Shown piece by piece: positions 1 through 64,000 of a stretch of DNA of 64,000 nucleotides. The DNA is from Roseobacter ponti (GTDB lineage: Bacteria; Pseudomonadota; Alphaproteobacteria; Rhodobacterales; Rhodobacteraceae), in NCBI RefSeq assembly GCF_012932215.1, contig NZ_CP048788.1:2480001-2544000 (forward strand), in the 5' to 3' direction. Both the position numbers and the translations under genes were made by a program. The notes beneath the pieces are model-generated. The model worked only from the letters and a program-made list of their open reading frames with translations. It did not search any database and had not been told where the DNA came from. Every line of letters begins with the position of its first letter. Position 1 is the first letter of the stretch.

Positions 1-1
1 C

Positions 2-361
2 ATGGCGCTGACCGACGCCGTACCTGCCGGGATTTACGGCAAGGCCGCGCTGCAGCATTACGGGATGTGGGAAAGCGTCGCCCCTCATGTGGCACAGACC
101 GACAATGTGCGCGCAGCACTGGCGCTCGTGGCACAGGGTGCGGCACCACTGGGCATCGTCTATGCCTCCGATGCCGCGGCAGAACCGCGGGTCCGGGTGA
201 TTGCCACATTTGCACCGGAAAGCCACCCCGCCATTGTCTATCCTGTGGCTGCCGTGGCGGGGCGGGACACACCGGCCAGCCGCGCCCTGCTTGACTATCT
301 CGGGCGCGACGCGGCACATATCATCCTGATGCGGCACGGTTTTGCCGCCGTGGCGGAGTAA
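2..361 (+). CDS. modA: Molybdate ABC transporter substrate-binding protein ModA (C-terminal part)
   Basis: This is the last ~119 residues of a periplasmic molybdate-binding protein; the N-terminus lies off the left edge of the window, so the first Met seen here is internal. The segment contains the typical C-lobe of the family, with NVRAALALVAQGAAPLGIVY followed by a stretch ending in a short helix (ALLDYLGRDAAHIILMRHGF). ModA delivers molybdate to ModB/ModC. The identification rests mainly on the directly downstream modB and modC, 8 bases away and co-oriented. Confidence is high for the family, and nothing can be said about the start. Confidence 0.9.
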   Translation: MALTDAVPAGIYGKAALQHYGMWESVAPHVAQTDNVRAALALVAQGAAPLGIVYASDAAAEPRVRVIATFAPESHPAIVYPVAAVAGRDTPASRALLDYLGRDAAHIILMRHGFAAVAE

Positions 362-369
362 AATACCCG

Positions 370-1062
370 ATGGACTGGCTGAGCCCGGATGAATGGCAGG
401 CCGTGGCGCTGTCGCTGCGGGTGGCGTTCTGGGCCACTCTCTTCAGCCTGCCGCCGGGGGTTTTCGTGGCCTATGCGCTGGCGCGCTGGGAGTTTCCGGG
501 AAAACAGCTACTGAACGGTCTGGTGCTGCTGCCGCTGGTTCTGCCGCCGGTGGTCACGGGCTATCTGCTGCTGAGCACACTCGGGCCACAGGCACCGCTG
601 GGACGCACGCTGCAGGACATGGGCATCGTCTTTGCGTTCCGCTGGACGGGTGCCGCACTAGCCGCGGCGATCATGGCCTTTCCGCTGATGGTGCGGGCGA
701 TCCGCCTGTCGATCGAAGCGGTGGATCAGGGGCTTGAAAGTGCTGCGGCCACCCTCGGTGCCTCGCGGGTCCAGGTCTTTGCCACCGTCACCCTGCCTCT
801 GATCATGCCGGGCGTGCTTGCCGGCGCAATCCTTGCCTTTGCCAAAGCGATGGGGGAATTCGGCGCAACCATCACTTTTGTATCCAACATTCCCGGCCAG
901 ACGCAGACGGTGCCCTCGGCCATCTACGCCTTTCTTCAGGTGCCGGGGGGCGAAACATCCGCGCTGCGTCTCGTTGTCGTCTCAGTTGTTATCGCCATGG
1001 GCGCGCTGCTGGCCTCCGAGGTCATTGCCCGCCGTGTCGCACGCCGCGTCGGAGGCACCTGA
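370..1062 (+). CDS. modB: Molybdate ABC transporter permease ModB
   Basis: Inner-membrane permease of 230 residues, the usual length for ModB, with about five hydrophobic segments. The cytoplasmic EAA loop (GASRVQVFATVTLPLIMPG, about residues 130-148) docks the ATPase. It is followed by FAKAMGEFGATITF, a strongly conserved ModB motif. The gene starts 8 bases after the modA stop, and its TGA stop overlaps the modC start (TGATG at 1060-1064), so the three genes form one transcriptional and probably translationally coupled unit. The start at 370 has only a weak Shine-Dalgarno sequence, consistent with coupling. Confidence 0.95.
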   Translation: MDWLSPDEWQAVALSLRVAFWATLFSLPPGVFVAYALARWEFPGKQLLNGLVLLPLVLPPVVTGYLLLSTLGPQAPLGRTLQDMGIVFAFRWTGAALAAAIMAFPLMVRAIRLSIEAVDQGLESAAATLGASRVQVFATVTLPLIMPGVLAGAILAFAKAMGEFGATITFVSNIPGQTQTVPSAIYAFLQVPGGETSALRLVVVSVVIAMGALLASEVIARRVARRVGGT

Positions 1063-2159
1063 TGCTGAACGTGGATCTCAAACACCGGTTCGACGATTTT
1101 ACCCTGGATGTGTCGTTTGAGGCGCCCGCCGGGATCACCGTGCTTTTTGGCCGCTCCGGCAGCGGTAAAACCAGCATTGCCAATGCGGTGGCCGGCCTGC
1201 TGCAACCCGACAAGGGACGCATCACGCTGGCGGGCCGGGTTCTGACGGACACCGCAAAACGCATCCGGGTGCCTTCGCACAAGCGCCGGGTCGGGTACAT
1301 TTTCCAGGACGGGCGGCTCTTTCCCCATCTCAGCGTGGCGCAGAACCTGCGCTATGGTCGGCGTTTCGCTCCGAGAAATGCGCACCCGGCCGATCCTGAT
1401 CATGTGATCGGCCTGCTGGGCATCGGGCATCTCATGGACCGGCGCCCGGCGTCTTTATCAGGGGGTGAAAAACAGCGCGTTGCGATCGGGCGTGCGCTGC
1501 TGGCAGGACCCGATATCATTCTGGCGGATGAACCGCTTGCCGCGCTCGACGCGGAAAGAAAGGCGGAAATCCTGCCCTATTTCGAGCGGTTGCGTGACGA
1601 AATGCCTGTGCCGGTGCTCTATGTCAGCCACGATATTCCGGAAATGAGCCGCCTTGCGAGCACGGTCATTGCCCTGAAAGACGGACGTGTCGCAGGTCAG
1701 GGGCCGGCTGACGAAATCCTGAGCGATGCAAGCGCCACACCGCTGGGGGTGCGCGCGGCCGGCAGTCTGATCAGCGCGCGGGTCGTGGCACACCATCCCG
1801 ACGGGCTGAGCGAGCTTGAGGCCGACGGGATCAGGCTTCTGCTGCCGCGGGTGCCTGGTGAGCCCGGCAGTCGCGTGCGTGTGCGCATCGACGCGCAGGA
1901 TGTGATGCTCAGCCTCTCCGAACCGGTGGGGATCTCGGCGCTGAACGTGCTGCCGGCGACCCTTACCGCAATGCGCAAGGGTGACGGGCCGGGTGTGATT
2001 GTGCAGCTTGATGCAGGCGGCACGGCGCTGCTGGCGCGGATCACCCGGCGCTCAGCCGACGCGCTTGACCTGCAACCGGGCCTGAAGGTCTTTGCCGTGA
2101 TCAAAGCCGTGTCAGTGCCCCGCGACGCGGTGACATCCGATCCGGCGCAGGGAGAATAA
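1062..2159 (+). CDS. modC: Molybdate ABC transporter ATP-binding protein ModC
   Basis: ATPase subunit of the molybdate importer, 365 residues, the normal length. Visible motifs are Walker A GRSGSGKT (residues 30-37), ABC signature LSGGEKQR (132-139), Walker B IILADE (152-157) and an H-loop histidine in YVSHD. The C-terminal third (about 225-360) is the TOBE/MOP oxyanion-binding module that distinguishes ModC from generic ABC ATPases. The start ATG shares an A with the modB stop. No ModE-like regulator is visible nearby, so regulation is unknown. Confidence 0.95.
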   Translation: MLNVDLKHRFDDFTLDVSFEAPAGITVLFGRSGSGKTSIANAVAGLLQPDKGRITLAGRVLTDTAKRIRVPSHKRRVGYIFQDGRLFPHLSVAQNLRYGRRFAPRNAHPADPDHVIGLLGIGHLMDRRPASLSGGEKQRVAIGRALLAGPDIILADEPLAALDAERKAEILPYFERLRDEMPVPVLYVSHDIPEMSRLASTVIALKDGRVAGQGPADEILSDASATPLGVRAAGSLISARVVAHHPDGLSELEADGIRLLLPRVPGEPGSRVRVRIDAQDVMLSLSEPVGISALNVLPATLTAMRKGDGPGVIVQLDAGGTALLARITRRSADALDLQPGLKVFAVIKAVSVPRDAVTSDPAQGE

Positions 2160-2340
2160 GCCTCCTGCCCGCTCTGCGTGACGCCCGTGCAGGCCGGGGT
2201 TTGTGATAATATTCCGGCGTTTTCGGAACAAAGCCTCGGCGACGTTCATTGAGTTGAGAACAGGTATGCAGGGTGCTGTGCTTCCCGTCGGGACGGGAGC
2301 AGATATCAAAAAATTCGCGCCTTTAAAAAACGGGGATATT

Positions 2341-4566
2341 ATGAACAACCGGCTTTCCGAAGCGCCAGGGTCAGACATGCACGTGCTGAACCCTGATGAT
2401 GACAGAGCTCTGAACGCCATCGCCACCGGCGAACATGGCGATCCGTTTTCAGTTCTGGGTCCGCATCCGGTGGGTGACGGCTGGGTCCTGCGCAGCTTTG
2501 TGCCCGGCGCGCAGACGGTCGACCTGTTGGATGATACCGGCAGCCGTCATCCCATGACCCTGATCCACGACGATGGCATCTTTGCAGTGCTGCTCGCAGC
2601 GCGTCCGGCGCTCTACCATCTGTCGGCGCGACGGGGTGAGGACACATGGCAGGTGACGGATCCCTGGCAGTTCGGTCCGCTGATGGGGGAACTCGATGAG
2701 CATCTTATTTCCGAGGGCGCGCACCTGACCCTGTGGCGCACGCTTGGCGCCCACCCCTGTGAGATGTCCGGCGTGGCGGGAACCCGCTTTGCGGTCTGGG
2801 CACCTGATGCGCGGCGTGTATCGGTCATCGGGGATTTTAACGAGTGGGACGGGCGACGGCACCCGATGCGCAGACGCGGCGCCACCGGCGTCTGGGAGCT
2901 GTTTATCCCCGGAACCGGTGCCGGCGCGCGCTATAAATACGAGATCGCGCCCGCCGGGAGCGGCCTGCCACACCCCAAGGCCGACCCGGTCGGTTTTTCC
3001 GCAGATCTGCGACCTGACAATGCCTCCGTTGTGCAGGCGCTTGATGAATACCCCTGGGCGGACGGTGACTGGCGGCGCGCGCGGGCGTCACGTCAGTCCA
3101 CGCAGAGCCCGGTTTCGATCTACGAGGTGCACGCGGGCAGCTGGCGCCGTCACGCCGACGGCAGCTGGCTCAGCTATCGCGAACTGGCCGAAACCCTTGT
3201 GCCCTATGCCCGCGACATGGGGTTTACCCATATCGAACTGCTGCCGGTCTCCGAGCACCCGTTTGACGGCTCCTGGGGTTATCAGCCGACAGGGCTTTAC
3301 GCGCCCACGAGCCGCTTTGGCACGCCTGACGACTTCCGCGCCTTTGTCGATGCCTGCCATGCGGCGGATCTGGGTCTGATCCTTGACTGGGTGCCGGCGC
3401 ATTTTCCGGATGATCCGCACGGGTTGGCGCAGTTCGACGGCACAGCGCTTTATGAACACGCTGACCCGAAAGAAGGCTATCACCCGGACTGGAACACCTG
3501 GATCTACAATCTGGGACGCGCCGAAGTCAGTAACTTTCTTCTGGCCAACGCACTTTACTGGGCGCAGGAGCATCACATCGACGGGCTGCGGGTCGATGCC
3601 GTAGCGTCGATGCTGTACCGCGATTACAGCCGGGCGGACGGCGAATGGATCCCCAACAGGCATGGCGGCCGGGAAAATCTTGAATCGATTGAGTTTCTGC
3701 AGGATCTGAACACCACCGTTTACCGCCATGACCCTTCGCTGATGGTAATCGCAGAGGAATCCACCGCCTGGCCGAGAGTCACCGGACCAGTGCATGACGG
3801 GGGCCTCGGCTTCGGGTTTAAATGGAACATGGGCTGGATGCATGATGCGCTGGAGTACATGAAAAACGATCCGCTGTTCCGCTCGCACCACCATGACAAG
3901 ATGGGGTTTTCGCTGCATTATGCCTTCAGCGAGAATTTCGTCCTGCCGATCAGCCACGATGAGGTGGTGCACGGCAAAGGCTCAATGCTGGGCAAAATGC
4001 CCGGTGATGATGCGGCGAAATTTGCGAATCTGCGGGCCTTTTACAGCTATATGTGGGCGCATCCCGGTAAGAAGCTGTTGTTTATGGGCCAGGAATTCGG
4101 CCAGCGGAGTGAATGGGACGCCGACGGTCAGCTGCCCTGGGATGCGCTGGAAGATCATGCCCATAGGGGCGTGCAGAGCATGGTGCGCGACCTGAACCAT
4201 CTCTACCGCGATACGCCGGCGCTGCACCGGGCGGACTGCACGCCCGAAGGCTTTGAATGGATTGACGGTGCTGCAAAAGATGGCAGTGTCTTTGCATGGA
4301 TACGCAAAAGCGGAGCAGACGACCCTACAGTGCTTGCAGTCTTTAACTTTTCGGGTGCAGAACATGCCGGGTGGCGGCTGGGTGTACCCGATGCGGGCAA
4401 CTGGAGCAGAATATTCAGCTCGGATGCCGCGGGTTACGGCGGTCACGACCGCGGCACCCAAAGGGCCAAGTCTGACCCTGTCGCCGCACACGGGCGCGAC
4501 AATTCCGTGGAACTGACCCTGCCACCCCTGTCAGGACAACTGTTTATCTGGGAGAAGCCGGAGTGA
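2341..4566 (+). CDS. glgB: 1,4-alpha-glucan branching enzyme GlgB (GH13_9)
   Basis: Glycogen branching enzyme: it cuts alpha-1,4 glucan chains and re-attaches them as alpha-1,6 branches. From the ATG at 2341 it is 741 residues, close to the ~730 of the family. The frame is open upstream to 2203, but 2341 is preceded by GGGGATATT, a good ribosome site, while the upstream 46 residues look non-family. Order: N-terminal beta-sandwich, CBM48, GH13 barrel, C-terminal beta domain. Catalytic residues are Asp in GLRVDAVASM (~419), Glu in IAEESTAWP (~472) and Asp in ISHDEVVHGKGSM (~540). No glgA, glgC or glgX lies nearby. Its TGA overlaps the next gene's GTG start. Confidence 0.93.
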   Translation: MNNRLSEAPGSDMHVLNPDDDRALNAIATGEHGDPFSVLGPHPVGDGWVLRSFVPGAQTVDLLDDTGSRHPMTLIHDDGIFAVLLAARPALYHLSARRGEDTWQVTDPWQFGPLMGELDEHLISEGAHLTLWRTLGAHPCEMSGVAGTRFAVWAPDARRVSVIGDFNEWDGRRHPMRRRGATGVWELFIPGTGAGARYKYEIAPAGSGLPHPKADPVGFSADLRPDNASVVQALDEYPWADGDWRRARASRQSTQSPVSIYEVHAGSWRRHADGSWLSYRELAETLVPYARDMGFTHIELLPVSEHPFDGSWGYQPTGLYAPTSRFGTPDDFRAFVDACHAADLGLILDWVPAHFPDDPHGLAQFDGTALYEHADPKEGYHPDWNTWIYNLGRAEVSNFLLANALYWAQEHHIDGLRVDAVASMLYRDYSRADGEWIPNRHGGRENLESIEFLQDLNTTVYRHDPSLMVIAEESTAWPRVTGPVHDGGLGFGFKWNMGWMHDALEYMKNDPLFRSHHHDKMGFSLHYAFSENFVLPISHDEVVHGKGSMLGKMPGDDAAKFANLRAFYSYMWAHPGKKLLFMGQEFGQRSEWDADGQLPWDALEDHAHRGVQSMVRDLNHLYRDTPALHRADCTPEGFEWIDGAAKDGSVFAWIRKSGADDPTVLAVFNFSGAEHAGWRLGVPDAGNWSRIFSSDAAGYGGHDRGTQRAKSDPVAAHGRDNSVELTLPPLSGQLFIWEKPE

Positions 4567-6950
4567 ACGAAATGAGCAACGCAACCGACGCCGCCGTGCG
4601 CCAGCATGAAGACGCGACAAATGAACTGGCGGACTGGCTGGTGGCTACTCAGCAGAGCGGACGACCGGCCTTTGAGGCCGCGCGCGAGATTGCCCGGCGG
4701 ATGGGCGCCCTGCGGCGCGGCGATCTTTGCGAAGTGATCTTCTGGGCGCCGGAAATTCAGGAGCACCGCATCCACGAGAGCGATGTCTTTATTGAAGTTC
4801 TGGTACCCGAGGGCGGCATTGACACTCTGCGGGCGCGGCAGACAGTTGATTTCACCCTGCATCGGATCCCGGTTCGCCAGATTGATGCCTGGTGCGTGGC
4901 GGCCATCGAAGGTATGCAGGCCGGCACCCGCGACACGATCGGCAGTTTTTATTCGCTGGTCTGGCGTGATGCCGAACGGACATGGCACCGGATTCATGAC
5001 CCGCTGGCCGCGTCCCTGCCCTTCGGACCTTTTGCGCCAGCGGAATTTTATGATCTCGCCGCGATGCAGGACGCCCGCGAGGATAAGGCCTATTACGAAG
5101 CGCTGCCCGGCGACGATGTGCATAAATTCGGACCGGCAAGCAGCATTCTGCAGATCCATGTGCCCACCGCCACGGCCGGGATGAGCATCGCCGGGCTGAC
5201 ACGACATATCGAAACACTTGCCGAACGGGTGCGTCAGGGGGCGGAGCCGGAACCTGCTGACCGTGTCTTTCTCGGCTATGACGCAGTGCAGCTTCTGCCC
5301 GTCGAACCGACGACCGTTTACGAGGAAGGGCCCGCATTCTGGACCGAGATTGCCGGTGATGACACGCATCTGACGGTAGACATCCGGCGCCCCGACACGA
5401 CGAACTGGGGCTATGATGTGGTGATCTCAGGTATGGCTGCGATCAATCCCGCGATGCTGGAAACGCACCGGCCGGACGAGCTTGTTGATCTGGCCGCGGC
5501 CCTGCACAATTTTCCGGGTGCGCCCAAAAAGCTGATCTTTGATGTGGTCTACGGACATTCGGACAACCAGGGGCTCAGGGCGCTTAATCATCACTATTTC
5601 GCCGGGCCGAATATGTACGGGCAGAACCTCAATTATCGCCACCCGGTGGTGCGCGCCGTGCTTCTGGAGATGCAGCGACGGAAAGTTGATTTTGGTGCGG
5701 ATGGCGTGCGTGTTGACGGCGCTCAGGACTTTAAATGGTGGGATTCAGACAATCAGGAACTGCGTCACGATGATGAATTTCTGCAGGAAATGGCCGATAT
5801 TGAGCAGAATGTGGCAGGGCACCGCTATCGCCCGTGGTTCATATTTGAAGACGGGCGTCCCTGGCCAGAAGAAGACTGGGAACTGTCATCAACCTACCGC
5901 GCGGTCATTGAGAACCAGCGCGACGATGACGTGTTTCAGTGGGGGCCGCTGACTTTTGCGCATAATACGCCGTTTCTTTACACGTTCTGGCTGACCAAAT
6001 TCTGGCGCATAGAAGAGATCATCCGGCACGGCTCAAACTGGATCTCAGGCTGTGCCAACCATGACACGCTGAGACGCGGCACGCAGATCAGCCCCAAGCT
6101 TAACATCAACACGCGGCTCGGCGACAGCCGGATGGAAATCCTCGACAAGGCCTATGATAACCCGGCCGCACAGATGCTGACATATGCCGCCTTCCCGGGT
6201 GTACCGATGGATTTCCTGAATGCCATGGCGCGGGCGTCCTGGGGGTTCATCCGCAATCAGGACGTCAAATACGGCGTCAAAATCGTAGCCGAAGAAGCGA
6301 TCAGCCTCGAATGGCAGGTGGACAGCTATACCTATTCAGAGCCAGGCTATTTCCGACGGCTCAAGGCGCTCGGATTTGATGATCGCGACGGTCTGGCGCG
6401 GTTTTTCCATATCCTCGCGCCACTTGTCGAAGTGACGGAATACGATCTTGTTCAGATGGCCGTGCTGCTGAACGGGGTCTCTCCGTCGCTCGACGGGCCC
6501 ACGCCGTTTGACCCGGTTAAGCTGAAGGAAATCGCCCGGGCCTGGATGGATGACATGCATGATTACTGCAATGTTTCCAACTATCTGGACCGTCTGGGCG
6601 ATGCACATACGGACTATACGCTGAAACTGCGGAACTTCCGCGCGGCCCGGCCCTGGCTGCGGGATAACTTTACCGGGGACGACCGGTTCGACTACCTGAG
6701 GCCCACACGTGGCTCTGTGGTGTTTTCATCCCTGCGTCATGGCCCCGACGGCGAAGACGTTCTGGCCATCGCGCATCTGGAAGGGCAACCGATTGTTGAT
6801 ATCGACCCGACAGATGCAGGCATTCCCGGCGTCGACAGCGGTGGCTGGGAGGTGGCGCTGCGCTCGCCCTCCATCGGAGAGGACTATCCGGGCGGGCCCC
6901 TTACGCTGCACGACGGGATGGCACTTCTTTATACGCGCAAACGCTCGTAG
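4563..6950 (+). CDS. GH13-family glycoside hydrolase, probable glucosylglycerol hydrolase (GghA-like)
   Basis: Large (795 residues) GH13-clan enzyme coupled to glgB by a GTGA overlap at 4563-4566; an in-frame ATG at 4572 with GGAG upstream is an alternative start. Conserved-region equivalents are YDAVQLLPVEPTTVYEEG, region I FDVVYGHSDN, region II VDFGADGVRVDGAQDFKWWD (nucleophile Asp), region III FIFEDGRPWP (acid/base Glu) and region IV ISGCANHDTLRRGTQ. The long N-terminus before the barrel and the region-II wording resemble, from memory, cyanobacterial GghA, which splits the osmolyte 2-O-glucosylglycerol. Other options are a sucrose-phosphorylase-like or amylosucrase-like enzyme. The GH13 assignment is firm, the substrate is inferred. 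Confidence 0.7.
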   Translation: MNEMSNATDAAVRQHEDATNELADWLVATQQSGRPAFEAAREIARRMGALRRGDLCEVIFWAPEIQEHRIHESDVFIEVLVPEGGIDTLRARQTVDFTLHRIPVRQIDAWCVAAIEGMQAGTRDTIGSFYSLVWRDAERTWHRIHDPLAASLPFGPFAPAEFYDLAAMQDAREDKAYYEALPGDDVHKFGPASSILQIHVPTATAGMSIAGLTRHIETLAERVRQGAEPEPADRVFLGYDAVQLLPVEPTTVYEEGPAFWTEIAGDDTHLTVDIRRPDTTNWGYDVVISGMAAINPAMLETHRPDELVDLAAALHNFPGAPKKLIFDVVYGHSDNQGLRALNHHYFAGPNMYGQNLNYRHPVVRAVLLEMQRRKVDFGADGVRVDGAQDFKWWDSDNQELRHDDEFLQEMADIEQNVAGHRYRPWFIFEDGRPWPEEDWELSSTYRAVIENQRDDDVFQWGPLTFAHNTPFLYTFWLTKFWRIEEIIRHGSNWISGCANHDTLRRGTQISPKLNINTRLGDSRMEILDKAYDNPAAQMLTYAAFPGVPMDFLNAMARASWGFIRNQDVKYGVKIVAEEAISLEWQVDSYTYSEPGYFRRLKALGFDDRDGLARFFHILAPLVEVTEYDLVQMAVLLNGVSPSLDGPTPFDPVKLKEIARAWMDDMHDYCNVSNYLDRLGDAHTDYTLKLRNFRAARPWLRDNFTGDDRFDYLRPTRGSVVFSSLRHGPDGEDVLAIAHLEGQPIVDIDPTDAGIPGVDSGGWEVALRSPSIGEDYPGGPLTLHDGMALLYTRKRS

Positions 6951-7000
6951 CATGTTGTTCTGAAGAGGATATCCCTGCCTGGCGTGCTCTTACAGCGGTC

Positions 7001-7486
7001 TCAGGAAAAGCCCGTAAAGATCAGCAGAAACCCAACCACGGCCGTTGCAAACGCAATGCCCATTGGAAAGCGTCCGTCCGGCGTGAGGCTTTTCCAGCCG
7101 GTCATATCCGCCGGCACCATACGCCGTACCGGCAGAAACAGCGCCATCGTGATGCCCATCGAAAGGCTGAAGGTCATCAGAAACTCGCTCCAGAGAGCGG
7201 TCGGCACGAAAAGCATAATCACAGGAAAGAGTTTGGCATCCCCCCCGCCAAAGACACGCAGGGCAAAGAGCACAAAGCAGACGGCAAAGGTCGCAAACCC
7301 TGCCAGCAGCCGCCAGAGCATTTCATGCGTATCATGAAAGAGAAACGGCAGTGTAACCACAAAGACGCCCAGAGCCATCAGCACAAGGGTGTTGGGGATG
7401 CGCATCATGCGCAGATCGGTGACTGCGGCGGCAAGAATGACCGGGGCGACGACGGCGAGCGGGATGAAATCAGCGGTCAGCATCAT
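7001..7486 (-). CDS. A24-type prepilin peptidase (CpaA/TadV-like)
   Basis: Membrane aspartyl protease of 161 residues that removes the short leader from Flp prepilins. The two catalytic aspartates of the family are visible: TDLRMMRIPN (about residue 24) and GGGDAK (about residue 78), separated by transmembrane segments. The length matches the short CpaA/TadV class, which lacks the methyltransferase domain of PilD. The ATG overlaps the stop of the upstream regulator (ATGA, 7483-7486), so both are co-expressed, divergently from the pilin genes. It is expected to process both Flp pilins and the TadE-like pseudopilins. Confidence 0.88.
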   Translation of the reverse strand: MMLTADFIPLAVVAPVILAAAVTDLRMMRIPNTLVLMALGVFVVTLPFLFHDTHEMLWRLLAGFATFAVCFVLFALRVFGGGDAKLFPVIMLFVPTALWSEFLMTFSLSMGITMALFLPVRRMVPADMTGWKSLTPDGRFPMGIAFATAVVGFLLIFTGFS

Positions 7487-8424
7487 GAAGCCATCAGCAC
7501 GCGTGTGCCCGAAGCGAGACGTTCATCTATTGACACCAGCCGGTGCGACAGCTCGTAAAAATCGCTGACATCGACCTTGCTGTAGATATTGCGCAGGTGG
7601 CTGCGCACCGTGTGCGCGCTGATGTCGAGCTTGCCAGGCAGCGCTTTGTAGGAAATGCCGCGGCTGACCACATGGCAGATGCGGAATTCGGAACGGGTCA
7701 GCTGATAAGGATTTGTATCTGACAGAATGGGCGCGCCGGAAGAGCCGGCACCGGCCCGGCCCGGTCTGAGGTTGCGCTGGATTGCCTCTTCGATGATCTG
7801 CGGAGCGCGCGAGGTATAAAAGAGCGGCAGCGCCTGGGCGATTTCCTCGCAGAAAGCGACGGTCTTGCGGTCGGCGATATGCTCGAAATGCATCTCGATC
7901 CGGTCAACGTGACGTTTGTTGACCTCGAGCACCATGACCAGCGTGTCCCGGCACCCCGAGGCCTGATACCAGCGGTCAATGATTGTGCGTGAGGATTCAG
8001 AAAAATCGTCGAGGCGCGAGCGGAAAACACAGGCACCGACGCGCAGCCCCCAGGGGTTCACTTCGAGAACATTGTCGCAGAACGGGCGCGTCAGCGTGCC
8101 GAGGCCGCCTTTGGAAACGACGGACTTTGCCACGAGACGTGCCTGCCGGTCATCTTTCTGCATGCGGCTGAGCAGCACAGAGCGCGCGCCAACCGACGTT
8201 GCGAGCTGGTGCAGACCCACTTCGAGAGAGTCCACGCCGCGCAGACAGGCGGCAAATCCGGATACGGGTTTAAAAATGGTCGAGAGCAGAGCGCCCGAGA
8301 AATCTGGAACATCAAACTTGGTCACAAAAACAACCTGCGTCTTACACGCAGTGATCGCCTGAAACGGCTCGTAATCACCACTGCGTCTTAACGCCCCCAC
8401 CAAAGGATTTATAACTTTAGCCAA
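7483..8424 (-). CDS. LuxR-family transcriptional regulator
   Basis: 313-residue regulator with a C-terminal LuxR/GerE helix-turn-helix (about residues 245-305: LTRSEFRICHVVSRGISYKAL then ISAHTVRSHLRNIYSKVDV). The N-terminal ~200 residues resemble no sensory domain I can name; there is no receiver phospho-acceptor pattern and no autoinducer-binding WxxY motif. It sits between the prepilin peptidase, with which it overlaps, and the divergent flp genes, so it probably controls the Tad pilus locus. The first in-frame start is TTG at 8424 with a poorly spaced AAGGG; a GTG at 8400 is an alternative, so the exact N-terminus is uncertain. Confidence 0.8.
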   Translation of the reverse strand: MAKVINPLVGALRRSGDYEPFQAITACKTQVVFVTKFDVPDFSGALLSTIFKPVSGFAACLRGVDSLEVGLHQLATSVGARSVLLSRMQKDDRQARLVAKSVVSKGGLGTLTRPFCDNVLEVNPWGLRVGACVFRSRLDDFSESSRTIIDRWYQASGCRDTLVMVLEVNKRHVDRIEMHFEHIADRKTVAFCEEIAQALPLFYTSRAPQIIEEAIQRNLRPGRAGAGSSGAPILSDTNPYQLTRSEFRICHVVSRGISYKALPGKLDISAHTVRSHLRNIYSKVDVSDFYELSHRLVSIDERLASGTRVLMAS

Positions 8425-8984
8425 CCCTTAAATCAACGAAGATGCGTATTATCATGAATGAATGACGGCCTACTGTTTACCTTTTGTTAACAGAATAAAC
8501 AAAACAGATCAGAGTGTTACAGAAGCGGAAACCGGGCGCTCCGCGCGCAGGCAGCCGACCGGCCCGGGCGCGTTTTCATCTGCATTATAGTGAATGAGAT
8601 TCGCAACCGCTTTTGCAGACGGTTCAGGCGGGGGACAGGCAGCGGTATAATAATGCACCGACGGTGCGGCGTGCTGCCAGCCGGCACATCCCGACCCCGG
8701 CCGCGATCTCTGCAGACACATCACAATCCGGACCCGCAGCTCCTACCTTCTGCGACTCACACACAGAATCGCCATGATTCCGGCCAATTGAGGCAGCACG
8801 CAGCCCTGTTTCGCCTCATTTTCTCCCCAATCCGGCAGGTTTTACATCTTTGAGTTGCAAACCCGTCCGTTTGTGGTGAGGCGACCCGCGAAATGAGGCC
8901 TTACACCTGTTGATACCGGGACAGTCCGGCAGAAGGGGCCGCACGGCGCGGTCCTCGTTAGTTAGAGTAACTAGGAGAACTACG
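8425..8984. promoter_or_regulatory. Divergent intergenic region between the LuxR-type regulator and flp
   Basis: About 560 bases with no convincing gene. It must hold the promoters for the regulator-peptidase pair (leftward) and for the pilus operon (rightward). Two near-matches to the CtrA box TTAA-N7-TTAA occur: TTAG-N7-TTAA at 8417-8431, overlapping the regulator start, and TTTA-N7-TTAAC at 8476-8491. A separated inverted repeat, GCCTCATT (8813-8820) and AATGAGGC (8892-8899), could be an operator for the pilin promoter. A small rightward open frame at 8590-8853 has no start signal or recognisable content and was not called. Confidence 0.35.
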
Positions 8985-9158
8985 ATGAAAGATATGTTTC
9001 TGAGCACATGGGTCCGTCTGCGTCACAGCGATGAAGGTGCGACTCTGGTTGAGTACGGTATTGCCGTGACCCTGGCCGTCGCCGTTGGCGTGACTGCTCT
9101 GGGCCTTCTCGGCACAGCGATCATCGGGGAACTGAACGAAGCCGAAGCGCTGATGTAA
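8985..9158 (+). CDS. Flp-family type IVb pilin 1
   Basis: 57-residue prepilin. A short basic leader is followed by DEGATLVEYGIAVTLAVAVGV, with the processing site expected just before ATLVEYG and the Glu-Tyr pair that is invariant in Flp pilins; the hydrophobic helix then forms the fibre core. The start is ATG 8985, preceded by CTAGGAGAACTACG, an excellent ribosome site. The frame is open further upstream, but that part is not pilin-like. A strong hairpin follows the stop (9169-9205), which would allow this pilin to be made in excess over the downstream assembly genes. It is probably the major subunit of the Tad pilus. Confidence 0.92.
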   Translation: MKDMFLSTWVRLRHSDEGATLVEYGIAVTLAVAVGVTALGLLGTAIIGELNEAEALM

Positions 9159-9168
9159 TCCCCGTACG

Positions 9169-9205
9169 ACGTCCTGCGGTCTGGTTGCTCCGGTCCGCAG
9201 GACGT
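9169..9205 (+). terminator. Intercistronic hairpin/attenuator between the two flp genes
   Basis: Perfect 11-bp stem ACGTCCTGCGG (9169-9179) / CCGCAGGACGT (9195-9205) with a 15-base loop, directly followed by TTCCT. It starts 10 bases after the flp1 stop. It looks like a partial rho-independent terminator or 3'-end stabiliser that would uncouple the abundant pilin mRNA from the downstream genes. Confidence 0.65.
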
Positions 9206-9234
9206 TTCCTCCACCCTCGAACCTCAGGTGACAC

Positions 9235-9411
9235 ATGACATTTGCACTTAAATCAACATTCCGCCGTCTGGTGAAAAATGAATTTGGAGCGACCCTGGTT
9301 GAATACGGGATTGCCATTTCACTTGCCGTCACGGTTGGCGTCATCGCTCTCGGAGCGCTTTCCGGCGCCATCAATACAAACCTGGGTGAAGCTGAAGCCA
9401 CAATGCAGTGA
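9235..9411 (+). CDS. Flp-family type IVb pilin 2
   Basis: 58-residue second Flp prepilin, clearly paralogous to the gene just upstream: both carry FGATLVEYGIA or GATLVEYGIA, a V-G-V helix and a C-terminus of the form GEAEA(T/L)M. The start is ATG 9235 after CAGGTGACAC; it has the same short basic leader cleaved by the prepilin peptidase. It lies after the hairpin and before cpaB, so it is probably made at a lower level and may be a minor or alternative pilin. Confidence 0.9.
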   Translation: MTFALKSTFRRLVKNEFGATLVEYGIAISLAVTVGVIALGALSGAINTNLGEAEATMQ

Positions 9412-9448
9412 GCTGAAGCACCCTGACACGAAACGAAAGGAATAAACC

Positions 9449-10252
9449 ATGCGCTTAGGATCAGTAGTAATGGCCCTTGCAGGGCTTTCCATAGCAGGAG
9501 GCTCGGTCTACGCAGTAAGACATGTGATGAATGAATCTTCTGTCCAGGCGCAAGAGGCCAATTCCTCGATCGTCCGGGTGCTTGCTGCTTCGCAGGAAAT
9601 CCCCTTTGGACACGCCATCGAAAACCACATGCTGATGACGATCGAATGGCCCGCTGAAAGCGTGCCTCCCGGCGTTTTCACCGCCCGCGAGGAAATTCTC
9701 GGTGGTGCGGGTGCAGAGCCGCGTCGCGCTAAATCGACGATTGCCCAGGGTGAGCCGCTGCTCAACTCCAAGCTTTCGGCTTTCGGCGAGAAAGTGACAA
9801 TCGTTCAGACGCTTGGCGACAATACACGCGCCATGGCGATCAAGGTTGGCGCAGATACCGCAGTTGGCGGATTTGTGACGCCTGGCGATTTTGTTGACGT
9901 AGTTCTGACACAGGGCCGGGATAAAGACATCCGCGCTGTGACTATTCTGCAGAATATCCGCGTGATCGGTGTCGATCAGAGCGCCGACCAGCAGTCAGAT
10001 GAGACTGCGGTGGCCCGTACGGTAACCGTCGAGGTGTCACCCGATCAGGGTCAGCGCCTGGCACTTGCCCAGAAGGCCGGCACTCTGAGCCTGTCGCTGC
10101 GGACGCTGTCCGGTGCTGTGGACGAACCGCTTGAGAGCCTTCGTCTGTCGGATCTGATGCGTGAAGTCTCTCCTGTTGTGGACGAAACCAAAGCTGCGAC
10201 CATCAGGGTCCGCCGCGGTATCTCCGAAATTCAGGAAGAGAGCATTTACTAA
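9449..10252 (+). CDS. cpaB: Flp pilus assembly protein CpaB (RcpC)
   Basis: 267-residue pilus assembly protein with an N-terminal membrane anchor (MRLGSVVMALAGLSIAGGSVYAV) and a SAF domain (about residues 45-110, VRVLAASQEIPFGHAIENHM). A region typical of RcpC/CpaB follows (GDFVDVVLTQGRDKDIRAVTILQNIRVI in outline, about 150-180). CpaB works in the periplasm with the secretin in other Tad systems. The start ATG 9449 follows AAAGGAATAAACC. The usual next genes (cpaC secretin, cpaD) are absent; a TadG-like gene follows instead. Confidence 0.92.
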   Translation: MRLGSVVMALAGLSIAGGSVYAVRHVMNESSVQAQEANSSIVRVLAASQEIPFGHAIENHMLMTIEWPAESVPPGVFTAREEILGGAGAEPRRAKSTIAQGEPLLNSKLSAFGEKVTIVQTLGDNTRAMAIKVGADTAVGGFVTPGDFVDVVLTQGRDKDIRAVTILQNIRVIGVDQSADQQSDETAVARTVTVEVSPDQGQRLALAQKAGTLSLSLRTLSGAVDEPLESLRLSDLMREVSPVVDETKAATIRVRRGISEIQEESIY

Positions 10253-10288
10253 GTAAGCGAAGCACTTATGCGCAATGGAGCTGAGAAA

Positions 10289-11872
10289 ATGGTACTTCAA
10301 TCTGTGAACGACTTCCATCAGGACGAAGAGGGCGGCATCCTTGTTTTCGCCGGCCTGTCCCTCGCGGTTATGTTCGGCATGGCGGCTATGGTGTTCGACA
10401 TGGGTCGGATGGCCACCACTCAGACAGAACTCCAGACTTTTGCGGATAATGTCGCACTCGCGGCGGCCGGTGAACTGGACGGGGCGACAGATTCTGTCAC
10501 CCGCGCCAATCTGGCCGCTGCAAACCTCACATCCGGCCATCAGACATTTGGTCAGGGCAACAATGTGCTCTCCGGTGCAGTCGATTATTCACTCTGCTAC
10601 ACTGAAATACTGCCGGCGGATGATCTTGCACCCATCAACTGTATGGCGGATCCGCTCGATACCGACAATCAGCAGCTGGCCGCTTATGTGGAAGTGACCG
10701 TCACCCCGCGTGATGTGGATCTGCCATTTGCCCGCGTTCTTGCAGGCCTTACAGATAACGCGGAACCGGATAACACCGTGAGTGCCGTCGCTGTGGCAGG
10801 TTTCGTAACTTATGCCTGCGATATCACCCCGCTGATGTTCTGCATTCCCGATGCGGACTGGGGCGCTGACGCCAACGCCGGCCAGTCGGTTTTCCTGCGC
10901 TCCGGCGGCAATGGTGCTCAGTGGGGGCCCGGTGCCTTTGGCTTCCTCGATGTGACTGCCGCATCGGTGGCTGATCCGTCCGGCCCCTGCGCAGGCCTTA
11001 ACGGCTCCAAGCTGACGGCCTGCATGATCGCGGCTGTGAATAACATCAACGCCTGCTTTACACAGCGCGGCGTGGACATTGAGCCCGGCCAGAAAGTTGG
11101 CATCGAGAACGCGATCTTCAACACCCGCTTTGACATGTTCAACTCGACCATGAGCCAGTTCGCGAACAATCCCGAGTATGCACCCGGCCCCCATGTCGCC
11201 AAAGGCTTCAAAGCTAAGAACGGCAATGGCCAGTGCATCGGTCAGGCAACAGAGCTGACCGACAACACCATCGCCTTCCCGCCTGACCTCTCTTTTCCTA
11301 ACGGTGGCCGCTTTGGTACCGGGCTCTGGGATGTGAACGGCTACATTGAGACAAACCACGGCCAGATTACGACCACGGACAGCGACGGCAACGAAGTTGA
11401 AGTGTCTGCCCCGTCCTACATGTATGACGAACTGGTGACCTACGTCGCGTCCAACCCGACCGCATCCCGCTATGACATCTATAAAGAAGAGATCCGTCAG
11501 GCGACGCTCGTGGACGTGGACGGCAACGTAACCTACCGCGATATTTTCGAGAACCGCGATGAGACCGGTTCGGCACAGTGCTCCGCACCATCGAATGTCA
11601 TCCCCTTTGACCCGGACAACCAGGCATCCATCGACCGCCGCCTCTTTGTGGCCGCCGCGATCGACTGCGACGCCAATCCGATCAGCGGTGCTCAGAAAAA
11701 CGTGCCCGTCAAGGAATTCGTCAAGATCTTCCTGACCCAGCCTGTGGGCGAATCCACAACAAACCCGCCGAACTTTGAGTTCTACGTCGAGGTTGTGGGC
11801 TCGGCCGGTGGTCTGGGCAAGGGCAGCCAGGTGAACGGTGCCTTCAACGACGTCGTCCAGTTGTACCGGTGA
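10289..11872 (+). CDS. TadG-like pilus-associated protein
   Basis: A long (527-residue) protein with a TadE/G-type N-terminus: a short charged leader HQDEEGG, a hydrophobic segment (ILVFAGLSLAVMFGMAAMVF), then DMGRMATTQTELQTFADNVA, the usual start of the extracellular helix. The rest is an extracytoplasmic domain rich in Asn, Asp and Gly with several cysteines (for example CDITPLMFC, CAGLNGSKLTAC). I see no von Willebrand MIDAS motif. ATG 10289 is chosen because GGAG sits 8 bases upstream; an in-frame ATG at 10268 has no clear site. It is probably a minor pseudopilin or adhesin at the pilus tip. Its TGA overlaps the next GTG. Confidence 0.8.
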   Translation: MVLQSVNDFHQDEEGGILVFAGLSLAVMFGMAAMVFDMGRMATTQTELQTFADNVALAAAGELDGATDSVTRANLAAANLTSGHQTFGQGNNVLSGAVDYSLCYTEILPADDLAPINCMADPLDTDNQQLAAYVEVTVTPRDVDLPFARVLAGLTDNAEPDNTVSAVAVAGFVTYACDITPLMFCIPDADWGADANAGQSVFLRSGGNGAQWGPGAFGFLDVTAASVADPSGPCAGLNGSKLTACMIAAVNNINACFTQRGVDIEPGQKVGIENAIFNTRFDMFNSTMSQFANNPEYAPGPHVAKGFKAKNGNGQCIGQATELTDNTIAFPPDLSFPNGGRFGTGLWDVNGYIETNHGQITTTDSDGNEVEVSAPSYMYDELVTYVASNPTASRYDIYKEEIRQATLVDVDGNVTYRDIFENRDETGSAQCSAPSNVIPFDPDNQASIDRRLFVAAAIDCDANPISGAQKNVPVKEFVKIFLTQPVGESTTNPPNFEFYVEVVGSAGGLGKGSQVNGAFNDVVQLYR

Positions 11873-12369
11873 TCATCATGAACCTGAACTCACACATAAA
11901 GCGCATCCGCCGGGACGAAGACGGTGTCATGCTCACAGAATTTGCGATCATCCTGCCCTTCATCCTGCTGGTCATGTTTCTGATCGTCGAAAGCGCCCGG
12001 ATTTTCTTTGCCTACCAGGCGGCAGTGGACGGGGTACGGGATGCCTCACGCTATCTGGCCCGCGTCGCGCCAGTCGATATCTGCGACACAGGCGGCAACG
12101 TAGACGGATTTGAAGCCGAGCTGCGCACCAGGGTTGAAAATGCAGTCGGTGGCAACCCTGCGTTTCCGCAGACCGTAACGGTCACAGGCCTGAACGCATC
12201 GGTCAACTGTGTGGCGGGTGACTACCGTCAGGATCCGGTGCCCGTGGCGAATGTTTCGGCCAGCGTGCGCTTTACCTTCCCGTTCTCCGGCTTCGTTGCC
12301 TTCTTCGGTGACGGTCTTGAGACGGTCAACAGCAACATCGACGCAGATTCAAGGATCTTCGGACTATGA
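11869..12369 (+). CDS. TadE-like pseudopilin 1
   Basis: 166-residue protein with the TadE signature: a basic leader, DEDGVMLTEFAIILPFILLV (processing site before the hydrophobic stretch, conserved Glu at +5), then a predicted extracytoplasmic domain with two cysteines (VDICDTGG, ASVNCVAG). It starts at GTG 11869 overlapping the upstream stop (GTGA); ATG 11878, three codons on, is an alternative. Its own stop overlaps the next gene's ATG. TadE-type pseudopilins are processed by the same prepilin peptidase and are needed for pilus assembly. Confidence 0.88.
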   Translation: MIIMNLNSHIKRIRRDEDGVMLTEFAIILPFILLVMFLIVESARIFFAYQAAVDGVRDASRYLARVAPVDICDTGGNVDGFEAELRTRVENAVGGNPAFPQTVTVTGLNASVNCVAGDYRQDPVPVANVSASVRFTFPFSGFVAFFGDGLETVNSNIDADSRIFGL

Positions 12370-13019
12370 AACGCTTCATCAGAAAATCATCCGGCGCCGC
12401 ACGTCCTTTTGGCCGCGACGAGAACGGATCGACCATGATCGAATACGCAGTGGTCCTTCCCCTCTTTCTGCTGCTGCTGCTCGGAATTGTTGATTTCGGT
12501 CGCTACGGCTTTGATTACATTATGACAAAGAAGGCGATGGAGCGCGGCACCCGTGTGATCGCAGTGCGCAATCCGGTCTGCCCGGGCGTCCCGAACACGC
12601 ACAACCGCGCACCGGCTCAGTCCGGCGTCACGCCGCCTGCTTTCGGCACGTCATGCTCGGTGGCCGGCATCTGCGAAAACCCCGGCACGATCAGCTGCTC
12701 GCTGAACGCGACAGACGGGGGCGCAGGTCAGGAAATCTGGGCCCGCATCTCGGCCGTGATGCCGAGCACCGTGATCGCCGAAGATGTCACTGTTACATAC
12801 GCGTACAACTCCAGTCTTGGCTTTCTGGGCGGACCATATGTTCCCGAAGTCACCGTGGAGCTGACAGGCGCGCAGTTCGAATTTGTTACTCCGCTGGGTG
12901 GGCTGGCAACTCTTGCAACCGGGATCGCTAATCCCGGCGTTCCGGAGGGGCTCGTGCCCTTCCCGAGCATCAGCGTCACCATGCCCGGCGAGGACCTCGC
13001 CCTCGGCAACAACGGTTAA
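12366..13019 (+). CDS. TadE-like pseudopilin 2
   Basis: 217-residue TadE-family protein: leader GRDENGSTMIEYAVVLPLFL with Glu at +5, then FGRYGFDYIMTKKAMERGTR, typical of the family's post-membrane helix. Four cysteines cluster in the distal domain (VCPG, SCSVAGIC, ISCS), suggesting disulfides. The ATG overlaps the stop of the preceding paralogue (ATGA at 12366-12369), so the two are translated as a pair. With the TadG-like protein this makes three pseudopilin-type proteins in tandem. Confidence 0.87.
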   Translation: MKRFIRKSSGAARPFGRDENGSTMIEYAVVLPLFLLLLLGIVDFGRYGFDYIMTKKAMERGTRVIAVRNPVCPGVPNTHNRAPAQSGVTPPAFGTSCSVAGICENPGTISCSLNATDGGAGQEIWARISAVMPSTVIAEDVTVTYAYNSSLGFLGGPYVPEVTVELTGAQFEFVTPLGGLATLATGIANPGVPEGLVPFPSISVTMPGEDLALGNNG

Positions 13020-13038
13020 TCAGCAGAGGTACTTTATC

Positions 13039-14250
13039 ATGTCAAAAGAAATTACACCCATTCTTCTTGTATCGGACGACAAAGACCTCACGACCGTCGT
13101 CAGCAGTATGTTCTCGAAAGAAGACGGCTATCGTCTGACCGCCCGGGAAGACACGCTTTCTTCGATGAACGGCACCGCTGTATCGCTGGCCTCCCAGCAT
13201 CACGTGATCCTTTATGATACCGACGCCTCCAGCGCCGAAGATCTGGCAGCTTTGCAGAAAGTATCCGATGGCCGCGCGACAAATGCGCTGATCGTGGCGA
13301 TCACCACCGATGATCTGACACTGGCCCAGAGCCGCAAGCTCAGCCGTGCCGGCGCAGACGATGTTATCCCGCGCAGCTGTCTTGAGGAGGATCTCGCCAA
13401 ACAGGTTGAAAACTGGCGCGTCCGCAAGGCCGCACAGCTGCCCGCCGTCTGGCTCGGCAAAGCGACCCAGGGCAAGATCCTGGCCGTGACCGGCTCGCGC
13501 GGCGGCGTTGGTAAATCGACGCTGGCCGTTAATCTGGCGGACGCCATGCAGAACAAAAAGGGCTTTCGCCGCAAGGAGGCTTCCGCGTCCGTGGCCATCC
13601 TTGATCTGGACCTGCAGTTCGGCTCTGTCGCAACCCTGCTCGATGTCGAGGAAAACGATGGCATCTACCGCATGGCGATGGACGGATCGATCCCCGATCG
13701 TGATTACATCCAGAACTGCATCGTAAAATCCGCCTCGGGCATTACCGTGATGCCGGCGCCCACGCGCTTCACGCCGCTTGATGCACTGAAATCTGAGCAG
13801 GTCAGCGCCATTCTGGACCAGCTCTGCCGTGATTACGATTATGTGGTTGTCGATATGCCCTCAGCGCTCGTCTCCTGGATGGAGCCCGTGCTGAACCGTG
13901 CAGACCGTCTGTTCCTTGCATCCGACGTCACCGTGCCGGCAGTCCGCAACTGCCGCAAACTGATCGACTTTTACACCGCAGAGAGCCCGAATATCGACAT
14001 CGAAGTTGTTGTTACGATGGAGAAAAAGCCGCTCTTTATGTCACAGCACCACAAGGAGGCGACCAAACTGCTGGAACGCGATTTCCTGCACTGGGTGCCG
14101 CTTGATGCAAAGCCCGCGCGTGAAACGCTCGACCGCGGCAAGACCGTCTTTGATCTGGCCCCGCGCAGCCCGCTTGCGAAAGCCATCAGAACCCTGGCTG
14201 CGGATACAACCCGCGACCTGCCTTCCCGCTCGGCGCCCCACGCGTCTTAA
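13039..14250 (+). CDS. cpaE: Pilus assembly ATPase CpaE (TadZ)
   Basis: 403-residue localisation factor of the Tad apparatus. Residues ~1-130 form a receiver-like domain (ITPILLVSDDKDLTTVVSSM), and from ~150 there is a ParA/MinD ATPase domain with the deviant Walker A TGSRGGVGKST (about 151-161) and ILDLDLQFGS. In the family this protein positions the CpaF motor at the cell pole. ATG 13039 is chosen because AGAGG precedes it and the upstream part of the open frame overlaps tadE. The first ~30 bases after the preceding gene are the only gap, so it belongs to the same operon. Confidence 0.92.
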   Translation: MSKEITPILLVSDDKDLTTVVSSMFSKEDGYRLTAREDTLSSMNGTAVSLASQHHVILYDTDASSAEDLAALQKVSDGRATNALIVAITTDDLTLAQSRKLSRAGADDVIPRSCLEEDLAKQVENWRVRKAAQLPAVWLGKATQGKILAVTGSRGGVGKSTLAVNLADAMQNKKGFRRKEASASVAILDLDLQFGSVATLLDVEENDGIYRMAMDGSIPDRDYIQNCIVKSASGITVMPAPTRFTPLDALKSEQVSAILDQLCRDYDYVVVDMPSALVSWMEPVLNRADRLFLASDVTVPAVRNCRKLIDFYTAESPNIDIEVVVTMEKKPLFMSQHHKEATKLLERDFLHWVPLDAKPARETLDRGKTVFDLAPRSPLAKAIRTLAADTTRDLPSRSAPHAS

Positions 14251-14291
14251 TCAGTACCCCAGTCAGAAAAAGAAAAGATAGGATAGTAACG

Positions 14292-15674
14292 ATGTTCCGT
14301 GAATTCGCCCGCCCCAAAGCAAAAGCGCCCGAGCCCGAAACAGCTGAAATCATCGAACTGGGATTTGGCACGACCGTCGATCCGCTTGATGCGATTATGG
14401 ACGATGCCATGGCAGAGCGTCTTGAGCTCAAGAGCCGCCTGCATGACTTCCTGCTCGACCGCCTGAACCTCGCCATTCTCGACAAGATCGAAGAGGACGA
14501 GCTGCGCCGTGAGGTGTCCAATCTTGTCGCCCAGGTGCTCAAGGCCGAGGGTCGCCCGCTGAACTCCGACGACTTCAAACTGATGGTCGATGAGCTGCTG
14601 CATGAGGTGCTGGGCCTTGGCCCGCTTGAGCCGCTGCTGTCGGATCCGACGATCAACGATATTCTCGTCAACGCGCATGACAAGGTCTATGTCGAACGCC
14701 GCGGCGTGCTGGAAAAATCCCCCTGCCGGTTCCGCGACGAGCGCCACCTGCTGCGCGTGATCGACAAGATCGTCTCGCGTGTCGGTCGCCGCATCGACGA
14801 AAGCCAGCCCTGGGTCGATGCCCGCCTCGAAGACGGCAGCCGCGTGAACGCCATCATCCGCCCCTGTGCGATTGACGGCCCCTCGGTCTCCATCCGTAAG
14901 TTCTCCAAGATCCCGCTTACCATGGCCCGTCTGATTGAGAACGAAGCGCTGAACGAAGAAGCGGCCAAACTGCTGCGCGGTCTGGTGGATGCCAAACTGA
15001 ACATCCTGATTTCAGGCGGTACAGGCTCCGGTAAAACGACCATGCTTAACGCGATGTCATCTTTCATCGGTCCCAAAGAGCGGATCGTGACCATTGAAGA
15101 CGCGGCCGAACTTCAGCTGCAGCAGGAACACGTGCTGCGCCTTGAGACCCGCCCCGCCAGCCCCAACGGCACAGGTGCCGTGCAACAGCGCGACCTGCTG
15201 AAAAACGCTCTGCGGATGCGTCCTGACCGGATCATCGTCGGCGAGGTGCGTGGCTCGGAAGCCTTTGATATGCTGCAGGCGATGAACACCGGCCACGACG
15301 GCTCAATGACCACGGTTCACGCCAACACGGCACGCGACGCGATCAGCCGGGTTGAACAGATGGTGCAGATGAGTGGCATGGATCTGCCGCACGCGGCGAT
15401 CCGCTCGACCATCGCATCGGCCGTTCACTTCGTGCTGCAGCTCAACCGTCTGTCGGATGGCACGCGCCGCGTGACAGCGATCTCTGAGATCACCGGAATG
15501 GAAGGCGATGTGCTGACAATGCAGGACATCTTTGTCTTCAAGAAAACCGGCAAAGACGAAAACGGAAAAATCCTGGGTGGATTTGAAGCGACGGGCATTC
15601 GCCCGCAGGCGGCAACTGCTCTGCAGGCAGCCGGCGTAGATATGTCGCAGATGTCATTCAAGCGAGGTTCCTGA
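14292..15674 (+). CDS. cpaF: Pilus assembly/secretion ATPase CpaF (TadA)
   Basis: 460-residue secretion ATPase that powers Flp pilus assembly with TadB/TadC. Motifs: an N-terminal domain with [20 protein letters not shown], Walker [13 protein letters not shown] (about residue 245), Walker [21 protein letters not shown], and a His box [13 protein letters not shown]. Length and motif order match the TadA subfamily of VirB11/GspE ATPases. It lies 41 bases after cpaE and one base before tadB, co-oriented with both. Confidence 0.96.
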
Positions 15675-15675
15675 C

Positions 15676-16710
15676 ATGCTTATCGACCTTTCCTTTCTCG
15701 GCATTGAGCCGTTCTCGGTCAATCCATACTTCCTTGCAGACATGATGAGCGGGGAGACCCTCAACGTACAGATGATGATGTACGTGGGTATCTTTGTCGG
15801 TGTCCTGACAACTTTCGAGGGCATGCGCCAGCTGATGTCACGGGGCGAAAACCGCACCGAGGCCAAAAGCCGCCGCATGCAGATGATGGACGCCGGCAAA
15901 TCCACCGAGGAAATCCTCGCCATCCTCAAACCCCAGGCCAAACGGGGTATTCTGGGCAGACTGCCCATTGTCGGAGATCTTCCGACAGCGCTGACAAAGG
16001 CCGGTATGACGATCTCGCCGTCGCTTTTTGTGATGTGCTGTCTCACCGGTGTCCTGGTGTTCGGCGCCACGATCAGCATGGTCTTCGGACCACTGATCGG
16101 TGTCACGGTCGGCGTGGTGCTCTTTGGTGTCTTCCCGCTGCTGCTGGTCAAATCGGCCTGTCAGAAACGGATGGAGCACTTTGTGCGGCAACTGCCTGAT
16201 GCGCTTGAGCTGATGGCACGCGGTCTCAGAGTGGGTCACCCGCTCAACACCACGATCCGCAGTGTGGCCAATGAGATGTCTGATCCTGTTGCCTCCGAGT
16301 TCGGCATCGTGATGGACCAGATTGCTTACGGTGATGATCTTCCCGATGCTTTTGCCGAAATGGCCGACCGCATCGACCTTGAGGACGTTCGGTACCTGTC
16401 TGTGTCAATCGGCATTCAGCACGGCTCAGGCGGTGATCTGGCGGCCATCCTCGCAACACTCAGCCGCGTCATCCGGAACCGCCTTTCGATGCGCCGGCGG
16501 ATCAAGGCGATCTCATCCGAAGGCCGCATGTCCGCCTACATCCTGTCCGTAATCCCGGTGGCGATCTTCCTGTTCACCTCGATCGGCTCGCCAGACTATT
16601 ACGGTGGCGTGATGGATGAACCGCTGTTTGTTCCCGTGGCGATCACCGTGGTCCTGCTTGTGGTCGCGAATGCTGTCGCACTCCACAAACTCGTTAACTT
16701 CCGCATCTGA
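15676..16710 (+). CDS. tadB: Tad pilus inner-membrane protein TadB
   Basis: 344-residue type II secretion F-domain protein. A first membrane segment is followed by a cytoplasmic part, a pair of hydrophobic segments (VMCCLTGVLVFGATISMVFG and GVTVGVVLFGVFPLLLV), the T2SSF helical domain (RQLPDALELMARGLRVGHPL ... IQHGSGGDLAAIL) and two C-terminal membrane segments. It begins one base after the cpaF stop. With TadC it forms the membrane platform on which CpaF acts. Confidence 0.93.
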   Translation: MLIDLSFLGIEPFSVNPYFLADMMSGETLNVQMMMYVGIFVGVLTTFEGMRQLMSRGENRTEAKSRRMQMMDAGKSTEEILAILKPQAKRGILGRLPIVGDLPTALTKAGMTISPSLFVMCCLTGVLVFGATISMVFGPLIGVTVGVVLFGVFPLLLVKSACQKRMEHFVRQLPDALELMARGLRVGHPLNTTIRSVANEMSDPVASEFGIVMDQIAYGDDLPDAFAEMADRIDLEDVRYLSVSIGIQHGSGGDLAAILATLSRVIRNRLSMRRRIKAISSEGRMSAYILSVIPVAIFLFTSIGSPDYYGGVMDEPLFVPVAITVVLLVVANAVALHKLVNFRI

Positions 16711-16720
16711 GGAGAAGATC

Positions 16721-17716
16721 ATGTTCGACGCATTTCTCACTTCATTCGGCCTTGATACCACTTCCTTCCTTCTGCTCTGCGGCGTTGGTGTAGGCAGTCT
16801 GGTTGCAGTCTTCGGCATCGGTAAGGCCATGACCGACAGAACCCCGGCAGCGGAACGTATCGCTGCCAATTCAAAGGGTCCGGCCGTTACCTACAAAAGC
16901 GACCTGATCAAGCTGGCTCAGGCCGAGCCCACCGGGCTGGTCGGCGCCTTCAGCCCGAAATCTGACGGCGAACGGTTTCAGGTCACCAAAGCACTTGCGA
17001 GTGCAGGTTTCCGGGGGCCGGGAGCGGTTGCCAATTTCTACCTGATACGGATTGTCCTCGCGGTCGGTCTTCCCGGCACACTGGCGCTTCTGATTGCGCT
17101 GGCCAATGCCGGTGTGCCCTGGCTGCCGGGCAGCATCAGCGGCATGCTTGGCTCTGCGTCCACCCTGCATCTGGTAGTAGCGCTGGCGATGCTGACCACG
17201 CTGGGGTTCTACGGCCCGTCAGCCTGGCTCAAAGGACGCATCAATGAGCGTAAACGCAAAATCGAGGAAGCTTTTCCCAACGCACTCGATCTTTTGCAGA
17301 TCGCTGTGGAAGCCGGTCTCGGATTTGATGCGGCAATGACCCGGGTTGCCACCGAGATCCATTCGGTTGCCCCCGATATCGCAGAAGAGCTGCTGATCGC
17401 GCAGAGCGAAATTCAGGCCGGACGCGACAGAGACCGCGCCCTGCTGAATATGGGCCAGCGCACAGGTGTGGAAGAGGTTATGTCTTTTGCCAATGTGGTG
17501 CTGCAGTCCATTCAGTTCGGTACCTCGGTTGCGGACGCACTGACTGTTTATGCAACAGAGATGCGTCTGACACGCGAGCTGAAAGCTCAGGAAAAGGCCA
17601 ACAAGCTGCCGGTACAGATGTCCGCAGTTATGGCCTCGCTGATGCTGCCCGCCATTCTGATGCTGTCGCTCGGCCCGGTTGTTATCCGCTATGTTAACTA
17701 CTTTGCGGCAAACTGA
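16721..17716 (+). CDS. tadC: Tad pilus inner-membrane protein TadC
   Basis: 331-residue paralogue of TadB with the same T2SSF domain (FPNALDLLQIAVEAGLGFDA ... GQRTGVEEVMSFANVVLQS) and membrane segments at about 12-32, 107-127, 145-165 and the C-terminus. ATG 16721 is preceded by GAGGAGAAGATC, so it is preferred over an upstream in-frame start at 16616 that would overlap tadB. It is the last assembly gene of the cluster; a GC-rich hairpin follows. The tadD tetratricopeptide gene often found next is absent here. Confidence 0.93.
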   Translation: MFDAFLTSFGLDTTSFLLLCGVGVGSLVAVFGIGKAMTDRTPAAERIAANSKGPAVTYKSDLIKLAQAEPTGLVGAFSPKSDGERFQVTKALASAGFRGPGAVANFYLIRIVLAVGLPGTLALLIALANAGVPWLPGSISGMLGSASTLHLVVALAMLTTLGFYGPSAWLKGRINERKRKIEEAFPNALDLLQIAVEAGLGFDAAMTRVATEIHSVAPDIAEELLIAQSEIQAGRDRDRALLNMGQRTGVEEVMSFANVVLQSIQFGTSVADALTVYATEMRLTRELKAQEKANKLPVQMSAVMASLMLPAILMLSLGPVVIRYVNYFAAN

Positions 17717-17726
17717 GTAAGCGTCT

Positions 17727-17754
17727 GGGCCTGCCGGCAATCGCAGGCGGGCCC
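17727..17754 (+). terminator. GC-rich hairpin after tadC
   Basis: Nine-base-pair stem GGGCCTGCC (17727-17735) / GGCGGGCCC (17746-17754), one G-T wobble, 10-base loop, starting 10 bases after the tadC stop. There is no immediate T-run, though TTTTGTTTTTT occurs ~25 bases further on. It probably marks the 3' end of the Tad operon. Confidence 0.45.
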
Positions 17755-17818
17755 GCGCATTTCTGCCCTTTACCGGGATCGTTTTGTTTTTTCGCGGTAT
17801 TATGTTAACGAGGACCCC

Positions 17819-18349
17819 ATGGAACTTGAGGATAACGACCTTTCCATGCTGAGCAGTGTGATGCGTCAGGCCGAAGCTGCACCCGCGGTACGCCCGGTCG
17901 GCACAGCTCCGGAGACACTTGCCTGGTACAAGCCCGGCTTCGGGCCGAAGTGCCGCGTGATGACATCCTTTGGCGCGCTGCCGATCGAAGCACTGCGCCG
18001 TCGTGATCCGGTCAAAACCTCAAGCGGCCGCTTTGTGGAAGTGCAGTGGGTCGACCAGATCCGGCTGGACGCGCGATTTTTATCGCTGCATCCAAAGGCA
18101 AATCCGGTGGCCATTCCGAAAGGCGCGCTGAACGGAATGACGCCTGAAACCGATATCATGATCTCGCCGGGACAGGCATTGCGCATGCCTGGACGTACCG
18201 GGTCTGATGCGGTCAGCAAGGCCGGCGGGCTGATCGGGCGCAACGGCATCGCGGCAAAGCCGCAGTCGGGTTTCACCTACTATCTCTTCCATTGTGGCGA
18301 GCCGGTGATGGTCAGCATCGACGGGCTCTGGTGGGAAGTTTCTCCCTGA
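17819..18349 (+). CDS. Hint-domain protein
   Basis: 176-residue protein of the Hedgehog/intein-like (Hint) type common in Rhodobacterales. After ~30 poorly conserved residues the domain reads GFGPKCRVMTSFGALPIEAL, then RRRDPVKTSSGR, then DIMISPGQALRM, matching the Cys/Gly-Thr, vE-L-x-GD and h-hSP-H blocks of the family. The usual final His of the SPQH block is replaced by Gln-Ala, so self-splicing activity is doubtful. It has its own ribosome site (AACGAGGACCCC ATG) and lies after the Tad terminator. Its function is unknown. Confidence 0.75.
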   Translation: MELEDNDLSMLSSVMRQAEAAPAVRPVGTAPETLAWYKPGFGPKCRVMTSFGALPIEALRRRDPVKTSSGRFVEVQWVDQIRLDARFLSLHPKANPVAIPKGALNGMTPETDIMISPGQALRMPGRTGSDAVSKAGGLIGRNGIAAKPQSGFTYYLFHCGEPVMVSIDGLWWEVSP

Positions 18350-18352
18350 TCC

Positions 18353-19603
18353 TCAGGCGCCCTGCCCCAGAACAGCAGCCGCTTTGCCAAAGTAGTCAGG
18401 TGCGCCGAAATTGCCGGACTTCAGGGCAATCACCAGATCCGGCCCCGCCCTGAGTGCCGGCACGCCGGGGTCAATCTCCGGTCCGATTTCCAGGGTTGTC
18501 AGATCAAGACCCTCGACGACGGCCCCTGAGGTTTCACCGCCCGCGGTCAGGATTTTTGTGATGCCCCCCGCCACAAGTCGCCGCGAGACTTCCGCAAAGA
18601 AGTCCTCCAGCGCTTTGGCGGAGGCCTCGCGCCCGTATTTTTCCTGCACCTCTTTGACCACTTCAGGGTCTGCGGAGCTGTAGGCGAGCGGGATGCCGTC
18701 TGCATCCATCAGCCAGCATGCCGCCTGCTCTGCTGTGAGGTCTCCCCCGATCACGTCGGCCGCGATAATCTCAAAGGCCGGATGGCTCTTTTTGTGCAGG
18801 GCGACCTGGTCGCGGGTTGCCCGCGAACAGGACCCGGACAGCGCCACGCATTTTCCGGCCTGCCCCTGCCAGGCGCTACCGGTGCCTGCAATGCGCCCGT
18901 CGCGCGCGAAATTGCGTGGCAGTCCCAGCGCCACACCTGAGCCACCGGTGATCAGTGGCAACCCCGCAGCAGCCGCGCCGATTTCCATCAGGTCCGCATC
19001 CTGAAGCGCATCGACAACGATCATCCGCCGGCCCGCTTCATGCTCTGCCGTGAGAGCGGCGGAGATCGCCTCTGCGCCCTGCAGAACGCGCGCGGCACTG
19101 ACATGGCCCACCGCGTGAACCGTCTGATGCGCGAGCCACCGGCGGATATCGGGATCGGTCATCGGGGTCAGAGGATGGTTCTGCATCCCGCTTTCGCTGA
19201 GCAGCACGTCTCCGACAAAAAGATGCCCCTGATAAATCGAACGCCCGGTGCCCGGAAAGGCCGGGCAGAAAATGACCTTATGCGCATCAAGCCGTTCGGC
19301 AAGCGCGTCGGCGACCGGTCCGATGTTGCCCTCGGGCGTGGAATCGAATGTGGAGCAGTATTTAAAGAAAATCTGCTCGCATCCCTGCGCCAGCAGCCAG
19401 TCCAGGGCCTGCAGCGACTGTGCGACTGCATCGGCTGGTGCGATCGATCGGGATTTAAGGGCGACAACACCTGCCTCTACGTCCCTTGCGGCCGGCGCCT
19501 CCGGCACGCCGGTGTACTGCACCACGCGCATGCCCTGTTTGGACAGCGTGTTTGCAAGATCAGAGGACCCGGTGAAATCGTCGCCGATACAGCCCAGCAG
19601 CAT
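18353..19603 (-). CDS. otnK: 3-oxo-tetronate kinase OtnK (four-carbon acid sugar kinase)
   Basis: 416-residue DUF1537-type kinase, the usual length. It phosphorylates 3-oxo-tetronates made from threonate or erythronate. The N-terminal domain starts LLGCIGDDFTGSSDLANTL (the conserved GDD-TG signature), and the C-terminal nucleotide-binding domain contains LTAGGETSGAVVEGL. The frame is open 90 codons further upstream, but the ATG at 19603 shares its A with the ltnD stop (TGATG) and begins the family alignment. It is convergent with the Hint gene, 3 bases apart. Confidence 0.93.
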   Translation of the reverse strand: MLLGCIGDDFTGSSDLANTLSKQGMRVVQYTGVPEAPAARDVEAGVVALKSRSIAPADAVAQSLQALDWLLAQGCEQIFFKYCSTFDSTPEGNIGPVADALAERLDAHKVIFCPAFPGTGRSIYQGHLFVGDVLLSESGMQNHPLTPMTDPDIRRWLAHQTVHAVGHVSAARVLQGAEAISAALTAEHEAGRRMIVVDALQDADLMEIGAAAAGLPLITGGSGVALGLPRNFARDGRIAGTGSAWQGQAGKCVALSGSCSRATRDQVALHKKSHPAFEIIAADVIGGDLTAEQAACWLMDADGIPLAYSSADPEVVKEVQEKYGREASAKALEDFFAEVSRRLVAGGITKILTAGGETSGAVVEGLDLTTLEIGPEIDPGVPALRAGPDLVIALKSGNFGAPDYFGKAAAVLGQGA

Positions 19604-20499
19604 CACCCCTCTCCCGGCAGTTTGAGGCCCGCATTGCGCGCATAGACCTTGGCCACAGCGGCATCGTCTTCGGCCCCGAGACCGGATCCGGAGGCTGCCA
19701 GAAACTGCTGTAGTGCTGCTGCGGTCAGCGGTGCGCCGAATTTCGCGGATTTCGCGATGTCGAGCACGATGCCCAGATCCTTGGGCCAGATGTCGACCGA
19801 TGAATGCGGCGTATAATCGCCCGCCACAATGTGCGGTGCGCGGTTTTCCAGCATCCAGGAGCTGCCGGCGCATCTGGGGATGACCTTAGCAAATGTTTCG
19901 GGGCTGACACCCTGGGTCATGCCAAAGGTCATCGCCTCGGCCATGGCGGCGATATGCACACCCGCCAGCAACTGGTTTACGGCTTTCATCGCAGAGCCCG
20001 CACCGGCGGCCTCCCCGAGCTCAAAAACCGTTTCAGCCGTGGCATCCAGAAACGGGCGCGCCGCCGCAAAGGCTTCGGCTTTGCCCGAGGCCATGATACT
20101 GAGCTTTCCGCTCGCCGCTTTGACCGAGCCGCCGGAAATCGGAGCATCCAGATAATGCACGCCCGCTTCCGAGCACCGCGCCTCCATGCGGCGGGCAAAT
20201 TCCGGCGGCACAGTGGCGCAGGCCACCACCACGGCGCCGGCCTTCATCTTCGCCACAATGCCATCTGAGCCGAACAGCACCGCTTCAGTCTGGGGCGCGT
20301 TCAGGACGACCACCGCCACAACATCAAGCGTGCCCGCAACATCCGAAAGCCCGCCCGGCGCGCCCCCCTCGCCCGAAAACCGGCTCACGGCATCCGGGTT
20401 GATATCAAATCCGTGCGTTGTATTGCCCGCGCGCAGGGCGGATTGCGCGATGCCATACCCCATAGAACCAAGGCCGATGACAGCAATTTTTGACGACAT
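19603..20499 (-). CDS. ltnD: L-threonate dehydrogenase LtnD (3-hydroxyisobutyrate dehydrogenase family)
   Basis: 298-residue NAD-dependent beta-hydroxyacid dehydrogenase. The Rossmann signature is VIGLGSMGYGIAQSAL at the N-terminus; the substrate loop is HYLDAPISGGSVKAASGKLS and the catalytic Lys lies in GSAMKAVNQLLAGVH. Its coupling to otnK identifies the substrate as a 2-hydroxylated four-carbon sugar acid (threonate), oxidised to the 2-oxo-tetronate. The other usual genes, isomerase otnI and aldolase otnC, are not in the window, so the pathway is incomplete locally. Confidence 0.9.
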   Translation of the reverse strand: MSSKIAVIGLGSMGYGIAQSALRAGNTTHGFDINPDAVSRFSGEGGAPGGLSDVAGTLDVVAVVVLNAPQTEAVLFGSDGIVAKMKAGAVVVACATVPPEFARRMEARCSEAGVHYLDAPISGGSVKAASGKLSIMASGKAEAFAAARPFLDATAETVFELGEAAGAGSAMKAVNQLLAGVHIAAMAEAMTFGMTQGVSPETFAKVIPRCAGSSWMLENRAPHIVAGDYTPHSSVDIWPKDLGIVLDIAKSAKFGAPLTAAALQQFLAASGSGLGAEDDAAVAKVYARNAGLKLPGEG

Positions 20500-20551
20500 T
20501 CCGGGGGGTATCCTTTGCGGTGGGTGTCAGGTGCGTTTTACGTCTGTGCAA

Positions 20552-20585
20552 GTGATGACACATCACCGCAGTCCGGACCAGACTG
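20552..20585. promoter_or_regulatory. Adjacent inverted repeats upstream of ltnD (operator candidate)
   Basis: Two perfect palindromes lie side by side in the 146-base gap upstream of ltnD: GTGATG-aca-CATCAC (20552-20566) and CAGTC-N7-GACTG (20569-20585). Position and symmetry fit a repressor operator for the ltnD-otnK operon. No regulator gene is adjacent. Confidence 0.4.
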
Positions 20586-20645
20586 CAGCGCATAATCCGC
20601 TTTGCCTTAGAGACTGCGGATCAGGGACCGGCCGATGCAGCGCAC

Positions 20646-21101
20646 TCAGAGGTGCGCGTTGCTGTGCAGGTCAAGCTGGTAGGTCTCTGGCAGCATCTGT
20701 CGCAGCCAGTGTTCATAGAGCGGGCCAAAGGCGGACAGATGCGCCATGCGCCCGGGCGTGTCGGTAAACCACCAGACAGCCGCACCCCTGCCCCGGGTTC
20801 CGATATCAGGTGCAAGATAGGCACAGCCCAGATAACCGCCTGCGGCGTCGCGGATCACCCATGCAAAAGAGCGCCGCGCAGTGAATTCGCGGTGATGCCA
20901 CTCCAGATCCGTCAGGTCCTCGTCGCGGGTCATGCCCACCGGCCACTGCGGGTCAAAGAGCCCCTGGAGTACCGCAGCTGAGTTCATGACAGCGGCGTAA
21001 TCTTCGTCGAGATCAGCCTTTGTCAGTATTTTCAGGTGATAGTCTGCGAGGCTGAAAACCTGCGGCACGTCGATGTTCTCAAAATCAGGATGTGGTTTCA
21101 T
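20646..21101 (-). CDS. GNAT-like N-acetyltransferase
   Basis: 151-residue protein, probably of the GNAT fold: FAWVIRDAAGGYLGCAYLAP looks like the beta4 strand pair, DIGTRGRGAAVWWFTD occupies the position of the acetyl-CoA loop region, but the classical Q/RxxGxG/A motif is not clear. It overlaps the oxygenase upstream (ATGA at 21098-21101), so the two are translated together. The substrate is unknown; the context suggests an amine or amino acid. The assignment is moderate and could be a related DUF of the same fold. Confidence 0.6.
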   Translation of the reverse strand: MKPHPDFENIDVPQVFSLADYHLKILTKADLDEDYAAVMNSAAVLQGLFDPQWPVGMTRDEDLTDLEWHHREFTARRSFAWVIRDAAGGYLGCAYLAPDIGTRGRGAAVWWFTDTPGRMAHLSAFGPLYEHWLRQMLPETYQLDLHSNAHL

Positions 21102-22174
21102 TCGGCCGCCGGCTTTGCTTCTCTTTTAAACGGATTTTCATCAGGCACCTCAAAATCGAGGATAAGCTCTCCGCTGGCGCGCGCCTCCGCCATGTACCGA
21201 AAGGCGTTTACCGACATACGCATCAGGTGTTCGCCGGCTTTGATCGGCGGGTATCTGGCCACCGTATCAGGGGTGCGGAATTTCTCAAGCGGCTCGACGA
21301 CCGCGTGGTAATCGAGCCCGAAAAAGAGCGGAAAGGAATAGCGTTCATGGCCGATGTTATTCACCCGGTGCTGTGTCGATCTGAACTGCCCGCCGGACCA
21401 GGTCTCGAAAATGTCACCGATGTTCACGATGAAACAGCCCGGGATCGGGTCGGCCTCGATCCAGACGTCATCGGCATTCATGACCTGCAACCCGGGCGCA
21501 CCCTGCAGCAGGATCGTGAAACACTCAAAATCAGAATGCGCGTCGATGCCAACGGTGTCTTTGCTGGCGGGCATATCGTTTTCGATATAGCGCAAAAGGC
21601 GCAGCTGTGACGTCGGGTTGGTGATGTGCTGCGTAAGGTCTGCAGGATCAACACCGAGCTCGATGGCCAGCGCATCCAGCATCTGCATTCCCAGATCAAA
21701 GACCGCCTCGTAATAACCGGAAACCGTTTCCTTCCAGCCCGGAATATCGGGCCAGATATTTGGTCCGGTCATGCGCCAGCCGGCGAGGTGATCAGGATGA
21801 TCTGCGGGCGCCTCATAAGACATATCCCAGGCTTCGTTGAAATTTATCCGCTTCGGGAAATCGGTGCCGTTTTCCTCGAGCGGCACGTAACCACGGTGAT
21901 GCGTTGTAAAACCTGACCAGTATTTCATCTTAAAACCGCGCGGCTTTTCGTGGAACGCGCGGGACGCGGCGAACATCTTTTCCACCAGGTCCGCCGGCAC
22001 GCCGTGGTTGGTGATATAGAAAAAGCCCGAAGCGCGCGCCGCCTCGCCCAGCGCGCGGGCGACGGCCTCTTTATCTGCGCGCTCGCCGGTGCGAAGCCCG
22101 CCCAGATCGATGACCGGCAGCTGCGCCTGATCAATCCTCAGCGCAGTCTGATCGACAGTGAGTGTCGTGCTCAT
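21098..22174 (-). CDS. Isopenicillin-N-synthase-like 2-oxoglutarate/Fe(II) oxygenase
   Basis: 358-residue non-haem iron oxygenase. The N-terminal DIOX_N part is LPVIDLGGLRTGE ... SGFFYITNHGVPADLVEKMF. The iron triad is HSDF (His, Asp) and the His in FRSTQHRVNN, and the 2-oxoglutarate-binding Arg is in ERYSFPLFFG. ATG 22174 follows GGGGAGTATTCA; a longer open frame upstream is not conserved. It is divergent from a polyamine-type ABC transporter and coupled to a GNAT-like gene. The enzyme probably hydroxylates an amine, amino acid or guanidino compound, but it cannot be assigned a substrate from sequence. Confidence 0.85.
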   Translation of the reverse strand: MSTTLTVDQTALRIDQAQLPVIDLGGLRTGERADKEAVARALGEAARASGFFYITNHGVPADLVEKMFAASRAFHEKPRGFKMKYWSGFTTHHRGYVPLEENGTDFPKRINFNEAWDMSYEAPADHPDHLAGWRMTGPNIWPDIPGWKETVSGYYEAVFDLGMQMLDALAIELGVDPADLTQHITNPTSQLRLLRYIENDMPASKDTVGIDAHSDFECFTILLQGAPGLQVMNADDVWIEADPIPGCFIVNIGDIFETWSGGQFRSTQHRVNNIGHERYSFPLFFGLDYHAVVEPLEKFRTPDTVARYPPIKAGEHLMRMSVNAFRYMAEARASGELILDFEVPDENPFKREAKPAAE

Positions 22175-22478
22175 TGAATACTCCCCGGTGTGAAATGCGA
22201 AGGCTGTCCAACCGTGACGCGGTGCCGGAGCGCGCGGCAAGACAGATCGCAACAGTGCCGCCTTTCCTTTCGCCCCATGCTGAAAATTGCCGCGCAGCGG
22301 GGTCGCACTGCTTGATTTTTGACCAAACAATCCCGGCAAGGCGCAGCGGTGCAGAAAACCGGCCCCTGAGCGCCGTCAGATATGAATGAATGCTTAACAG
22401 CGCAGGCCTGCCTGCAATTCGTCCCACGCCCGCAAACATTCCGGGTCGTGATCCGCAAAAAAACCGGGGAACTGAAAA
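22175..22478. promoter_or_regulatory. Divergent promoter region between oxygenase and ABC transporter
   Basis: A 304-base gap that should hold both promoters. It contains TTGACCA (in TTTTTGACCAAAC, about 22316-22328), which is one half of a RutR-type palindrome but lacks the second half. I see no other symmetric operator. Confidence 0.3.
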
Positions 22479-23561
22479 ATGACAAAACTGAATCGCCGTA
22501 CGCTCCTGAAATCCACAGCCGGCATGGGTGGCCTTGCCGCTATGGGCAGTGTTCTTGGCACGCCGCTGATCGCACAGAGCCGCAGTCTCAAAGTCGGCTC
22601 TTACGGCGGCTATTTTGAGAACAGCTTCAAGGAATTCGTCTATCCCGCCTTCACCGAAGCCACCGGCATCACCATCGAAAGCGTCACACAGCCGAACTCC
22701 GCAGACTGGCTCGTCACCATGCAGCAGGCATCCGCGGCGGGCTCGGTGCCCACAGATCTGTCGCTTTATGCCCGCGATGCGCTGATCAAATCCTCGCGTA
22801 TCGGCGAGTTGGTCTCGCCGCTTGATATGTCCAATATCCCTGCGGCATCGAATATGGAGGAAGATTTCCTTTATGAGGACAGCTCCGGCGTGATCGGTGT
22901 GGGCGCCATGGCCTGGTTCACCTCGATGGTCGTGAACCCCGACGAGGTGGACACCCCTACCTCCTGGGTGGATTTCTGGGACAGCAGCCGTTTTGAAAGC
23001 AGCCTTGGGCTCAGCAAACTGATCAGCGGCAACCTGCTCGACATTATCGCGGCGACCTATTTTGAGGGAGCGGGCACGTTTGACACCAACGAGGGCATCC
23101 TCGCCATGGTCGAAAAAGCCGGTGAGCTGAAGCCCAATGTGGCGCTCTGGTGGACCGCCGAGAGCCAGATGGAACAGTCGATGAAAAACGGCGACGTGGT
23201 CGGCGGCATGTATTTCCACGATGTGGCCCAGCTTATGGCTGCGGACGGCTTCCCGATCCGCTCGACCTTCCCCAAAGAGGGCAACCCAATCGGCTATGGC
23301 TCCTGGTGCCTCTCGGCACTCTCGGAAAAGGCCGATGAGGCGGCGGAATTCATCAACTTCTCCTCAGATCCCGCGACCCAGGCGCTGATGTCACGCAAAA
23401 TCGGTACAGCACCTCTGGTGGCACAGTCAAAAACCGATCTGACTGACGAAGAGTTCTCGTTTGTGTCCGGCACTCCGGCCATTCAGCCCGCCTATGAGGC
23501 TTACCTCGACAATGAGACCTTCATCAAGGAAGCCTGGGACAAGATGCTGGCATCCGCCTGA
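22479..23561 (+). CDS. Spermidine/putrescine-type ABC transporter substrate-binding protein (Tat-exported)
   Basis: 360-residue periplasmic binding protein of the PotD/PotF type. It begins with a twin-arginine signal (NRRTLLKS, then GMGGLAAMGSVLGTPLIAQS), unusual for this class where Sec signals also occur. The mature part starts LKVGSYGGYFENSFKEF, typical of family-1 extracellular solute-binding proteins. It is the first of a four-gene transporter operon (ATPase and two permeases follow). The ligand is probably a polyamine or related cation, inferred from family and neighbours. Confidence 0.88.
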   Translation: MTKLNRRTLLKSTAGMGGLAAMGSVLGTPLIAQSRSLKVGSYGGYFENSFKEFVYPAFTEATGITIESVTQPNSADWLVTMQQASAAGSVPTDLSLYARDALIKSSRIGELVSPLDMSNIPAASNMEEDFLYEDSSGVIGVGAMAWFTSMVVNPDEVDTPTSWVDFWDSSRFESSLGLSKLISGNLLDIIAATYFEGAGTFDTNEGILAMVEKAGELKPNVALWWTAESQMEQSMKNGDVVGGMYFHDVAQLMAADGFPIRSTFPKEGNPIGYGSWCLSALSEKADEAAEFINFSSDPATQALMSRKIGTAPLVAQSKTDLTDEEFSFVSGTPAIQPAYEAYLDNETFIKEAWDKMLASA

Positions 23562-23566
23562 GTGCC

Positions 23567-24634
23567 ATGGACAATCTGACCCTTCATAAGGTCCGCAAAG
23601 ACTACGGAAAGGTCCGCGCCGTCGAAGGCGTGGACCTGACGTTTAACCACGGCGAGCTTACTGCCCTGCTGGGCCCCTCGGGCTGTGGCAAGACCACGCT
23701 GCTGCGGCTCATCGCGGGGCTCGAAGACCCCACCGCAGGAAAGATCATGCTGGGCCCGCGCGACCTGACCCGCCAGGCCGCCCATCAGCGGAAATTCGGC
23801 ATGGTTTTCCAGAACTTCGCGCTCTTTCCTCATCTGAATGTGCGCGAGAACGTCTGTTATGCGCTGACCATCGCGGGCGTGCCGAAAGCGCAGGCGCATG
23901 ACACTGCGGCGCGTCTGCTGGATCTGGTGCAGCTTACCCCTTTTGCCGACCGGGCCATCGGCGCGCTTTCCGGTGGGCAGCGCCAGCGGGTTGCCATCGC
24001 GCGCGCGCTGGCACAGGAACCTGAGGTCTTTCTGCTCGATGAGCCGATGTCAGCGCTCGATGCCAATCTGCGAGAGGCGATGCAGGTCGAACTGCGCATG
24101 CTGCAGCAGCGGCTGGGCATCACCACGGTCGTTGTGACCCATGACCAGCGCGAGGCGATGACCATGGCCGACAATATCGTTGTGATGTCAGACGGGCGGG
24201 TCGAGCAGACCGGCGCGCCGCAGGATATTTACCACAAGCCGGGCAATCCCTTTGTCGCCAACTTCATCGGGCGCGCGAATTTCTTTGAGGGCGTGATGCG
24301 GGGTGGCCGGATCACGGCAGGCAGCCTTTCCCTGGAAGCCGGGCCGCAGAAATACCTCGACGGCTCGCCGGTCACCGTGGTGATCCGCCCGGAAAAGGCC
24401 TGTCTCGATGAGGTTATGCCCGAGAGCAACCGGGTACCGGCAGAGGTCACTTTTGTGCGCGACGTGGGACCCACGCGTGACATTCACCTCGAAACGCCCC
24501 TCGGTCCCATGGTGGTGGAATACGCCATCGGCGAAGGCGCGCGCACTTTCACACGTGGGCAGAAAACCGAAGTGCACCTGCCGGCGGGCGGTCTCTATAT
24601 CTACCCTTCTGACAAGGCCCGGGCCGTCGCATGA
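23567..24634 (+). CDS. Polyamine-type ABC transporter ATP-binding protein (PotA-like)
   Basis: 355-residue ATPase. Motifs: Walker A GPSGCGKTTLLRL (about residue 38), Q-loop FQNFALFPHL, signature LSGGQRQRVAIARAL, Walker B VFLLDEPMSALDANLRE, and H-loop VVTHDQREAMTMAD. A C-terminal TOBE_2 domain (about 275-350) is typical of the spermidine/putrescine and iron subgroup. It starts 5 bases after the binding-protein gene and its ATGA overlap with the next permease shows coupling. Confidence 0.92.
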   Translation: MDNLTLHKVRKDYGKVRAVEGVDLTFNHGELTALLGPSGCGKTTLLRLIAGLEDPTAGKIMLGPRDLTRQAAHQRKFGMVFQNFALFPHLNVRENVCYALTIAGVPKAQAHDTAARLLDLVQLTPFADRAIGALSGGQRQRVAIARALAQEPEVFLLDEPMSALDANLREAMQVELRMLQQRLGITTVVVTHDQREAMTMADNIVVMSDGRVEQTGAPQDIYHKPGNPFVANFIGRANFFEGVMRGGRITAGSLSLEAGPQKYLDGSPVTVVIRPEKACLDEVMPESNRVPAEVTFVRDVGPTRDIHLETPLGPMVVEYAIGEGARTFTRGQKTEVHLPAGGLYIYPSDKARAVA

Positions 24635-25617
24635 GTGCGGTCGATCCCCCCTCACTTGCCTCCTCCGGGACCAGTGGCAGATCGCGCAGATCCATCATGC
24701 GCCCCGATCTTTTTCAGACAGTCCTCTGGGTGCTTATCCTGACGTTATGTGTCGTGCCTTTTGTTCTGGTCATCGTCATCTCCTTCGGTCAGAAAATCGA
24801 AGGTGCGGCCTGGGCATTTGGCTTTACCGGCGCTAACTACCAGCGGTTTTTCGTCGGCGCCTCCTGGCCTGAAAGCACAACGTTTCTCTACCTCACCCGG
24901 CTCTGGTATTCAGTTTACTATGCGGTGATTGCCGCAGCGCTCGCCGTGCTGACCGCCTTTCCCTTTACATGGTTCATGACCCGCATGAGCCGTGCGGCCC
25001 AAAGCCGCTGGCTCGTGTTCCTCCTTGCCACGCTGTCGCTCTCAGAAGTGTTCATCGTCATGGGCTGGGACATTTTGCTCTCCAACCGCTCCGGCCTGCC
25101 GATGGTGCTGCGCGAGACCGGCGTGACCGACTGGCTCAAGGTTACGGGCTGGTTTGATGTGCTGCGCGAATGGGGCATGGCCAACCCGCGCAATGTGAAA
25201 TTCAAGACCTCCGAATTTGCGACCATTCTGACCATGTCCTATCTGGTCTGGCCCTATGCGGTGATCCTGCTCTATCCCGCACTGTCGCGGCTTGATCCGT
25301 CGATGACGGAAGCTGCACGCACCATGGGGGCCGGTCCCTGGACGGTAATGCGCACCGTGGTCCTGCCCAGCGTGCGGCTGCCGCTCATCGGGACGCTCTT
25401 TTTGCTCTTTGTCTTCCTGCTCGGCGTCTATGTCTCGGTTACGGTTTTTGCCGAGCCCGCCAAACAGACGCTGGCGGTATCGGTCTATGAAGCCGTGCGC
25501 GGCTCGACGCTGAACGCGCCCTTCGGAGCGGCTCAGGCGGTCATCCTTCTGATCACAGGCGGCATCTGCCTCTGGCTGGGGCAGATCCTCGTGAACCGCA
25601 AAGGCGTCACGGCATGA
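24631..25617 (+). CDS. Polyamine-type ABC transporter permease 1 (PotB-like)
   Basis: 328-residue inner-membrane permease of the binding-protein-dependent transport family, with six or more membrane segments. The cytoplasmic EAA loop is EAARTMGAGPWTVMRTVVLP, about residues 228-247. It starts inside the ATPase stop (ATGA, 24631-24634) and ends inside the next permease start (ATGA, 25614-25617). With its partner it forms the heterodimeric channel. Confidence 0.9.
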   Translation: MSAVDPPSLASSGTSGRSRRSIMRPDLFQTVLWVLILTLCVVPFVLVIVISFGQKIEGAAWAFGFTGANYQRFFVGASWPESTTFLYLTRLWYSVYYAVIAAALAVLTAFPFTWFMTRMSRAAQSRWLVFLLATLSLSEVFIVMGWDILLSNRSGLPMVLRETGVTDWLKVTGWFDVLREWGMANPRNVKFKTSEFATILTMSYLVWPYAVILLYPALSRLDPSMTEAARTMGAGPWTVMRTVVLPSVRLPLIGTLFLLFVFLLGVYVSVTVFAEPAKQTLAVSVYEAVRGSTLNAPFGAAQAVILLITGGICLWLGQILVNRKGVTA

Positions 25618-26411
25618 AGGTTTTTGCCCATGGGTTCATGGCCCTTGCAGCTTTCGTGATCGTGCTGCCCATTCTGGTGGTCTGCGCTTCTGCGCTCAAC
25701 GGCGGGCGCTCCATGCTCTTTCCGCCGCAGGATCCGACGCTCACGCGCTTTGCGGAGTTTTTCCTGCACGAACCTGTCTGGCGCAACGCGCTTGTGAATT
25801 CGGTCATCATCGCCTTCGGCAGCGCGGCTCTTGCGGTGCTGATCGCCTGGCCCGTGGCCTATGGGGTGTGGAAACGCCGAAGCGCGGCCTCTAAACTGCT
25901 GGCCGGTCTGGGTGCCATGCCTTTTGCGCTGCCGCCCATCGTCTTCGGTGTGGGCCTTGGCTTTATGTGGGGGTTTTCGGGCGGCCTGGGGGAAATCTGG
26001 TCGGGCGTCATCAGTCATGCGGTGCTCTTTATGGCGCTGCCGCTGGTCACGATCTCCATCGGGCTGCAATCGATCGACCGCGCGCATCTTGACGCCGCGG
26101 CGACCATGGGCGCCACGCCCGCCGCCACCTTCCGCACGATCATCCTGCCGCAGATGGTGCCCTATACCCTCTCGGGGTTCTTCTTTGCCCTGGTACTCAG
26201 TTTCAACGAATTCATCGTCATGTTCTTTGTCTCCGCCTCCGGATACGCGACCGTGACGCTGCAGATTTTCAATTCACTGCGCAACGGCTTTACGCCCACA
26301 ATGGCGGTGGCCGCGATTACTTTTATCGTGGTCTCGGTGATCGTCTTTTCCGCCGTGGCGCGGTTCGGAGATCTGCCGCGCCTGATGGGCGCGGACCCGT
26401 CGCGCAAATAG
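25614..26411 (+). CDS. Polyamine-type ABC transporter permease 2 (PotC-like)
   Basis: 265-residue permease, second channel subunit, with an N-terminal membrane segment, an extended periplasmic loop and the EAA loop AAATMGATPAATFRTIILPQ (about residues 161-180). The length and the FALVLSFNEFIVMFF segment are typical of PotC. It overlaps permease 1 by four bases. A hydrolase gene follows after 17 bases and is probably in the same transcript. Confidence 0.9.
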   Translation: MKVFAHGFMALAAFVIVLPILVVCASALNGGRSMLFPPQDPTLTRFAEFFLHEPVWRNALVNSVIIAFGSAALAVLIAWPVAYGVWKRRSAASKLLAGLGAMPFALPPIVFGVGLGFMWGFSGGLGEIWSGVISHAVLFMALPLVTISIGLQSIDRAHLDAAATMGATPAATFRTIILPQMVPYTLSGFFFALVLSFNEFIVMFFVSASGYATVTLQIFNSLRNGFTPTMAVAAITFIVVSVIVFSAVARFGDLPRLMGADPSRK

Positions 26412-26428
26412 CAAAAAAAGGAAATGCC

Positions 26429-27046
26429 ATGCCCCGCCAGCCCCTGATCGTCGGCAACCCGGTCCTTATGGTGATCGACATCCAGAAATCCGCGTTTCAG
26501 ACAATGGAAAACCGGCCCATCCCGCACATGCCGGGCTGGCAGGAGAATATCGCCCGCGCGCGCACCGTCGTCGATGCCGCCCATGACAACGATATTCCGG
26601 TGATCTTTTTTCAGGAGATCCACCGCCGCGATATGGTCGATTTCGGCCGGGAGCTTGACGGGGATGAGGACGTGCACTGCATGGAAGACAGCCCCGGCAC
26701 ACCGGTCGCCGCCGAAGAGATGGACATGCGCGACACCGATTACTTTGTGCACAAGCGGCGGTATTCATGCTTTTTCGGGACCGAGACGGAAATCCTGCTG
26801 AAAGGACTCAGAGCACAGACGCTGATCCTGGTGGGCTGTCAGACGGATGTCTGCGTGCATTACACCTTCGTCGACGCGCATCAGCATGATTACCACTGCC
26901 GGGTCGTGCAGGACTGTGTGGGCGGCTCTTCGCCCGAGGCGCATCAGGCCTCGCTCAACGCGATGGAATACCTGCAGACCGGCGCACTGCAGAACGCAGA
27001 TGCAATCATCGCGGCGATGGCCACCTGGCAGAGGGCAGCGGCATGA
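26429..27046 (+). CDS. Isochorismatase-like cysteine hydrolase
   Basis: 205-residue amidohydrolase of the isochorismatase/nicotinamidase fold. The catalytic triad is visible: Asp in VMVIDIQKSAF, Lys in FVHKRRYSCFFGT and the nucleophile Cys in VGCQTDVCVHYT. Members hydrolyse small amides or carbamoyl compounds. Placement directly behind a polyamine-type importer and before a gene with which it overlaps (26429-27046 versus 27043) suggests it acts on an imported N-compound. The AAAAAAGGAAATGCC before the ATG is a strong ribosome site. Confidence 0.85.
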   Translation: MPRQPLIVGNPVLMVIDIQKSAFQTMENRPIPHMPGWQENIARARTVVDAAHDNDIPVIFFQEIHRRDMVDFGRELDGDEDVHCMEDSPGTPVAAEEMDMRDTDYFVHKRRYSCFFGTETEILLKGLRAQTLILVGCQTDVCVHYTFVDAHQHDYHCRVVQDCVGGSSPEAHQASLNAMEYLQTGALQNADAIIAAMATWQRAAA

Positions 27047-27786
27047 CCGGTCAGGCGGCACTGCAGGGGCACTGGCACCGGGAGTGGATCCGCGCGCCGG
27101 GCTTTGAAGATTATACGACGCAGGTGCACTGGCTGCAGGCGGGCGATCTCTTTGCGGATCTGCGCATCCCTGCCGAGCGGCCGGACGTGCGCGGTCTGAG
27201 TGCGCTTGCCGAACTGCCCGCCTTTGATCTGAGCCGCCTGCTGGAGGCCGAAGGCTTTGCGGGCCACACTACGGTACAGGACGGGCGGTGCACCTGGCAC
27301 CGTCATATAAACTGGCACGGTGTACCACCGCAGGCCGATATCGGGCAGATGTGGTGGGACGTGGACGGCGCGCTCATTGAGGATGGCGTGCTCTCGGAAT
27401 ACCGCGAACTCTGGCGGCGCCAGGAGATGCCGGCGCCGCAGGTGCACCCGGTGCGCGCGGGAGCACAGACGGGTCTGCTCATCGACAGCGGATCGCTCTT
27501 TGTGCTTGCGATAGGGCCTGTACCTTCGGGCGACACGACCGCTTTTCGCGCGGCACTTGCAGCCGGAGAGCGGAATGACGCGGCCCTGCATGCGCAGTTC
27601 GAGAGCGAATATCTGCTGGGCCACTGGGATGGCCGCTTTGGTATTGCGGCGCTCTCAACCAATCCGCTGCACGAAGGCCATGTGGCGCTGGAACGCGGTG
27701 ATGGCTTCACATGGCACGCGCTGGCCTTTGACGGGCGTGAGACGGCGCGGCCCCTCGATCCTGTGCAGGTTCCGGTAGACGCCTGA
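27043..27786 (+). CDS. Conserved hypothetical protein, possible HRI1/lipocalin-like beta barrel
   Basis: 247-residue soluble protein without signal peptide. I do not recognise it with certainty. It is rich in Trp and His and has two similar halves: GHWHREWIRAPGFEDYTTQV early and GHWDGRFGIAALSTNPLHEG late. This pattern, and CTWHRHINWHGVPPQADIGQ with WWDVDGALIEDGVLSEYREL, resembles the two-domain beta-barrel proteins of the HRI1 type, but that is from memory. It overlaps the cysteine hydrolase by four bases (ATGA) and closes the transporter operon, so it probably serves the same pathway. Confidence 0.6.
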   Translation: MTGQAALQGHWHREWIRAPGFEDYTTQVHWLQAGDLFADLRIPAERPDVRGLSALAELPAFDLSRLLEAEGFAGHTTVQDGRCTWHRHINWHGVPPQADIGQMWWDVDGALIEDGVLSEYRELWRRQEMPAPQVHPVRAGAQTGLLIDSGSLFVLAIGPVPSGDTTAFRAALAAGERNDAALHAQFESEYLLGHWDGRFGIAALSTNPLHEGHVALERGDGFTWHALAFDGRETARPLDPVQVPVDA

Positions 27787-27787
27787 A

Positions 27788-27862
27788 CCGTCCGTCCCGG
27801 GCAGTTTCTAAGCCGCCCGTCCCGGGCAGTTTGTCAGCCGCCCGTCCCGGGCGAGCGATTAA
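27788..27862. repeat. Three tandem 25-bp repeats
   Basis: Three consecutive 25-base units (27788-27812, 27813-27837, 27838-27862) share the core CCG(T/C)CCGTCCCGGGC; units 1 and 2 also share AGTTT after the core. Each core contains the palindrome CCCGGG. They fill the space between two convergent genes. Confidence 0.85.
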
Positions 27863-27873
27863 CCAACCGTGCC

Positions 27874-28656
27874 TCAGGCGCCCCAGCGTTGCAGATATTC
27901 TGTCACAATCTCATCCAGACGCGCTTTGCCAAATGCAGGGTCATGCCCGCCGTGCACCCGGATCACCGGCAGAGCCGCAATGCGCCGCAGCGTGGCGGCG
28001 TAATCCGGGATGCTCATGCCGGGGCCATCATAGATGAGCGGCCCGTCATAGATCGCATCCGCCCCGAAAAGCGTGCCGCTGTCGTGGTGGAACAGCCCGA
28101 CCTGCCCGGGCGAATGGCCCGGCAGATGCAGGACTTCGGCCTGCCAGTCGCCCAGATCGATCACGTCGCCTTCCTCCACCGTCCCCGTGGGGACAGCGCC
28201 CTGCAGCCGCCAGCCGTCGGGGTCATAACCTTCGTGCGGGACCGCATCGATCAAAAGCGGCCAGAGTGCCTCATAGCCCGCCTCTTCAAAAAGCGCCCGG
28301 AAGCGATCAGGGATGGCATCGCTGCGCAGCGAATACTCCGACGGCGCCTCCATCTCTGCCGCCTCAAGAGGATGGACCAGACGCGTGGCGAATTCATGCG
28401 CAGCACCAATGTGATCGACATGGGTATGGGTGGACAGCAGGATCAGCGGCTTGCCCGGATCAGGCCGCTGCGCATCCACAAAAGGCTTCAGAGGAGCAAC
28501 CCCCATGCCGCTGTCGATCAGCAGATCTTTGTCGCGGCCCAGCACAAGATGCATATTGGCAGAAAAGATCGGATGCACGCGCGGCTCGGTAATCAGCACG
28601 GTGCGCGCATCAAGCTCTTCGTGACGATACCAGTCTGCGTCTACGGGAAGGGTCAT
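27874..28656 (-). CDS. Metallo-beta-lactamase-fold hydrolase
   Basis: 260-residue zinc hydrolase. The metal motif is THTHVDHIGAAHEF (HxHxDH, about residues 80-90), followed by HLPGHSPGQVGLF, FGADAIYDG and a final His in HGGHDPAFG. The family includes glyoxalase-II, lactonase and many thioesterase-like members; the substrate cannot be told. ATG 28656 lies one base after the upstream ureohydrolase stop, so the two are co-transcribed. An upstream extension of the frame overlaps that gene and is not conserved-looking. Confidence 0.88.
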   Translation of the reverse strand: MTLPVDADWYRHEELDARTVLITEPRVHPIFSANMHLVLGRDKDLLIDSGMGVAPLKPFVDAQRPDPGKPLILLSTHTHVDHIGAAHEFATRLVHPLEAAEMEAPSEYSLRSDAIPDRFRALFEEAGYEALWPLLIDAVPHEGYDPDGWRLQGAVPTGTVEEGDVIDLGDWQAEVLHLPGHSPGQVGLFHHDSGTLFGADAIYDGPLIYDGPGMSIPDYAATLRRIAALPVIRVHGGHDPAFGKARLDEIVTEYLQRWGA

Positions 28657-28657
28657 G

Positions 28658-29638
28658 TCAGTCTTCCTTTCCGGTGGCGCTACCTGCGCGCACTTCGGCC
28701 AGCAGACACAGAATTTCATAGGCCAGCGCAGCCCCGGCCAGCGATGTCACATTGCCCGTATCAAAGGGCGGCGAGACCTCTACAAGATCCGCACCGACGT
28801 AGTTGAGGTGGCGCAGGCCCCGCAGCAGTACCTGTGCCTGATGGGTGGTCATTCCACCGATCTCCGGCGTGCCGGTGCCGGGCGCATAAACCGGATCAAG
28901 ACTGTCGATATCATAGGTCAGATAAACGGGTGTATCGCCCACCAGCGCGCGGGCCTCATCGGCGATGGCCTGCGGACCGCGGTCGTGGAGCTCCTCGCAA
29001 AAGACCACACGCATGCCCGCACTGGCCGAAAAATCCCAGCCATCGGAGGTATTCTGTGTGCCGCGGATACCGATCTGAATGGTTTTTGCGGGATCGATGA
29101 GCCCCTCTTCGGTCGCCCGGCGGAAGGGCGCGCCGTGATTGAACTTCGAGCCCTGGAAACTGTCGGTGGTATCGGCGTGCGCGTCGATATGGATCAGCGC
29201 CACCGGCTCTTTTGCAATCGCACGCAGCAGCGGCAGTGTGACGGAGTGATCACCGCCAATGGCCAGCGGCAACACATTCTCAGCCACAAGCATCGCGGCA
29301 AAGGCCTCGATCTCGTCATGCGAGGCCTCAACCTCAAACATGCGGGTAAAGGGCACATCGCCCATGTCGCGGATGCGGGCGAGCTCAAACGGGTTGATGC
29401 GGGTGGCATGGTTGATCGCACGCATCAGCGTGGACTGGTTGCGGACCTCGCGCGGCCCGTGGCGCGTGCCGGGTCGGTTGGTCAGCGCGCCGTCCCAGGG
29501 CACGCCGAAAAGGCCGATATCCGCCTCGCCGATGGTCTCTGCGACGGGGACGCGCATGAAGGTGGCGATCTGCGAGAACCGCGGTGCAAACTGATCGGGG
29601 GTCGAGGGAGAGGTGTAACGCAAGAGCTGTCCAGTCAT
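28658..29638 (-). CDS. speB: Agmatinase-family ureohydrolase (SpeB-like)
   Basis: 326-residue manganese enzyme of the arginase/agmatinase superfamily, which hydrolyses a guanidino group to urea. Metal motifs: GGDHS, DAHADT and TYDIDSLDPVYAPGTGTPE, all intact. The wording GTGTPEIGGMTTHQ is typical of agmatinase and guanidinobutyrase-type enzymes rather than arginase. Start choice is open: ATG 29638 or GTG 29656, neither with a clear ribosome site. It is followed by the metallo-hydrolase gene. With the nearby polyamine-type importer and nitrilase it suggests use of agmatine or another guanidino compound. Confidence 0.88.
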   Translation of the reverse strand: MTGQLLRYTSPSTPDQFAPRFSQIATFMRVPVAETIGEADIGLFGVPWDGALTNRPGTRHGPREVRNQSTLMRAINHATRINPFELARIRDMGDVPFTRMFEVEASHDEIEAFAAMLVAENVLPLAIGGDHSVTLPLLRAIAKEPVALIHIDAHADTTDSFQGSKFNHGAPFRRATEEGLIDPAKTIQIGIRGTQNTSDGWDFSASAGMRVVFCEELHDRGPQAIADEARALVGDTPVYLTYDIDSLDPVYAPGTGTPEIGGMTTHQAQVLLRGLRHLNYVGADLVEVSPPFDTGNVTSLAGAALAYEILCLLAEVRAGSATGKED

Positions 29639-29925
29639 GTCTGCTGAGGAGGTCACAGGTGGCGGTTTGCCTCGCCTACCTTACCGCCCCGCGCCCGGGC
29701 ATGTCACCGCCAAACCCGCCGGCGATGCGGCCATCTGCAGCATTGGCGCGGTTGCGGGCCCTGCGCTGATTAATCCTGCGTCAGTTCAGCGGCCGCCGAT
29801 CACGGACGCCACTGTAAAAGACGGCCCCTGACCGGGCCGCGCCCATAGACCGGCGCCTGCGAACCATGCAAGGGTAACACGCCCGCTGCCCTTCTGCGGC
29901 GGGTCAGTACGGGGGGAGACACCTG

Positions 29926-30720
29926 GTGATAACAGCGCTCTATCAGATGCCGGCCGGTATCGCGCCGGACGCGCGGGCTGATGCCATTGAGACAGCCCTG
30001 CGCGAGGCGGCAGCCGCCGGTGCGGGGCTGCTTGTGGCGCCGGAACTGGCGCTGTCGGGATATGGCCGCGGTCCGGTGCTGCGCGATCTGGCGCAGCAGT
30101 CTGGTGGTCCCTGGTACAGGCGGTTGCATAAGGTCGTGCAGGAAACCGGCACAGCACTCGTTGCCGGATTTCCGGAACGCTCAGGACACACCTGCTATAT
30201 CAGCGCCATGGTCCTTTGCCCCGACGACGGCGCCACGCCCGCCGCGCCACAGGTATACCGCAAGGCGATGCTTTACGGAGGGTATGAAAAAGGCATCTTT
30301 GCCAGCGACGGCCCCTCGACGGTGCTCTTCGCCTGGCAGGGCCTGAAAATCGGCGTTCTGATCTGTTTCGACATCGAGTTTCCGGAAAACATCCGCCGCC
30401 TGGCACTCGCCGGCGCGGATATGGTCGTGGTACCGACCGCCCTGCCGGCCGGTGCCTCGGGGGCCTTTACCGCCACGCGGATGATCCCGGTTCGTGCCTT
30501 TGAGAACGGTATCTTTGTGGTCTATGCCAATCACTGCGGAACGGACGAGCGTTTTACCTTTCAGGGGATGTCATCGGTCACGGCCCCGGATGGCACTGTG
30601 CTCGCCTCGGCATCAGCGGAAAATGCTGATCTGCTTTTTGCTGATATCGATCCTGCAGCATACGATCACGTCCGCGAGGTGAACCCCTATCTGAAGGACA
30701 TCAGTGAGACCTCGCAATAG
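29926..30720 (+). CDS. Nitrilase-superfamily carbon-nitrogen hydrolase
   Basis: 264-residue amidase with the full Glu-Lys-Cys triad: Glu in VAPELALSGYG, Lys in YRKAMLYGGYEK, Cys in GVLICFDIEFPE. It starts at GTG 29926 after GGGGGGAGACACCTG, a strong site. Related enzymes hydrolyse N-carbamoylputrescine or omega-amides. The gene is divergent from the ureohydrolase pair, and the gap of 287 bases holds both promoters. A role in agmatine/putrescine breakdown is plausible but inferred. Confidence 0.85.
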   Translation: MITALYQMPAGIAPDARADAIETALREAAAAGAGLLVAPELALSGYGRGPVLRDLAQQSGGPWYRRLHKVVQETGTALVAGFPERSGHTCYISAMVLCPDDGATPAAPQVYRKAMLYGGYEKGIFASDGPSTVLFAWQGLKIGVLICFDIEFPENIRRLALAGADMVVVPTALPAGASGAFTATRMIPVRAFENGIFVVYANHCGTDERFTFQGMSSVTAPDGTVLASASAENADLLFADIDPAAYDHVREVNPYLKDISETSQ

Positions 30721-30725
30721 GCATG

Positions 30726-30749
30726 GCGCGGCACGCGCGTTTGCCGCGC
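30726..30749 (+). terminator. Hairpin after the nitrilase gene
   Basis: Perfect 8-bp stem GCGCGGCA (30726-30733) / TGCCGCGC (30742-30749) with an 8-base loop, five bases after the stop. No T-run follows, so termination strength is uncertain. Confidence 0.45.
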
Positions 30750-30857
30750 GACGAAACCGGGCCGCCAGACCTTGTTTGAACTGACGGGCCGCCCGTATTA
30801 AGGCTCTGGCAGAAGAGACGCCCGGACCTGCCCCGACCTTAACGGAGACCTCAAACA

Positions 30858-32135
30858 GTGCACAGTCTGAACGACCTCAAGCCTGCCGTGATCGGACTTG
30901 GATATGTCGGGCTGCCCGTGGCAGTAGAATTCGGCAGAACCCGGACGGTGACCGGCTTTGACATCAACGCAGGACGTATCGCTGAACTGCAGGGCGGTAT
31001 CGACCGCACCCGCGAGGTTGAGACCGATGATCTGCGCGCCGCGACCGGGCTGAGATTTACCACGGATGAAAGCGATCTTGAGGCCTGCAATACCTTTATC
31101 GTCACCGTGCCCACACCGGTGGATGACAGCAAACGGCCCGACCTCAGTGCACTGAGACTGGCCTGTCACCTGGTCGGGCGGCACCTCTCACAGGGTGATA
31201 TCGTCATATTCGAATCCACTGTCTATCCCGGCGCGACAGAAGAGGTCTGTGTGCCGGTGCTCGAAGAGGTGTCCGGTCTGACGTTCAATACGGGATTTTA
31301 CGCAGGCTACTCGCCCGAGCGCATCAACCCCGGCGACAAAAAGCACCGTCTTCCGGATATCCGCAAGGTTACATCGGGGTCGACACCGCAGGCCGCGGCC
31401 CTGATTGACGCACTTTATGCAACGATCATCACCGCCGGCACTTACCAGGCTGAAAGCATCCGTGTCGCAGAGGCCGCAAAGGTCATCGAAAACACGCAAC
31501 GCGATCTCAACATCGCGCTGGTCAACGAACTTGCGATGATATTCAGGACCATGGACATAGACACCGAAGCTGTTTTGCGCGCGGCGGGGACCAAATGGAA
31601 TTTCCTGCCGTTCCGCCCCGGGCTGGTCGGCGGGCACTGCATCGGTGTCGATCCCTACTACCTGACGCATAAGGCGCAGGAGATGGGTTATCATCCTGAG
31701 ATTATTCTGGCGGGGCGCAGGCTGAATGACAGCATGGGAAAATATGTCGCCGGCGAGCTGATCAAAGCGATGCTCCGGCGTGGACTGCCGGTGCATGGCG
31801 GGCGGGTGCTTGTGATGGGACTGACCTTTAAGGAGAACTGTCCGGACATGCGTAACACCAGGGTTGTGGATGTGATCCGCGAGCTCGGGGAGTTCGGCGC
31901 TAAGGTCGATGTGACCGACCCCTGGGTCAGCGACAGCGACGCAGCCGCGGCATATGGAATCACCCTTGTCTCAGATCCCGAACAAGGCGCCTATGACGCG
32001 GTGATTCTGGCAGTCGCGCACGATGTTTTCCGCAAAGCAGGCCCGGGTGCCGTAAGGTCATATGCCAAGGCAAAACATGTCTTTTTTGACCTTAAGAGCG
32101 TGTTTCCGCCGAGTGAAAGTGACCTGCGGCTCTGA
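30858..32135 (+). CDS. Nucleotide-sugar dehydrogenase (TviB/WbpO-like UDP-HexNAc 6-dehydrogenase)
   Basis: 425-residue NAD-dependent UDP-sugar dehydrogenase. It has the Rossmann motif VIGLGYVGLPVAVEFG, the active-site segment VGGHCIGVDPYYLTHKA (nucleophile Cys) and the C-terminal domain GLTFKENCPDMRNTRVVDVI. These details match the Vi-antigen TviB / WbpO subgroup that makes uronic acids from UDP-GalNAc or UDP-GlcNAc. It starts at GTG 30858 with GGAG ten bases upstream. It stands alone, with no glycosyltransferase or export genes beside it, so its polymer is unknown. Confidence 0.9.
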   Translation: MHSLNDLKPAVIGLGYVGLPVAVEFGRTRTVTGFDINAGRIAELQGGIDRTREVETDDLRAATGLRFTTDESDLEACNTFIVTVPTPVDDSKRPDLSALRLACHLVGRHLSQGDIVIFESTVYPGATEEVCVPVLEEVSGLTFNTGFYAGYSPERINPGDKKHRLPDIRKVTSGSTPQAAALIDALYATIITAGTYQAESIRVAEAAKVIENTQRDLNIALVNELAMIFRTMDIDTEAVLRAAGTKWNFLPFRPGLVGGHCIGVDPYYLTHKAQEMGYHPEIILAGRRLNDSMGKYVAGELIKAMLRRGLPVHGGRVLVMGLTFKENCPDMRNTRVVDVIRELGEFGAKVDVTDPWVSDSDAAAAYGITLVSDPEQGAYDAVILAVAHDVFRKAGPGAVRSYAKAKHVFFDLKSVFPPSESDLRL

Positions 32136-32270
32136 TGCAAAATCCGACGGCTGCACGGCAGTCTTACGGGACCAGAACAGCCCTTCTGCACGATTTTGAG
32201 GCGGCACAAACCGCCGCTAAGTCACAAGAGTACAACGCGTTTTTCCGGACCAGTGATTATTCTTACGCAC

Positions 32271-32297
32271 AAAAAACAGGCATAAATCAGTGCCTGT
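32271..32297 (-). terminator. Leftward rho-independent terminator without an obvious gene
   Basis: Read on the minus strand: ACAGGC, 10-base loop, GCCTGT, then TTTTT. The stem is perfect (32276-32281 with 32292-32297) and the T-run lies on the minus-strand side only. No minus-strand gene ends here, so it may end a small antisense or independent RNA, or simply be bidirectional for the dehydrogenase gene. Confidence 0.5.
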
Positions 32298-32360
32298 TAA
32301 TGTGTCATAAATTAATTACAGTTCCGGCCTGTTTCGCGGCTTTCTTCAAAATACCAATAG

Positions 32361-32376
32361 TTAACAAATCGTTAAC
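32361..32376 (+). promoter_or_regulatory. Consensus CtrA binding site
   Basis: TTAA-CAAATCG-TTAAC (32361-32376) is an exact match to the alphaproteobacterial CtrA box TTAA-N7-TTAAC. It lies 103 bases before the ATG of the small winged-helix-like gene, in an AT-rich gap, which is promoter-like placement. Confidence 0.6.
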
Positions 32377-32478
32377 GCTTTGCCTGATACAAAAACGGAC
32401 ATGACAGGAAACGGCGCAAGGCATATACAATTTCCGAAAACAGACATTCTGATAAATTCAGACGCAGTGAGCAGAGAT

Positions 32479-32769
32479 ATGAACAAATACCAGGCCCTCT
32501 CAAACCTCAGGTCGCTTTTGCGATCCATGGAGCGTGACCTTGGTCTCGATGACCTCAGTCAGGCCGAACTGGACGTGTTTCTCGCAGCACAAAGTATCGC
32601 CACCCTGCCCGAGGATGTGATTACCTCGACCGAGATGCGCCACCACGACCTCGTAGCCCCCTTCCCGCCTGCGACATACCACCGGGCGCTGCGCGCGCTG
32701 GTTGATCGCGGTCTGCTGAAAAAGGCCAAGGGGGCCAAGGCAAAATCATACGTGCTTGTGGCGCGCTGA
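32479..32769 (+). CDS. Small winged-helix-like protein
   Basis: 96-residue basic protein. The C-terminal half looks like a winged helix: MRHHDLVAPFPPATYHRALR then ALVDRGLLKKAKGAKAKSYV, the pattern of a MarR- or replication-initiation-type recognition helix and wing. The N-terminal part is helical (NLRSLLRSMERDLGLDDLSQ). In-frame starts also exist at ATG 32401 and TTG 32380; 32479 is chosen because the clearly protein-like part begins there, but no start has a good ribosome site. A consensus CtrA site lies upstream. It is probably a small transcription regulator, not assigned to a named family. Confidence 0.6.
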   Translation: MNKYQALSNLRSLLRSMERDLGLDDLSQAELDVFLAAQSIATLPEDVITSTEMRHHDLVAPFPPATYHRALRALVDRGLLKKAKGAKAKSYVLVAR

Positions 32770-32981
32770 TCTTCCTTTTAACTAGCGTTTCCTGAGATCC
32801 GCTGCTGCCGCAGCACGCCTCCTTGCGCGCTGTCGCAGAGCTTTTCTTGTCCGCCCGGGCGCAACCGGCCGTTTGCAATGTACTCGCTTTCAGGTAGTCT
32901 CGGCACAGGTGAAGACAAATACCGGCCTTATGTGGGTGTGGCTCTTTCGCAGCAATCCTCTGAGACAGACTGGTCCGGATT

Positions 32982-33578
32982 ATGTTTTCAACGGGTTTTC
33001 CGAGAACCAGGCAGTTTTTCACCATCGCCCTGATCTATGCGTTCTGCTACGGCCTGACCGCAAATCTCATTACACCCGTCCAGCAGATTTTTCTCAGTGA
33101 AGAAACGCTCTTTGCCAGTCTGATGTACCTGCCGCACGGGGTGCGTGTTCTTTCCGTTATGCTTTATGGCTGGCGCGCCATACCGGCGCTGATGGCCGGC
33201 AATTTCCTGTCGGTTTATCTGTTTGCCGCACCTGAGGTTCTGGAACGTGATCTGATACAAATCGTGGTGCCGGTCACACTGGCATCCTCCAGCGGATGGA
33301 TCGCTTTTGAGATTTTCCGGCTCTTCGGCAAAGACTATTACGCCAGCGAAAACCGGAGCCTTCACTGGCGCCAGATCGTCCTCGTGGGGATGCTGGCATC
33401 GGTGGTAAACTCTCTGGGCCAGAGCATTCTGCTGGGGCAGGTTTTCGCGCTGGTGGATAACAGTTTCGTCTTTCTGATGTTTGCTGTGGGCGATCTTCTG
33501 GGGCTGCTGGTCTCTCTTCTGGTGCTGATGCTTGTGTTCCGCTGGCTCCGCCGCGGGACCGGGACGGCACAGAGTTAA
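32982..33578 (+). CDS. MASE1-like integral membrane protein
   Basis: 198-residue membrane protein with about six hydrophobic segments. The wording YLPHGVRVLSVMLYGWRAIP resembles the conserved start of MASE1 sensory membrane domains (W-P-x-G-h-A), here as a stand-alone protein without a GGDEF, EAL or kinase output domain. The C-terminus ends in a short basic tail (FRWLRRGTGTAQS). The start ATG 32982 has no strong ribosome site. The function is unknown; a sensory or transport role would be guesswork. Confidence 0.6.
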   Translation: MFSTGFPRTRQFFTIALIYAFCYGLTANLITPVQQIFLSEETLFASLMYLPHGVRVLSVMLYGWRAIPALMAGNFLSVYLFAAPEVLERDLIQIVVPVTLASSSGWIAFEIFRLFGKDYYASENRSLHWRQIVLVGMLASVVNSLGQSILLGQVFALVDNSFVFLMFAVGDLLGLLVSLLVLMLVFRWLRRGTGTAQS

Positions 33579-33698
33579 CCGGACAGGCGGCAGCTTTTGT
33601 GACAGCGCAGATGACCGGTGAGCAATGCCCCCCGCACACGCCCTCCCCGGCGGACACGGTTTCAGAGTGCGACGGGTGGCGGTCCGACTTAGGGCATT

Positions 33699-34745
33699 CT
33701 AACGCACCGGCTCAATCCCCAGGGTGCGTGACAATTCTGAAAAGCCGGCAGCGGTTACCGGATCAAGGATGATGCCGTTTTTGCGGCGTTCCAGCGCCGT
33801 GGCCCATTCGCGATCCCCCGGCGCCATCACTTTTCTGCCCGGCCTCGCAGGGGACGCCCGCAAAAGTTCCAGATAGCGCTTTACGCCGGCCTCTACGATT
33901 TCTGCCCCGGCAAAGGCGCGGGGATCCAGCGCGATTACAAACGCGCCCAACCCGCGCGGCGTGCTGAAATCATCGCCTCCCATGGGGGCAATGTCCGGTG
34001 ATAGTTTCATGCCTGTGAGCACTGCTGACAACACCTCCGCCACGCCACCGAGGCCCGCCCCCTTAAATCCGAACATACCTCCCAGAGGCGCCAGCATTTC
34101 AGCCAGGTGCGGATCCTGCGTATCTGCACCTGCGCTGTCAGAAGCAACGCCTTCCGGCAGGTCGGTTCCCGTCGACCGGTAGAGCTCCACGCGGTTGAAG
34201 GGCACAGCACTGGTGGCCATATCCAGAAGCCATGGATTTCCCGGTGCGGGACAGGCGATGGACAACGGGTTCGTGCCGTGGAACCGCTCCGCCCCGTCGT
34301 GCAGGCGCACGAAACTGTCACTGTTGCAGGTGACGAGGGCCAGCATGCCCCGTTCAGCGGCGCGCAGCGCATAGGCACCCGCAGGTCCGAAATGCGATGA
34401 GCGGGTAATGCCCACCGCGCCGATCCCCGCTTCTGACGCCAGATCACAGGCATGATCCGTCGCGGCATAGGTGGCGCGTGCGCCCTGGGCATTGTCGCCG
34501 TCCAGCATGCCCGACCCGGCCCGTGTCCGGGTGAAGAGAAGCTTCGGTGATTTGTTCAGCCGGCCGCCCTGCAGAGCCCTGGTGTAATGGCCCAGCAGGC
34601 GCACCCCGTGGCTGTCAACACCGTGAACAGACCCGTGCAGCATTGAACCGGTGCAGTCACGGGCGGTTTCAGGATCCGCCCCGATGGCAGTCAGAACTTC
34701 GCGGCAGAACCGGGCTAAGTCATCAACCTGAACAGGTTTTGCCAT
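33699..34745 (-). CDS. Ldh-family oxidoreductase (malate/L-sulfolactate dehydrogenase type)
   Basis: 348-residue NAD(P)-dependent oxidoreductase of the Ldh_2 family, which is unrelated to classical lactate dehydrogenase. The conserved segment is GSVHGVDSHGVRLLGHYTRA with the catalytic His, then ITRSSHFGPAGAYAL and FKGAGLGGVAEVLS. Members reduce 2-oxo acids, delta-1-piperideine-2-carboxylate or 2,3-diketogulonate, or oxidise sulfolactate. It lies 7 bases after the TRAP large permease and is the last gene of that operon, so its substrate is probably the imported hydroxy or oxo acid. Confidence 0.87.
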   Translation of the reverse strand: MAKPVQVDDLARFCREVLTAIGADPETARDCTGSMLHGSVHGVDSHGVRLLGHYTRALQGGRLNKSPKLLFTRTRAGSGMLDGDNAQGARATYAATDHACDLASEAGIGAVGITRSSHFGPAGAYALRAAERGMLALVTCNSDSFVRLHDGAERFHGTNPLSIACPAPGNPWLLDMATSAVPFNRVELYRSTGTDLPEGVASDSAGADTQDPHLAEMLAPLGGMFGFKGAGLGGVAEVLSAVLTGMKLSPDIAPMGGDDFSTPRGLGAFVIALDPRAFAGAEIVEAGVKRYLELLRASPARPGRKVMAPGDREWATALERRKNGIILDPVTAAGFSELSRTLGIEPVR

Positions 34746-34752
34746 CTCTTTC

Positions 34753-36033
34753 CTAGCGGTAGATAAGTGTCGGCAACCACATCGTGATGCCCGGAATGAA
34801 GGTCACCAGCAACAGGACGGCCACCAGTGGAATCAGAAAGGGTGCTGTACCGACGACGCATTGCTCGAAAGGTATCTTTGCAACTCTTGCAAGAACGTAC
34901 AATACCATACCCACCGGAGGCGTCAGAAGTCCCAGCATCAGGTTCAGAACCATGATCACGCCAAAATGTACCGGATCGATACCCAAAGTCACGGCAATGG
35001 GAAGCAGCACGGGGACCATGATGGTGATCGCCGCCACCGTTTCCATGAAACAACCAACGGCCAGCAGGATCAGGTTTATCAGCAGCAGAATTACCCAGGG
35101 ACGGTCGGAAATCGCGAGAAGGCCGGCGGCAAACTGTTCCGGCACGCGGTTGGATGTGAGGATCCAGGCAAAAATCGCGGCGGCCCCCACCACCAGAAGG
35201 ACGACGGCCGTTGTTTCGATCGTATCAAAACTGACACGCAGGAACCGGGGCAGCGACAGGGTGCGGTACACGACAAGCCCCAGAAACAGTGCCCAGGCGC
35301 AGGCAGCCACAGCAGCCTCCGTCGGGGTGAATGCTCCGGAGAGAATGCCGCCCACGATGATGACCGGGGTCAGAAGCGACAGAAAAGCCCGCTGGAATGT
35401 GGACCACAGGACCGACCAGTAAAATGTCTGATCGCGCCCGAACCCTTTGCGCCGGGCCATAACAGCAATCATGATCATCAGGGCCCCCGCCATCATCAGC
35501 CCGGGGATGAACCCCGCGACAAACAACTGCCCGATACTGGCCCCCGCGACGACGCCGTAGATCACCATCGGCAGAGATGGCGGAATAATCGGCCCGATGG
35601 TGGAAGATGCCGCGGTGATGCCCACGGCAAACTTTGCATCGTATTTCGCATCCCGCATCGCCTTGATCTCGATAGCGCCAAGACCGCCTGCGTCCGCGAC
35701 CGCAGCACCGGACATGCCAGCGAAAATCACCGACGCCCCTACATTCACATGACCAAGGCCCCCTTTCATCCAGCCAACGAGCGCCAGGGCGAAGTTGAAA
35801 ATGCGCTCCGTAATGCCGGCTGTGTTCATCAGGTTGCCCGCCAGAATGAAAAACGGAACGGCCAGCAGAGGGAAACTGTCCACGCCGTTGATCATCCGAT
35901 GGGCCACAACCATCGGCGGGGGCGAGCCATTGAACACGATGAAAATCGCCGATGACCCGGCCAGAGCAACCGCCACCGGCATGCCGAAAACCAGAAGACC
36001 GGCCAGCATTACAAAAAGCCAGATAATATCCAC
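34753..36033 (-). CDS. TRAP transporter large permease subunit (DctM)
   Basis: 426-residue membrane protein with about 12 hydrophobic segments, the standard DctM size. Family landmarks are MINGVDSFPLLAVPFFILAG near the N-terminus, ASSTIGPIIPPSLPMVIYG in the middle and LLTPPVGMVLYVLARVAKIP near the end. It starts at GTG 36033 with AGGAG upstream, 12 bases after the small permease. It is the sodium-coupled transport channel of the TRAP system. Confidence 0.94.
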   Translation of the reverse strand: MDIIWLFVMLAGLLVFGMPVAVALAGSSAIFIVFNGSPPPMVVAHRMINGVDSFPLLAVPFFILAGNLMNTAGITERIFNFALALVGWMKGGLGHVNVGASVIFAGMSGAAVADAGGLGAIEIKAMRDAKYDAKFAVGITAASSTIGPIIPPSLPMVIYGVVAGASIGQLFVAGFIPGLMMAGALMIMIAVMARRKGFGRDQTFYWSVLWSTFQRAFLSLLTPVIIVGGILSGAFTPTEAAVAACAWALFLGLVVYRTLSLPRFLRVSFDTIETTAVVLLVVGAAAIFAWILTSNRVPEQFAAGLLAISDRPWVILLLINLILLAVGCFMETVAAITIMVPVLLPIAVTLGIDPVHFGVIMVLNLMLGLLTPPVGMVLYVLARVAKIPFEQCVVGTAPFLIPLVAVLLLVTFIPGITMWLPTLIYR

Positions 36034-36045
36034 TGTGGCCTGCTC

Positions 36046-36615
36046 CTAATCGATGGCGCGGATCTGGTCCGCATGTAATTCAGGGTCAATCAGTTTACTG
36101 GTACCGCTGCGCAGGTGGCGCCACATGTTCCATCCGGAACAGAGCGCCATACAGAAAAATGCAGCGGCAACGATCCAGTAAACCGTCGATTTCGGGATAT
36201 CCAGGGATACCATCATCTGCCCGGTGCGCCCTGCGATCTGCGCACTGAAGACGCCGAGCATGATGAAAAAACCGGTCGTCAGCAAATCAATCACGGTCTG
36301 GGCGATGCGCCGCCCGGTGCGCGGGATCCATCGGTAAATGAATTCAACCGCGATATGGCTCTGCTTTCGGGTTGCCATGACCGACCCGATAAACGTAACG
36401 CCAATCAGCAGAAACCGGGCGATTTCTTCTGTCCAGGCGATGGAGTCGTTTAAGATATATCTCGTAAAAAACTGAAGAAAGACGATGAAGGCCAGAACCC
36501 AGAAAATGATCAGAACCAGTGCATCGTCCCAGCGCTGATCGGAAAGATCGATCTTTTCTTCTTCGAGAGTGATCGGTGCCGTCGCAGTCTGGTCAGACTG
36601 GTTTTGCCTGCTCAT
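36046..36615 (-). CDS. TRAP transporter small permease subunit (DctQ)
   Basis: 189-residue membrane protein with four predicted membrane helices. It carries the DctQ landmark SIAWTEEIARFLLIGVTFIG, followed by ATRKQSHIAVEFIYRWIPR. Its hydrophilic N-terminus of ~30 residues (QSDQTATAPITLEEEKIDLS) is cytoplasmic. It lies between dctP, from which it is separated by a strong hairpin, and dctM. It forms the membrane complex with DctM. Confidence 0.93.
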   Translation of the reverse strand: MSRQNQSDQTATAPITLEEEKIDLSDQRWDDALVLIIFWVLAFIVFLQFFTRYILNDSIAWTEEIARFLLIGVTFIGSVMATRKQSHIAVEFIYRWIPRTGRRIAQTVIDLLTTGFFIMLGVFSAQIAGRTGQMMVSLDIPKSTVYWIVAAAFFCMALCSGWNMWRHLRSGTSKLIDPELHADQIRAID

Positions 36616-36638
36616 GGCGTATCCTCAGAAATAAGAGT

Positions 36639-36663
36639 GCAGGCGGGCCCTCGGCCCGCCTGC
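36639..36663 (-). terminator. Intercistronic hairpin between TRAP binding protein and permeases
   Basis: Perfect 11-bp stem GCAGGCGGGCC (36639-36649) / GGCCCGCCTGC (36653-36663) with a 3-base loop, 20 bases after the binding-protein stop on the minus strand. It would let the abundant periplasmic protein mRNA end or be stabilised before the permease genes. Confidence 0.75.
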
Positions 36664-36682
36664 AAAAATATAAAAGGCCGGT

Positions 36683-37663
36683 TTACTTGATGGCCTGCAA
36701 ACGGTCGTATGTCGCCTGATCCCAGGTGGCCATTTCGCCGTTATGCATCGCCTTCACCGCATCGATGAACGGCGCGCGGTCCACTTCGTTCACCTGCACA
36801 CCTTCACCGCGGAACCATTCGGCCAGTTCGCCTTCGGCTTTGATGATTGCATCCGTGGCGCAGACGGCCGTCTCTTTGGTCACCTCAGCCAGCGCGGCCT
36901 GATCTGCAGCCTCCATCGCATCCCACGCGGGCCCGCCAACGATCGTAAGCAGAGCATCCGTGATGTGCCCCGTCAGGTTGATGTTGGTCTGTACCTCGTA
37001 GAACTTTTTGGCCTGGATCGTCGGCAGTGGGTTTTCCTGAGCATCGACCGTGCCCTGCTGCAAAGCCAGATAAACTTCGGCAAACGCGATAGGTGCCGGG
37101 TTGGCGCCCGTAGCTTCGGGGAACATCATGTAGAGCGGGGCATTCGGGACGCGGATTTTCAACCCGTCCATATCGGCCGGTGTCATAATCGGCTTGTTGG
37201 AGGTGACATGGCGCGCACCATAGTATGTCATCGCGGTGATGTGGTGGCCGGTAGCATCCGTGTACCCCTGCGACAACTCACCAAAGAGGTCGGAATTGCG
37301 GAATTTGTCCCAGTGATCCCAGTCGCGGAACATGAACGGCGCGCCGCCGATCGCGATTGACCCGTAGGAGCGGCCGGCAAACAACTGACCGGTGTAAATG
37401 ATGTCGACCGTGCCGAAGCCCAGCCCTTCGTTGATGTCGACTTCTTTGCCCAGGGAAGACGCGGGGAATACTTCGATCCCATACCGGCCTTCCGTGGCCT
37501 CCATCAGCAGGTCATTCGCGGCCACAGCGCAGGTGTGATATGGTTCACTGGATTCATAGACGTGCGCCCATTTCAGTTTGGTTTCAGCAGATGCCGTGGC
37601 AGGCAAAAGCCCGAGTGCGGCGACGGCTGACACGGTGGCGAAAAGCATTTTCTTATTGTTCAA
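36683..37663 (-). CDS. TRAP transporter substrate-binding protein (DctP)
   Basis: 326-residue periplasmic binding protein with Sec signal (KKMLFATVSAVAALGLLPATASA, in two parts) and mature start ETKLKWAHVYESSEPYHTCA. Family landmark: NKPIMTPADMDGLKIRVPNA and QGTVDAQENPLPTI. Start is TTG 37663, chosen because GGGAGAAG lies 7 bases upstream; ATG 37648 is possible, and a longer open frame upstream to 37732 is not signal-like. It is the first gene of the TRAP-Ldh operon. The ligand is unknown, probably an organic acid. Confidence 0.9.
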   Translation of the reverse strand: MNNKKMLFATVSAVAALGLLPATASAETKLKWAHVYESSEPYHTCAVAANDLLMEATEGRYGIEVFPASSLGKEVDINEGLGFGTVDIIYTGQLFAGRSYGSIAIGGAPFMFRDWDHWDKFRNSDLFGELSQGYTDATGHHITAMTYYGARHVTSNKPIMTPADMDGLKIRVPNAPLYMMFPEATGANPAPIAFAEVYLALQQGTVDAQENPLPTIQAKKFYEVQTNINLTGHITDALLTIVGGPAWDAMEAADQAALAEVTKETAVCATDAIIKAEGELAEWFRGEGVQVNEVDRAPFIDAVKAMHNGEMATWDQATYDRLQAIK

Positions 37664-38276
37664 TTTTCTTCTCCCTATGTTGACGCGGCGATGCCATCGA
37701 AGCTGCCGCGTTCTGTGTACAGCCTTGTGCATAATGAGAGATTAGGCAAGCCGGACGAGAGATTTCCTTCTTTTGATCTGACGCCGCCAGACAGCGCGCC
37801 TGACGGTCAACCGGCCTCGGGCCTCATGACCAGCCCGCCGACACTCCACTGCGCCGGAAAATACGCAAACCCCCGAACCCGGCGCTGTTTATCCATCCGG
37901 GGGTCGTCATGCGTTCAGACGGGCCGGATGCAGGCACTGAGGCCGGAGCCGCCGGGTCGAAATTTCTTCGCTCGTGTGTGCAGCAAAACGAAGGGTCCGG
38001 CCGTTCAAAGGGCGTTTGGGCACTGCCGCGAAATACATCGCCATGCGTGGAAGGTAGCGCGAAGTCTGACGGGCTTCTGACCGTGTTTTCCGCAGATTGT
38101 ATATGCGCCAGCGGAGTGTTCATCATTCAGGCAGGGTCCGAAAAGAAAACCGGTGTTCAAAGATGCCGCGGACCGATTCATTTTGTTTAAGTCTGTTAAT
38201 CGGCTAACGTGAGACACACACAAGCAGAACGGCACACTGTCTGACTTAAAACCGGACGACCAACAGGGGAAATTAA
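37664..38276. promoter_or_regulatory. Divergent intergenic region between TRAP and amino-acid ABC operons
   Basis: About 610 bases without a supported gene. It must contain the promoters of both operons. The sequence GTGTACAGCCTTGTGCATAAT at 37714 onward has imperfect dyad symmetry near the TRAP start. Open frames in the middle (for example 37691-38080 plus) are arginine-rich shadows without start signals. No regulator gene is adjacent. Confidence 0.3.
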
Positions 38277-39083
38277 ATGAGAAGAAAACATCTGATCACG
38301 ATTGCAACGTCACTGGTGGTTTCTGCGCTCGGCTTTACGACTGCGATGGCTGACGTGCTCGAAACGATCAAAGAACGCGGCACACTGATTGTCGGCGTGA
38401 AAGCCGACTATAAGCCTTATGGATTTCTCGATCCGTCAGGCGACGTCATCGGTATCGAGCCTGATCTTGCAAAAGATGTCGCCGACAAACTGGGCGTGGA
38501 CGTGGAATACGTGCCTGTCGTCAGCTCAAACCGGATGCAGTTTCTGGAACAGGGCAAAATCGATCTGATGATTGCCACCATGACCGACAGGCCGGACCGT
38601 CGCGAAGTGGTTCTGATCCCGGATCCCAATTACTATTCTTCCGGCACGAACATTCTGGCCCTGAAGAGCCTCGGGCTCACCAAGTGGGAAGATCTGCGCG
38701 GCAAGCCTGTTTGCGGTATTCAGGGGGCCTTCTACAACAAGGCCACATCGCAGAACTATGGCGCCGAAATCGTCGCGTTCAAAGGCACGGCGGAAGCTTA
38801 TTCTGCTTTGAAGGCAGGCAACTGTGCAGCCTTCGTCTATGATGACAGCGCGATCGTGGCAAAAACCAACGATCCTGAATGGGCGGATTACGAGATGCCG
38901 CTTCAGACAATCGACGACGCGCCCTGGGGTCTGGCGGTTGCACTGGGCGAAGACAACTTTGCTCAGATGATGAGCGACATGATTGTCGACTGGCACAAAA
39001 CCGGCCGCATCCTTGAGCTTGAGACAAAATGGGGCGTGGAAAACACACCCTTCGCCAAAGCGATGCACGAAGAATACAAGTAA
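38277..39083 (+). CDS. Polar amino-acid ABC transporter substrate-binding protein
   Basis: 268-residue periplasmic protein of solute-binding family 3. The Sec signal MRRKHLITIATSLVVSALGF ends at TAMA, then the mature protein starts DVLETIKERGTLIVGVKADY. The family landmark is GFLDPSGDVIGIEPDLAKDV, and GKPVCGIQGAFYNKATSQNY forms the second-lobe hinge. It starts at ATG 38277 after AGGGGAAATTAA. It is the first of four transporter genes. The ligand is a polar or acidic amino acid by family, with no finer call. Confidence 0.9.
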   Translation: MRRKHLITIATSLVVSALGFTTAMADVLETIKERGTLIVGVKADYKPYGFLDPSGDVIGIEPDLAKDVADKLGVDVEYVPVVSSNRMQFLEQGKIDLMIATMTDRPDRREVVLIPDPNYYSSGTNILALKSLGLTKWEDLRGKPVCGIQGAFYNKATSQNYGAEIVAFKGTAEAYSALKAGNCAAFVYDDSAIVAKTNDPEWADYEMPLQTIDDAPWGLAVALGEDNFAQMMSDMIVDWHKTGRILELETKWGVENTPFAKAMHEEYK

Positions 39084-39093
39084 GCAAATACCG

Positions 39094-39115
39094 GGGCGGG
39101 GGCTGAACCCCGCCC
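39094..39115 (+). terminator. Intercistronic hairpin after the amino-acid binding protein gene
   Basis: Perfect 8-bp stem GGGCGGGG (39094-39101) / CCCCGCCC (39108-39115), loop GCTGAA, 10 bases after the stop. No T-run follows, so it is more likely an mRNA stabiliser or partial terminator giving excess binding protein, as in the TRAP operon. Confidence 0.65.
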
Positions 39116-39142
39116 TCTGGTCGCTTTCCGGGGGCAGCGGAT

Positions 39143-39886
39143 GTGGACGTAATTTTTGAGTGGTTTCGCGTCCTGTATCAGGAAACCGGAATAAATCTCC
39201 CCTTTCTCTATGATGAATACGACAGAAACCGGATGGTCGATGGCTTTCTGACGACCATCAGGCTGTCACTCGTCTGCCTGTTCTTTTCGGTGATCATTGG
39301 TGTGACCGGCGCCTGGCTGCAGGGCTCTGCCTTTAAATGGACCCGCCGTATCGTGAACGGCTATATCCAGCTCTTTCGGAATACACCGCCTCTGGTGCAG
39401 CTTTATTTCTTTTACTTCGCAATCGGGACGCTGCTGCCGAGGGTGGAAAACGACTGGGGTGGTCAGTCGCCGATCCTTGGCAGTTTTGCCTGGGCTGCGA
39501 TCTCGCTGTCATTCTTTGCCGGCGCCTTCAATGTCGAGATCTTTCGCTCCGGGATTGAAGCGGTGCCCAGATCAACCGTAGAAGCCGCCGAGGCTCTGGG
39601 CTTTTCAAAGCTGCAGATTTACCGGGATATCACGCTGCCTCTGGCCTTCAGGGTCGTTTTGCCGGCGCTGAACAATAACCTCGTAAATCTGGTCAAGACC
39701 ACGACGCTTGCCTATGCCATTGCAGTGCCCGAAATGCTCTATGAAGCCAATCAGATCTGGTCGGACAATGTGAACGTCACCGAAATGATGATCTTTTTGC
39801 TGCTGGCCTACTTTGTGCTCGTCGGCGTTCTGGTCGGCGCGATGAACCGCTGGGAGCGGGCTATGAAAATTCCGGGGTACGGGTAA
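39143..39886 (+). CDS. Amino-acid ABC transporter permease 1 (HisM-like)
   Basis: 247-residue permease of the polar amino-acid subfamily. The landmark LFRNTPPLVQLYFFYFAIG near residue 80 and the EAA loop EAAEALGFSKLQIYRDITLP (about 148-167) are typical. It has about five membrane segments. It starts at GTG 39143 after GGGGGCAGCGGAT. The stop TAA shares its last base with the ATG of the second permease (39886), so the pair is coupled. Confidence 0.9.
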   Translation: MDVIFEWFRVLYQETGINLPFLYDEYDRNRMVDGFLTTIRLSLVCLFFSVIIGVTGAWLQGSAFKWTRRIVNGYIQLFRNTPPLVQLYFFYFAIGTLLPRVENDWGGQSPILGSFAWAAISLSFFAGAFNVEIFRSGIEAVPRSTVEAAEALGFSKLQIYRDITLPLAFRVVLPALNNNLVNLVKTTTLAYAIAVPEMLYEANQIWSDNVNVTEMMIFLLLAYFVLVGVLVGAMNRWERAMKIPGYG

Positions 39887-40722
39887 TGCGCTATAAGACC
39901 GACCTGCCCGTTATGCTGCCGGTGAGCAAACCGGAACCTGAGCCGTTGGGCGGTCTCAGGGCATGGCATATCCTGCCTCTTGCCCTGCTGGCGATATTTG
40001 GTCCCTCGCTGGCATTTGCACAGTCAGGCGAAGGGGTCCTAAGCCCGCTGGCAGTCCTGCTGAACTGGGCGCCGCTGCTGCTGAAAGGGTTCATCTTCAA
40101 TCTGGTCATCTCGGTCAGTGCCATGGCACTGGGCACTGTTGTGGGCGCAATACTCGGGCTTGGTCAGATTTCGCTCATCCCGGCTGTACGGAGCGGGTCA
40201 TGGTTCGTGACGCAGTTCTTCCGGAATGCGCCCTGGCTTGTGCTGTTATTCTTTGCGATGTTCCTGCTGCCGTTTGAAATTGACCTCTTCGGGCTGAAAA
40301 TCCCCTTCCCCGACTGGCTCAAGGCCATACTTGGACTGTCGCTGCCGGTCATGGCTAATGTGTCGGAAATCGTGCGGGGGGCTGTGAGATCATTGCCGAG
40401 CGGGCAGTGGGAGGCCGCAGAAAGCCTCGCCTATACGCGTCTGCAGACGCTCTGGCTGATCATCCTGCCGCAGTGCGTAAAGCGGATGCTGCCGCCGTGG
40501 ATGAACCTTTACTCGATCCTGACCATGGCAACCGTACTGGCGTCGATTGTCGGTGTGTCCGAGGTCATGACGCTGACCGGACAGGCCCTGGCCTCCGAAG
40601 GCGGCCGACCCGAACTGCTGGCACCGTTCTACGGTTTTGTTCTGTTGCTGTTTTTCGTCTACTGCTACCCGATCGCGCGTTTCACAGTGCGGCTGGAAAA
40701 GAAATTTGCTGTCATCGGCTGA
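39886..40722 (+). CDS. Amino-acid ABC transporter permease 2
   Basis: 278-residue permease. The N-terminus carries an extra ~60-residue extension with a signal-like hydrophobic segment (ILPLALLAIFGPSLAFAQSG) that is not part of the core domain. The core has QFFRNAPWLVLLFFAMFLLP and the EAA loop EAAESLAYTRLQTLWLIILP. It starts at ATG 39886, overlapping the upstream stop by one base. It pairs with permease 1 to form the channel. Confidence 0.88.
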   Translation: MRYKTDLPVMLPVSKPEPEPLGGLRAWHILPLALLAIFGPSLAFAQSGEGVLSPLAVLLNWAPLLLKGFIFNLVISVSAMALGTVVGAILGLGQISLIPAVRSGSWFVTQFFRNAPWLVLLFFAMFLLPFEIDLFGLKIPFPDWLKAILGLSLPVMANVSEIVRGAVRSLPSGQWEAAESLAYTRLQTLWLIILPQCVKRMLPPWMNLYSILTMATVLASIVGVSEVMTLTGQALASEGGRPELLAPFYGFVLLLFFVYCYPIARFTVRLEKKFAVIG

Positions 40723-40731
40723 GGAAACGAC

Positions 40732-41478
40732 ATGAGCTGGACCCCCTCCGACCCTATGGTTTCTCTGAAGGACGTGCACAAATCCTTTGGTGATCTCAAA
40801 GTTCTCAACGGCGTGTCGCTGGATGTAATGAAGGGCGATGTGATCTGTATCATCGGGCCGTCGGGCTCCGGCAAATCGACGCTGATCCGCTGCGTGAATG
40901 CGCTCAATGACATTCAGCAGGGTTCAATTCTCGTCGAGGGGCAGGAGGTCAATGATCCGAAGCTGGACAAACTGGAACTGCGCAAAAAGGTCGGAATGGT
41001 TTTTCAGCAGTACAATCTGTTCCCGCATAAAACCGCTTTGCAGAATGTGATGATGGCCCCCGTGCGGGTGCTCAAACAAGACAGGGCAAGCGCGGAGGCT
41101 GCCGCACGCGCTCTGATCAAAAAAGTGCGGCTCGAAGGCAAGGAAGACGCTTTTCCCGGCGAGCTTTCAGGTGGCCAGCAACAGCGCGTGGCCATCGCGC
41201 GCTCATTGGCGATGCAACCCGATGTGATCCTGTTTGACGAAGTGACTGCCGCCCTCGATCCGGAAACGGTCGGCGAGGTTTTACAGACGATTAAGGATCT
41301 CGCCGAAGAGGGCATGACGTGTATTCTGGTGACACATGAAATGGCCTTTGCCCGGGAGGTCGCGGACCACATCTATTTCACAGACCGGGGTGTGATCGTC
41401 GAGCACGGCCCGCCAGGCACATTCTTTACAAATGCCCAAGACCCCAGAACAAAAGAGTTCCTCAGCCAGATTTTGTAG
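40732..41478 (+). CDS. Amino-acid ABC transporter ATP-binding protein (GlnQ-like)
   Basis: 248-residue ATPase of the GlnQ/HisP group. Motifs: Walker [17 protein letters not shown]-loop [20 protein letters not shown], signature [17 protein letters not shown], Walker [21 protein letters not shown] and H-loop [16 protein letters not shown]. The C-terminus [17 protein letters not shown] is characteristic of polar amino-acid importers. ATG 40732 is 9 bases after the permease stop, with GAGGAAACG upstream. Confidence 0.93.
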
Positions 41479-41869
41479 AATTTGTAATGCCGGAGGATTT
41501 TCTGGTCATGCGGGCATGGTCTTTTGCCCGTCCGCCGGGCTCCCACGGAGGCCCGACAGTGTGGTATCCGATGATAATGGCGATCCGGCATCCCACCTGC
41601 ACTGTCATCCGCCGGACATTTCGATTGAAAATTCGGACCCCCGGCACGGTAAGCCGCACGAGCCGACAGAGGTCAGCCACCGCGCCCAACCTCGATGGAC
41701 TGCTAAAATATGGCTGCAGGCGGGCATCCGGTAACCCAGTGAGTGGTTTCCGGAGCAGAACAATGACGCCCCGCGGTTAGCGCAAAACCTGATGCGACCG
41801 GTGATGTGGTAAGCCCGCCTGAATGATAGCCCTTTTTCGGGCCATGGCAAAAAAACCGGTGCCCGACGT
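41479..41869. other. Intergenic stretch without a supported gene
   Basis: About 390 bases between convergent genes. I see no gene, tRNA or strong terminator. Imperfect dyads occur near 41535-41555 (GGGCTCC/GGAGGCCC), too weak to call. Confidence 0.3.
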
Positions 41870-42052
41870 TCAGCTCTGATTGGCGCCCCGCATGCGCCGG
41901 ATACGTTCGCGAATTGCGCGCCAGTTCCCGGCCTCATCCTCATCTCCGGCATCCCTGAACCGGTTCTCGCACTGAGCCGCTTCAAACTCTGCTTTATCAC
42001 CGTGCGCGCGATATAATGCACCGGCAATTTCAGTTGTCTTGATTGCATCCAT
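41870..42052 (-). CDS. Small conserved-type hypothetical protein (60 residues)
   Basis: 60-residue acidic/basic helical protein (AIKTTEIAGALYRAHGDKAE at the N-terminus; GNWRAIRERIRRMRGANQS at the C-terminus). ATG 42052 is preceded by AGAGGAGGTTGAGACA, a near-perfect ribosome site, which is the main reason to call it. The layout, with a helix, an Ala/Glu-rich centre and a C-terminal W-R-x-I-R motif, is seen in small roseobacter proteins of unknown function. There is no membrane segment. The frame is open further upstream but without a start signal. Confidence 0.7.
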   Translation of the reverse strand: MDAIKTTEIAGALYRAHGDKAEFEAAQCENRFRDAGDEDEAGNWRAIRERIRRMRGANQS

Positions 42053-42487
42053 TGTCTCAACCTCCTCTGAAAGTGCGGACAGGAGCCGGTCCGGCGCAGC
42101 TCCCGGGCTCACTGACGCGCGGCGGGCATCCTGTGCGACGTAACGCTGACGTTCGCGGGTCGTCAGGCAACAAAATGACATGGCGCTCTGCTCTGCCGGC
42201 GTTCCTGATGCAGCAGAGATAACAATCCGGAAGTATATATTTTCGGGCACTGAAAATCAAATCCGCTCCCTGTTTACGGAGCGTTTCAGACGTTCCGTTC
42301 TGTCACAGAGCAGGAAGCACCCGGCTCATTTTCCCTGCTCTGAAGCGACGGTAAGAACCGCCCTGCCCTTATGGCACCCTCTCGCCCGGTGCGCTGCAAA
42401 CGGTTGCTCAGCTCAGGCTTCGAACGACGCCGGCAAAGGCGTCCGGGGGCCGGCACCCCGATGCTGCGCAACGGCCCCGAGGGCGGG
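42053..42487. other. Intergenic stretch without a supported gene
   Basis: About 435 bases between the 60-residue gene and the end of the large membrane-protein gene. It carries the promoter of the small gene, and I see nothing else. Confidence 0.3.
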
Positions 42488-45400
42488 CTAATCGCTGCTC
42501 CCATCCGCCACAGCCACGCCTGACCGCTCGAGGTAACAGGGTTTCTCTTCTGTCATTTTCACCGCTTCAAAGGGGCGGACATCGATGTCCATCGGCTTGG
42601 TCCGGCCCTCAGCCGTCCAGACCACCAGCTTGGCGCGCGGACCGCGCGTGTCCGTCGGTGACACGTGAGGCGTCGGGCGAACGCAGCGGAACTCCGCGAT
42701 CACGCCCTTCATGTCCGGCAGCACCGTAATCCGGTCTGCGGGCTGGCCGTCGATGGTGACGACGGTGCCGCGCCACAGCCGCTCACCGGCCAGTGCTATG
42801 TGAGCCGGGCGCCCGGCCATCAGCGCATTCGACGCCCCCTCATTGTCGCGCCGCCAGGCAGAGTCGAAATAAGGCGTCTTCACCAGGTCGAAATTGAACC
42901 GCGCGGTAACCTCGTCGACGCTGCGGGGCAGTTGCACCCGGACCGGGCGCCTGAAGTGCCCTGCATTGCGCGCCTCAGTGCGTGGCGGGGTTTCGGACGC
43001 GGCGCCTGCACCGGAACCCGCCTCCGCACCAGCCTGCAACCGGGTCGTATCCTTTGCATCAGCGCCCGTAAGCGCCCTGCGCTGCGTCTCGTCATAGATC
43101 GACGCACATATGTCTGACGGGGTGGCAAACAGCGTATCGCCATGTTTGCGGGCGGCGTCAGGGCCGATCCAGCAGGCGTGAAGCTCGAGATCGAGGCGCT
43201 TCCACCAGCTCGGGACCGAGATTACGGCCGACAGGCGGTGGTGGCTCGCCGCCCAGCCGCCGCCGGGTCGAGGCTGCGGGCGCACCGTCCAGCCAAAGAC
43301 CGCCTCCGCGTCCTCCAGCCCCGCGCCGGGCGGTGCCGGGGCCTGACCAAAACCAAGCACCACCGCCTCGGCAAAGGCTGTCTGGTCGCGGCGGGACGTT
43401 TCGGCCGAGGCGCTCGCCTGCGGCGCATCAAGCCCGACCGCAAGGTCGCCGCCCCCGCCTGCCCTGCGGATCACGGTGCCCGCGCGGGGCGCGATCTCAT
43501 AAATAGAGAGGCCGTTTGTCCGCTTATCGAGCGCTTTCGTGAGGTCTCTGGCCAGCGAAGCCTCATCAATCTCGCCGTCCTCATTCCTGCGCAGATCAAC
43601 GCGGATCCGGCAGCTGGTCAATACGCAGCCGTCGGTGGTGACGTCCAGAAACTGGTTCAGCGCGGGTGGCGTCTCGCGATAGAAGCGCTTGAGATCGCCC
43701 CGGATGCGGGCCACGATAAACTCCGCCAGCAGGCCGCGCACGTTGGCCGAAGGGGCGTAAAGGAAACGGCAGCGGGCGAAGCGGATCGCCTCATCGACAA
43801 TTTCAGCACCCGCCGCAGGCTCTGTTGCACAGCGCCGCTGCAGTTCGGCAAGCTGGCTGTTGCTCCGCTGCTTAAGCGTCACCATCTCCGCTTCAAGACC
43901 GGCGATGGTAAAGGCCCGGTCGGCGTCTTCCGCTGTGCCGTCCGGCACGTCAGTTTCCGGCAACACCTCGCCAAAGCGACCAAGCAGACGGGTGATGGCC
44001 AGACGGGCCTCGCCTTCGGTCATCGGCGCATGCCTCTCTTGTCCGGCACCCTCGTCAGAGAAGGCGGGATCTGTCAGCTTGTTCTCCACCCGCGCCCCTT
44101 CCACCTCCACAGCACCGGTGTCTGCGCTCCCCGCAACCACGTGGCGGATCTCATCTGACGCACTTTTCTGAATGTCGTCAGGCGCGCTCGCAACGGCATC
44201 GCGTTGCGCCTTCATCGTCAGGCTGTGACTGCCCAGGTCATCTGTTATCGAAAGCAGCCGCATGAGCGCGCGCAACCGATAGGGATCTTCATACCGCACA
44301 AGGCATTGCTGCTCGACGAGAAGCCCGAAGGACGGCTGCCCGTCCGGCGCGGCTCCTGAGGGCGCGCCGGCCTGCGTCACCCCGGGTGCAGCCTTTGACC
44401 CGGCGCTCTTGGCGACGACGGCTAGGGCTACATCCGGGCTTCCGTCTGCTGGCTTGTCTGAAACGCTGTCCGTCGCTCGGCTCGTACCGTCATCGACAGG
44501 GACGGAACCGGTCATCGTCACGGTCGCGCCAAGCTTGTCCGCGTGAGTTACAGGGTCTGTCCCGCCATCCGGTCCGGACCGGGTCGCGGCGTCAGCGGTT
44601 TTCTCCCGCACCTGCGCGTTTCTGTCTGCGGATCCGTCCCCGCGCTGCTGCGCCATGTCCCCGTCCCGGGAGCTATCTCCGCTACCGGACGACTGATCAT
44701 CTTCCCTGTTCCTGAATGTCTTATCCCATAGGTCGGCTGCGCAGCGCTGGTCATAGCTGCCGGCGCCCGCCTTTGGCCATTGCGCGACGTTCACCAGATG
44801 CGCAAGCTCGATCGCCCGCCGGAACCCGGCCGCATGCGCAGGCGTCATATCAGGTGCGGGTTCATCGGTCCGGTACCCGAAGCCCGCAAGCTCCGCCAGC
44901 TTATCTATCCGGCATTTCCGGCGGACCTCCTCGCTTTCCGCGTCTTCCCCGGGCGTGCCGCACAGCGGCTGCAGATAGGGCTCAAGCACTTCGGAAAAAT
45001 CATTGAGATATGTGAGAAAAGTCTCGACCAGCCGGGTACGCATGAACCAGTCGAGCGCAAGGTCCTCCTTCGGATCGGTCGGGTTTTCCAGCGCACTCTG
45101 ACGTTCGAAATCCTCCAGTCGCTGGTCCAGTACCCGGGTGAGAAAGGCCTGCATTTCGCGCTGCCACTGCAACAGCAGTTCCCTGAGATCCTTGTCCAGC
45201 TGCGCCTCGTCGACTTTCGGGTCCGGCGGCTTCGCCCGGATCAGAAAAACCGCGGAGCCGGGATAGCTGCGCCGGTCGTGGAAGGGCGCCACAACCGCAT
45301 TGAAGTTCAGCCGGTAGAGCGTGTTGCCATCAAGGTCATGACCGTCGTCGAGCTGGACGTCCATCAGCTCACCCCGCAGCGCACTGCGATATGTGTTGAC

Positions 45401-46000
45401 CTTTTCAAAGAGCTCCAGCCGGTCCAGAAGCACGTCCTCGGGCGCCGGGGTGCCGGCCCGCGCTTCGCCCTCACTCTCCGCGGCTTTTGGCGCTGCAAGC
45501 CCGGCGGCTCTGAGCGTCACGGCAAGGCGCCGGATCTCATCTGATGCGGCGGAGGGTTTGGAAAAGCTGTCGATGAACCCTTCCCGGCCGGTGCGTTCCA
45601 GCTGTCCGCGCAACCAGTTGGCCTGTGTAAAGCGGTCATTAACCAGGCGCTCACGCGTATAGACCTGCGGCGCCTCCAGATAGAGGAAGCCGGGCGGTCC
45701 GGTCTCGGCTCCGGCGATCAGGGTGCTGGCCCGCTTCGCCTGCGTCGTGAGCCAGCCCCGTGCGTCGGTCGAGACAAGTGCTGCGAACCCGGCCAGGATG
45801 GCTGCGAAGACCAGCCAGGGCGACAGCGCCCAAATAAAGCCTGCAAATGCTGCCAGAGCGGCGCCCGCAGCGCTGAGAAGTTCGCCAAACCGGTTGCCGG
45901 TCCAGCGCAGGCCGCTGGCCGCCATCGCGGGTTTTGCAACTTCCGGCGGCTTGTCATCGGAACCGGGCGTTAAAGGTGCGGGTTGCTCAGGCTGCGACAT
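42488..46000 (-). CDS. Large membrane protein of unknown function, third gene of the RiPP operon
   Basis: 1170 residues; I do not recognise the family. Visible layout: a Pro-rich N-terminus; two hydrophobic segments at about 38-58 and 60-78 forming a membrane hairpin; a charged helical region; a low-complexity Ser/Asp/Gly linker at about 428-557; a second helical region; and a C-terminal beta-rich part. In that part RPAHIALAGERLWRGTVVTI and ITVLPDMKGVIAEF (about 1060-1110) resemble an IPT/TIG Ig-like domain. ATG 46000 overlaps the radical SAM stop by 14 bases and GGAAG precedes it. Coupling suggests a role in export, anchoring, proteolysis or target recognition for the modified peptide, but no catalytic motif is seen. 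Confidence 0.75.
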   Translation of the reverse strand: MSQPEQPAPLTPGSDDKPPEVAKPAMAASGLRWTGNRFGELLSAAGAALAAFAGFIWALSPWLVFAAILAGFAALVSTDARGWLTTQAKRASTLIAGAETGPPGFLYLEAPQVYTRERLVNDRFTQANWLRGQLERTGREGFIDSFSKPSAASDEIRRLAVTLRAAGLAAPKAAESEGEARAGTPAPEDVLLDRLELFEKVNTYRSALRGELMDVQLDDGHDLDGNTLYRLNFNAVVAPFHDRRSYPGSAVFLIRAKPPDPKVDEAQLDKDLRELLLQWQREMQAFLTRVLDQRLEDFERQSALENPTDPKEDLALDWFMRTRLVETFLTYLNDFSEVLEPYLQPLCGTPGEDAESEEVRRKCRIDKLAELAGFGYRTDEPAPDMTPAHAAGFRRAIELAHLVNVAQWPKAGAGSYDQRCAADLWDKTFRNREDDQSSGSGDSSRDGDMAQQRGDGSADRNAQVREKTADAATRSGPDGGTDPVTHADKLGATVTMTGSVPVDDGTSRATDSVSDKPADGSPDVALAVVAKSAGSKAAPGVTQAGAPSGAAPDGQPSFGLLVEQQCLVRYEDPYRLRALMRLLSITDDLGSHSLTMKAQRDAVASAPDDIQKSASDEIRHVVAGSADTGAVEVEGARVENKLTDPAFSDEGAGQERHAPMTEGEARLAITRLLGRFGEVLPETDVPDGTAEDADRAFTIAGLEAEMVTLKQRSNSQLAELQRRCATEPAAGAEIVDEAIRFARCRFLYAPSANVRGLLAEFIVARIRGDLKRFYRETPPALNQFLDVTTDGCVLTSCRIRVDLRRNEDGEIDEASLARDLTKALDKRTNGLSIYEIAPRAGTVIRRAGGGGDLAVGLDAPQASASAETSRRDQTAFAEAVVLGFGQAPAPPGAGLEDAEAVFGWTVRPQPRPGGGWAASHHRLSAVISVPSWWKRLDLELHACWIGPDAARKHGDTLFATPSDICASIYDETQRRALTGADAKDTTRLQAGAEAGSGAGAASETPPRTEARNAGHFRRPVRVQLPRSVDEVTARFNFDLVKTPYFDSAWRRDNEGASNALMAGRPAHIALAGERLWRGTVVTIDGQPADRITVLPDMKGVIAEFRCVRPTPHVSPTDTRGPRAKLVVWTAEGRTKPMDIDVRPFEAVKMTEEKPCYLERSGVAVADGSSD

Positions 46001-47168
46001 CGGCTTCCAGCGTCGCGAGTGCGGCCTCCAGCCCGGTCTGACGGGTCAGACGACAAAAGAGCGTCTCTGTCCCGCGCAGATGGCCATGTTCGAAGAACTT
46101 GTTCGCCGGTGCCCCGCCCCCGCAGACGTCGAACCAGGCGCATCCGGCAGCGCAGGCCGCCACCCCGGCGTCGATGTCGGCGCGCAGTCGGCGAAATGCA
46201 GGGTGGTCGAGTATCCTCTCCGGTCCGCCCTCGCAGACATTCCCGAAGCTGAAGTCGGCGTATTGCGGGGCGGCGGTTCCGATCAGCTCCGGCGAATACG
46301 TGGACATGGCCCCGTCCGCGGCCACGGTCACGATCTCCAGCGGACGGGTCTGCGGATTGGCGCGGCGCGCGCCAGAGGGCGTCAACGCCAGGGCGCGGGC
46401 GGCGTCCAGTTCTCGGCATGCGAAGGGTGCGTCTGCGGCAGCGATACGGGCAAAGAACCGGTCGAGAAAACGACGATAGACGGCCTCAGTGCCCAGGCCT
46501 TCGAGACCGGAGCGGGGATGCGCGCCCTCCTGTTCCTCGACGTTGAAGCACACGTCCCGGAAACCGTGCGCGACGTAGAAGTCGAACAGTGCGTCAGGTT
46601 GCGAGAGGCTGTCCGCCGTCAGTACCGAGATCAGGTGAAAGGGCAGCCCCGCGTCTGACAAACGTGCGGCACCCCGCATTGACAGCTCGTGGCTGCCGCG
46701 ACCGCCGCGTGTCTTTCGATACGCGTCATGAACAGCCCGGGGTCCATCAATACTGACACCGATACGAACGTCGCGTTGCCGGAACAACCTGACCCAGCTG
46801 TCGTTTATACCGATCGCATTCGTCTGGAAAGCGTGCCTGACGGTACGCCCGCCCGAAGCATGGTCAATCCGCGCGAAAGCCTCTTCGTACCAGTCAGGCG
46901 GAAGCGTCATCGGCTCGCCACCATGCCAGACGATCGACAATGGTTCTTCAGCAAGAGGGCCTGCGACGATGTTGCGGCCGATTGCGTCGAGAACGTCGCC
47001 GGACATGCGCTGACTGTCGTCGCGATGCGGCAGATAGCAATAGGCACAGTCCAGATTGCAGAAGGGCGTCGCCTGCAGCACCAGCAACCGGACAGGGCCG
47101 GCGCTTCTGTCTCTCACCAGTTGCGCCAATTGCTGAACCCGTTGCTCCAGTTGCCCCAGTTGTACCAT
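45987..47168 (-). CDS. Radical SAM/SPASM peptide-modifying enzyme, GRRM type
   Basis: Up to 393 residues. The cluster-binding motif is CNLDCAYCYLPHRD (C37, C41, C44), preceded by LLVLQATPF, the wording of the GRRM family of cyclophane-forming enzymes. A SPASM domain with further cysteines (VCEGG, ACAAGCAWFDVCGGG, FCRLT) lies at about 300-380. The enzyme should cross-link aromatic-x-Asn triplets in the adjacent peptide. Start: ATG 47168 lies inside the precursor gene. GTG 47117, which overlaps the precursor TGA as GTGA, would remove 17 residues that are only the out-of-frame reading of the peptide core, and is the better guess. It overlaps the downstream membrane protein gene. Confidence 0.9.
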   Translation of the reverse strand: MVQLGQLEQRVQQLAQLVRDRSAGPVRLLVLQATPFCNLDCAYCYLPHRDDSQRMSGDVLDAIGRNIVAGPLAEEPLSIVWHGGEPMTLPPDWYEEAFARIDHASGGRTVRHAFQTNAIGINDSWVRLFRQRDVRIGVSIDGPRAVHDAYRKTRGGRGSHELSMRGAARLSDAGLPFHLISVLTADSLSQPDALFDFYVAHGFRDVCFNVEEQEGAHPRSGLEGLGTEAVYRRFLDRFFARIAAADAPFACRELDAARALALTPSGARRANPQTRPLEIVTVAADGAMSTYSPELIGTAAPQYADFSFGNVCEGGPERILDHPAFRRLRADIDAGVAACAAGCAWFDVCGGGAPANKFFEHGHLRGTETLFCRLTRQTGLEAALATLEADVAA

Positions 47169-47356
47169 TGCGCCCGGCGGCGCGGCTTTTCGGCATCCGG
47201 CGACTTTTCACGCAACGTATCGCCCAGCCGGTCAAGCCGGGCCTCAAGCGCTCGGCGCTGTTCCTGAACTGTGGGCAAAACGTCCGTTTTCGGTGCCCCT
47301 GTGGCGGGTGCAACCGATGTCAGAAACGCAGTCAGCAGAAAGAGAAATCGTCGCAC
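47114..47356 (-). CDS. Triceptide-type RiPP precursor peptide with five aromatic-x-Asn motifs
   Basis: 80-residue peptide. Residues 1-21 are a Sec-type signal (basic start, FLFLLTAFLTS, then APATGA), 27-63 a charged helical region, and 64-80 the core WYNWGNWSNGFSNWRNW. The core is five aromatic-x-Asn triplets (WYN, WGN, WSN, FSN, WRN) plus a terminal Trp, the substrate pattern of three-residue cyclophane-forming radical SAM enzymes. The start is GTG 47356; the in-frame codons just upstream are TAA then ATT, so no earlier start exists, and GGGGG lies upstream. The gene is directly upstream of, and overlaps, the radical SAM gene. The product is predicted, not known. Confidence 0.85.
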   Translation of the reverse strand: MRRFLFLLTAFLTSVAPATGAPKTDVLPTVQEQRRALEARLDRLGDTLREKSPDAEKPRRRAQWYNWGNWSNGFSNWRNW

Positions 47357-47828
47357 AATTTACCCCCGAACTTACCTCCGAACCCGAAGTAACTTAACAA
47401 AAACTACACTAATTCTTTAAAGTATTCAATCTAAGAGTGTGCCTTGCCCCTGACTGAAGCCTTAAGGCGATGACATTCCGCCTTTTTCAACGAGCCCGGT
47501 CAGCCCGTTGTCCCTTGAATTCTGCTTACGCGGCGGCTCTTTTGCTGCGCCTCGCGTGGATCTGGCAAAAACCGAGAGGACGATCTTCGTTCAGGTCAGA
47601 TGAAGGGCAACTTTGCACGCGCTGTGGGCACCGGGGCGGCGGTCTGAAGCCGGTCTGAAAAGGCCGGAATCGTCTTTCTGTTCACTGTGCAGAAAGGTCG
47701 GCCCGTGCGCCTGCCCCGCAAGCATCACAGATCGTTTCGCGCACTGAGCACTGTCAGCCCTGGGTTCTTTCTGCCGTCGAACTAGATGGGACATCATCAG
47801 CACAGAATGGGCCTCAGGAACCGGCAGG
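47357..47828. promoter_or_regulatory. Divergent region between the RiPP operon and an MFS gene
   Basis: About 470 bases with the promoters for both sides. The first 80 bases next to the RiPP operon (47380-47440) are markedly AT-rich compared with the surroundings and probably contain its promoter. A rightward terminator-like hairpin lies at 47464-47487. No gene is supported. Confidence 0.35.
47464..47487 (+). terminator. Orphan rightward terminator-like hairpin
   Basis: AAGGCG (47464-47469), 9-base loop, CGCCTT (47479-47484), then TTT. It reads as a rho-independent terminator on the plus strand, but no plus-strand gene ends here. It might end a short RNA starting in the AT-rich segment near 47400. 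Confidence 0.4.
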
Positions 47829-49100
47829 ATGAACATCAAAGGACAGTTTGCACAGATAACCGGCGCTGATCCTGACGACGTTGATGCAGCAGAAGCCCGC
47901 AACGGGGTCATACACGTCATATCGCTGACGCTGACCAAGACCGCTGATGCGCTGATCGATCCCAAGCTGGTCCTCTCCTGGCTCCTGACGGCGCTTGGCG
48001 CGCCGGGCGCAATGATCGGGTTGCTGGTTCCGATCCGCGAAGCCGGTGCCCTTCTGCCGCAACTGGCGCTTGCCCGGTTTGTCGAGGCAAGTCCACAACG
48101 CAAGCGTTTCTGGAGTGCCGGCAGCGCGGTTCAGGGCCTGGCGTCTCTCGGCATCGCGGTATCGGCATTGTTATTCACCGGTTTTTTGGCGGGCAGTCTG
48201 ATCATTGCATGTCTGGCGCTCCTCTCGGTCGCGCGGTCTGCTTCCTCTGTGAGCTATAAGGACGCTCTTGCCCGGACCATAAAAAAGCGCCGGCGGGGTG
48301 CGATTACGGGCCTCGCCTCTTCCGTTGCCGCCACAAGCGTCTTTGGTGTCGGGCTGCTGATGGCGACGGGCCTCTTCCAGGTCTCCGTGGCTCCGCTTGC
48401 CATCATGATCGCGGTGGCGGGGGTGGCTTTCCTGCTCGCGTCCGGTGTCTTTGTGCTGCTTGACGAGCCACAGACGACACCGCAGGGCGATGATGACAAA
48501 GACGGTCTCGCCGCGCTGATCGATCCGATCCTCAGCGACGGACAGCTGCGCCTTTTCGTGGCCTCAAGAGCGGCACTTGCGGTCACCGCTCTGGCGCCAC
48601 CCTTCATCGTCATGCTGTCCGCAAGCGCGGGCCGCACCGCGCTTGATGAACTCGGGCCACTGGTGATGGCGTCCACAGCGGCCTCCGTTCTGTCATCCTA
48701 TCTCTGGGGGCGACTATCGGACCGCTCCAGCCGACAGACGCTGATGGCCGCCGGCGCCCTTGGAGGGGTGGTTCTTGCCGTCATCGGAGTAATCGGGCTG
48801 GGGTCTGGCGGGTTCCCTGATGTGCTCTGGGCAGCCGTTGCGATCTTTGCGGCGCAGATCGCCTATGAAGGTGTGCGTTCCGGTCGCAAACTGCACCTGA
48901 CCGATATGACCGAAGACCAGTTTCGCGCCAGATACACCGCTCTTTCCAACACGCTGATCGGACTGGCGCTTCTTGCCGGGGGGCTGTTCGGGATTGCAGC
49001 CGAAGCTTTCGGCCCCTCGCCGGTTCTGCTTGCTTTTGGCGCCATTGCAATACTTGGCTCAGTTCTCGCAAGCGGGCTCGACGAGGTGCAGCAGGAGTGA
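47829..49100 (+). CDS. Major facilitator superfamily transporter
   Basis: 423-residue membrane protein with about ten to twelve hydrophobic segments. The loop after the second segment (LPQLALARFVEASPQRKRFW) and the central SDRSSRQTLMAAGALGG (an MFS motif-A equivalent in the second half) support the assignment. The N-terminus is hydrophilic for ~30 residues. Substrate unknown. It is divergent from the RiPP operon, so an export role for the peptide is possible but unproven; the gene is not coupled to it. The start ATG 47829 follows CAGGAACCGGCAGG. Confidence 0.82.
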   Translation: MNIKGQFAQITGADPDDVDAAEARNGVIHVISLTLTKTADALIDPKLVLSWLLTALGAPGAMIGLLVPIREAGALLPQLALARFVEASPQRKRFWSAGSAVQGLASLGIAVSALLFTGFLAGSLIIACLALLSVARSASSVSYKDALARTIKKRRRGAITGLASSVAATSVFGVGLLMATGLFQVSVAPLAIMIAVAGVAFLLASGVFVLLDEPQTTPQGDDDKDGLAALIDPILSDGQLRLFVASRAALAVTALAPPFIVMLSASAGRTALDELGPLVMASTAASVLSSYLWGRLSDRSSRQTLMAAGALGGVVLAVIGVIGLGSGGFPDVLWAAVAIFAAQIAYEGVRSGRKLHLTDMTEDQFRARYTALSNTLIGLALLAGGLFGIAAEAFGPSPVLLAFGAIAILGSVLASGLDEVQQE

Positions 49101-49131
49101 GTTCGGGCCGGGAATGACCGGCGTCTCAGGC

Positions 49132-49183
49132 AAACATCGCCAGTTAGCGGTTTCACCTGTGACCTCAGAAGCTGGCGATGTTT
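49132..49183. repeat. 52-bp element with perfect 12-bp terminal inverted repeats
   Basis: AAACATCGCCAG (49132-49143) and CTGGCGATGTTT (49172-49183) are perfect inverted repeats; the 28-base loop contains a second partial stem (GGTTTCAC/GTGACC). It lies 31 bases after the MFS stop, before the convergent stress-protein gene, so it may be a bidirectional terminator or a relic of a small mobile element. Confidence 0.6.
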
Positions 49184-49520
49184 TCGTTGTCCGGAGGTCA
49201 GACCCGGTATCATTAACGCTGGACCAGATGCTTCGCCAGAACTGTCTGCAAACTGATCGCGTGGATGCACGCGCCCGCCCACTGTTTCCGTGCCTCTCCT
49301 GATGCCTGCCCCGACGACTGGCCCGCTGCGAAAACGACGGTGGCCAGAGGAGACCGCGGTCCGAAGGATCCTGTGATGACCTTTAATGCATCCGGTTGCC
49401 TGCCAGTGCCGGCGAGCCTCGGCGGCCTCGGACCCCTTTGCCGGTGTAACGACCTGGCCCGCCTGAAGCGCGCCGGCGCGGACGTCGTGACGGCAACCGG
49501 TTGACCGGTCCGCGATCCGC
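49184..49520. other. Intergenic stretch without a supported gene
   Basis: About 340 bases between the inverted-repeat element and the stress protein gene. Short open frames on both strands lack start signals and recognisable content. Confidence 0.3.
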
Positions 49521-49967
49521 TCACCGCAGGACAAGCACCGGAATTTTCGAGACCGCAAGAACTTCGGCGGTCTGGCTGCCCATCATCATTTTACCAAGCC
49601 CGCGCCGCCCGTGTGACGCCATCACGATCAGCTCGCAGTCTTCCAATTCGGCGGTTTCAACAATTCCTTCTGCGGGAAGGCGGTCGTGAACATGGCGTGT
49701 GTCACACTGTACATCATGACCTGCAGCAACCTTCTTTGCGGCGTCCAGAATTTTGCCGGCTGCGTCATTGGCTGAGGCTTCAAATTTGTCCACCGCGCTG
49801 ATTTTTCCGTATTCGACATCGCTTGCGATCACGAAAGCAGACCAGCTCTCTGTAACGGTAACAAATACTATGTCGGCCCCGACCGACTTCGCCAGCAGCA
49901 CGCCATGTTCGACGGCCTTTCCGGCCATGTCGGACCCGTCTGTCGCGACCATAATTCTTTTGTACAT
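49521..49967 (-). CDS. Universal stress protein (UspA family)
   Basis: 148-residue cytoplasmic stress protein. The N-terminus is YKRIMVATDGSDMAGKAVEH and the C-terminal ATP-binding signature is VMASHGRRGLGKMMMGSQTA followed by LAVSKIPVLVLR, i.e. the G-2x-G-9x-G(S/T) motif of the nucleotide-binding subgroup. The start ATG 49967 follows GGGGGCGAA. An FNR-like box lies 156 bases upstream in the divergent gap, so low-oxygen induction is plausible, as for usp genes in other bacteria. Confidence 0.93.
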   Translation of the reverse strand: MYKRIMVATDGSDMAGKAVEHGVLLAKSVGADIVFVTVTESWSAFVIASDVEYGKISAVDKFEASANDAAGKILDAAKKVAAGHDVQCDTRHVHDRLPAEGIVETAELEDCELIVMASHGRRGLGKMMMGSQTAEVLAVSKIPVLVLR

Positions 49968-50122
49968 TTCGCCCCCGGTTTTTCTGTTGCCTCTGAACGC
50001 TACTCCCGAAAATCAGATCAGGAAAGCTGATGCGTTCGGAATGGCGCTTACAGTTGATGCCGAACCCCGGCCCGGCCTTACTGCTGAACTTTGCTGATTA
50101 GAGCAAAGCGACCATGCGCAGA

Positions 50123-50136
50123 TTGATCCGGATCAA
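50123..50136. promoter_or_regulatory. FNR/FnrL-type box upstream of the SnoaL-like gene
   Basis: TTGATCCGGATCAA is a perfect match to the FNR-family consensus TTGAT-N4-ATCAA. It is in the gap between the divergent universal stress protein and SnoaL-like genes, with its end 52 bases before the ATG at 50189. The same 14-mer is found before the cytochrome c gene. Confidence 0.75.
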
Positions 50137-50188
50137 ATCTGAAACGCAGGTTACCGATAATACTGCCTGCATAGCCAGGAGGTCTCAG

Positions 50189-50566
50189 ATGGAAGATCTG
50201 GTCGAAACGGGACGGAAGTTCGTTCAGGCGATGCGCGATCGACAGGGCATTGCAAACGTCCACGACATGTATGCGGAAACGGCGGAGTCGGTAGAGGCGG
50301 TTGTGCCGCCCGGGCGTTATGTCCGGGTTGCCAGCGGTCGCGACGCGATAAAAGCAAAACGGGAAGACTGGCTGGCAGGGCACGAAATCCACAGACTGGA
50401 AGCAGACGGCCCTTATCTTCACCCTCCCAATCGGTTCGCGGTGCGCTTTGAGGTTGATGTGACGCAGAAAGCCACCGGCCGCCAAATGAACCTGCGCGAG
50501 ATCGCGGTTTATTCGGTCGAGGATGGCAGGATTGTCCGCGAGGAGTTTTTTATGGCGCCGAAATAG
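50189..50566 (+). CDS. SnoaL/NTF2-like protein
   Basis: 125-residue protein of the cystatin-like NTF2 fold. It reads FVQAMRDRQGIANVHDMYAE at the N-terminus, then a central segment with VASGRDAIKAKREDWLAGHE and the terminal strands NLREIAVYSVEDGRIVREEF. This is the usual pattern of SnoaL-like proteins with unknown ligand. ATG 50189 is chosen over an upstream in-frame ATG (50114) because CCAGGAGGTCTCAG precedes it and because the FNR box would otherwise fall inside the gene. It is a likely member of an FNR-type regulon. Confidence 0.8.
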   Translation: MEDLVETGRKFVQAMRDRQGIANVHDMYAETAESVEAVVPPGRYVRVASGRDAIKAKREDWLAGHEIHRLEADGPYLHPPNRFAVRFEVDVTQKATGRQMNLREIAVYSVEDGRIVREEFFMAPK

Positions 50567-50837
50567 GCTGCACCTTCGGTCGCTTCTCCGGCTCGTGCCT
50601 GCAACGCTGTCAGCCCGGAGCCTGATGCGCGTACCTTTGCCGCCTCTCGTTGCTGTTATCCGCGTCGCCTGGTCCTGAGAGCCGGTACGATTGCATTCCG
50701 GCTGTTTTAATGCCGCAAGGTACCTGACTGTGATCCGTTGCACCGCGCAGAGTGCACATGCAGACTGTAAAGCGAAAAAACTGAAACGCCGGAAGCCGAA
50801 GCGGGGCGGACAAAGCTTCCCCTGACGCAGGTGGTCT

Positions 50838-52454
50838 ATGCAAGCGAAAGACATTCAGGACACATCGGAACAGAAAACGCTCTTTCATCGCGTGTTCGTG
50901 GATCTGGCGCTGCAGATGCGCTGGTCCTTTTTGCCGCCCCTGATGGTTTACTTCGCGGCGGGCGTTTCCGGCCTGACATCCGTTGTGGGTGCCTTTTTCC
51001 TGAAGGAATACCTCGATCTGTCGGCGACTTTCATTGCGGGTCTCGCGTTCTGGGCAGGACTGCCCTGGATCCTCAAAGTACCAATGGGTCATGTGGTCGA
51101 CCTGTTCTGGCGCCGCAAGGCGCTGCTGATCCTGCTGGGCGCCGGGCTTATCGCGGCGTCGCTGCTCATCATGTTCGGGCTGGTGTCACAGCCGGACCGG
51201 ATGGGTGCGGTTTTCCCGCTTGAGACATGGTTTATAATTGCCCTGCTGCTCGCCCCGTCCGGCTATGCCGTTCAGGATATTGTCGCCGATGCCATGACGG
51301 TCGAGGCTGTGCCGAACACTGACGATGCCGGCCGGCCCTATGATGAACAGGAACAGCGCGCGATGCATACGACAATGCAGACGCTCGGCCGGATCGCAAT
51401 CATTTCAGGCTTCGTGTCCGTGGCAGCAGTCAATATCTGGATCTTTTCCGATACGGAAAATCTTTCGCGAGATGCGCGTCTCGCGCTCTATGCGCGGGTC
51501 TATCTGATCGCCCTCGCGATCCCGGTTATTTCAGTGTCGGGGATGGTTCTGCACACGCTTGTGCAGCGCAGGCGGGCGGCGCGGGGATTGCCGCAGGCGG
51601 GACCGGAAGGCGAGACGGACGTGAACTGGCAGATCCTCGGCGGCGGCATGGCCTTTGTCGTGCTGAGCCTGGTTCTCGGCACCTCTGATTTCGCTTTTGC
51701 ACAGGAGGCGATTTTCATCACGTCCTTTTCGATCATCCTCTACCTGATCCGGCAGCTGACCAGAGAACTGAAACCAGAGGCCGCGCGTGTCCTGATCGGG
51801 ACGGCCACGATCATTTTCGTTTTCCGCGCAGTACCCCTGCCGGGGCCGGGCCTGACATGGTTCGAAATCGACGATCTGGGCTTTGACGAACAGTTCCTGT
51901 CGATCCTGTCTCTGATCACCTCGGTGCTGGCACTTGTCGGGCTGCTGGTTCTGAGACCGCTGATGGCGAACCGGTCGATTGCCTACATCGTTGTGCTGCT
52001 GACGCTTGCGGCCGGCGTCTTATCGCTGCCAAATATCGGGCTTTACTACGGGGTTCAGGAATGGACGGCGGCGCGCACCGGCGGCGTGGTGGACGCGAAA
52101 TTCATTGCCATCCTCGATACCGCCATCGAGTCTCCGCTCGGGCAGATTGCCATGGTGCCGATGCTGGCCTGGATCGCCCGCAATGCGCCACCTGATCTGA
52201 AAGCCACGTTCTTTGCTGTGATGGCGTCTTTCACCAATATGGCATTGTCGGCCTCAAGCCTCGGCACAAAATACCTCAACAAGGTCTTTGTGGTCACGCG
52301 CGCTTCCGTCGATCCGGTTACCGGTGACCAGATTTCGGTCGCTGATTATTCGCAGCTGGGGCAGCTTCTGATCGTCGTCGGCGTGATCACCGTTGCAGTG
52401 CCGCTTCTTGTGGTGCTGGCGGTGCAGTCCTCGGCCTTTCGCACGTCGGAATAG
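50838..52454 (+). CDS. BT1/folate-biopterin-type transporter-like membrane protein
   Basis: 538-residue membrane protein with about 12 hydrophobic segments. The N-terminal wording VVGAFFLKEYLDLSATFIAG, then LPWILKVPMGHVVDLFWRRK and VQDIVADAMTVEA matches the pattern of the folate-biopterin transporter (BT1) branch of the major facilitator superfamily. The C-terminal half contains an insertion with hydrophilic loops. The start ATG 50838 follows CAGGTGGTCT. Substrate not predictable. It is convergent with the protease gene, 10 bases apart. Confidence 0.75.
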   Translation: MQAKDIQDTSEQKTLFHRVFVDLALQMRWSFLPPLMVYFAAGVSGLTSVVGAFFLKEYLDLSATFIAGLAFWAGLPWILKVPMGHVVDLFWRRKALLILLGAGLIAASLLIMFGLVSQPDRMGAVFPLETWFIIALLLAPSGYAVQDIVADAMTVEAVPNTDDAGRPYDEQEQRAMHTTMQTLGRIAIISGFVSVAAVNIWIFSDTENLSRDARLALYARVYLIALAIPVISVSGMVLHTLVQRRRAARGLPQAGPEGETDVNWQILGGGMAFVVLSLVLGTSDFAFAQEAIFITSFSIILYLIRQLTRELKPEAARVLIGTATIIFVFRAVPLPGPGLTWFEIDDLGFDEQFLSILSLITSVLALVGLLVLRPLMANRSIAYIVVLLTLAAGVLSLPNIGLYYGVQEWTAARTGGVVDAKFIAILDTAIESPLGQIAMVPMLAWIARNAPPDLKATFFAVMASFTNMALSASSLGTKYLNKVFVVTRASVDPVTGDQISVADYSQLGQLLIVVGVITVAVPLLVVLAVQSSAFRTSE

Positions 52455-52464
52455 GCCTGTCGCG

Positions 52465-54156
52465 TTAATCCTCAGCCATGGCGTCCAGAAGACGGTGCAG
52501 TTCAGCCACGGGAACACCGATATTGGCGCCGCCAAACTCGGGCAGAATGGCGGTATTTATGGCCACGACCGTGCCATCACTGTCCAGCGCAGGCCCCCCG
52601 CTGCCGCCGATTGTGGTTTCGGCATCATAGATCACGGCCATCGGGGTGATCTGAGCAATAATGCCACGGCTGGCAAGGGGGGCGATCTTACCCTGTTCGG
52701 ACAGACGGGCCGCAACCGTCCAGAAATCTGTTTCGCCTGCGTCCTCCAGTTTGGTTAAAAAGGGCTGTCCGGCCTGTGCCAGAAGCGCACGCAGTCCGGT
52801 GGGGAAGCCCATGACGATCACCTCGTCACCGGTTTCCAGCGGGCTTTCTGACAAGCTCAGACCGCGACCCTCACTGGCCTCGCGCGGCACGGAGAGAAGC
52901 GCCAGATCAGCCGTCCCGCCGGCGGCAAGAAAAGTCGCGTCAACCGGATCACTTAAGCCGGGCAGGAAAACCATGAGCCTGAGCATTTCCGGTTCAAACC
53001 CGCCTTCCCGAAACGCCCGCATCCGGTCTCCTGATGTCCAGGGCAGCGCGACGTGCCGGTTGGTCACAAGATATCCGCTGCCGGTCAGCAGAAAGCCGGT
53101 TCCGGTGAACTGAAATTCCAGCGGATCTCCATTGCCCTCCACATCGACGAGCGGTTTGCCGAATGGTGTCTGCAATGGCACACCTTCCGCATTCAGGACG
53201 TGGCGCAGCAGCCTGCCGCTCTCGGTCTCGCGCAGACCGTAGGCCCCCTGCAGAAAAGCCACCGACGCAGTCGTTTCACGGATGACCCGCGCAGAGGCGT
53301 CAAGGCGCCGTTCGAGCCGGGTGAGCCGGTCGGCGTTCCCGGCCAGTTGCAGATCAAGCTGTTCGCGCAGCAGTGCAAGCTCATCAGCGCTCAGTGCCTG
53401 CCGGCGGGTTTCGGCGAGGGCAGTCGTGATCGCCTCAAGCCGCAGAGCTTCCTCCCCGATGGCTTGCCGGATCAGACGGTCGCTTTGCCATTGCAGGGCC
53501 ACGACTGTTGTCAGCACAATCAGAACCGCGATGACCGTCAGACGAAACAGCAAAGATGTTTCCAGCAACAGCCGCCGCCCCGCTTCGAAGAAAGCATTCG
53601 TCAGGCGCGGTCCGAACGGCCGGCGGCTGGAGCGGGCATAGGCCATTGTGTCGCTGAGAATTTCTTCGACAGGCCAGCGCGTCGGATAGCAATTGCGGCA
53701 CAGCCTGTAGCGCGACATCGGGCCGTCCTCTCCGAATTCGATCATGTCGCCGTGTATCAGATGCGCAGAGCCGACCTGGCGACCGTTCACCCAGATGTCT
53801 GTCCCGGGCAGTGCTTCGATTTCGTAGGTTTCTCCTGACCAGCGCAGCAGCGCACGGTTATCTGTTGCAGGTTTACCTCCGTCAGCGGAAACGACCCGGA
53901 GCATGCGTTCTGCATCTACGCTTATGTGCGGATGATCAGACGACAACCATACGATCCGGCCGCGGGACGGACCGGTCAGGTTTTCCAGAAACGCGCGGAC
54001 CTGGTCTTTATCCGGGGGTTCCGCCGCTTCGGCGCAGGGTTCAAGATCATCGACCAACCGGCTTCCTGACGTGAGGTTTTCGGGTCTGGATGGGGTAACA
54101 ATACGCGCAGGCGCCGCAGCGGTCCACAAACACCTGTGCATACAACCGGATATCAC
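52465..54156 (-). CDS. FHA-domain transmembrane trypsin-like protease
   Basis: 563 residues in an unusual order: an N-terminal FHA-like phosphopeptide-binding region (about 60-155; IWVNGRQVGSAHLIHGDMIE), a CxxC pair (CRNC, about 155), one membrane helix (about 206-226), a coiled-coil stretch (235-300), and a trypsin-like serine protease domain. The triad is His in YLVTNRHVALPW, Asp in GTADLALLSV and Ser in TIGGSGGPALDSDG. The protease would face the periplasm with the FHA part in the cytoplasm. Start GTG 54156 overlaps the stop of the upstream permease gene (GTGA), so both are made together. Substrate and signal are unknown. Confidence 0.85.
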   Translation of the reverse strand: MISGCMHRCLWTAAAPARIVTPSRPENLTSGSRLVDDLEPCAEAAEPPDKDQVRAFLENLTGPSRGRIVWLSSDHPHISVDAERMLRVVSADGGKPATDNRALLRWSGETYEIEALPGTDIWVNGRQVGSAHLIHGDMIEFGEDGPMSRYRLCRNCYPTRWPVEEILSDTMAYARSSRRPFGPRLTNAFFEAGRRLLLETSLLFRLTVIAVLIVLTTVVALQWQSDRLIRQAIGEEALRLEAITTALAETRRQALSADELALLREQLDLQLAGNADRLTRLERRLDASARVIRETTASVAFLQGAYGLRETESGRLLRHVLNAEGVPLQTPFGKPLVDVEGNGDPLEFQFTGTGFLLTGSGYLVTNRHVALPWTSGDRMRAFREGGFEPEMLRLMVFLPGLSDPVDATFLAAGGTADLALLSVPREASEGRGLSLSESPLETGDEVIVMGFPTGLRALLAQAGQPFLTKLEDAGETDFWTVAARLSEQGKIAPLASRGIIAQITPMAVIYDAETTIGGSGGPALDSDGTVVAINTAILPEFGGANIGVPVAELHRLLDAMAED

Positions 54157-55388
54157 CCGCCAGCCAGAGCAGCCCCCAGCACCAGCGCGATACAGCAGAA
54201 GGTTCCCGCAATCGGGAATATGATGTGGACGGTGAAGATGCCCTGAGGTGCCGGTATGCCTTTAAGCTTGAACCGGACGAGGGCAAGATTGACGATGGCA
54301 AAGATCACGAGAAGCACCTCCGACGAGGTTTCCGCAAGCGTGTCGAGGGGCGTGAAAAGCGCGAGAACCAGCACCAGCGCCGCTGTGATCACCGTGGCCC
54401 TGACCGGTGTCTGAGTACCTGGCGACACGACACCAAGCCATGCGGGCAGACGGTTTTCCCGCGCCATGCCATAACAGACCCGTGCCGCCATAATAAGAAT
54501 GATAACGACGCCGTTCATAGTGGCGATGATGGCAATCACAGTGATCGCAAGCGACGGCAACCCTGTAAGCCGTTCAAAAAGCAGACTGATCGGTGCTGTC
54601 GTGGCAGACATTTCCGCGACAGAAACAGTCTGCATGGCGACGAAAGACACCAGCACATAGAGCACCGTCACAGCAAGCAGCGTGATCCCGATGGCCCATG
54701 GCATGATTTTTGCCGGGTTCCTGGCCTCTTCGACGAGATTCACCACATCGTCAAATCCGATGAAGGCGAAAAAGGCGATCATGCTGGCGGCGAGTACACC
54801 GGAAATGGCCGAAAGGTCACCGACGGGTGGTGCGAGTGATGCGGGCAGCGCCGCAATGCCGCCGGGATCACTGGCGAGACCAAGGCCGATGATGATCAGA
54901 AGGCCCGAGACTTCTACCAGCGTCATCGCACCTGCGATTGCGACGGACTGGCGAATTCCCCAGGCGGCAATCGTCGCCATGAGAGTGATGATGCCGATGA
55001 TCAGCACTTCCGCAGGGAGAGCGATGAGCTGGCCGACGTAGCCTGCTGACCCGACAGCGATTGCGGCCGCCGCGATCATCGCTTCGATCAGAACGGCAAG
55101 GCCTACCGCGACTGTCAGCCATCTGATTCCGAACGACTTTTCGACATAGACCGCCTCTCCGGCGGCCTGAGGCACGCGCCCCGACAGTTCAGCAAATGAC
55201 GCCGCTGTAAAGCCCATCACAAAAGCAGACAGCAGGAATGCCGCAGGCGCATAAGGCCCCGCGCGCACGATCGTTTCACCGACCAGAACATATATCCCGG
55301 CCCCGATCGTGACCCCCAGGCCATAAAGCACCAGGCCTGTCAGACCAATTGATCGCCTGAGGTCACCGGCCTCATGATCCACAACCAT
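54153..55388 (-). CDS. APC-family amino acid permease
   Basis: 411-residue transporter with about 11 or 12 membrane segments. The first helix reads LYGLGVTIGAGIYVLVGETI, the glycine-rich unwound segment of amino acid-polyamine-organocation carriers, and FFAFIGFDDVVNLVEEARNP is the TM6 region. ATG 55388 is selected because TTTCAGGAGGGGGC lies directly before it; an upstream in-frame start at 55469 is not supported. Its stop is embedded in the protease start. The ligand is probably an amino acid or polyamine. Confidence 0.88.
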   Translation of the reverse strand: MVVDHEAGDLRRSIGLTGLVLYGLGVTIGAGIYVLVGETIVRAGPYAPAAFLLSAFVMGFTAASFAELSGRVPQAAGEAVYVEKSFGIRWLTVAVGLAVLIEAMIAAAAIAVGSAGYVGQLIALPAEVLIIGIITLMATIAAWGIRQSVAIAGAMTLVEVSGLLIIIGLGLASDPGGIAALPASLAPPVGDLSAISGVLAASMIAFFAFIGFDDVVNLVEEARNPAKIMPWAIGITLLAVTVLYVLVSFVAMQTVSVAEMSATTAPISLLFERLTGLPSLAITVIAIIATMNGVVIILIMAARVCYGMARENRLPAWLGVVSPGTQTPVRATVITAALVLVLALFTPLDTLAETSSEVLLVIFAIVNLALVRFKLKGIPAPQGIFTVHIIFPIAGTFCCIALVLGAALAGG

Positions 55389-55908
55389 GCCCCCTCCTGA
55401 AACGCTGCCGTGACGATGCAACAGTTGCCCGGGCTTTTCAGTCCGGTAAAAACTGCATCCGGCAATCACCTGCTGAATATATCGACGACCGGCCTGAACC
55501 GAATTGCGTTATCTCAATCCGCGGTTGGTCTTTGATGAATATTTTCGCTTTGCCCCGCGATCTGACGACCGTTGCGCGTATCGGTCAGCATCACAAAGGA
55601 CGGGTGACACCGGAAGATCAGGGAGGCAGCTTTGCCGGCCGGTGAAAACTTGACATGCCCCCGATCCGGGCCACTCTAACACCCTGAATGATTACCTACA
55701 GGCCCCCGGAGCCCGATGAGAAGGATGCCTCCTTTTTGTGTATCAGCAGCATCACATATCGTGGCGGCCCCTGCCCGGGCCGGGTACGGGCAGTGCCCTT
55801 TCACCGGAAAAGCCTTCGCGTGTTATCGGGCTGAGATCGCGCGCCAGGGCTGAGAGCCGGACGCTGAACCACTCGTCGCCAGAACACTGATCAGAAAGAA
55901 AATGCCCG
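55389..55908. promoter_or_regulatory. Divergent intergenic region between APC permease and histidine phosphatase
   Basis: About 520 bases with no supported gene. It should hold two promoters; TTTGATGAATATTTTCG near 55532 is only a partial FNR-type match. Nothing else was seen. Confidence 0.3.
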
Positions 55909-56445
55909 ATGAAATTCATCCTCGTCCTGATTTTTCTCATTCCCTGCGGAGCTTTCGCAAATGACTGGGATGCCCTCAAGCAGGACGGAGCAATCGCAGT
56001 CATGCGCCATGCCCTGGCTCCGGGAACCGGCGATCCGTCAGATTTTAACCTGCGGGACTGCTCAACGCAGCGCAATCTTGATGGGCGGGGCCGAACGCAG
56101 GCCCGCAGCATTGGCGCCGCTTTCCGGGACCAGGGTATAAAATTTGACGTCGTATTCACCAGTCAGTGGTGCCGTACGCGCGAAACCGCTGAACTGCTGG
56201 AGGCCGGACCGGTCGTTGAGGCGCCATCCCTGAACTCGTTTTTCCGGGACAGGCAGGACCGGGACAGGCAGACCACAGAAACACGAGATCTGATTGGCGA
56301 CACTGATGGTCTGTTAATGCTGGTCACCCACCAGGTGAACATCTCTGCCCTGACGGGCCGGAGTGCGCGTGCCGGTGAAGTGCTGATCATTCGCGCAGCA
56401 GAAGGAGCGGTGGAGGTTCTGGGCAGCATTCTCATTGAACCCTGA
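55909..56445 (+). CDS. Periplasmic histidine phosphatase family protein
   Basis: 178-residue protein with a Sec signal (KFILVLIFLIPCGAFA) and histidine-phosphatase motifs: the RH pair in AVMRHALAPG (nucleophile His; the usual RHG has Ala for Gly), DGRGRTQARSIG, SQWCRTRETAELLE and the second His in LVTHQVNISAL. Such short periplasmic members act as phosphomonoesterases or are related to Ais-type proteins. A tandem 14-bp duplication inside the gene (CGGGACAGGCAGGAC) encodes RDRQDRDRQ. The substrate is unknown. Confidence 0.82.
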   Translation: MKFILVLIFLIPCGAFANDWDALKQDGAIAVMRHALAPGTGDPSDFNLRDCSTQRNLDGRGRTQARSIGAAFRDQGIKFDVVFTSQWCRTRETAELLEAGPVVEAPSLNSFFRDRQDRDRQTTETRDLIGDTDGLLMLVTHQVNISALTGRSARAGEVLIIRAAEGAVEVLGSILIEP

Positions 56446-56819
56446 CCCGTATCACGGGTGTCCGACCCGACCTTCTGAAAACGCGCCGGCCCGCCAGACC
56501 GGGTCTGTTGCACTGAGCGGTCACCCGCATTCAGCCACTGCACCCGGAGAAAGAAGGACCGGTTTAGCTCAAAAGGCCTCACTAATGCCATAGTTTGGAC
56601 ATTTAAGTTGCAGGCAGGGACCAACAGGGGAATGGGAATGCTGCAAATAATCTTCAGATACTTAGAAAGACTCAAGCAGGCCAGTCGCGAGAGAAGTACG
56701 CGAAAGATGACCGAAAACCTCAGAGGTCAGGCTGACACCTCCTGGCTGCGCGGAAGGCGATAAACGCCTGCCCTGATTGCAATTTTGGAAAAACGAGGCC
56801 GGAAAACGGGAGACCTCTC
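56446..56819. other. Intergenic stretch
   Basis: About 370 bases. A small perfect hairpin, ACCCGT-atc-ACGGGT (56445-56459), overlaps the end of the phosphatase gene and may be its terminator. No gene is supported; open frames on the minus strand are shadows. Confidence 0.3.
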
Positions 56820-57062
56820 ATGAAATACGTTTCCTCCGAAGTCGCCAGCGGACATAGTTTAACGTCACAAAACCCCACCAGGCATAATGCTGAGAAGCTG
56901 GAAAAAAGACGCATGGCTTTGCTGATACTGACGATCGCGCTGGCGGTTCACCTCGGTGCGAAAGCGATCGGTAACAGCGGGACCCTCGTCATTTCCTATC
57001 TGACCCCGGAACTGTTTGACTTTGTCAGATCCGGGCCCGACATCCGGCATGGAAAGCCGTGA
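56820..57062 (+). CDS. Small single-span membrane protein (hypothetical)
   Basis: 80 residues: a polar N-terminus of ~30 residues (HNAEKLEKRRM), one hydrophobic segment (ALLILTIALAVHLGAKAI) and a second, less hydrophobic stretch. ATG 56820 follows GGGAGACCTCTC. It converges with two small genes, 4 bases apart. I do not recognise it; it may be a real small membrane protein or a chance frame. Confidence 0.45.
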   Translation: MKYVSSEVASGHSLTSQNPTRHNAEKLEKRRMALLILTIALAVHLGAKAIGNSGTLVISYLTPELFDFVRSGPDIRHGKP

Positions 57063-57066
57063 CAGA

Positions 57067-57255
57067 TCAACCGTTCAGATAAGCGACGAGAACAACCTCG
57101 CCCGCCGTGAACAAAGCAATACCGGCGATTGCCAGAGCCAGCGCCAGTACCAGCTTTTCAAGAAAGGTCATCGCTGACGCATCAGGCTTGTTTTCGGATT
57201 CTCGTTTCATCGTGAGAGTCCCATCGGCTTTGTCGCCTGCCCGCCCTTCAGCCAT
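57067..57255 (-). CDS. Small single-span membrane protein 2 (hypothetical)
   Basis: Up to 62 residues, with a polar N-terminus and one strong hydrophobic segment (LVLALALAIAGIALFTAGEV) near the C-terminus, ending VVLVAYLNG. Its ATG at 57255 overlaps the end of the upstream small gene, while an in-frame ATG at 57210 (MKRESENK) is an alternative. The ending in N-G is shared with the neighbour (TFMNG), which suggests a tandem pair. Function unknown. Confidence 0.45.
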   Translation of the reverse strand: MAEGRAGDKADGTLTMKRESENKPDASAMTFLEKLVLALALAIAGIALFTAGEVVLVAYLNG

Positions 57256-57385
57256 TCATAAAGGTGTGCAGCAAAACACCATATCCTGTCAGAAAGGCGG
57301 CAGCAGCCAGAACAGCCCCTACCAGGAGCAAGGCCTTGTCTGCTGTGGTGGACAACTCTGATGTCCGGTTCCGGTAGCTGCTCAT
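57248..57385 (-). CDS. Small single-span membrane protein 1 (hypothetical)
   Basis: 45 residues from ATG 57385, with AAGGGCGCCGAC upstream as a plausible ribosome site: a short polar N-terminus (SSYRNRTSELSTTADK) and one hydrophobic segment (ALLLVGAVLAAAAFLTGYGV), ending HTFMNG. It is followed by a similarly organised small gene, with overlap. I do not recognise it. Confidence 0.45.
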   Translation of the reverse strand: MSSYRNRTSELSTTADKALLLVGAVLAAAAFLTGYGVLLHTFMNG

Positions 57386-58316
57386 GTCGGCGCCCTTTTT
57401 GATTTTTCCTGCCTGTGGCAGAGATATTAAGGCCTGCTTCCGGCCGGACCAATACGCGGATTCCTGCCTGGCGACATCCCGCTTTGGTAAAGCTGCGGTG
57501 CCCTCAATCCTGCTAACCCGGTGAGCCCTCGGGAGAGGGACAGCCACTTGTTACCACCTGATATTTCTCGCCTTCGCCTGACATAAAGAGGGAGTCAAAG
57601 TCGTGAACGAGAGACCGTGACGGCCGCCCCCGGAAGGGAGGGCCCTCCCCTGTAGCGAGCATCAACGCAACGGCCCGGTCCCGGGACGGCTCCGTCACCG
57701 CCCGTGTTTTCGACCGCAGGGTCAATTACCAAGACGGAAACGCGTCACAACCCGGCAGAGCCTGGAGGTGCGAGAAGTTGATCGCTGAAAATCATAAACT
57801 CTGCGGTCACCGGTCTTTGCCTGATCAGGCCGCTCAACTGCCCGTTGATCAGTGTCGAACCAGGCAGGCAGTGTGGGAATGGCGGGCATGCTGGCTGTCG
57901 CTGTCCTTCTGCGCGGCGCAGCGCGGCCTCACCCGTTATTCATACGCCTCCATATTGTGCCCCGGCATTACGACGTGACCGCCCGCAACATGCACCGCGC
58001 TTCATCGCCTCCCGCCTGAGGCCCGCCACGCCTCAACGGGCTTTAAGTGCTTGCTGACTTCAAGCTGAGCAATCAGTCGCAATGCAGGCTGCGGACCGCT
58101 TCTCATAGCCCGGCGGGATCACGGCGGTCAGGTGCGAGCGGAGCAGCCCGCGAAGCACCGGCATCGCGACAGGTCACCGAACCGGAGACATTGCGCCAGA
58201 TTCGAATGAATTGTGTACCCTGAGCGGACAGTAAACCCGTGCAGCCGGTTTTGTTGCGATCAAAGAGTTAATCCATGTTATTCTGTCGCGACGCGTCAGT
58301 GAGAGGGGAAAGCAAC
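57386..58316. other. Long intergenic stretch without a supported gene
   Basis: About 930 bases. Open frames on both strands are short, arginine-rich and lack start signals. I see no tRNA, repeat or insertion-sequence end. The segment may contain decayed coding material, and its right end must carry the promoter for the RTX-type gene. Confidence 0.3.
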
Positions 58317-59366
58317 ATGGCCAAAGGTGGAAAAAAGGGCGGCAGCAACTCCGGCGGCGGAGGGTCAGAGGGCGGAAGCATCAAGGGCAACCGTAAGGAC
58401 AATCTGCTCACAGGTACGGAATTTGACGATACCATCCTTGCACGACAGGGCGACGATACGCTTATCGGACTCGGCGGAAACGATTTTCTGTTCGCTGAGG
58501 AAGGTGATGATCTGCTGGAGGGCGGCAGCGGGAATGATCGCCTTTTCGGGATGTCGGGCAAAGACATCCTGAATGGCGGCGCGGATCACGATGAACTTTT
58601 CGGCGGTGCGGATGACGATGATCTGAATGGCGACGGCGGTGATGATGTCTTACTCGGCGGCCCTGGCAGTGACAGCATAAGCGGCGGATCAGGGTACGAC
58701 ACCGCGGAATTTACCGACATCGGCGGCGATATACCTTTGTCGTCCGATCCGGGGGTGACGACGGTAGACGGCATTACGCTGACGTCCACCGGTCCTGCCT
58801 CGTACACATCGGTGAACCGGATTACCCCTGACACATCGGAGACGGATACGCTGACGGATATCGACCGGGTCATCGGTTCAAATTTTAACGACGCTATGAC
58901 CGGGGGCGACGGGGCGGACAATTTTGCCGGTGCATACGGGGATGATGTTCTCATCGGAGGCGACGGCGCGGATGTCCTTTATGGCGGCCGCGACAACGAT
59001 ATCCTCGAAGGCGGACAGGACGGCGACACATTCGTCTTTCTGCGCGTGGCAGATGGCATCCTCGAACCGGACCCGCCGGTACAGGGTGACACCAGTGTTT
59101 ATGACGATCCGGGCACCGGCGACGGCCAGGATGTGATCGTCGACTTTGACCTCAATGAAGATCAAATCGTGTTCCTGTCAAATGAAGACATGACCGTCGG
59201 GAGTTACTCTGACGCTGATGGTTTCACTGTACTGACCTATGCTGCGCCGGATTTTCAGGGGCCGTCGGAAATCACGCTGACGGGTGTCACGGAAAGTGCT
59301 GATGACCTGCTCGCGATAGGTGCGATAGACATTCTGGTTGATCCCGGTTTTGATTTCATCGTGTGA
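58317..59366 (+). CDS. RTX-type calcium-binding repeat protein
   Basis: 349-residue protein with glycine-rich nonapeptide repeats (for example GGSGNDRLFG, GGADHDELFG and GGDGADVLYG) in two blocks, about residues 40-130 and 200-240. The blocks are separated by a non-repeat insert and followed by a C-terminal beta domain (DVIVDFDLNEDQIVFLSNED). Such proteins bind calcium outside the cell and are usually secreted by type I systems using an uncleaved C-terminal signal; there is no N-terminal signal here and no type I transporter in the window. ATG 58317 follows AGAGGGGAAAGCAAC; ATG 58275 is the alternative. Its role is unknown. Confidence 0.88.
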   Translation: MAKGGKKGGSNSGGGGSEGGSIKGNRKDNLLTGTEFDDTILARQGDDTLIGLGGNDFLFAEEGDDLLEGGSGNDRLFGMSGKDILNGGADHDELFGGADDDDLNGDGGDDVLLGGPGSDSISGGSGYDTAEFTDIGGDIPLSSDPGVTTVDGITLTSTGPASYTSVNRITPDTSETDTLTDIDRVIGSNFNDAMTGGDGADNFAGAYGDDVLIGGDGADVLYGGRDNDILEGGQDGDTFVFLRVADGILEPDPPVQGDTSVYDDPGTGDGQDVIVDFDLNEDQIVFLSNEDMTVGSYSDADGFTVLTYAAPDFQGPSEITLTGVTESADDLLAIGAIDILVDPGFDFIV

Positions 59367-59890
59367 GTGAACTGTGTGATTTCGGTTTCTGCCGGTGGCA
59401 GGGGATTTTGCCTCGGGTAAACGTGCTCCGGTTAAAGGCAGCTCCTCGCTAACGTATTCAGGTTCGGTATAACCCGCCCGCGCAGATTTTTTTTCACAGG
59501 CACCCGCACTCCCTGCCGGCACGGTAAGTTGTGCAAATACGACTGAGCCCGACGGCCCTGCGCGACCGGCCTTTTCATCCGTTGCACCGGGAATTTGGTT
59601 GTGCGCGGCCATGTGCAAGCGTCTGATCCGCCGGCGCGCTCAACGACAACCCTGTCCCTGCCACTTCCCCTGTTTCACAGACGGGTGCACTCCGGGATAT
59701 TATACGAGATCCCGTGACTTAACCCGGTCCGGCCGCTTCTCCGTCTGTCAGGGGTCTCCGGATGACGCAGAGCCGGGCGGCACCCCCTGCCTGCCACCGT
59801 CGCTGCGCTTCGCACCTGAACAGCCTGAAACAGGCGCGCCGGTGCTGTCGCAGGAGGCTCTGCGATCTGTTTCAGGACCACGACATATGC
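59367..59890. other. Intergenic stretch without a supported gene
   Basis: About 520 bases between convergent genes. No gene or clear terminator was recognised. Confidence 0.3.
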
Positions 59891-60880
59891 TCAGCGAGAA
59901 GGCACGGGCGCTCTTTCATCCAGCAGGCCTTGTGATTTCAGGGCTGCCCAGAATGCCGCAGGAACCGGGGTCTGAAACCAGTCGAGGATCTGGTCCAGTT
60001 CACCCGCGTTGCGCGGGCCCGGGATCACGGAAGTGACGATATCGTTGAGAAGCGGGAACTGCAGTGCCGCCGCGGCCAGAGGAATATCGAATGCATCTGC
60101 GGCCGCACTCAGCGCGCGGGCTTTCTGAATAATCTCTTCGGGGGCCTTTGCATAGTTCCACATCTCGCGGCCCACCAGAATGCCTGAGTTAAACGGGCCT
60201 CCGCAGATGATCGACGTTCCCGCGGACTGGCAGGCCGGGAACAGCGCATCCAGGGGCGTCTGCTCAAGCAGGGTGTAACGTCCCGCGAGCAGGAATACGT
60301 CCCAGTCACCGATTCCCAGCGCATCCATACAGACCTGGTTTTCATTCACGCCCAGCCCGATGGCACTGACATGTCCCGCCCTGCGCAGCTCTTCCATCGC
60401 GCGATAGCCGCCCTGTTCGAGATCCCGGAAATGGCGGACATTCTCGTCACCATGCTGAAAAGCGCCGATGTCATGGGCGAGCAGAATATCAATCCGGTCA
60501 AGCCCGAGACGCTGAAGATTGTCTTCCCAGGCCCGCATGATCCCGTCATATCCGTAATCGTACACCACGTGGAACGGCAATGGATCGACCATGCCAAATG
60601 CCATCGGATCCGCGACTGCGCCGGGGCGCAGAAGCCGCCCCACCTTGTCCGACAGTACATAGTCTGAACCGCGCAGCATATCCCCCACGACCCGCTCAGA
60701 GCGTCCGAAACCATACCAGGGCGCAGTATCGAAATAGCCGGTGCCGGCGTTTTTCGCACTGCGTATCAGATCCGCCGCCTGGGCGTAGTCCAGATCGGCG
60801 AAATTCCCGCCAAGCGGCGCGCCCCCGAGGCCAAGCGTATCAATCTCAAGCCCGGTCTTTCCGACCTGTCTTTTTTCCAT
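59891..60880 (-). CDS. Aldo/keto reductase
   Basis: 329-residue NAD(P)H-dependent oxidoreductase. The N-terminus is KRQVGKTGLEIDTLGLGGAP, followed by GTGYFDTAPWYGFGRSERVV, with catalytic Asp and Tyr, and Lys in YVLSDKVGRLL. The segment DRIDILLAHDIGAFQHGDEN is typical of the L-fucose/D-threo-aldose dehydrogenase-like subgroup. ATG 60880 is preferred over GTG 60889 because the GAGAGG site is then well spaced. The substrate, a sugar or aldehyde, is not certain. Confidence 0.88.
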   Translation of the reverse strand: MEKRQVGKTGLEIDTLGLGGAPLGGNFADLDYAQAADLIRSAKNAGTGYFDTAPWYGFGRSERVVGDMLRGSDYVLSDKVGRLLRPGAVADPMAFGMVDPLPFHVVYDYGYDGIMRAWEDNLQRLGLDRIDILLAHDIGAFQHGDENVRHFRDLEQGGYRAMEELRRAGHVSAIGLGVNENQVCMDALGIGDWDVFLLAGRYTLLEQTPLDALFPACQSAGTSIICGGPFNSGILVGREMWNYAKAPEEIIQKARALSAAADAFDIPLAAAALQFPLLNDIVTSVIPGPRNAGELDQILDWFQTPVPAAFWAALKSQGLLDERAPVPSR

Positions 60881-61057
60881 TCCAGGCACCTCTCCTCTTC
60901 AGCATCATTTGAAGCAGAAATCTGACTGTGCTTCCAGTCTCTGCGGTTTTGCAATGATCCGGTCTGCGTCGGTTCCGGCAAATGACGGCACGGTAACGCA
61001 GCCCCCCCGGAGCGAAGAGCTCCCGGCGCAGATGTACTCGCCTTAGCGCTGTTGCGT

Positions 61058-61071
61058 TTGATCCGGATCAA
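61058..61071. promoter_or_regulatory. FNR/FnrL-type box upstream of the cytochrome c gene
   Basis: TTGATCCGGATCAA, perfect FNR-family consensus and identical to the site at 50123. Its centre lies about 62 bases before the GTG start, compatible with class II activation near -41.5 of a start around 61106. Confidence 0.75.
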
Positions 61072-61126
61072 CGTCTTTTATTGCCGTCGCTTTAACCTTG
61101 AGTAACTTCGTGAAAACAGGTCAGAC

Positions 61127-61540
61127 GTGAAACAGATTTTGCATTTTATCCCGGTCATCGTCTTTGCCGCCTCGGTGCAGGCAGGGGATATGGGGGAAGA
61201 GTTATTCTCTGACAACTGCATCGTCTGCCACGGGGTGACCGGTCAGGGCGACGGTCCCGCCGCCAGGGGGCTGAATACGGCACCTGCCGATCTGACCGGG
61301 ATTGCCGCGCGTCGTGACGGGGTCTGGCCCATGCTCGAAGTTATGTCGATCATAGACGGCTATTCCCGCAACACGCTTTCGCGCGAGGATATGCCGGTCT
61401 TTGAAAACTTTCTGGACAATGAAATGGTCGAATTCGACACCGGAAATGGCGTAAACGTTCTGGTGCCCGAAAAGCTGATCGAAATTGTGAAATATCTCGA
61501 AGCCCTGCAGGATCCAACACCGACGCGCTATGTACCCTGA
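61127..61540 (+). CDS. c-type cytochrome (monohaem)
   Basis: 137-residue periplasmic cytochrome with signal peptide (KQILHFIPVIVFAASVQA) and one haem site CIVCHG (residues 31-36). It is followed by GVTGQGDGPAARGLNTAPAD, the usual class I loop, and a candidate distal Met ligand in REDMPVFENF. It starts at GTG 61127 after ACAGGTCAGAC. The upstream FNR-type box suggests expression under low oxygen. Its electron partner is not in the window. Confidence 0.88.
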   Translation: MKQILHFIPVIVFAASVQAGDMGEELFSDNCIVCHGVTGQGDGPAARGLNTAPADLTGIAARRDGVWPMLEVMSIIDGYSRNTLSREDMPVFENFLDNEMVEFDTGNGVNVLVPEKLIEIVKYLEALQDPTPTRYVP

Positions 61541-61634
61541 CCGGGGCTCTCGGGTCGCGATTTAGGGGAACGGGCTTTGGTCCGGCAGGCGCGGACGCCG
61601 CTTTCTCTGACCGGTCTGCGCATATGCCAATGGT

Positions 61635-61844
61635 ATGCGCATGGGCTATGCCAGATCACTCTTTGCGCGAAAGATGGCCGCCGCCGCAGGCAGCAATGTC
61701 GATGCCTGCGCTCGGTTGAAGCGGGCCGGGATTGCGTTTCTCACAGGGTTCTCCGAGCAAAGCTTCTTTACCCGGGCGTTCAGGCGCCGGGTCGGCGAAA
61801 CCCCGGCGAATTACCGCAGGCAGATCAGACTGCATGAGGCGTAA
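61635..61844 (+). pseudogene. AraC-family regulator remnant (C-terminal helix-turn-helix only)
   Basis: 69-residue open frame with only the second helix-turn-helix of an AraC regulator: TGFSEQSFFTRAFRRRVGET then PANYRRQI. The segment before it (ACARLKRAGIAFL) does not fit the family, and the ligand domain and first helix-turn-helix are missing. The ATG has no ribosome site. It is most simply a decayed gene, adjacent to another decayed gene. Confidence 0.55.
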
Positions 61845-62027
61845 AGGGGTACCGGCACTCAGGGACCTCACCATGACCTTTGGTCTGCCACACCGGGTGT
61901 CGCCTTTCTTCTGTACCCCTCGAAGAGATCAGGCGGCGAGGGTCAAATCTGTGGCGGGAGCGGTCAGTACCACAAGCCGCGCCAGTGGTTATTCCCGGGT
62001 CATCACTCTGACCAAAGGGAGAAAAGC

Positions 62028-62500
62028 ATGAACAGCAACCTCATTCTCGTTATCGGCGCGACCGGAAAACCGCCAGCCGCGTCGGCGCAAAACCGGACGC
62101 AGGGGGCGCCTGCGTGCGCCGTGCGTCGCGCCGTTCGGTGACCCCTCTCGACCGGGAAGTGCCCGAAACCCGGGCTCCGGCCCTTCAGGGCGTGACGGCA
62201 GCCTGTATCACCTTTTTCCCCGATCCGGCTTTCCAGGGTGCTGTGGACAGGCCGGACTTGCTTTGTGAGGCCGCAAAAGACGCCGGTGTCAGGCATCTCG
62301 TCCTGCTCTCCTCGCACGACATCCGGCACATCCCGATCAGCTTTGCAGATTTTCGCGCAGATATTGCCCGGTCCGGAGGCGCGCTCGGGGACGTCCGCCA
62401 CGCGACCTTGCCGGTCTTGCCAGACGCGCGGCTCTGTCAGGTTGCTGGCCGGTTGCGGCCTGAACGCCTGTTCACGTCCTCTCCGCAAGGACCTGATATG
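62028..62500 (+). pseudogene. Frameshifted NmrA-like NAD(P)-binding protein
   Basis: ATG 62028, after AAAGGGAGAAAAGC, begins NSNLILVIGATGK, a Rossmann start. The frame then runs to a stop soon afterwards. Restoring one base in the A-run at 62066-62069 continues the family pattern: GKTASRVG, then CVRRASRRSVTPL, ALQGVTAACITFFPDPAF and EAAKDAGVRHLVLLSS. After about codon 100 the similarity fades. This is a single-base deletion followed by decay of an NmrA/NAD(P)H-binding gene. Such genes often sit beside AraC regulators, which fits the remnant upstream. Confidence 0.65.
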
Positions 62501-62867
62501 ACCTTCACAGGTTTTGAAATCCCGGTTTCGCTGTCACCGGCGTCACGGTCGCCGGCATTGCTCGCTTCCTCCCTGCCGCACCGCAGGCTTTCTCTGCGAG
62601 CTACGACATCACGCCCGTTCAGGAACCCGGTTTGCTCAGCAGGGTTCGGGCACCGGCGGCGGGGCCTTCTGCTCCTGGCGTGCTGATGCTGCAAGCCATT
62701 CTGCGTCCCTGCTGCTCGCAGGGCTTCAGTGCGCCGGTCCTGCGCTGCCGGCATCAAACGGCAGGCCGTGCTGTCCGGGGTCGCGATAATAAAGTCAGCT
62801 GCAGCCCCTGCCCTGCCCATCCTGTGCGGCACGGCAGGCCCTTATCCGGAAGCGATCTTCACCCGCC
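62501..62867. other. Probable decayed coding stretch
   Basis: About 370 bases with short open frames in several registers (for example VTGVTVAGIARFLPAAPQAF in one) and no start signals. It may be the remains of the same locus as the frameshifted gene upstream. Confidence 0.3.
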
Positions 62868-64000
62868 CTATGGCAGAAGCATCCCGCGGATCATGAAGAA
62901 GAACATCGCGGCAAGCACCGCCGCGACCGGCACGGTGATGATCCAGGCCGCAGCAATGCGCAGCAGCAGGTTACGCTTCACCAGTTCGACACGGTGCACC
63001 CGACCCAGACCACGTCTTTCCTGTTTGCCAAGCAGGCGGTCGGCAGAGGCCTGAGCTTTCATGTCGCGCAGCATTTCCCCCTTTGCGCCCACGTCCGCCG
63101 CATCGAACTGCGCGAGGAAGTCCTCGACAGCTTTCGGGTCACTGTCGGCATGATGGCTGCGTATGTCATCAAGCATGCGCGCATAGCTCGACTTGATATA
63201 TTCGCGCAGAAACCCGACACCGAAGACACCACCCACAGCAATATGGGTCGAGCTGACGGGCAACCCGAGCTGTGATGCGATAATCACCGTGATCGCCGCC
63301 GCCATGGCGATGCAGAAGGCACGGATCTTGTCGAGTTCGGTGATCTCGCTGCCAACCGTGCGGATGAGTTTTGGTCCATAAAGCGCCAGCCCCAGCGAAA
63401 TACCGATGGCCCCGACCGCCATGACCCAGATGGGGATGCCGGCCCTGGCGGAGATGCCACCCTGAGAAATGGCTTCGTTGATACCGGCAAGGGGCCCTAC
63501 CGCATTGGCGACGTCATTCGCTCCGTGCGCAAAGCTCAAAAGAGCCGCGGCAAAGATCAAAGGCACCGTAAAAAGCTCGTTCACACTCGCTTTGCGGTTT
63601 TCCAGACGCCCGGTCATCCGCCTGATATAGGGCCGCATGATCACGTAAACAGCAACGGCCACGGCGCATCCGATCAGGACCGCCACGGGGAACGGGACCT
63701 GCACCAGCTTTTTCACACCCTTCAGCATCAGGTATGTGGCGAATGCCCAGGCCATAAATGCCACCAGTACGGGCACCATCCGGTTGGCGGCCGCGAGGAC
63801 GTCGCGCTTGTAGGTGATAGAATGCTTGATCAGATAGAGGAACCCTGCTGCGATCAGCCCGCCCATCAGCGGCGAAATCACCCAGCTTGCCGCGATCTTG
63901 CCCACCACGGACCAGTCGGCGATACCCCAGCCTGAGGCCGCGATCCCCGCGCCCAGAACACCGCCGACAATCGAATGGGTTGTCGACACCGGTGCGCCAA
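62868..64000 (-). CDS. Inorganic phosphate transporter (PiT family), N-terminus cut by window edge
   Basis: C-terminal ~377 residues of a PiT-type phosphate permease. The segment GAPVSTTHSIVGGVLGAG, which begins at the window edge, is the conserved PiT signature and shows the gene continues to the right; the apparent start codon there is an internal Val. The second signature copy is LPVSSTHIAVGGVFGVG, and FAHGANDVANAVGP is the partner motif. A cytoplasmic tail with charged helices (SSYARMLDDIRSHHADSDPK) precedes the last helices. It transports phosphate with a cation. No PhoU-like partner is visible in the window. Confidence 0.92.
   Translation of the reverse strand, partial: GAPVSTTHSIVGGVLGAGIAASGWGIADWSVVGKIAASWVISPLMGGLIAAGFLYLIKHSITYKRDVLAAANRMVPVLVAFMAWAFATYLMLKGVKKLVQVPFPVAVLIGCAVAVAVYVIMRPYIRRMTGRLENRKASVNELFTVPLIFAAALLSFAHGANDVANAVGPLAGINEAISQGGISARAGIPIWVMAVGAIGISLGLALYGPKLIRTVGSEITELDKIRAFCIAMAAAITVIIASQLGLPVSSTHIAVGGVFGVGFLREYIKSSYARMLDDIRSHHADSDPKAVEDFLAQFDAADVGAKGEMLRDMKAQASADRLLGKQERRGLGRVHRVELVKRNLLLRIAAAWIITVPVAAVLAAMFFFMIRGMLLP

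What the first reader, a model, noticed from the sequence alone, without database searches (positions are those of the whole stretch)
42488..47356. Candidate triceptide (cyclophane RiPP) operon with an unrecognised 1170-residue partner
Seen: an 80-residue peptide ending WYNWGNWSNGFSNWRNW, a radical SAM/SPASM enzyme with CNLDCAYCYLP, and a 1170-residue membrane protein, all overlapping on one strand. Known: GRRM-type enzymes make three-residue cyclophanes between an aromatic and the residue two positions on, often Asn. Inferred: five cross-links plus an unmodified terminal Trp, and a dedicated large membrane protein not known to me from such clusters.
Basis: partly seen in the sequence, partly recalled or inferred. 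Interest (0 to 1): 0.9.

Follow-up and report, generated by a model that had tools for sequence, protein, structure and literature searches.

The report
Cross-linked peptide operon with membrane partner
A three-gene bacterial cassette appears to make a small exported peptide stiffened by rings between aromatic and asparagine side chains, and beside the ring-forming enzyme it carries a large membrane-anchored protein of no named family that may hold or sense the finished peptide.

Summary
An 80-residue peptide (47114-47356, -), a radical SAM/SPASM enzyme (45987-47117, -; probable GTG start) and a 1170-residue protein (42488-46000, -) overlap on one strand. The enzyme is a GrrM/OscB cyclophane maturase (384.7 bits, cut-off 310). 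The peptide is GrrA-like but below that model's cut-off (15 vs 31 bits), with a Sec-like signal peptide and five aromatic-x-Asn motifs. The order precursor-GrrM-large protein recurs in 10 other loci. Of 248 family genomes 5 have GrrM over the cut-off, 6 the large family and 4 both (Fisher 4.8e-7). In the genus the same 6 of 19 match both, one of them decayed. The large protein matches no Pfam or NCBIfam family. It has an N-terminal membrane anchor, conserved cysteines and a C-terminal IPT/TIG-like fold. It is not strictly dedicated: relatives stand without GrrM in four genomes, and eight GrrM loci seen here lack it. Best reading: a Sec-exported polycyclophane peptide with an envelope-anchored partner. 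Ring formation, export and the partner's role are inferred, not shown.

The parts
47114..47356 (-). Precursor peptide, 80 aa, GTG start; GrrA-like
   Evidence: ORF; counterparts upstream of GrrM in 10 other triad loci; TIGR04260 15 bits, below cut-off 31
47294..47356 (-). Sec-type signal peptide of the precursor (residues 1-21, approximate)
   Evidence: hydropathy peak residues 4-15, basic N-terminus, AxA-like sites by a permissive pattern; same layout in 13 of 13 precursors aligned; no signal-peptide predictor was available
47117..47173 (-). Core, residues 62-80: AQWYNWGNWSNGFSNWRNW; five aromatic-x-Asn motifs
   Evidence: identical in DNA to the P. halophilus core
45987..47117 (-). GrrM/OscB-type radical SAM/SPASM cyclophane-forming maturase, 376 aa from the GTG (393 aa from the upstream ATG at 47168)
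   Evidence: TIGR04261 384.7 bits, cut-off 310; CxxxCxxC at residue 20
42488..46000 (-). Large membrane-anchored partner protein, 1170 aa, no named family
   Evidence: no NCBIfam or Pfam family up to E 1; homologues downstream of GrrM in 10 other loci
45773..45889 (-). N-terminal membrane anchor of the large protein (residues about 38-76)
   Evidence: hydropathy
45206..45709 (-). Conserved N-terminal block after the anchor (residues 98-265; YTRERLVNDR and LDDxHDxxGN motifs)
   Evidence: alignment of 12 relatives, 19 invariant columns
42530..42829 (-). C-terminal IPT/TIG-like beta-sandwich (residues about 1058-1157)
   Evidence: AlphaFold2 of the P. halophilus equivalent, 10-residue blocks of pLDDT 82-91 but for one of 69; Foldseek matches to EBF IPT/TIG domains and viral IPT/TIG proteins

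Best explanation
It is a three-gene triceptide cassette of the GrrM/OscB kind. GrrM, probably made by coupled translation just behind the precursor, joins each Trp or Phe of the core to the Asn two residues on, giving up to five small rings and a stiff C-terminal tail (inferred from family chemistry). The precursor leaves the cytoplasm by the Sec route through its own signal peptide, which would explain why no exporter or leader protease has a fixed place in the cassette (inferred). The large protein is held in the membrane by an N-terminal anchor, with its bulk outside the cytoplasm, and binds, holds or senses the modified peptide in the cell envelope through its extracytoplasmic domains, including a C-terminal IPT/TIG-like one (inferred). 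Shown: enzyme family, gene order and its conservation, co-occurrence of the genes, sequence features. Not shown: cross-links, export, topology, binding.
For: Enzyme over the curated GrrM cut-off, as are the eight other triad GrrMs scanned (two of the ten others, G254 and G257, were not scanned). OscB joins C7 of Trp to C-beta of Asn or Asp, and C4 of Phe to C-beta of Asn (passages of PMC11002830). Triad order in 11 loci with the window, while no other gene has a fixed place beside it across genera. Co-occurrence: both 4, GrrM only 1, large family only 2, neither 241, of 248 (Fisher 4.8e-7, relatedness not corrected); the same 6 of 19 in the genus. GrrM and large-protein distances correlate at r = 0.98 over 45 non-independent pairs of 10 loci. 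Signal-peptide layout in 13 of 13 precursors aligned. Six Cys columns (792, 797, 943, 965, 1106, 1155) are kept in 8 of 8 GrrM-linked rows of A1, fitting disulfides outside the cytoplasm. The G1007 relative begins with a lipoprotein-like LSGC lipobox instead of the anchor. IPT/TIG-like C-terminus.
Against: No chemistry or binding tested. The precursor is below the GrrA cut-off. Relatives of the large protein stand without GrrM in G106, G078 (83% complete), G657 and G1007, so its ancestral role need not involve a cyclophane peptide. Eight GrrM loci lack it. The two GrrM-linked copies of the G450 family were not in A1, and in later alignments they lack the Cys at column 1106. The charge before the anchor is mixed, so the positive-inside rule does not settle topology. 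The full-length model is poor (mean pLDDT 47.5) and the C-terminal one moderate (64.0), so most of the protein has no fold assignment. Foldseek E-values are weak (best 2.7e-4) and the best hit is another Ig-type protein.
Confidence: 0.5

Rival explanations
1. The large protein acts before or during export: a membrane-bound chaperone or maturation factor that presents the precursor to GrrM, hands the stiffened peptide to the Sec machinery, or processes it.
For: Gene order and co-occurrence; membrane anchor.
Against: Three precursors with the same signal-peptide layout (Phaeobacter plasmid, Afipia, Bradyrhizobium) come from GrrM loci in which it was not found (only 1.9 kb downstream held for Bradyrhizobium). 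No HExxH in any of 15 members, and GxSxG only at scattered positions in 6 of 15. The lipobox of a relative and the conserved cysteines argue for the outer side.
Confidence: 0.2
2. The peptide is a released antimicrobial and the large protein is the producer's self-protection or receptor.
For: Some rSAM-modified peptides are antibiotics (dynobactin, passages of PMC11002830; darobactin, abstract start of PMC9055067 in the listing). Patchy distribution (6 of 19 in the genus) fits an accessory trait.
Against: No exporter or protease has a fixed place beside the cassette; an ABC-ATPase family is near 4 of 11 loci at varying places, in the window as part of an amino-acid-type ABC transporter, and the window's divergent MFS gene recurs only in G255. 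The signal peptide alone reaches only the periplasm. Relatives of the large protein exist in genomes without GrrM over the cut-off.
Confidence: 0.2
3. The large gene is an unrelated neighbour that merely shares the operon.
For: Relatives occur without GrrM in four genomes, one further fragment aside.
Against: Same place behind GrrM in 11 loci, most of which do not share their flanks (G450 and G650 do), including another alphaproteobacterial family with an extra gene between; joint presence and absence.
Confidence: 0.07

Closest known systems
GrrM/OscB triceptide systems (TIGR04261 enzyme, TIGR04260 GrrA/OscA1 precursor)
   Same: Enzyme over the curated cut-off; precursor with aromatic-x-Asn repeats just upstream; sub-threshold match to the GrrA profile over its positions 6-80 of 118.
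   Different: Precursor below the GrrA cut-off; a third, large membrane-anchored protein of no named family.
GrrM plus precursor pairs without the large protein (Phaeobacter plasmid, Afipia, Bradyrhizobium, uncultured Alphaproteobacteria)
   Same: GrrM over the cut-off and a precursor with Trp-x-Asn or Trp-x-Asp repeats.
   Different: No homologue of the large protein in the fetched flanks (1.9 to 8.9 kb held downstream).
AmcB, FxsB, YhhB, XyeB cyclophane maturases
   Same: Related rSAM/SPASM enzymes.
   Different: The window enzyme is below their curated cut-offs (AmcB 300 of 425 bits).
IPT/TIG domains (EBF1, EBF3; viral and phage IPT/TIG proteins)
   Same: Predicted beta-sandwich of the last 100 residues.
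   Different: No Pfam match for the window protein, IPT/TIG included; fold-level resemblance only.

Membership tests
GrrM/OscB cyclophane maturase (TIGR04261) | score over the curated cut-off of 310 bits | tested here: met
   384.7 bits
GrrM/OscB cyclophane maturase (TIGR04261) | rSAM CxxxCxxC motif | tested here: met
   CNLDCAYC at residue 20; Pfam Radical_SAM 59.8 bits, cut-off 29.5
GrrM/OscB cyclophane maturase (TIGR04261) | SPASM-type C-terminal domain | tested here: inconclusive
   Cys at 295, 322, 326, 332 and 355, but Pfam SPASM only 13.9 bits against 21.5
GrrM/OscB cyclophane maturase (TIGR04261) | forms three-residue cyclophanes on its precursor | not testable with these tools
   needs co-expression and mass spectrometry
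GrrA/OscA1 precursor (TIGR04260) | score over the curated cut-off of 31 bits | tested here: not met
   15 bits, E 0.028; 3 of 13 aligned precursors match at E up to 1, best 4.6e-7
GrrA/OscA1 precursor (TIGR04260) | gene next to GrrM, core of aromatic-x-Asn or -Asp motifs | tested here: met
IPT/TIG domain protein (large protein) | IPT/TIG sequence profile | tested here: not met
   no Pfam match up to E 1 for the whole window protein or its C-terminal part
IPT/TIG domain protein (large protein) | IPT/TIG fold | tested here: inconclusive
   confident local model and EBF IPT/TIG hits, target TM up to 0.67, E about 1e-3, among other Ig-type hits

The most novel reading that the evidence does not exclude
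A polycyclophane peptide that is not a released antibiotic but a fixed part of the cell envelope: exported by Sec, stiffened by GrrM and paired with its own membrane-anchored Ig-like receptor or holder, spread as a three-gene unit among Alphaproteobacteria.
Probability: 0.35. Interest if true: 0.75.

Novelty: new variant of a known kind. Interest (0 to 1): 0.52.

Why it matters
What the GrrM/OscB class of cyclophane peptides does for its makers is, to my knowledge (recall), unknown. A protein that travels with the peptide and its enzyme gives a handle on a binding partner, and the signal peptides point to the periplasm as the place to look. It would turn the question of function into a binding and localisation experiment.

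Tried and rejected
The upstream ATG of the enzyme ORF (47168) as true start: disfavoured, since it arises from the Gln-Trp codons and the GTG overlaps the precursor stop; some relatives start GrrM behind the precursor (G188, G253). An overlapping-gene reading of the core: a 62-nt block around the core is DNA-identical between the window and P. halophilus, but the cores of G254 and G259 do differ, so no dual coding is claimed. Protease function of the large protein: no HExxH in 15 members. Solved-structure relatives of its N- and C-terminal conserved blocks by sequence: none up to E 1. PHROGs: only matches of E about 0.03. Full-length AlphaFold2: too poor to use. Plasmid collection: no match for the large protein.

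Literature: five searches with cyclophane, triceptide, GrrM, OscB or rSAM terms, and one with GrrA/OscA terms that returned mostly unrelated papers. No listed title or abstract start names such a partner. Passages were seen of PMC9062424, PMC11002830 and PMC10304443. The two primary triceptide papers are not held, so absence from print is not established.

A tree of 22 enzymes (19 GrrM and, as one search showed afterwards, 3 AmcB) does not join the triad enzymes into one clade (3 label changes, 7 open forks, long branches). A single origin of the triad is neither shown nor excluded.
Full report
Check of the observation. The three genes lie as described on the minus strand. The precursor (47114-47356) has a GTG start. 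The large ORF starts 14 nt inside the end of the enzyme gene. The core has five aromatic-x-Asn motifs, WYN, WGN, WSN, FSN and WRN, followed by a terminal Trp. In shuffles of the last 30 residues none of 2000 reached five.

Enzyme and precursor. The enzyme scores 384.7 bits against TIGR04261 (GrrM/OscB), cut-off 310; the other maturase models listed (best 25 of 61 families) stay below their cut-offs. Ten further enzymes scanned (eight from triads, two not) also pass. The precursor scores 15 bits against the GrrA model, cut-off 31, so it is GrrA-like by place and motif, not by curated score. From the review PMC11002830 (passages): OscB joins C7 of Trp to C-beta of Asn or Asp and C4 of Phe to C-beta of Asn. 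The same bonds are predicted here, not shown.

Conservation of the triad. Precursor, GrrM and large protein in this order occur in genomes G188, G171, G215, G254, G257, G259 and G253 and in Paracoccus halophilus (the G215 precursor was seen), and, with one more gene of 251 codons between enzyme and large protein, in G450 and G650 of another alphaproteobacterial family. With the window this makes 11 loci. An all-against-all comparison of ORFs of 70 codons or more was made for 11 loci: ten triads (G257 left out as a near-copy; 20 kb of the window) and the decayed G255 locus. Shared by three or more loci were only these three genes, their antisense ORFs, and one ABC-ATPase family (4 loci, varying places; in the window 40732-41478). 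The precursor group held 10 loci (G171 missing at that threshold), and the enzyme and large-protein groups 10 each (G255 missing). Some further genes are shared by two loci, most of them by close pairs: G450 with G650 (collinear flanks), the window with G255, G259 with G254; a few by unlike pairs such as G188 with P. halophilus.

Co-occurrence. In 248 genomes of the family, GrrM over the cut-off is in 5 and the large family in 6 (searches agree); both in 4, always adjacent. Fisher p 4.8e-7 (relatedness not corrected). In the genus, 6 of 19 genomes carry strong GrrM matches (E 4e-69 or better; 7 more have only weak rSAM matches) and the same 6 the large protein. One of them, G255, has only fragments of both and a decayed precursor beside a flank collinear with the window's. 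In the class sample 2 of 385 genomes have the large family, in the phylum sample 2 of 388 by its C-terminal part, own genome included in both. In the family of G450, 4 of 15 genomes match, of which 2 have GrrM over the cut-off. In the family, class and phylum searches with the large protein only the first two to five candidates per genome were scored, so these counts are lower bounds. Within one genus the cassette occurs in three divergent lineages, and the window's enzyme is nearest to that of Paracoccus halophilus (79% identity), which suggests transfer of the unit (inference).

Counter-examples. GrrM over the cut-off without the large protein: eight loci, namely G126 (whole genome without a match), the Phaeobacter plasmid, and six of the 13 loci. 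A profile of 15 members found nothing in them, contig ends included, but the DNA held downstream of the enzyme is only 1.9 kb in Bradyrhizobium and 6.5 to 8.9 kb in the others. Of the other seven loci one is the P. halophilus triad, three are AmcB enzymes and three remote rSAM enzymes. The large family without GrrM over the cut-off: G106 and G078 (short forms of 791 and 738 codons; G078 is 83% complete and the gene lies on a 7.7-kb contig), G657 and G1007; G654 has only a 158-codon fragment.

The large protein. No NCBIfam or Pfam family for the window protein at E up to 1, and none over its cut-off for the relatives scanned. A hydrophobic anchor lies near the N-terminus, perhaps a hairpin in the window and P. 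halophilus copies. Then come a conserved block at residues 98-265, a variable stretch about 420-730 (35% identity to P. halophilus against 70-72% in the conserved blocks) and a conserved C-terminal part. Six Cys columns are kept in 8 of 8 GrrM-linked rows of alignment A1; of the two short forms only one keeps one of them. The two GrrM-linked copies of the G450 family, added later, keep the pairs near 792/797 and 943/965 but not the Cys at 1106. The G1007 relative opens with a lipobox-like LSGC. The net charge before the anchor varies from -7 to +16 across rows, in part because some starts are uncertain, so topology rests on cysteines, lipobox and domain type. A model of 342 C-terminal residues (713-1054) of the P. 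halophilus protein had mean pLDDT 64, with blocks of 82-91 (one of 69) over its last 92 residues. Foldseek found EBF IPT/TIG domains (rank 2, and target TM 0.67 for 3mqi_C, E 1.5e-3) among many Ig-type hits, rank 1 being one of those, and IPT/TIG or IPT proteins at ranks 1, 3, 4 and 5 among viral models.

The peptide as an exported product. All 13 precursors aligned, ten from triads and three not, show a basic start, a hydrophobic stretch and AxA-like sites by a permissive pattern. With no exporter or protease at a fixed place this points to Sec export, so the likely place of action is the periplasm or envelope. This is inference; no signal-peptide predictor was available.

Judgement. A new variant of a known kind: GrrM chemistry is known, the conserved partner family is not named in the libraries searched. 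Its binding role is the most economical reading but untested.

Noticed in passing
L049:8161-8775 (also L047, L048): GrrM of uncultured Alphaproteobacteria sits beside precursors with long runs of tandem Trp-x-Asp units, possibly very long polycyclophane rods.
   Followed up: no
window 47114-47175 and L044 8994-9055: A 62-nt block covering the core is identical in DNA to P. halophilus although the leader is only 51% identical in protein. The cores of G254 and G259 do differ.
   Followed up: partly
L068 (G255): A same-genus genome carries a decayed copy of the cassette beside a flank collinear with the window's.
   Followed up: partly
L085:6613-7368, L093:8970-9725: A 251-codon gene of no Pfam family lies between GrrM and the large gene in G450 and G650, 64% identical between them.
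   Followed up: partly
L041, L042: Short relatives of the large protein lie beside a MaoC-like gene and a HAD-type gene, with a small Cys-bearing ORF convergent to them in both (gene names by eye).
   Followed up: no
L080:8001-8663: On the Phaeobacter inhibens plasmid pP92_a a 220-aa protein with a signal-like start precedes the GrrA-like peptide and GrrM; no Pfam family.
   Followed up: no
L043:7728-8120 (G126): GrrM over the cut-off with an unlike candidate precursor lacking the Trp-x-Asn run.
   Followed up: no
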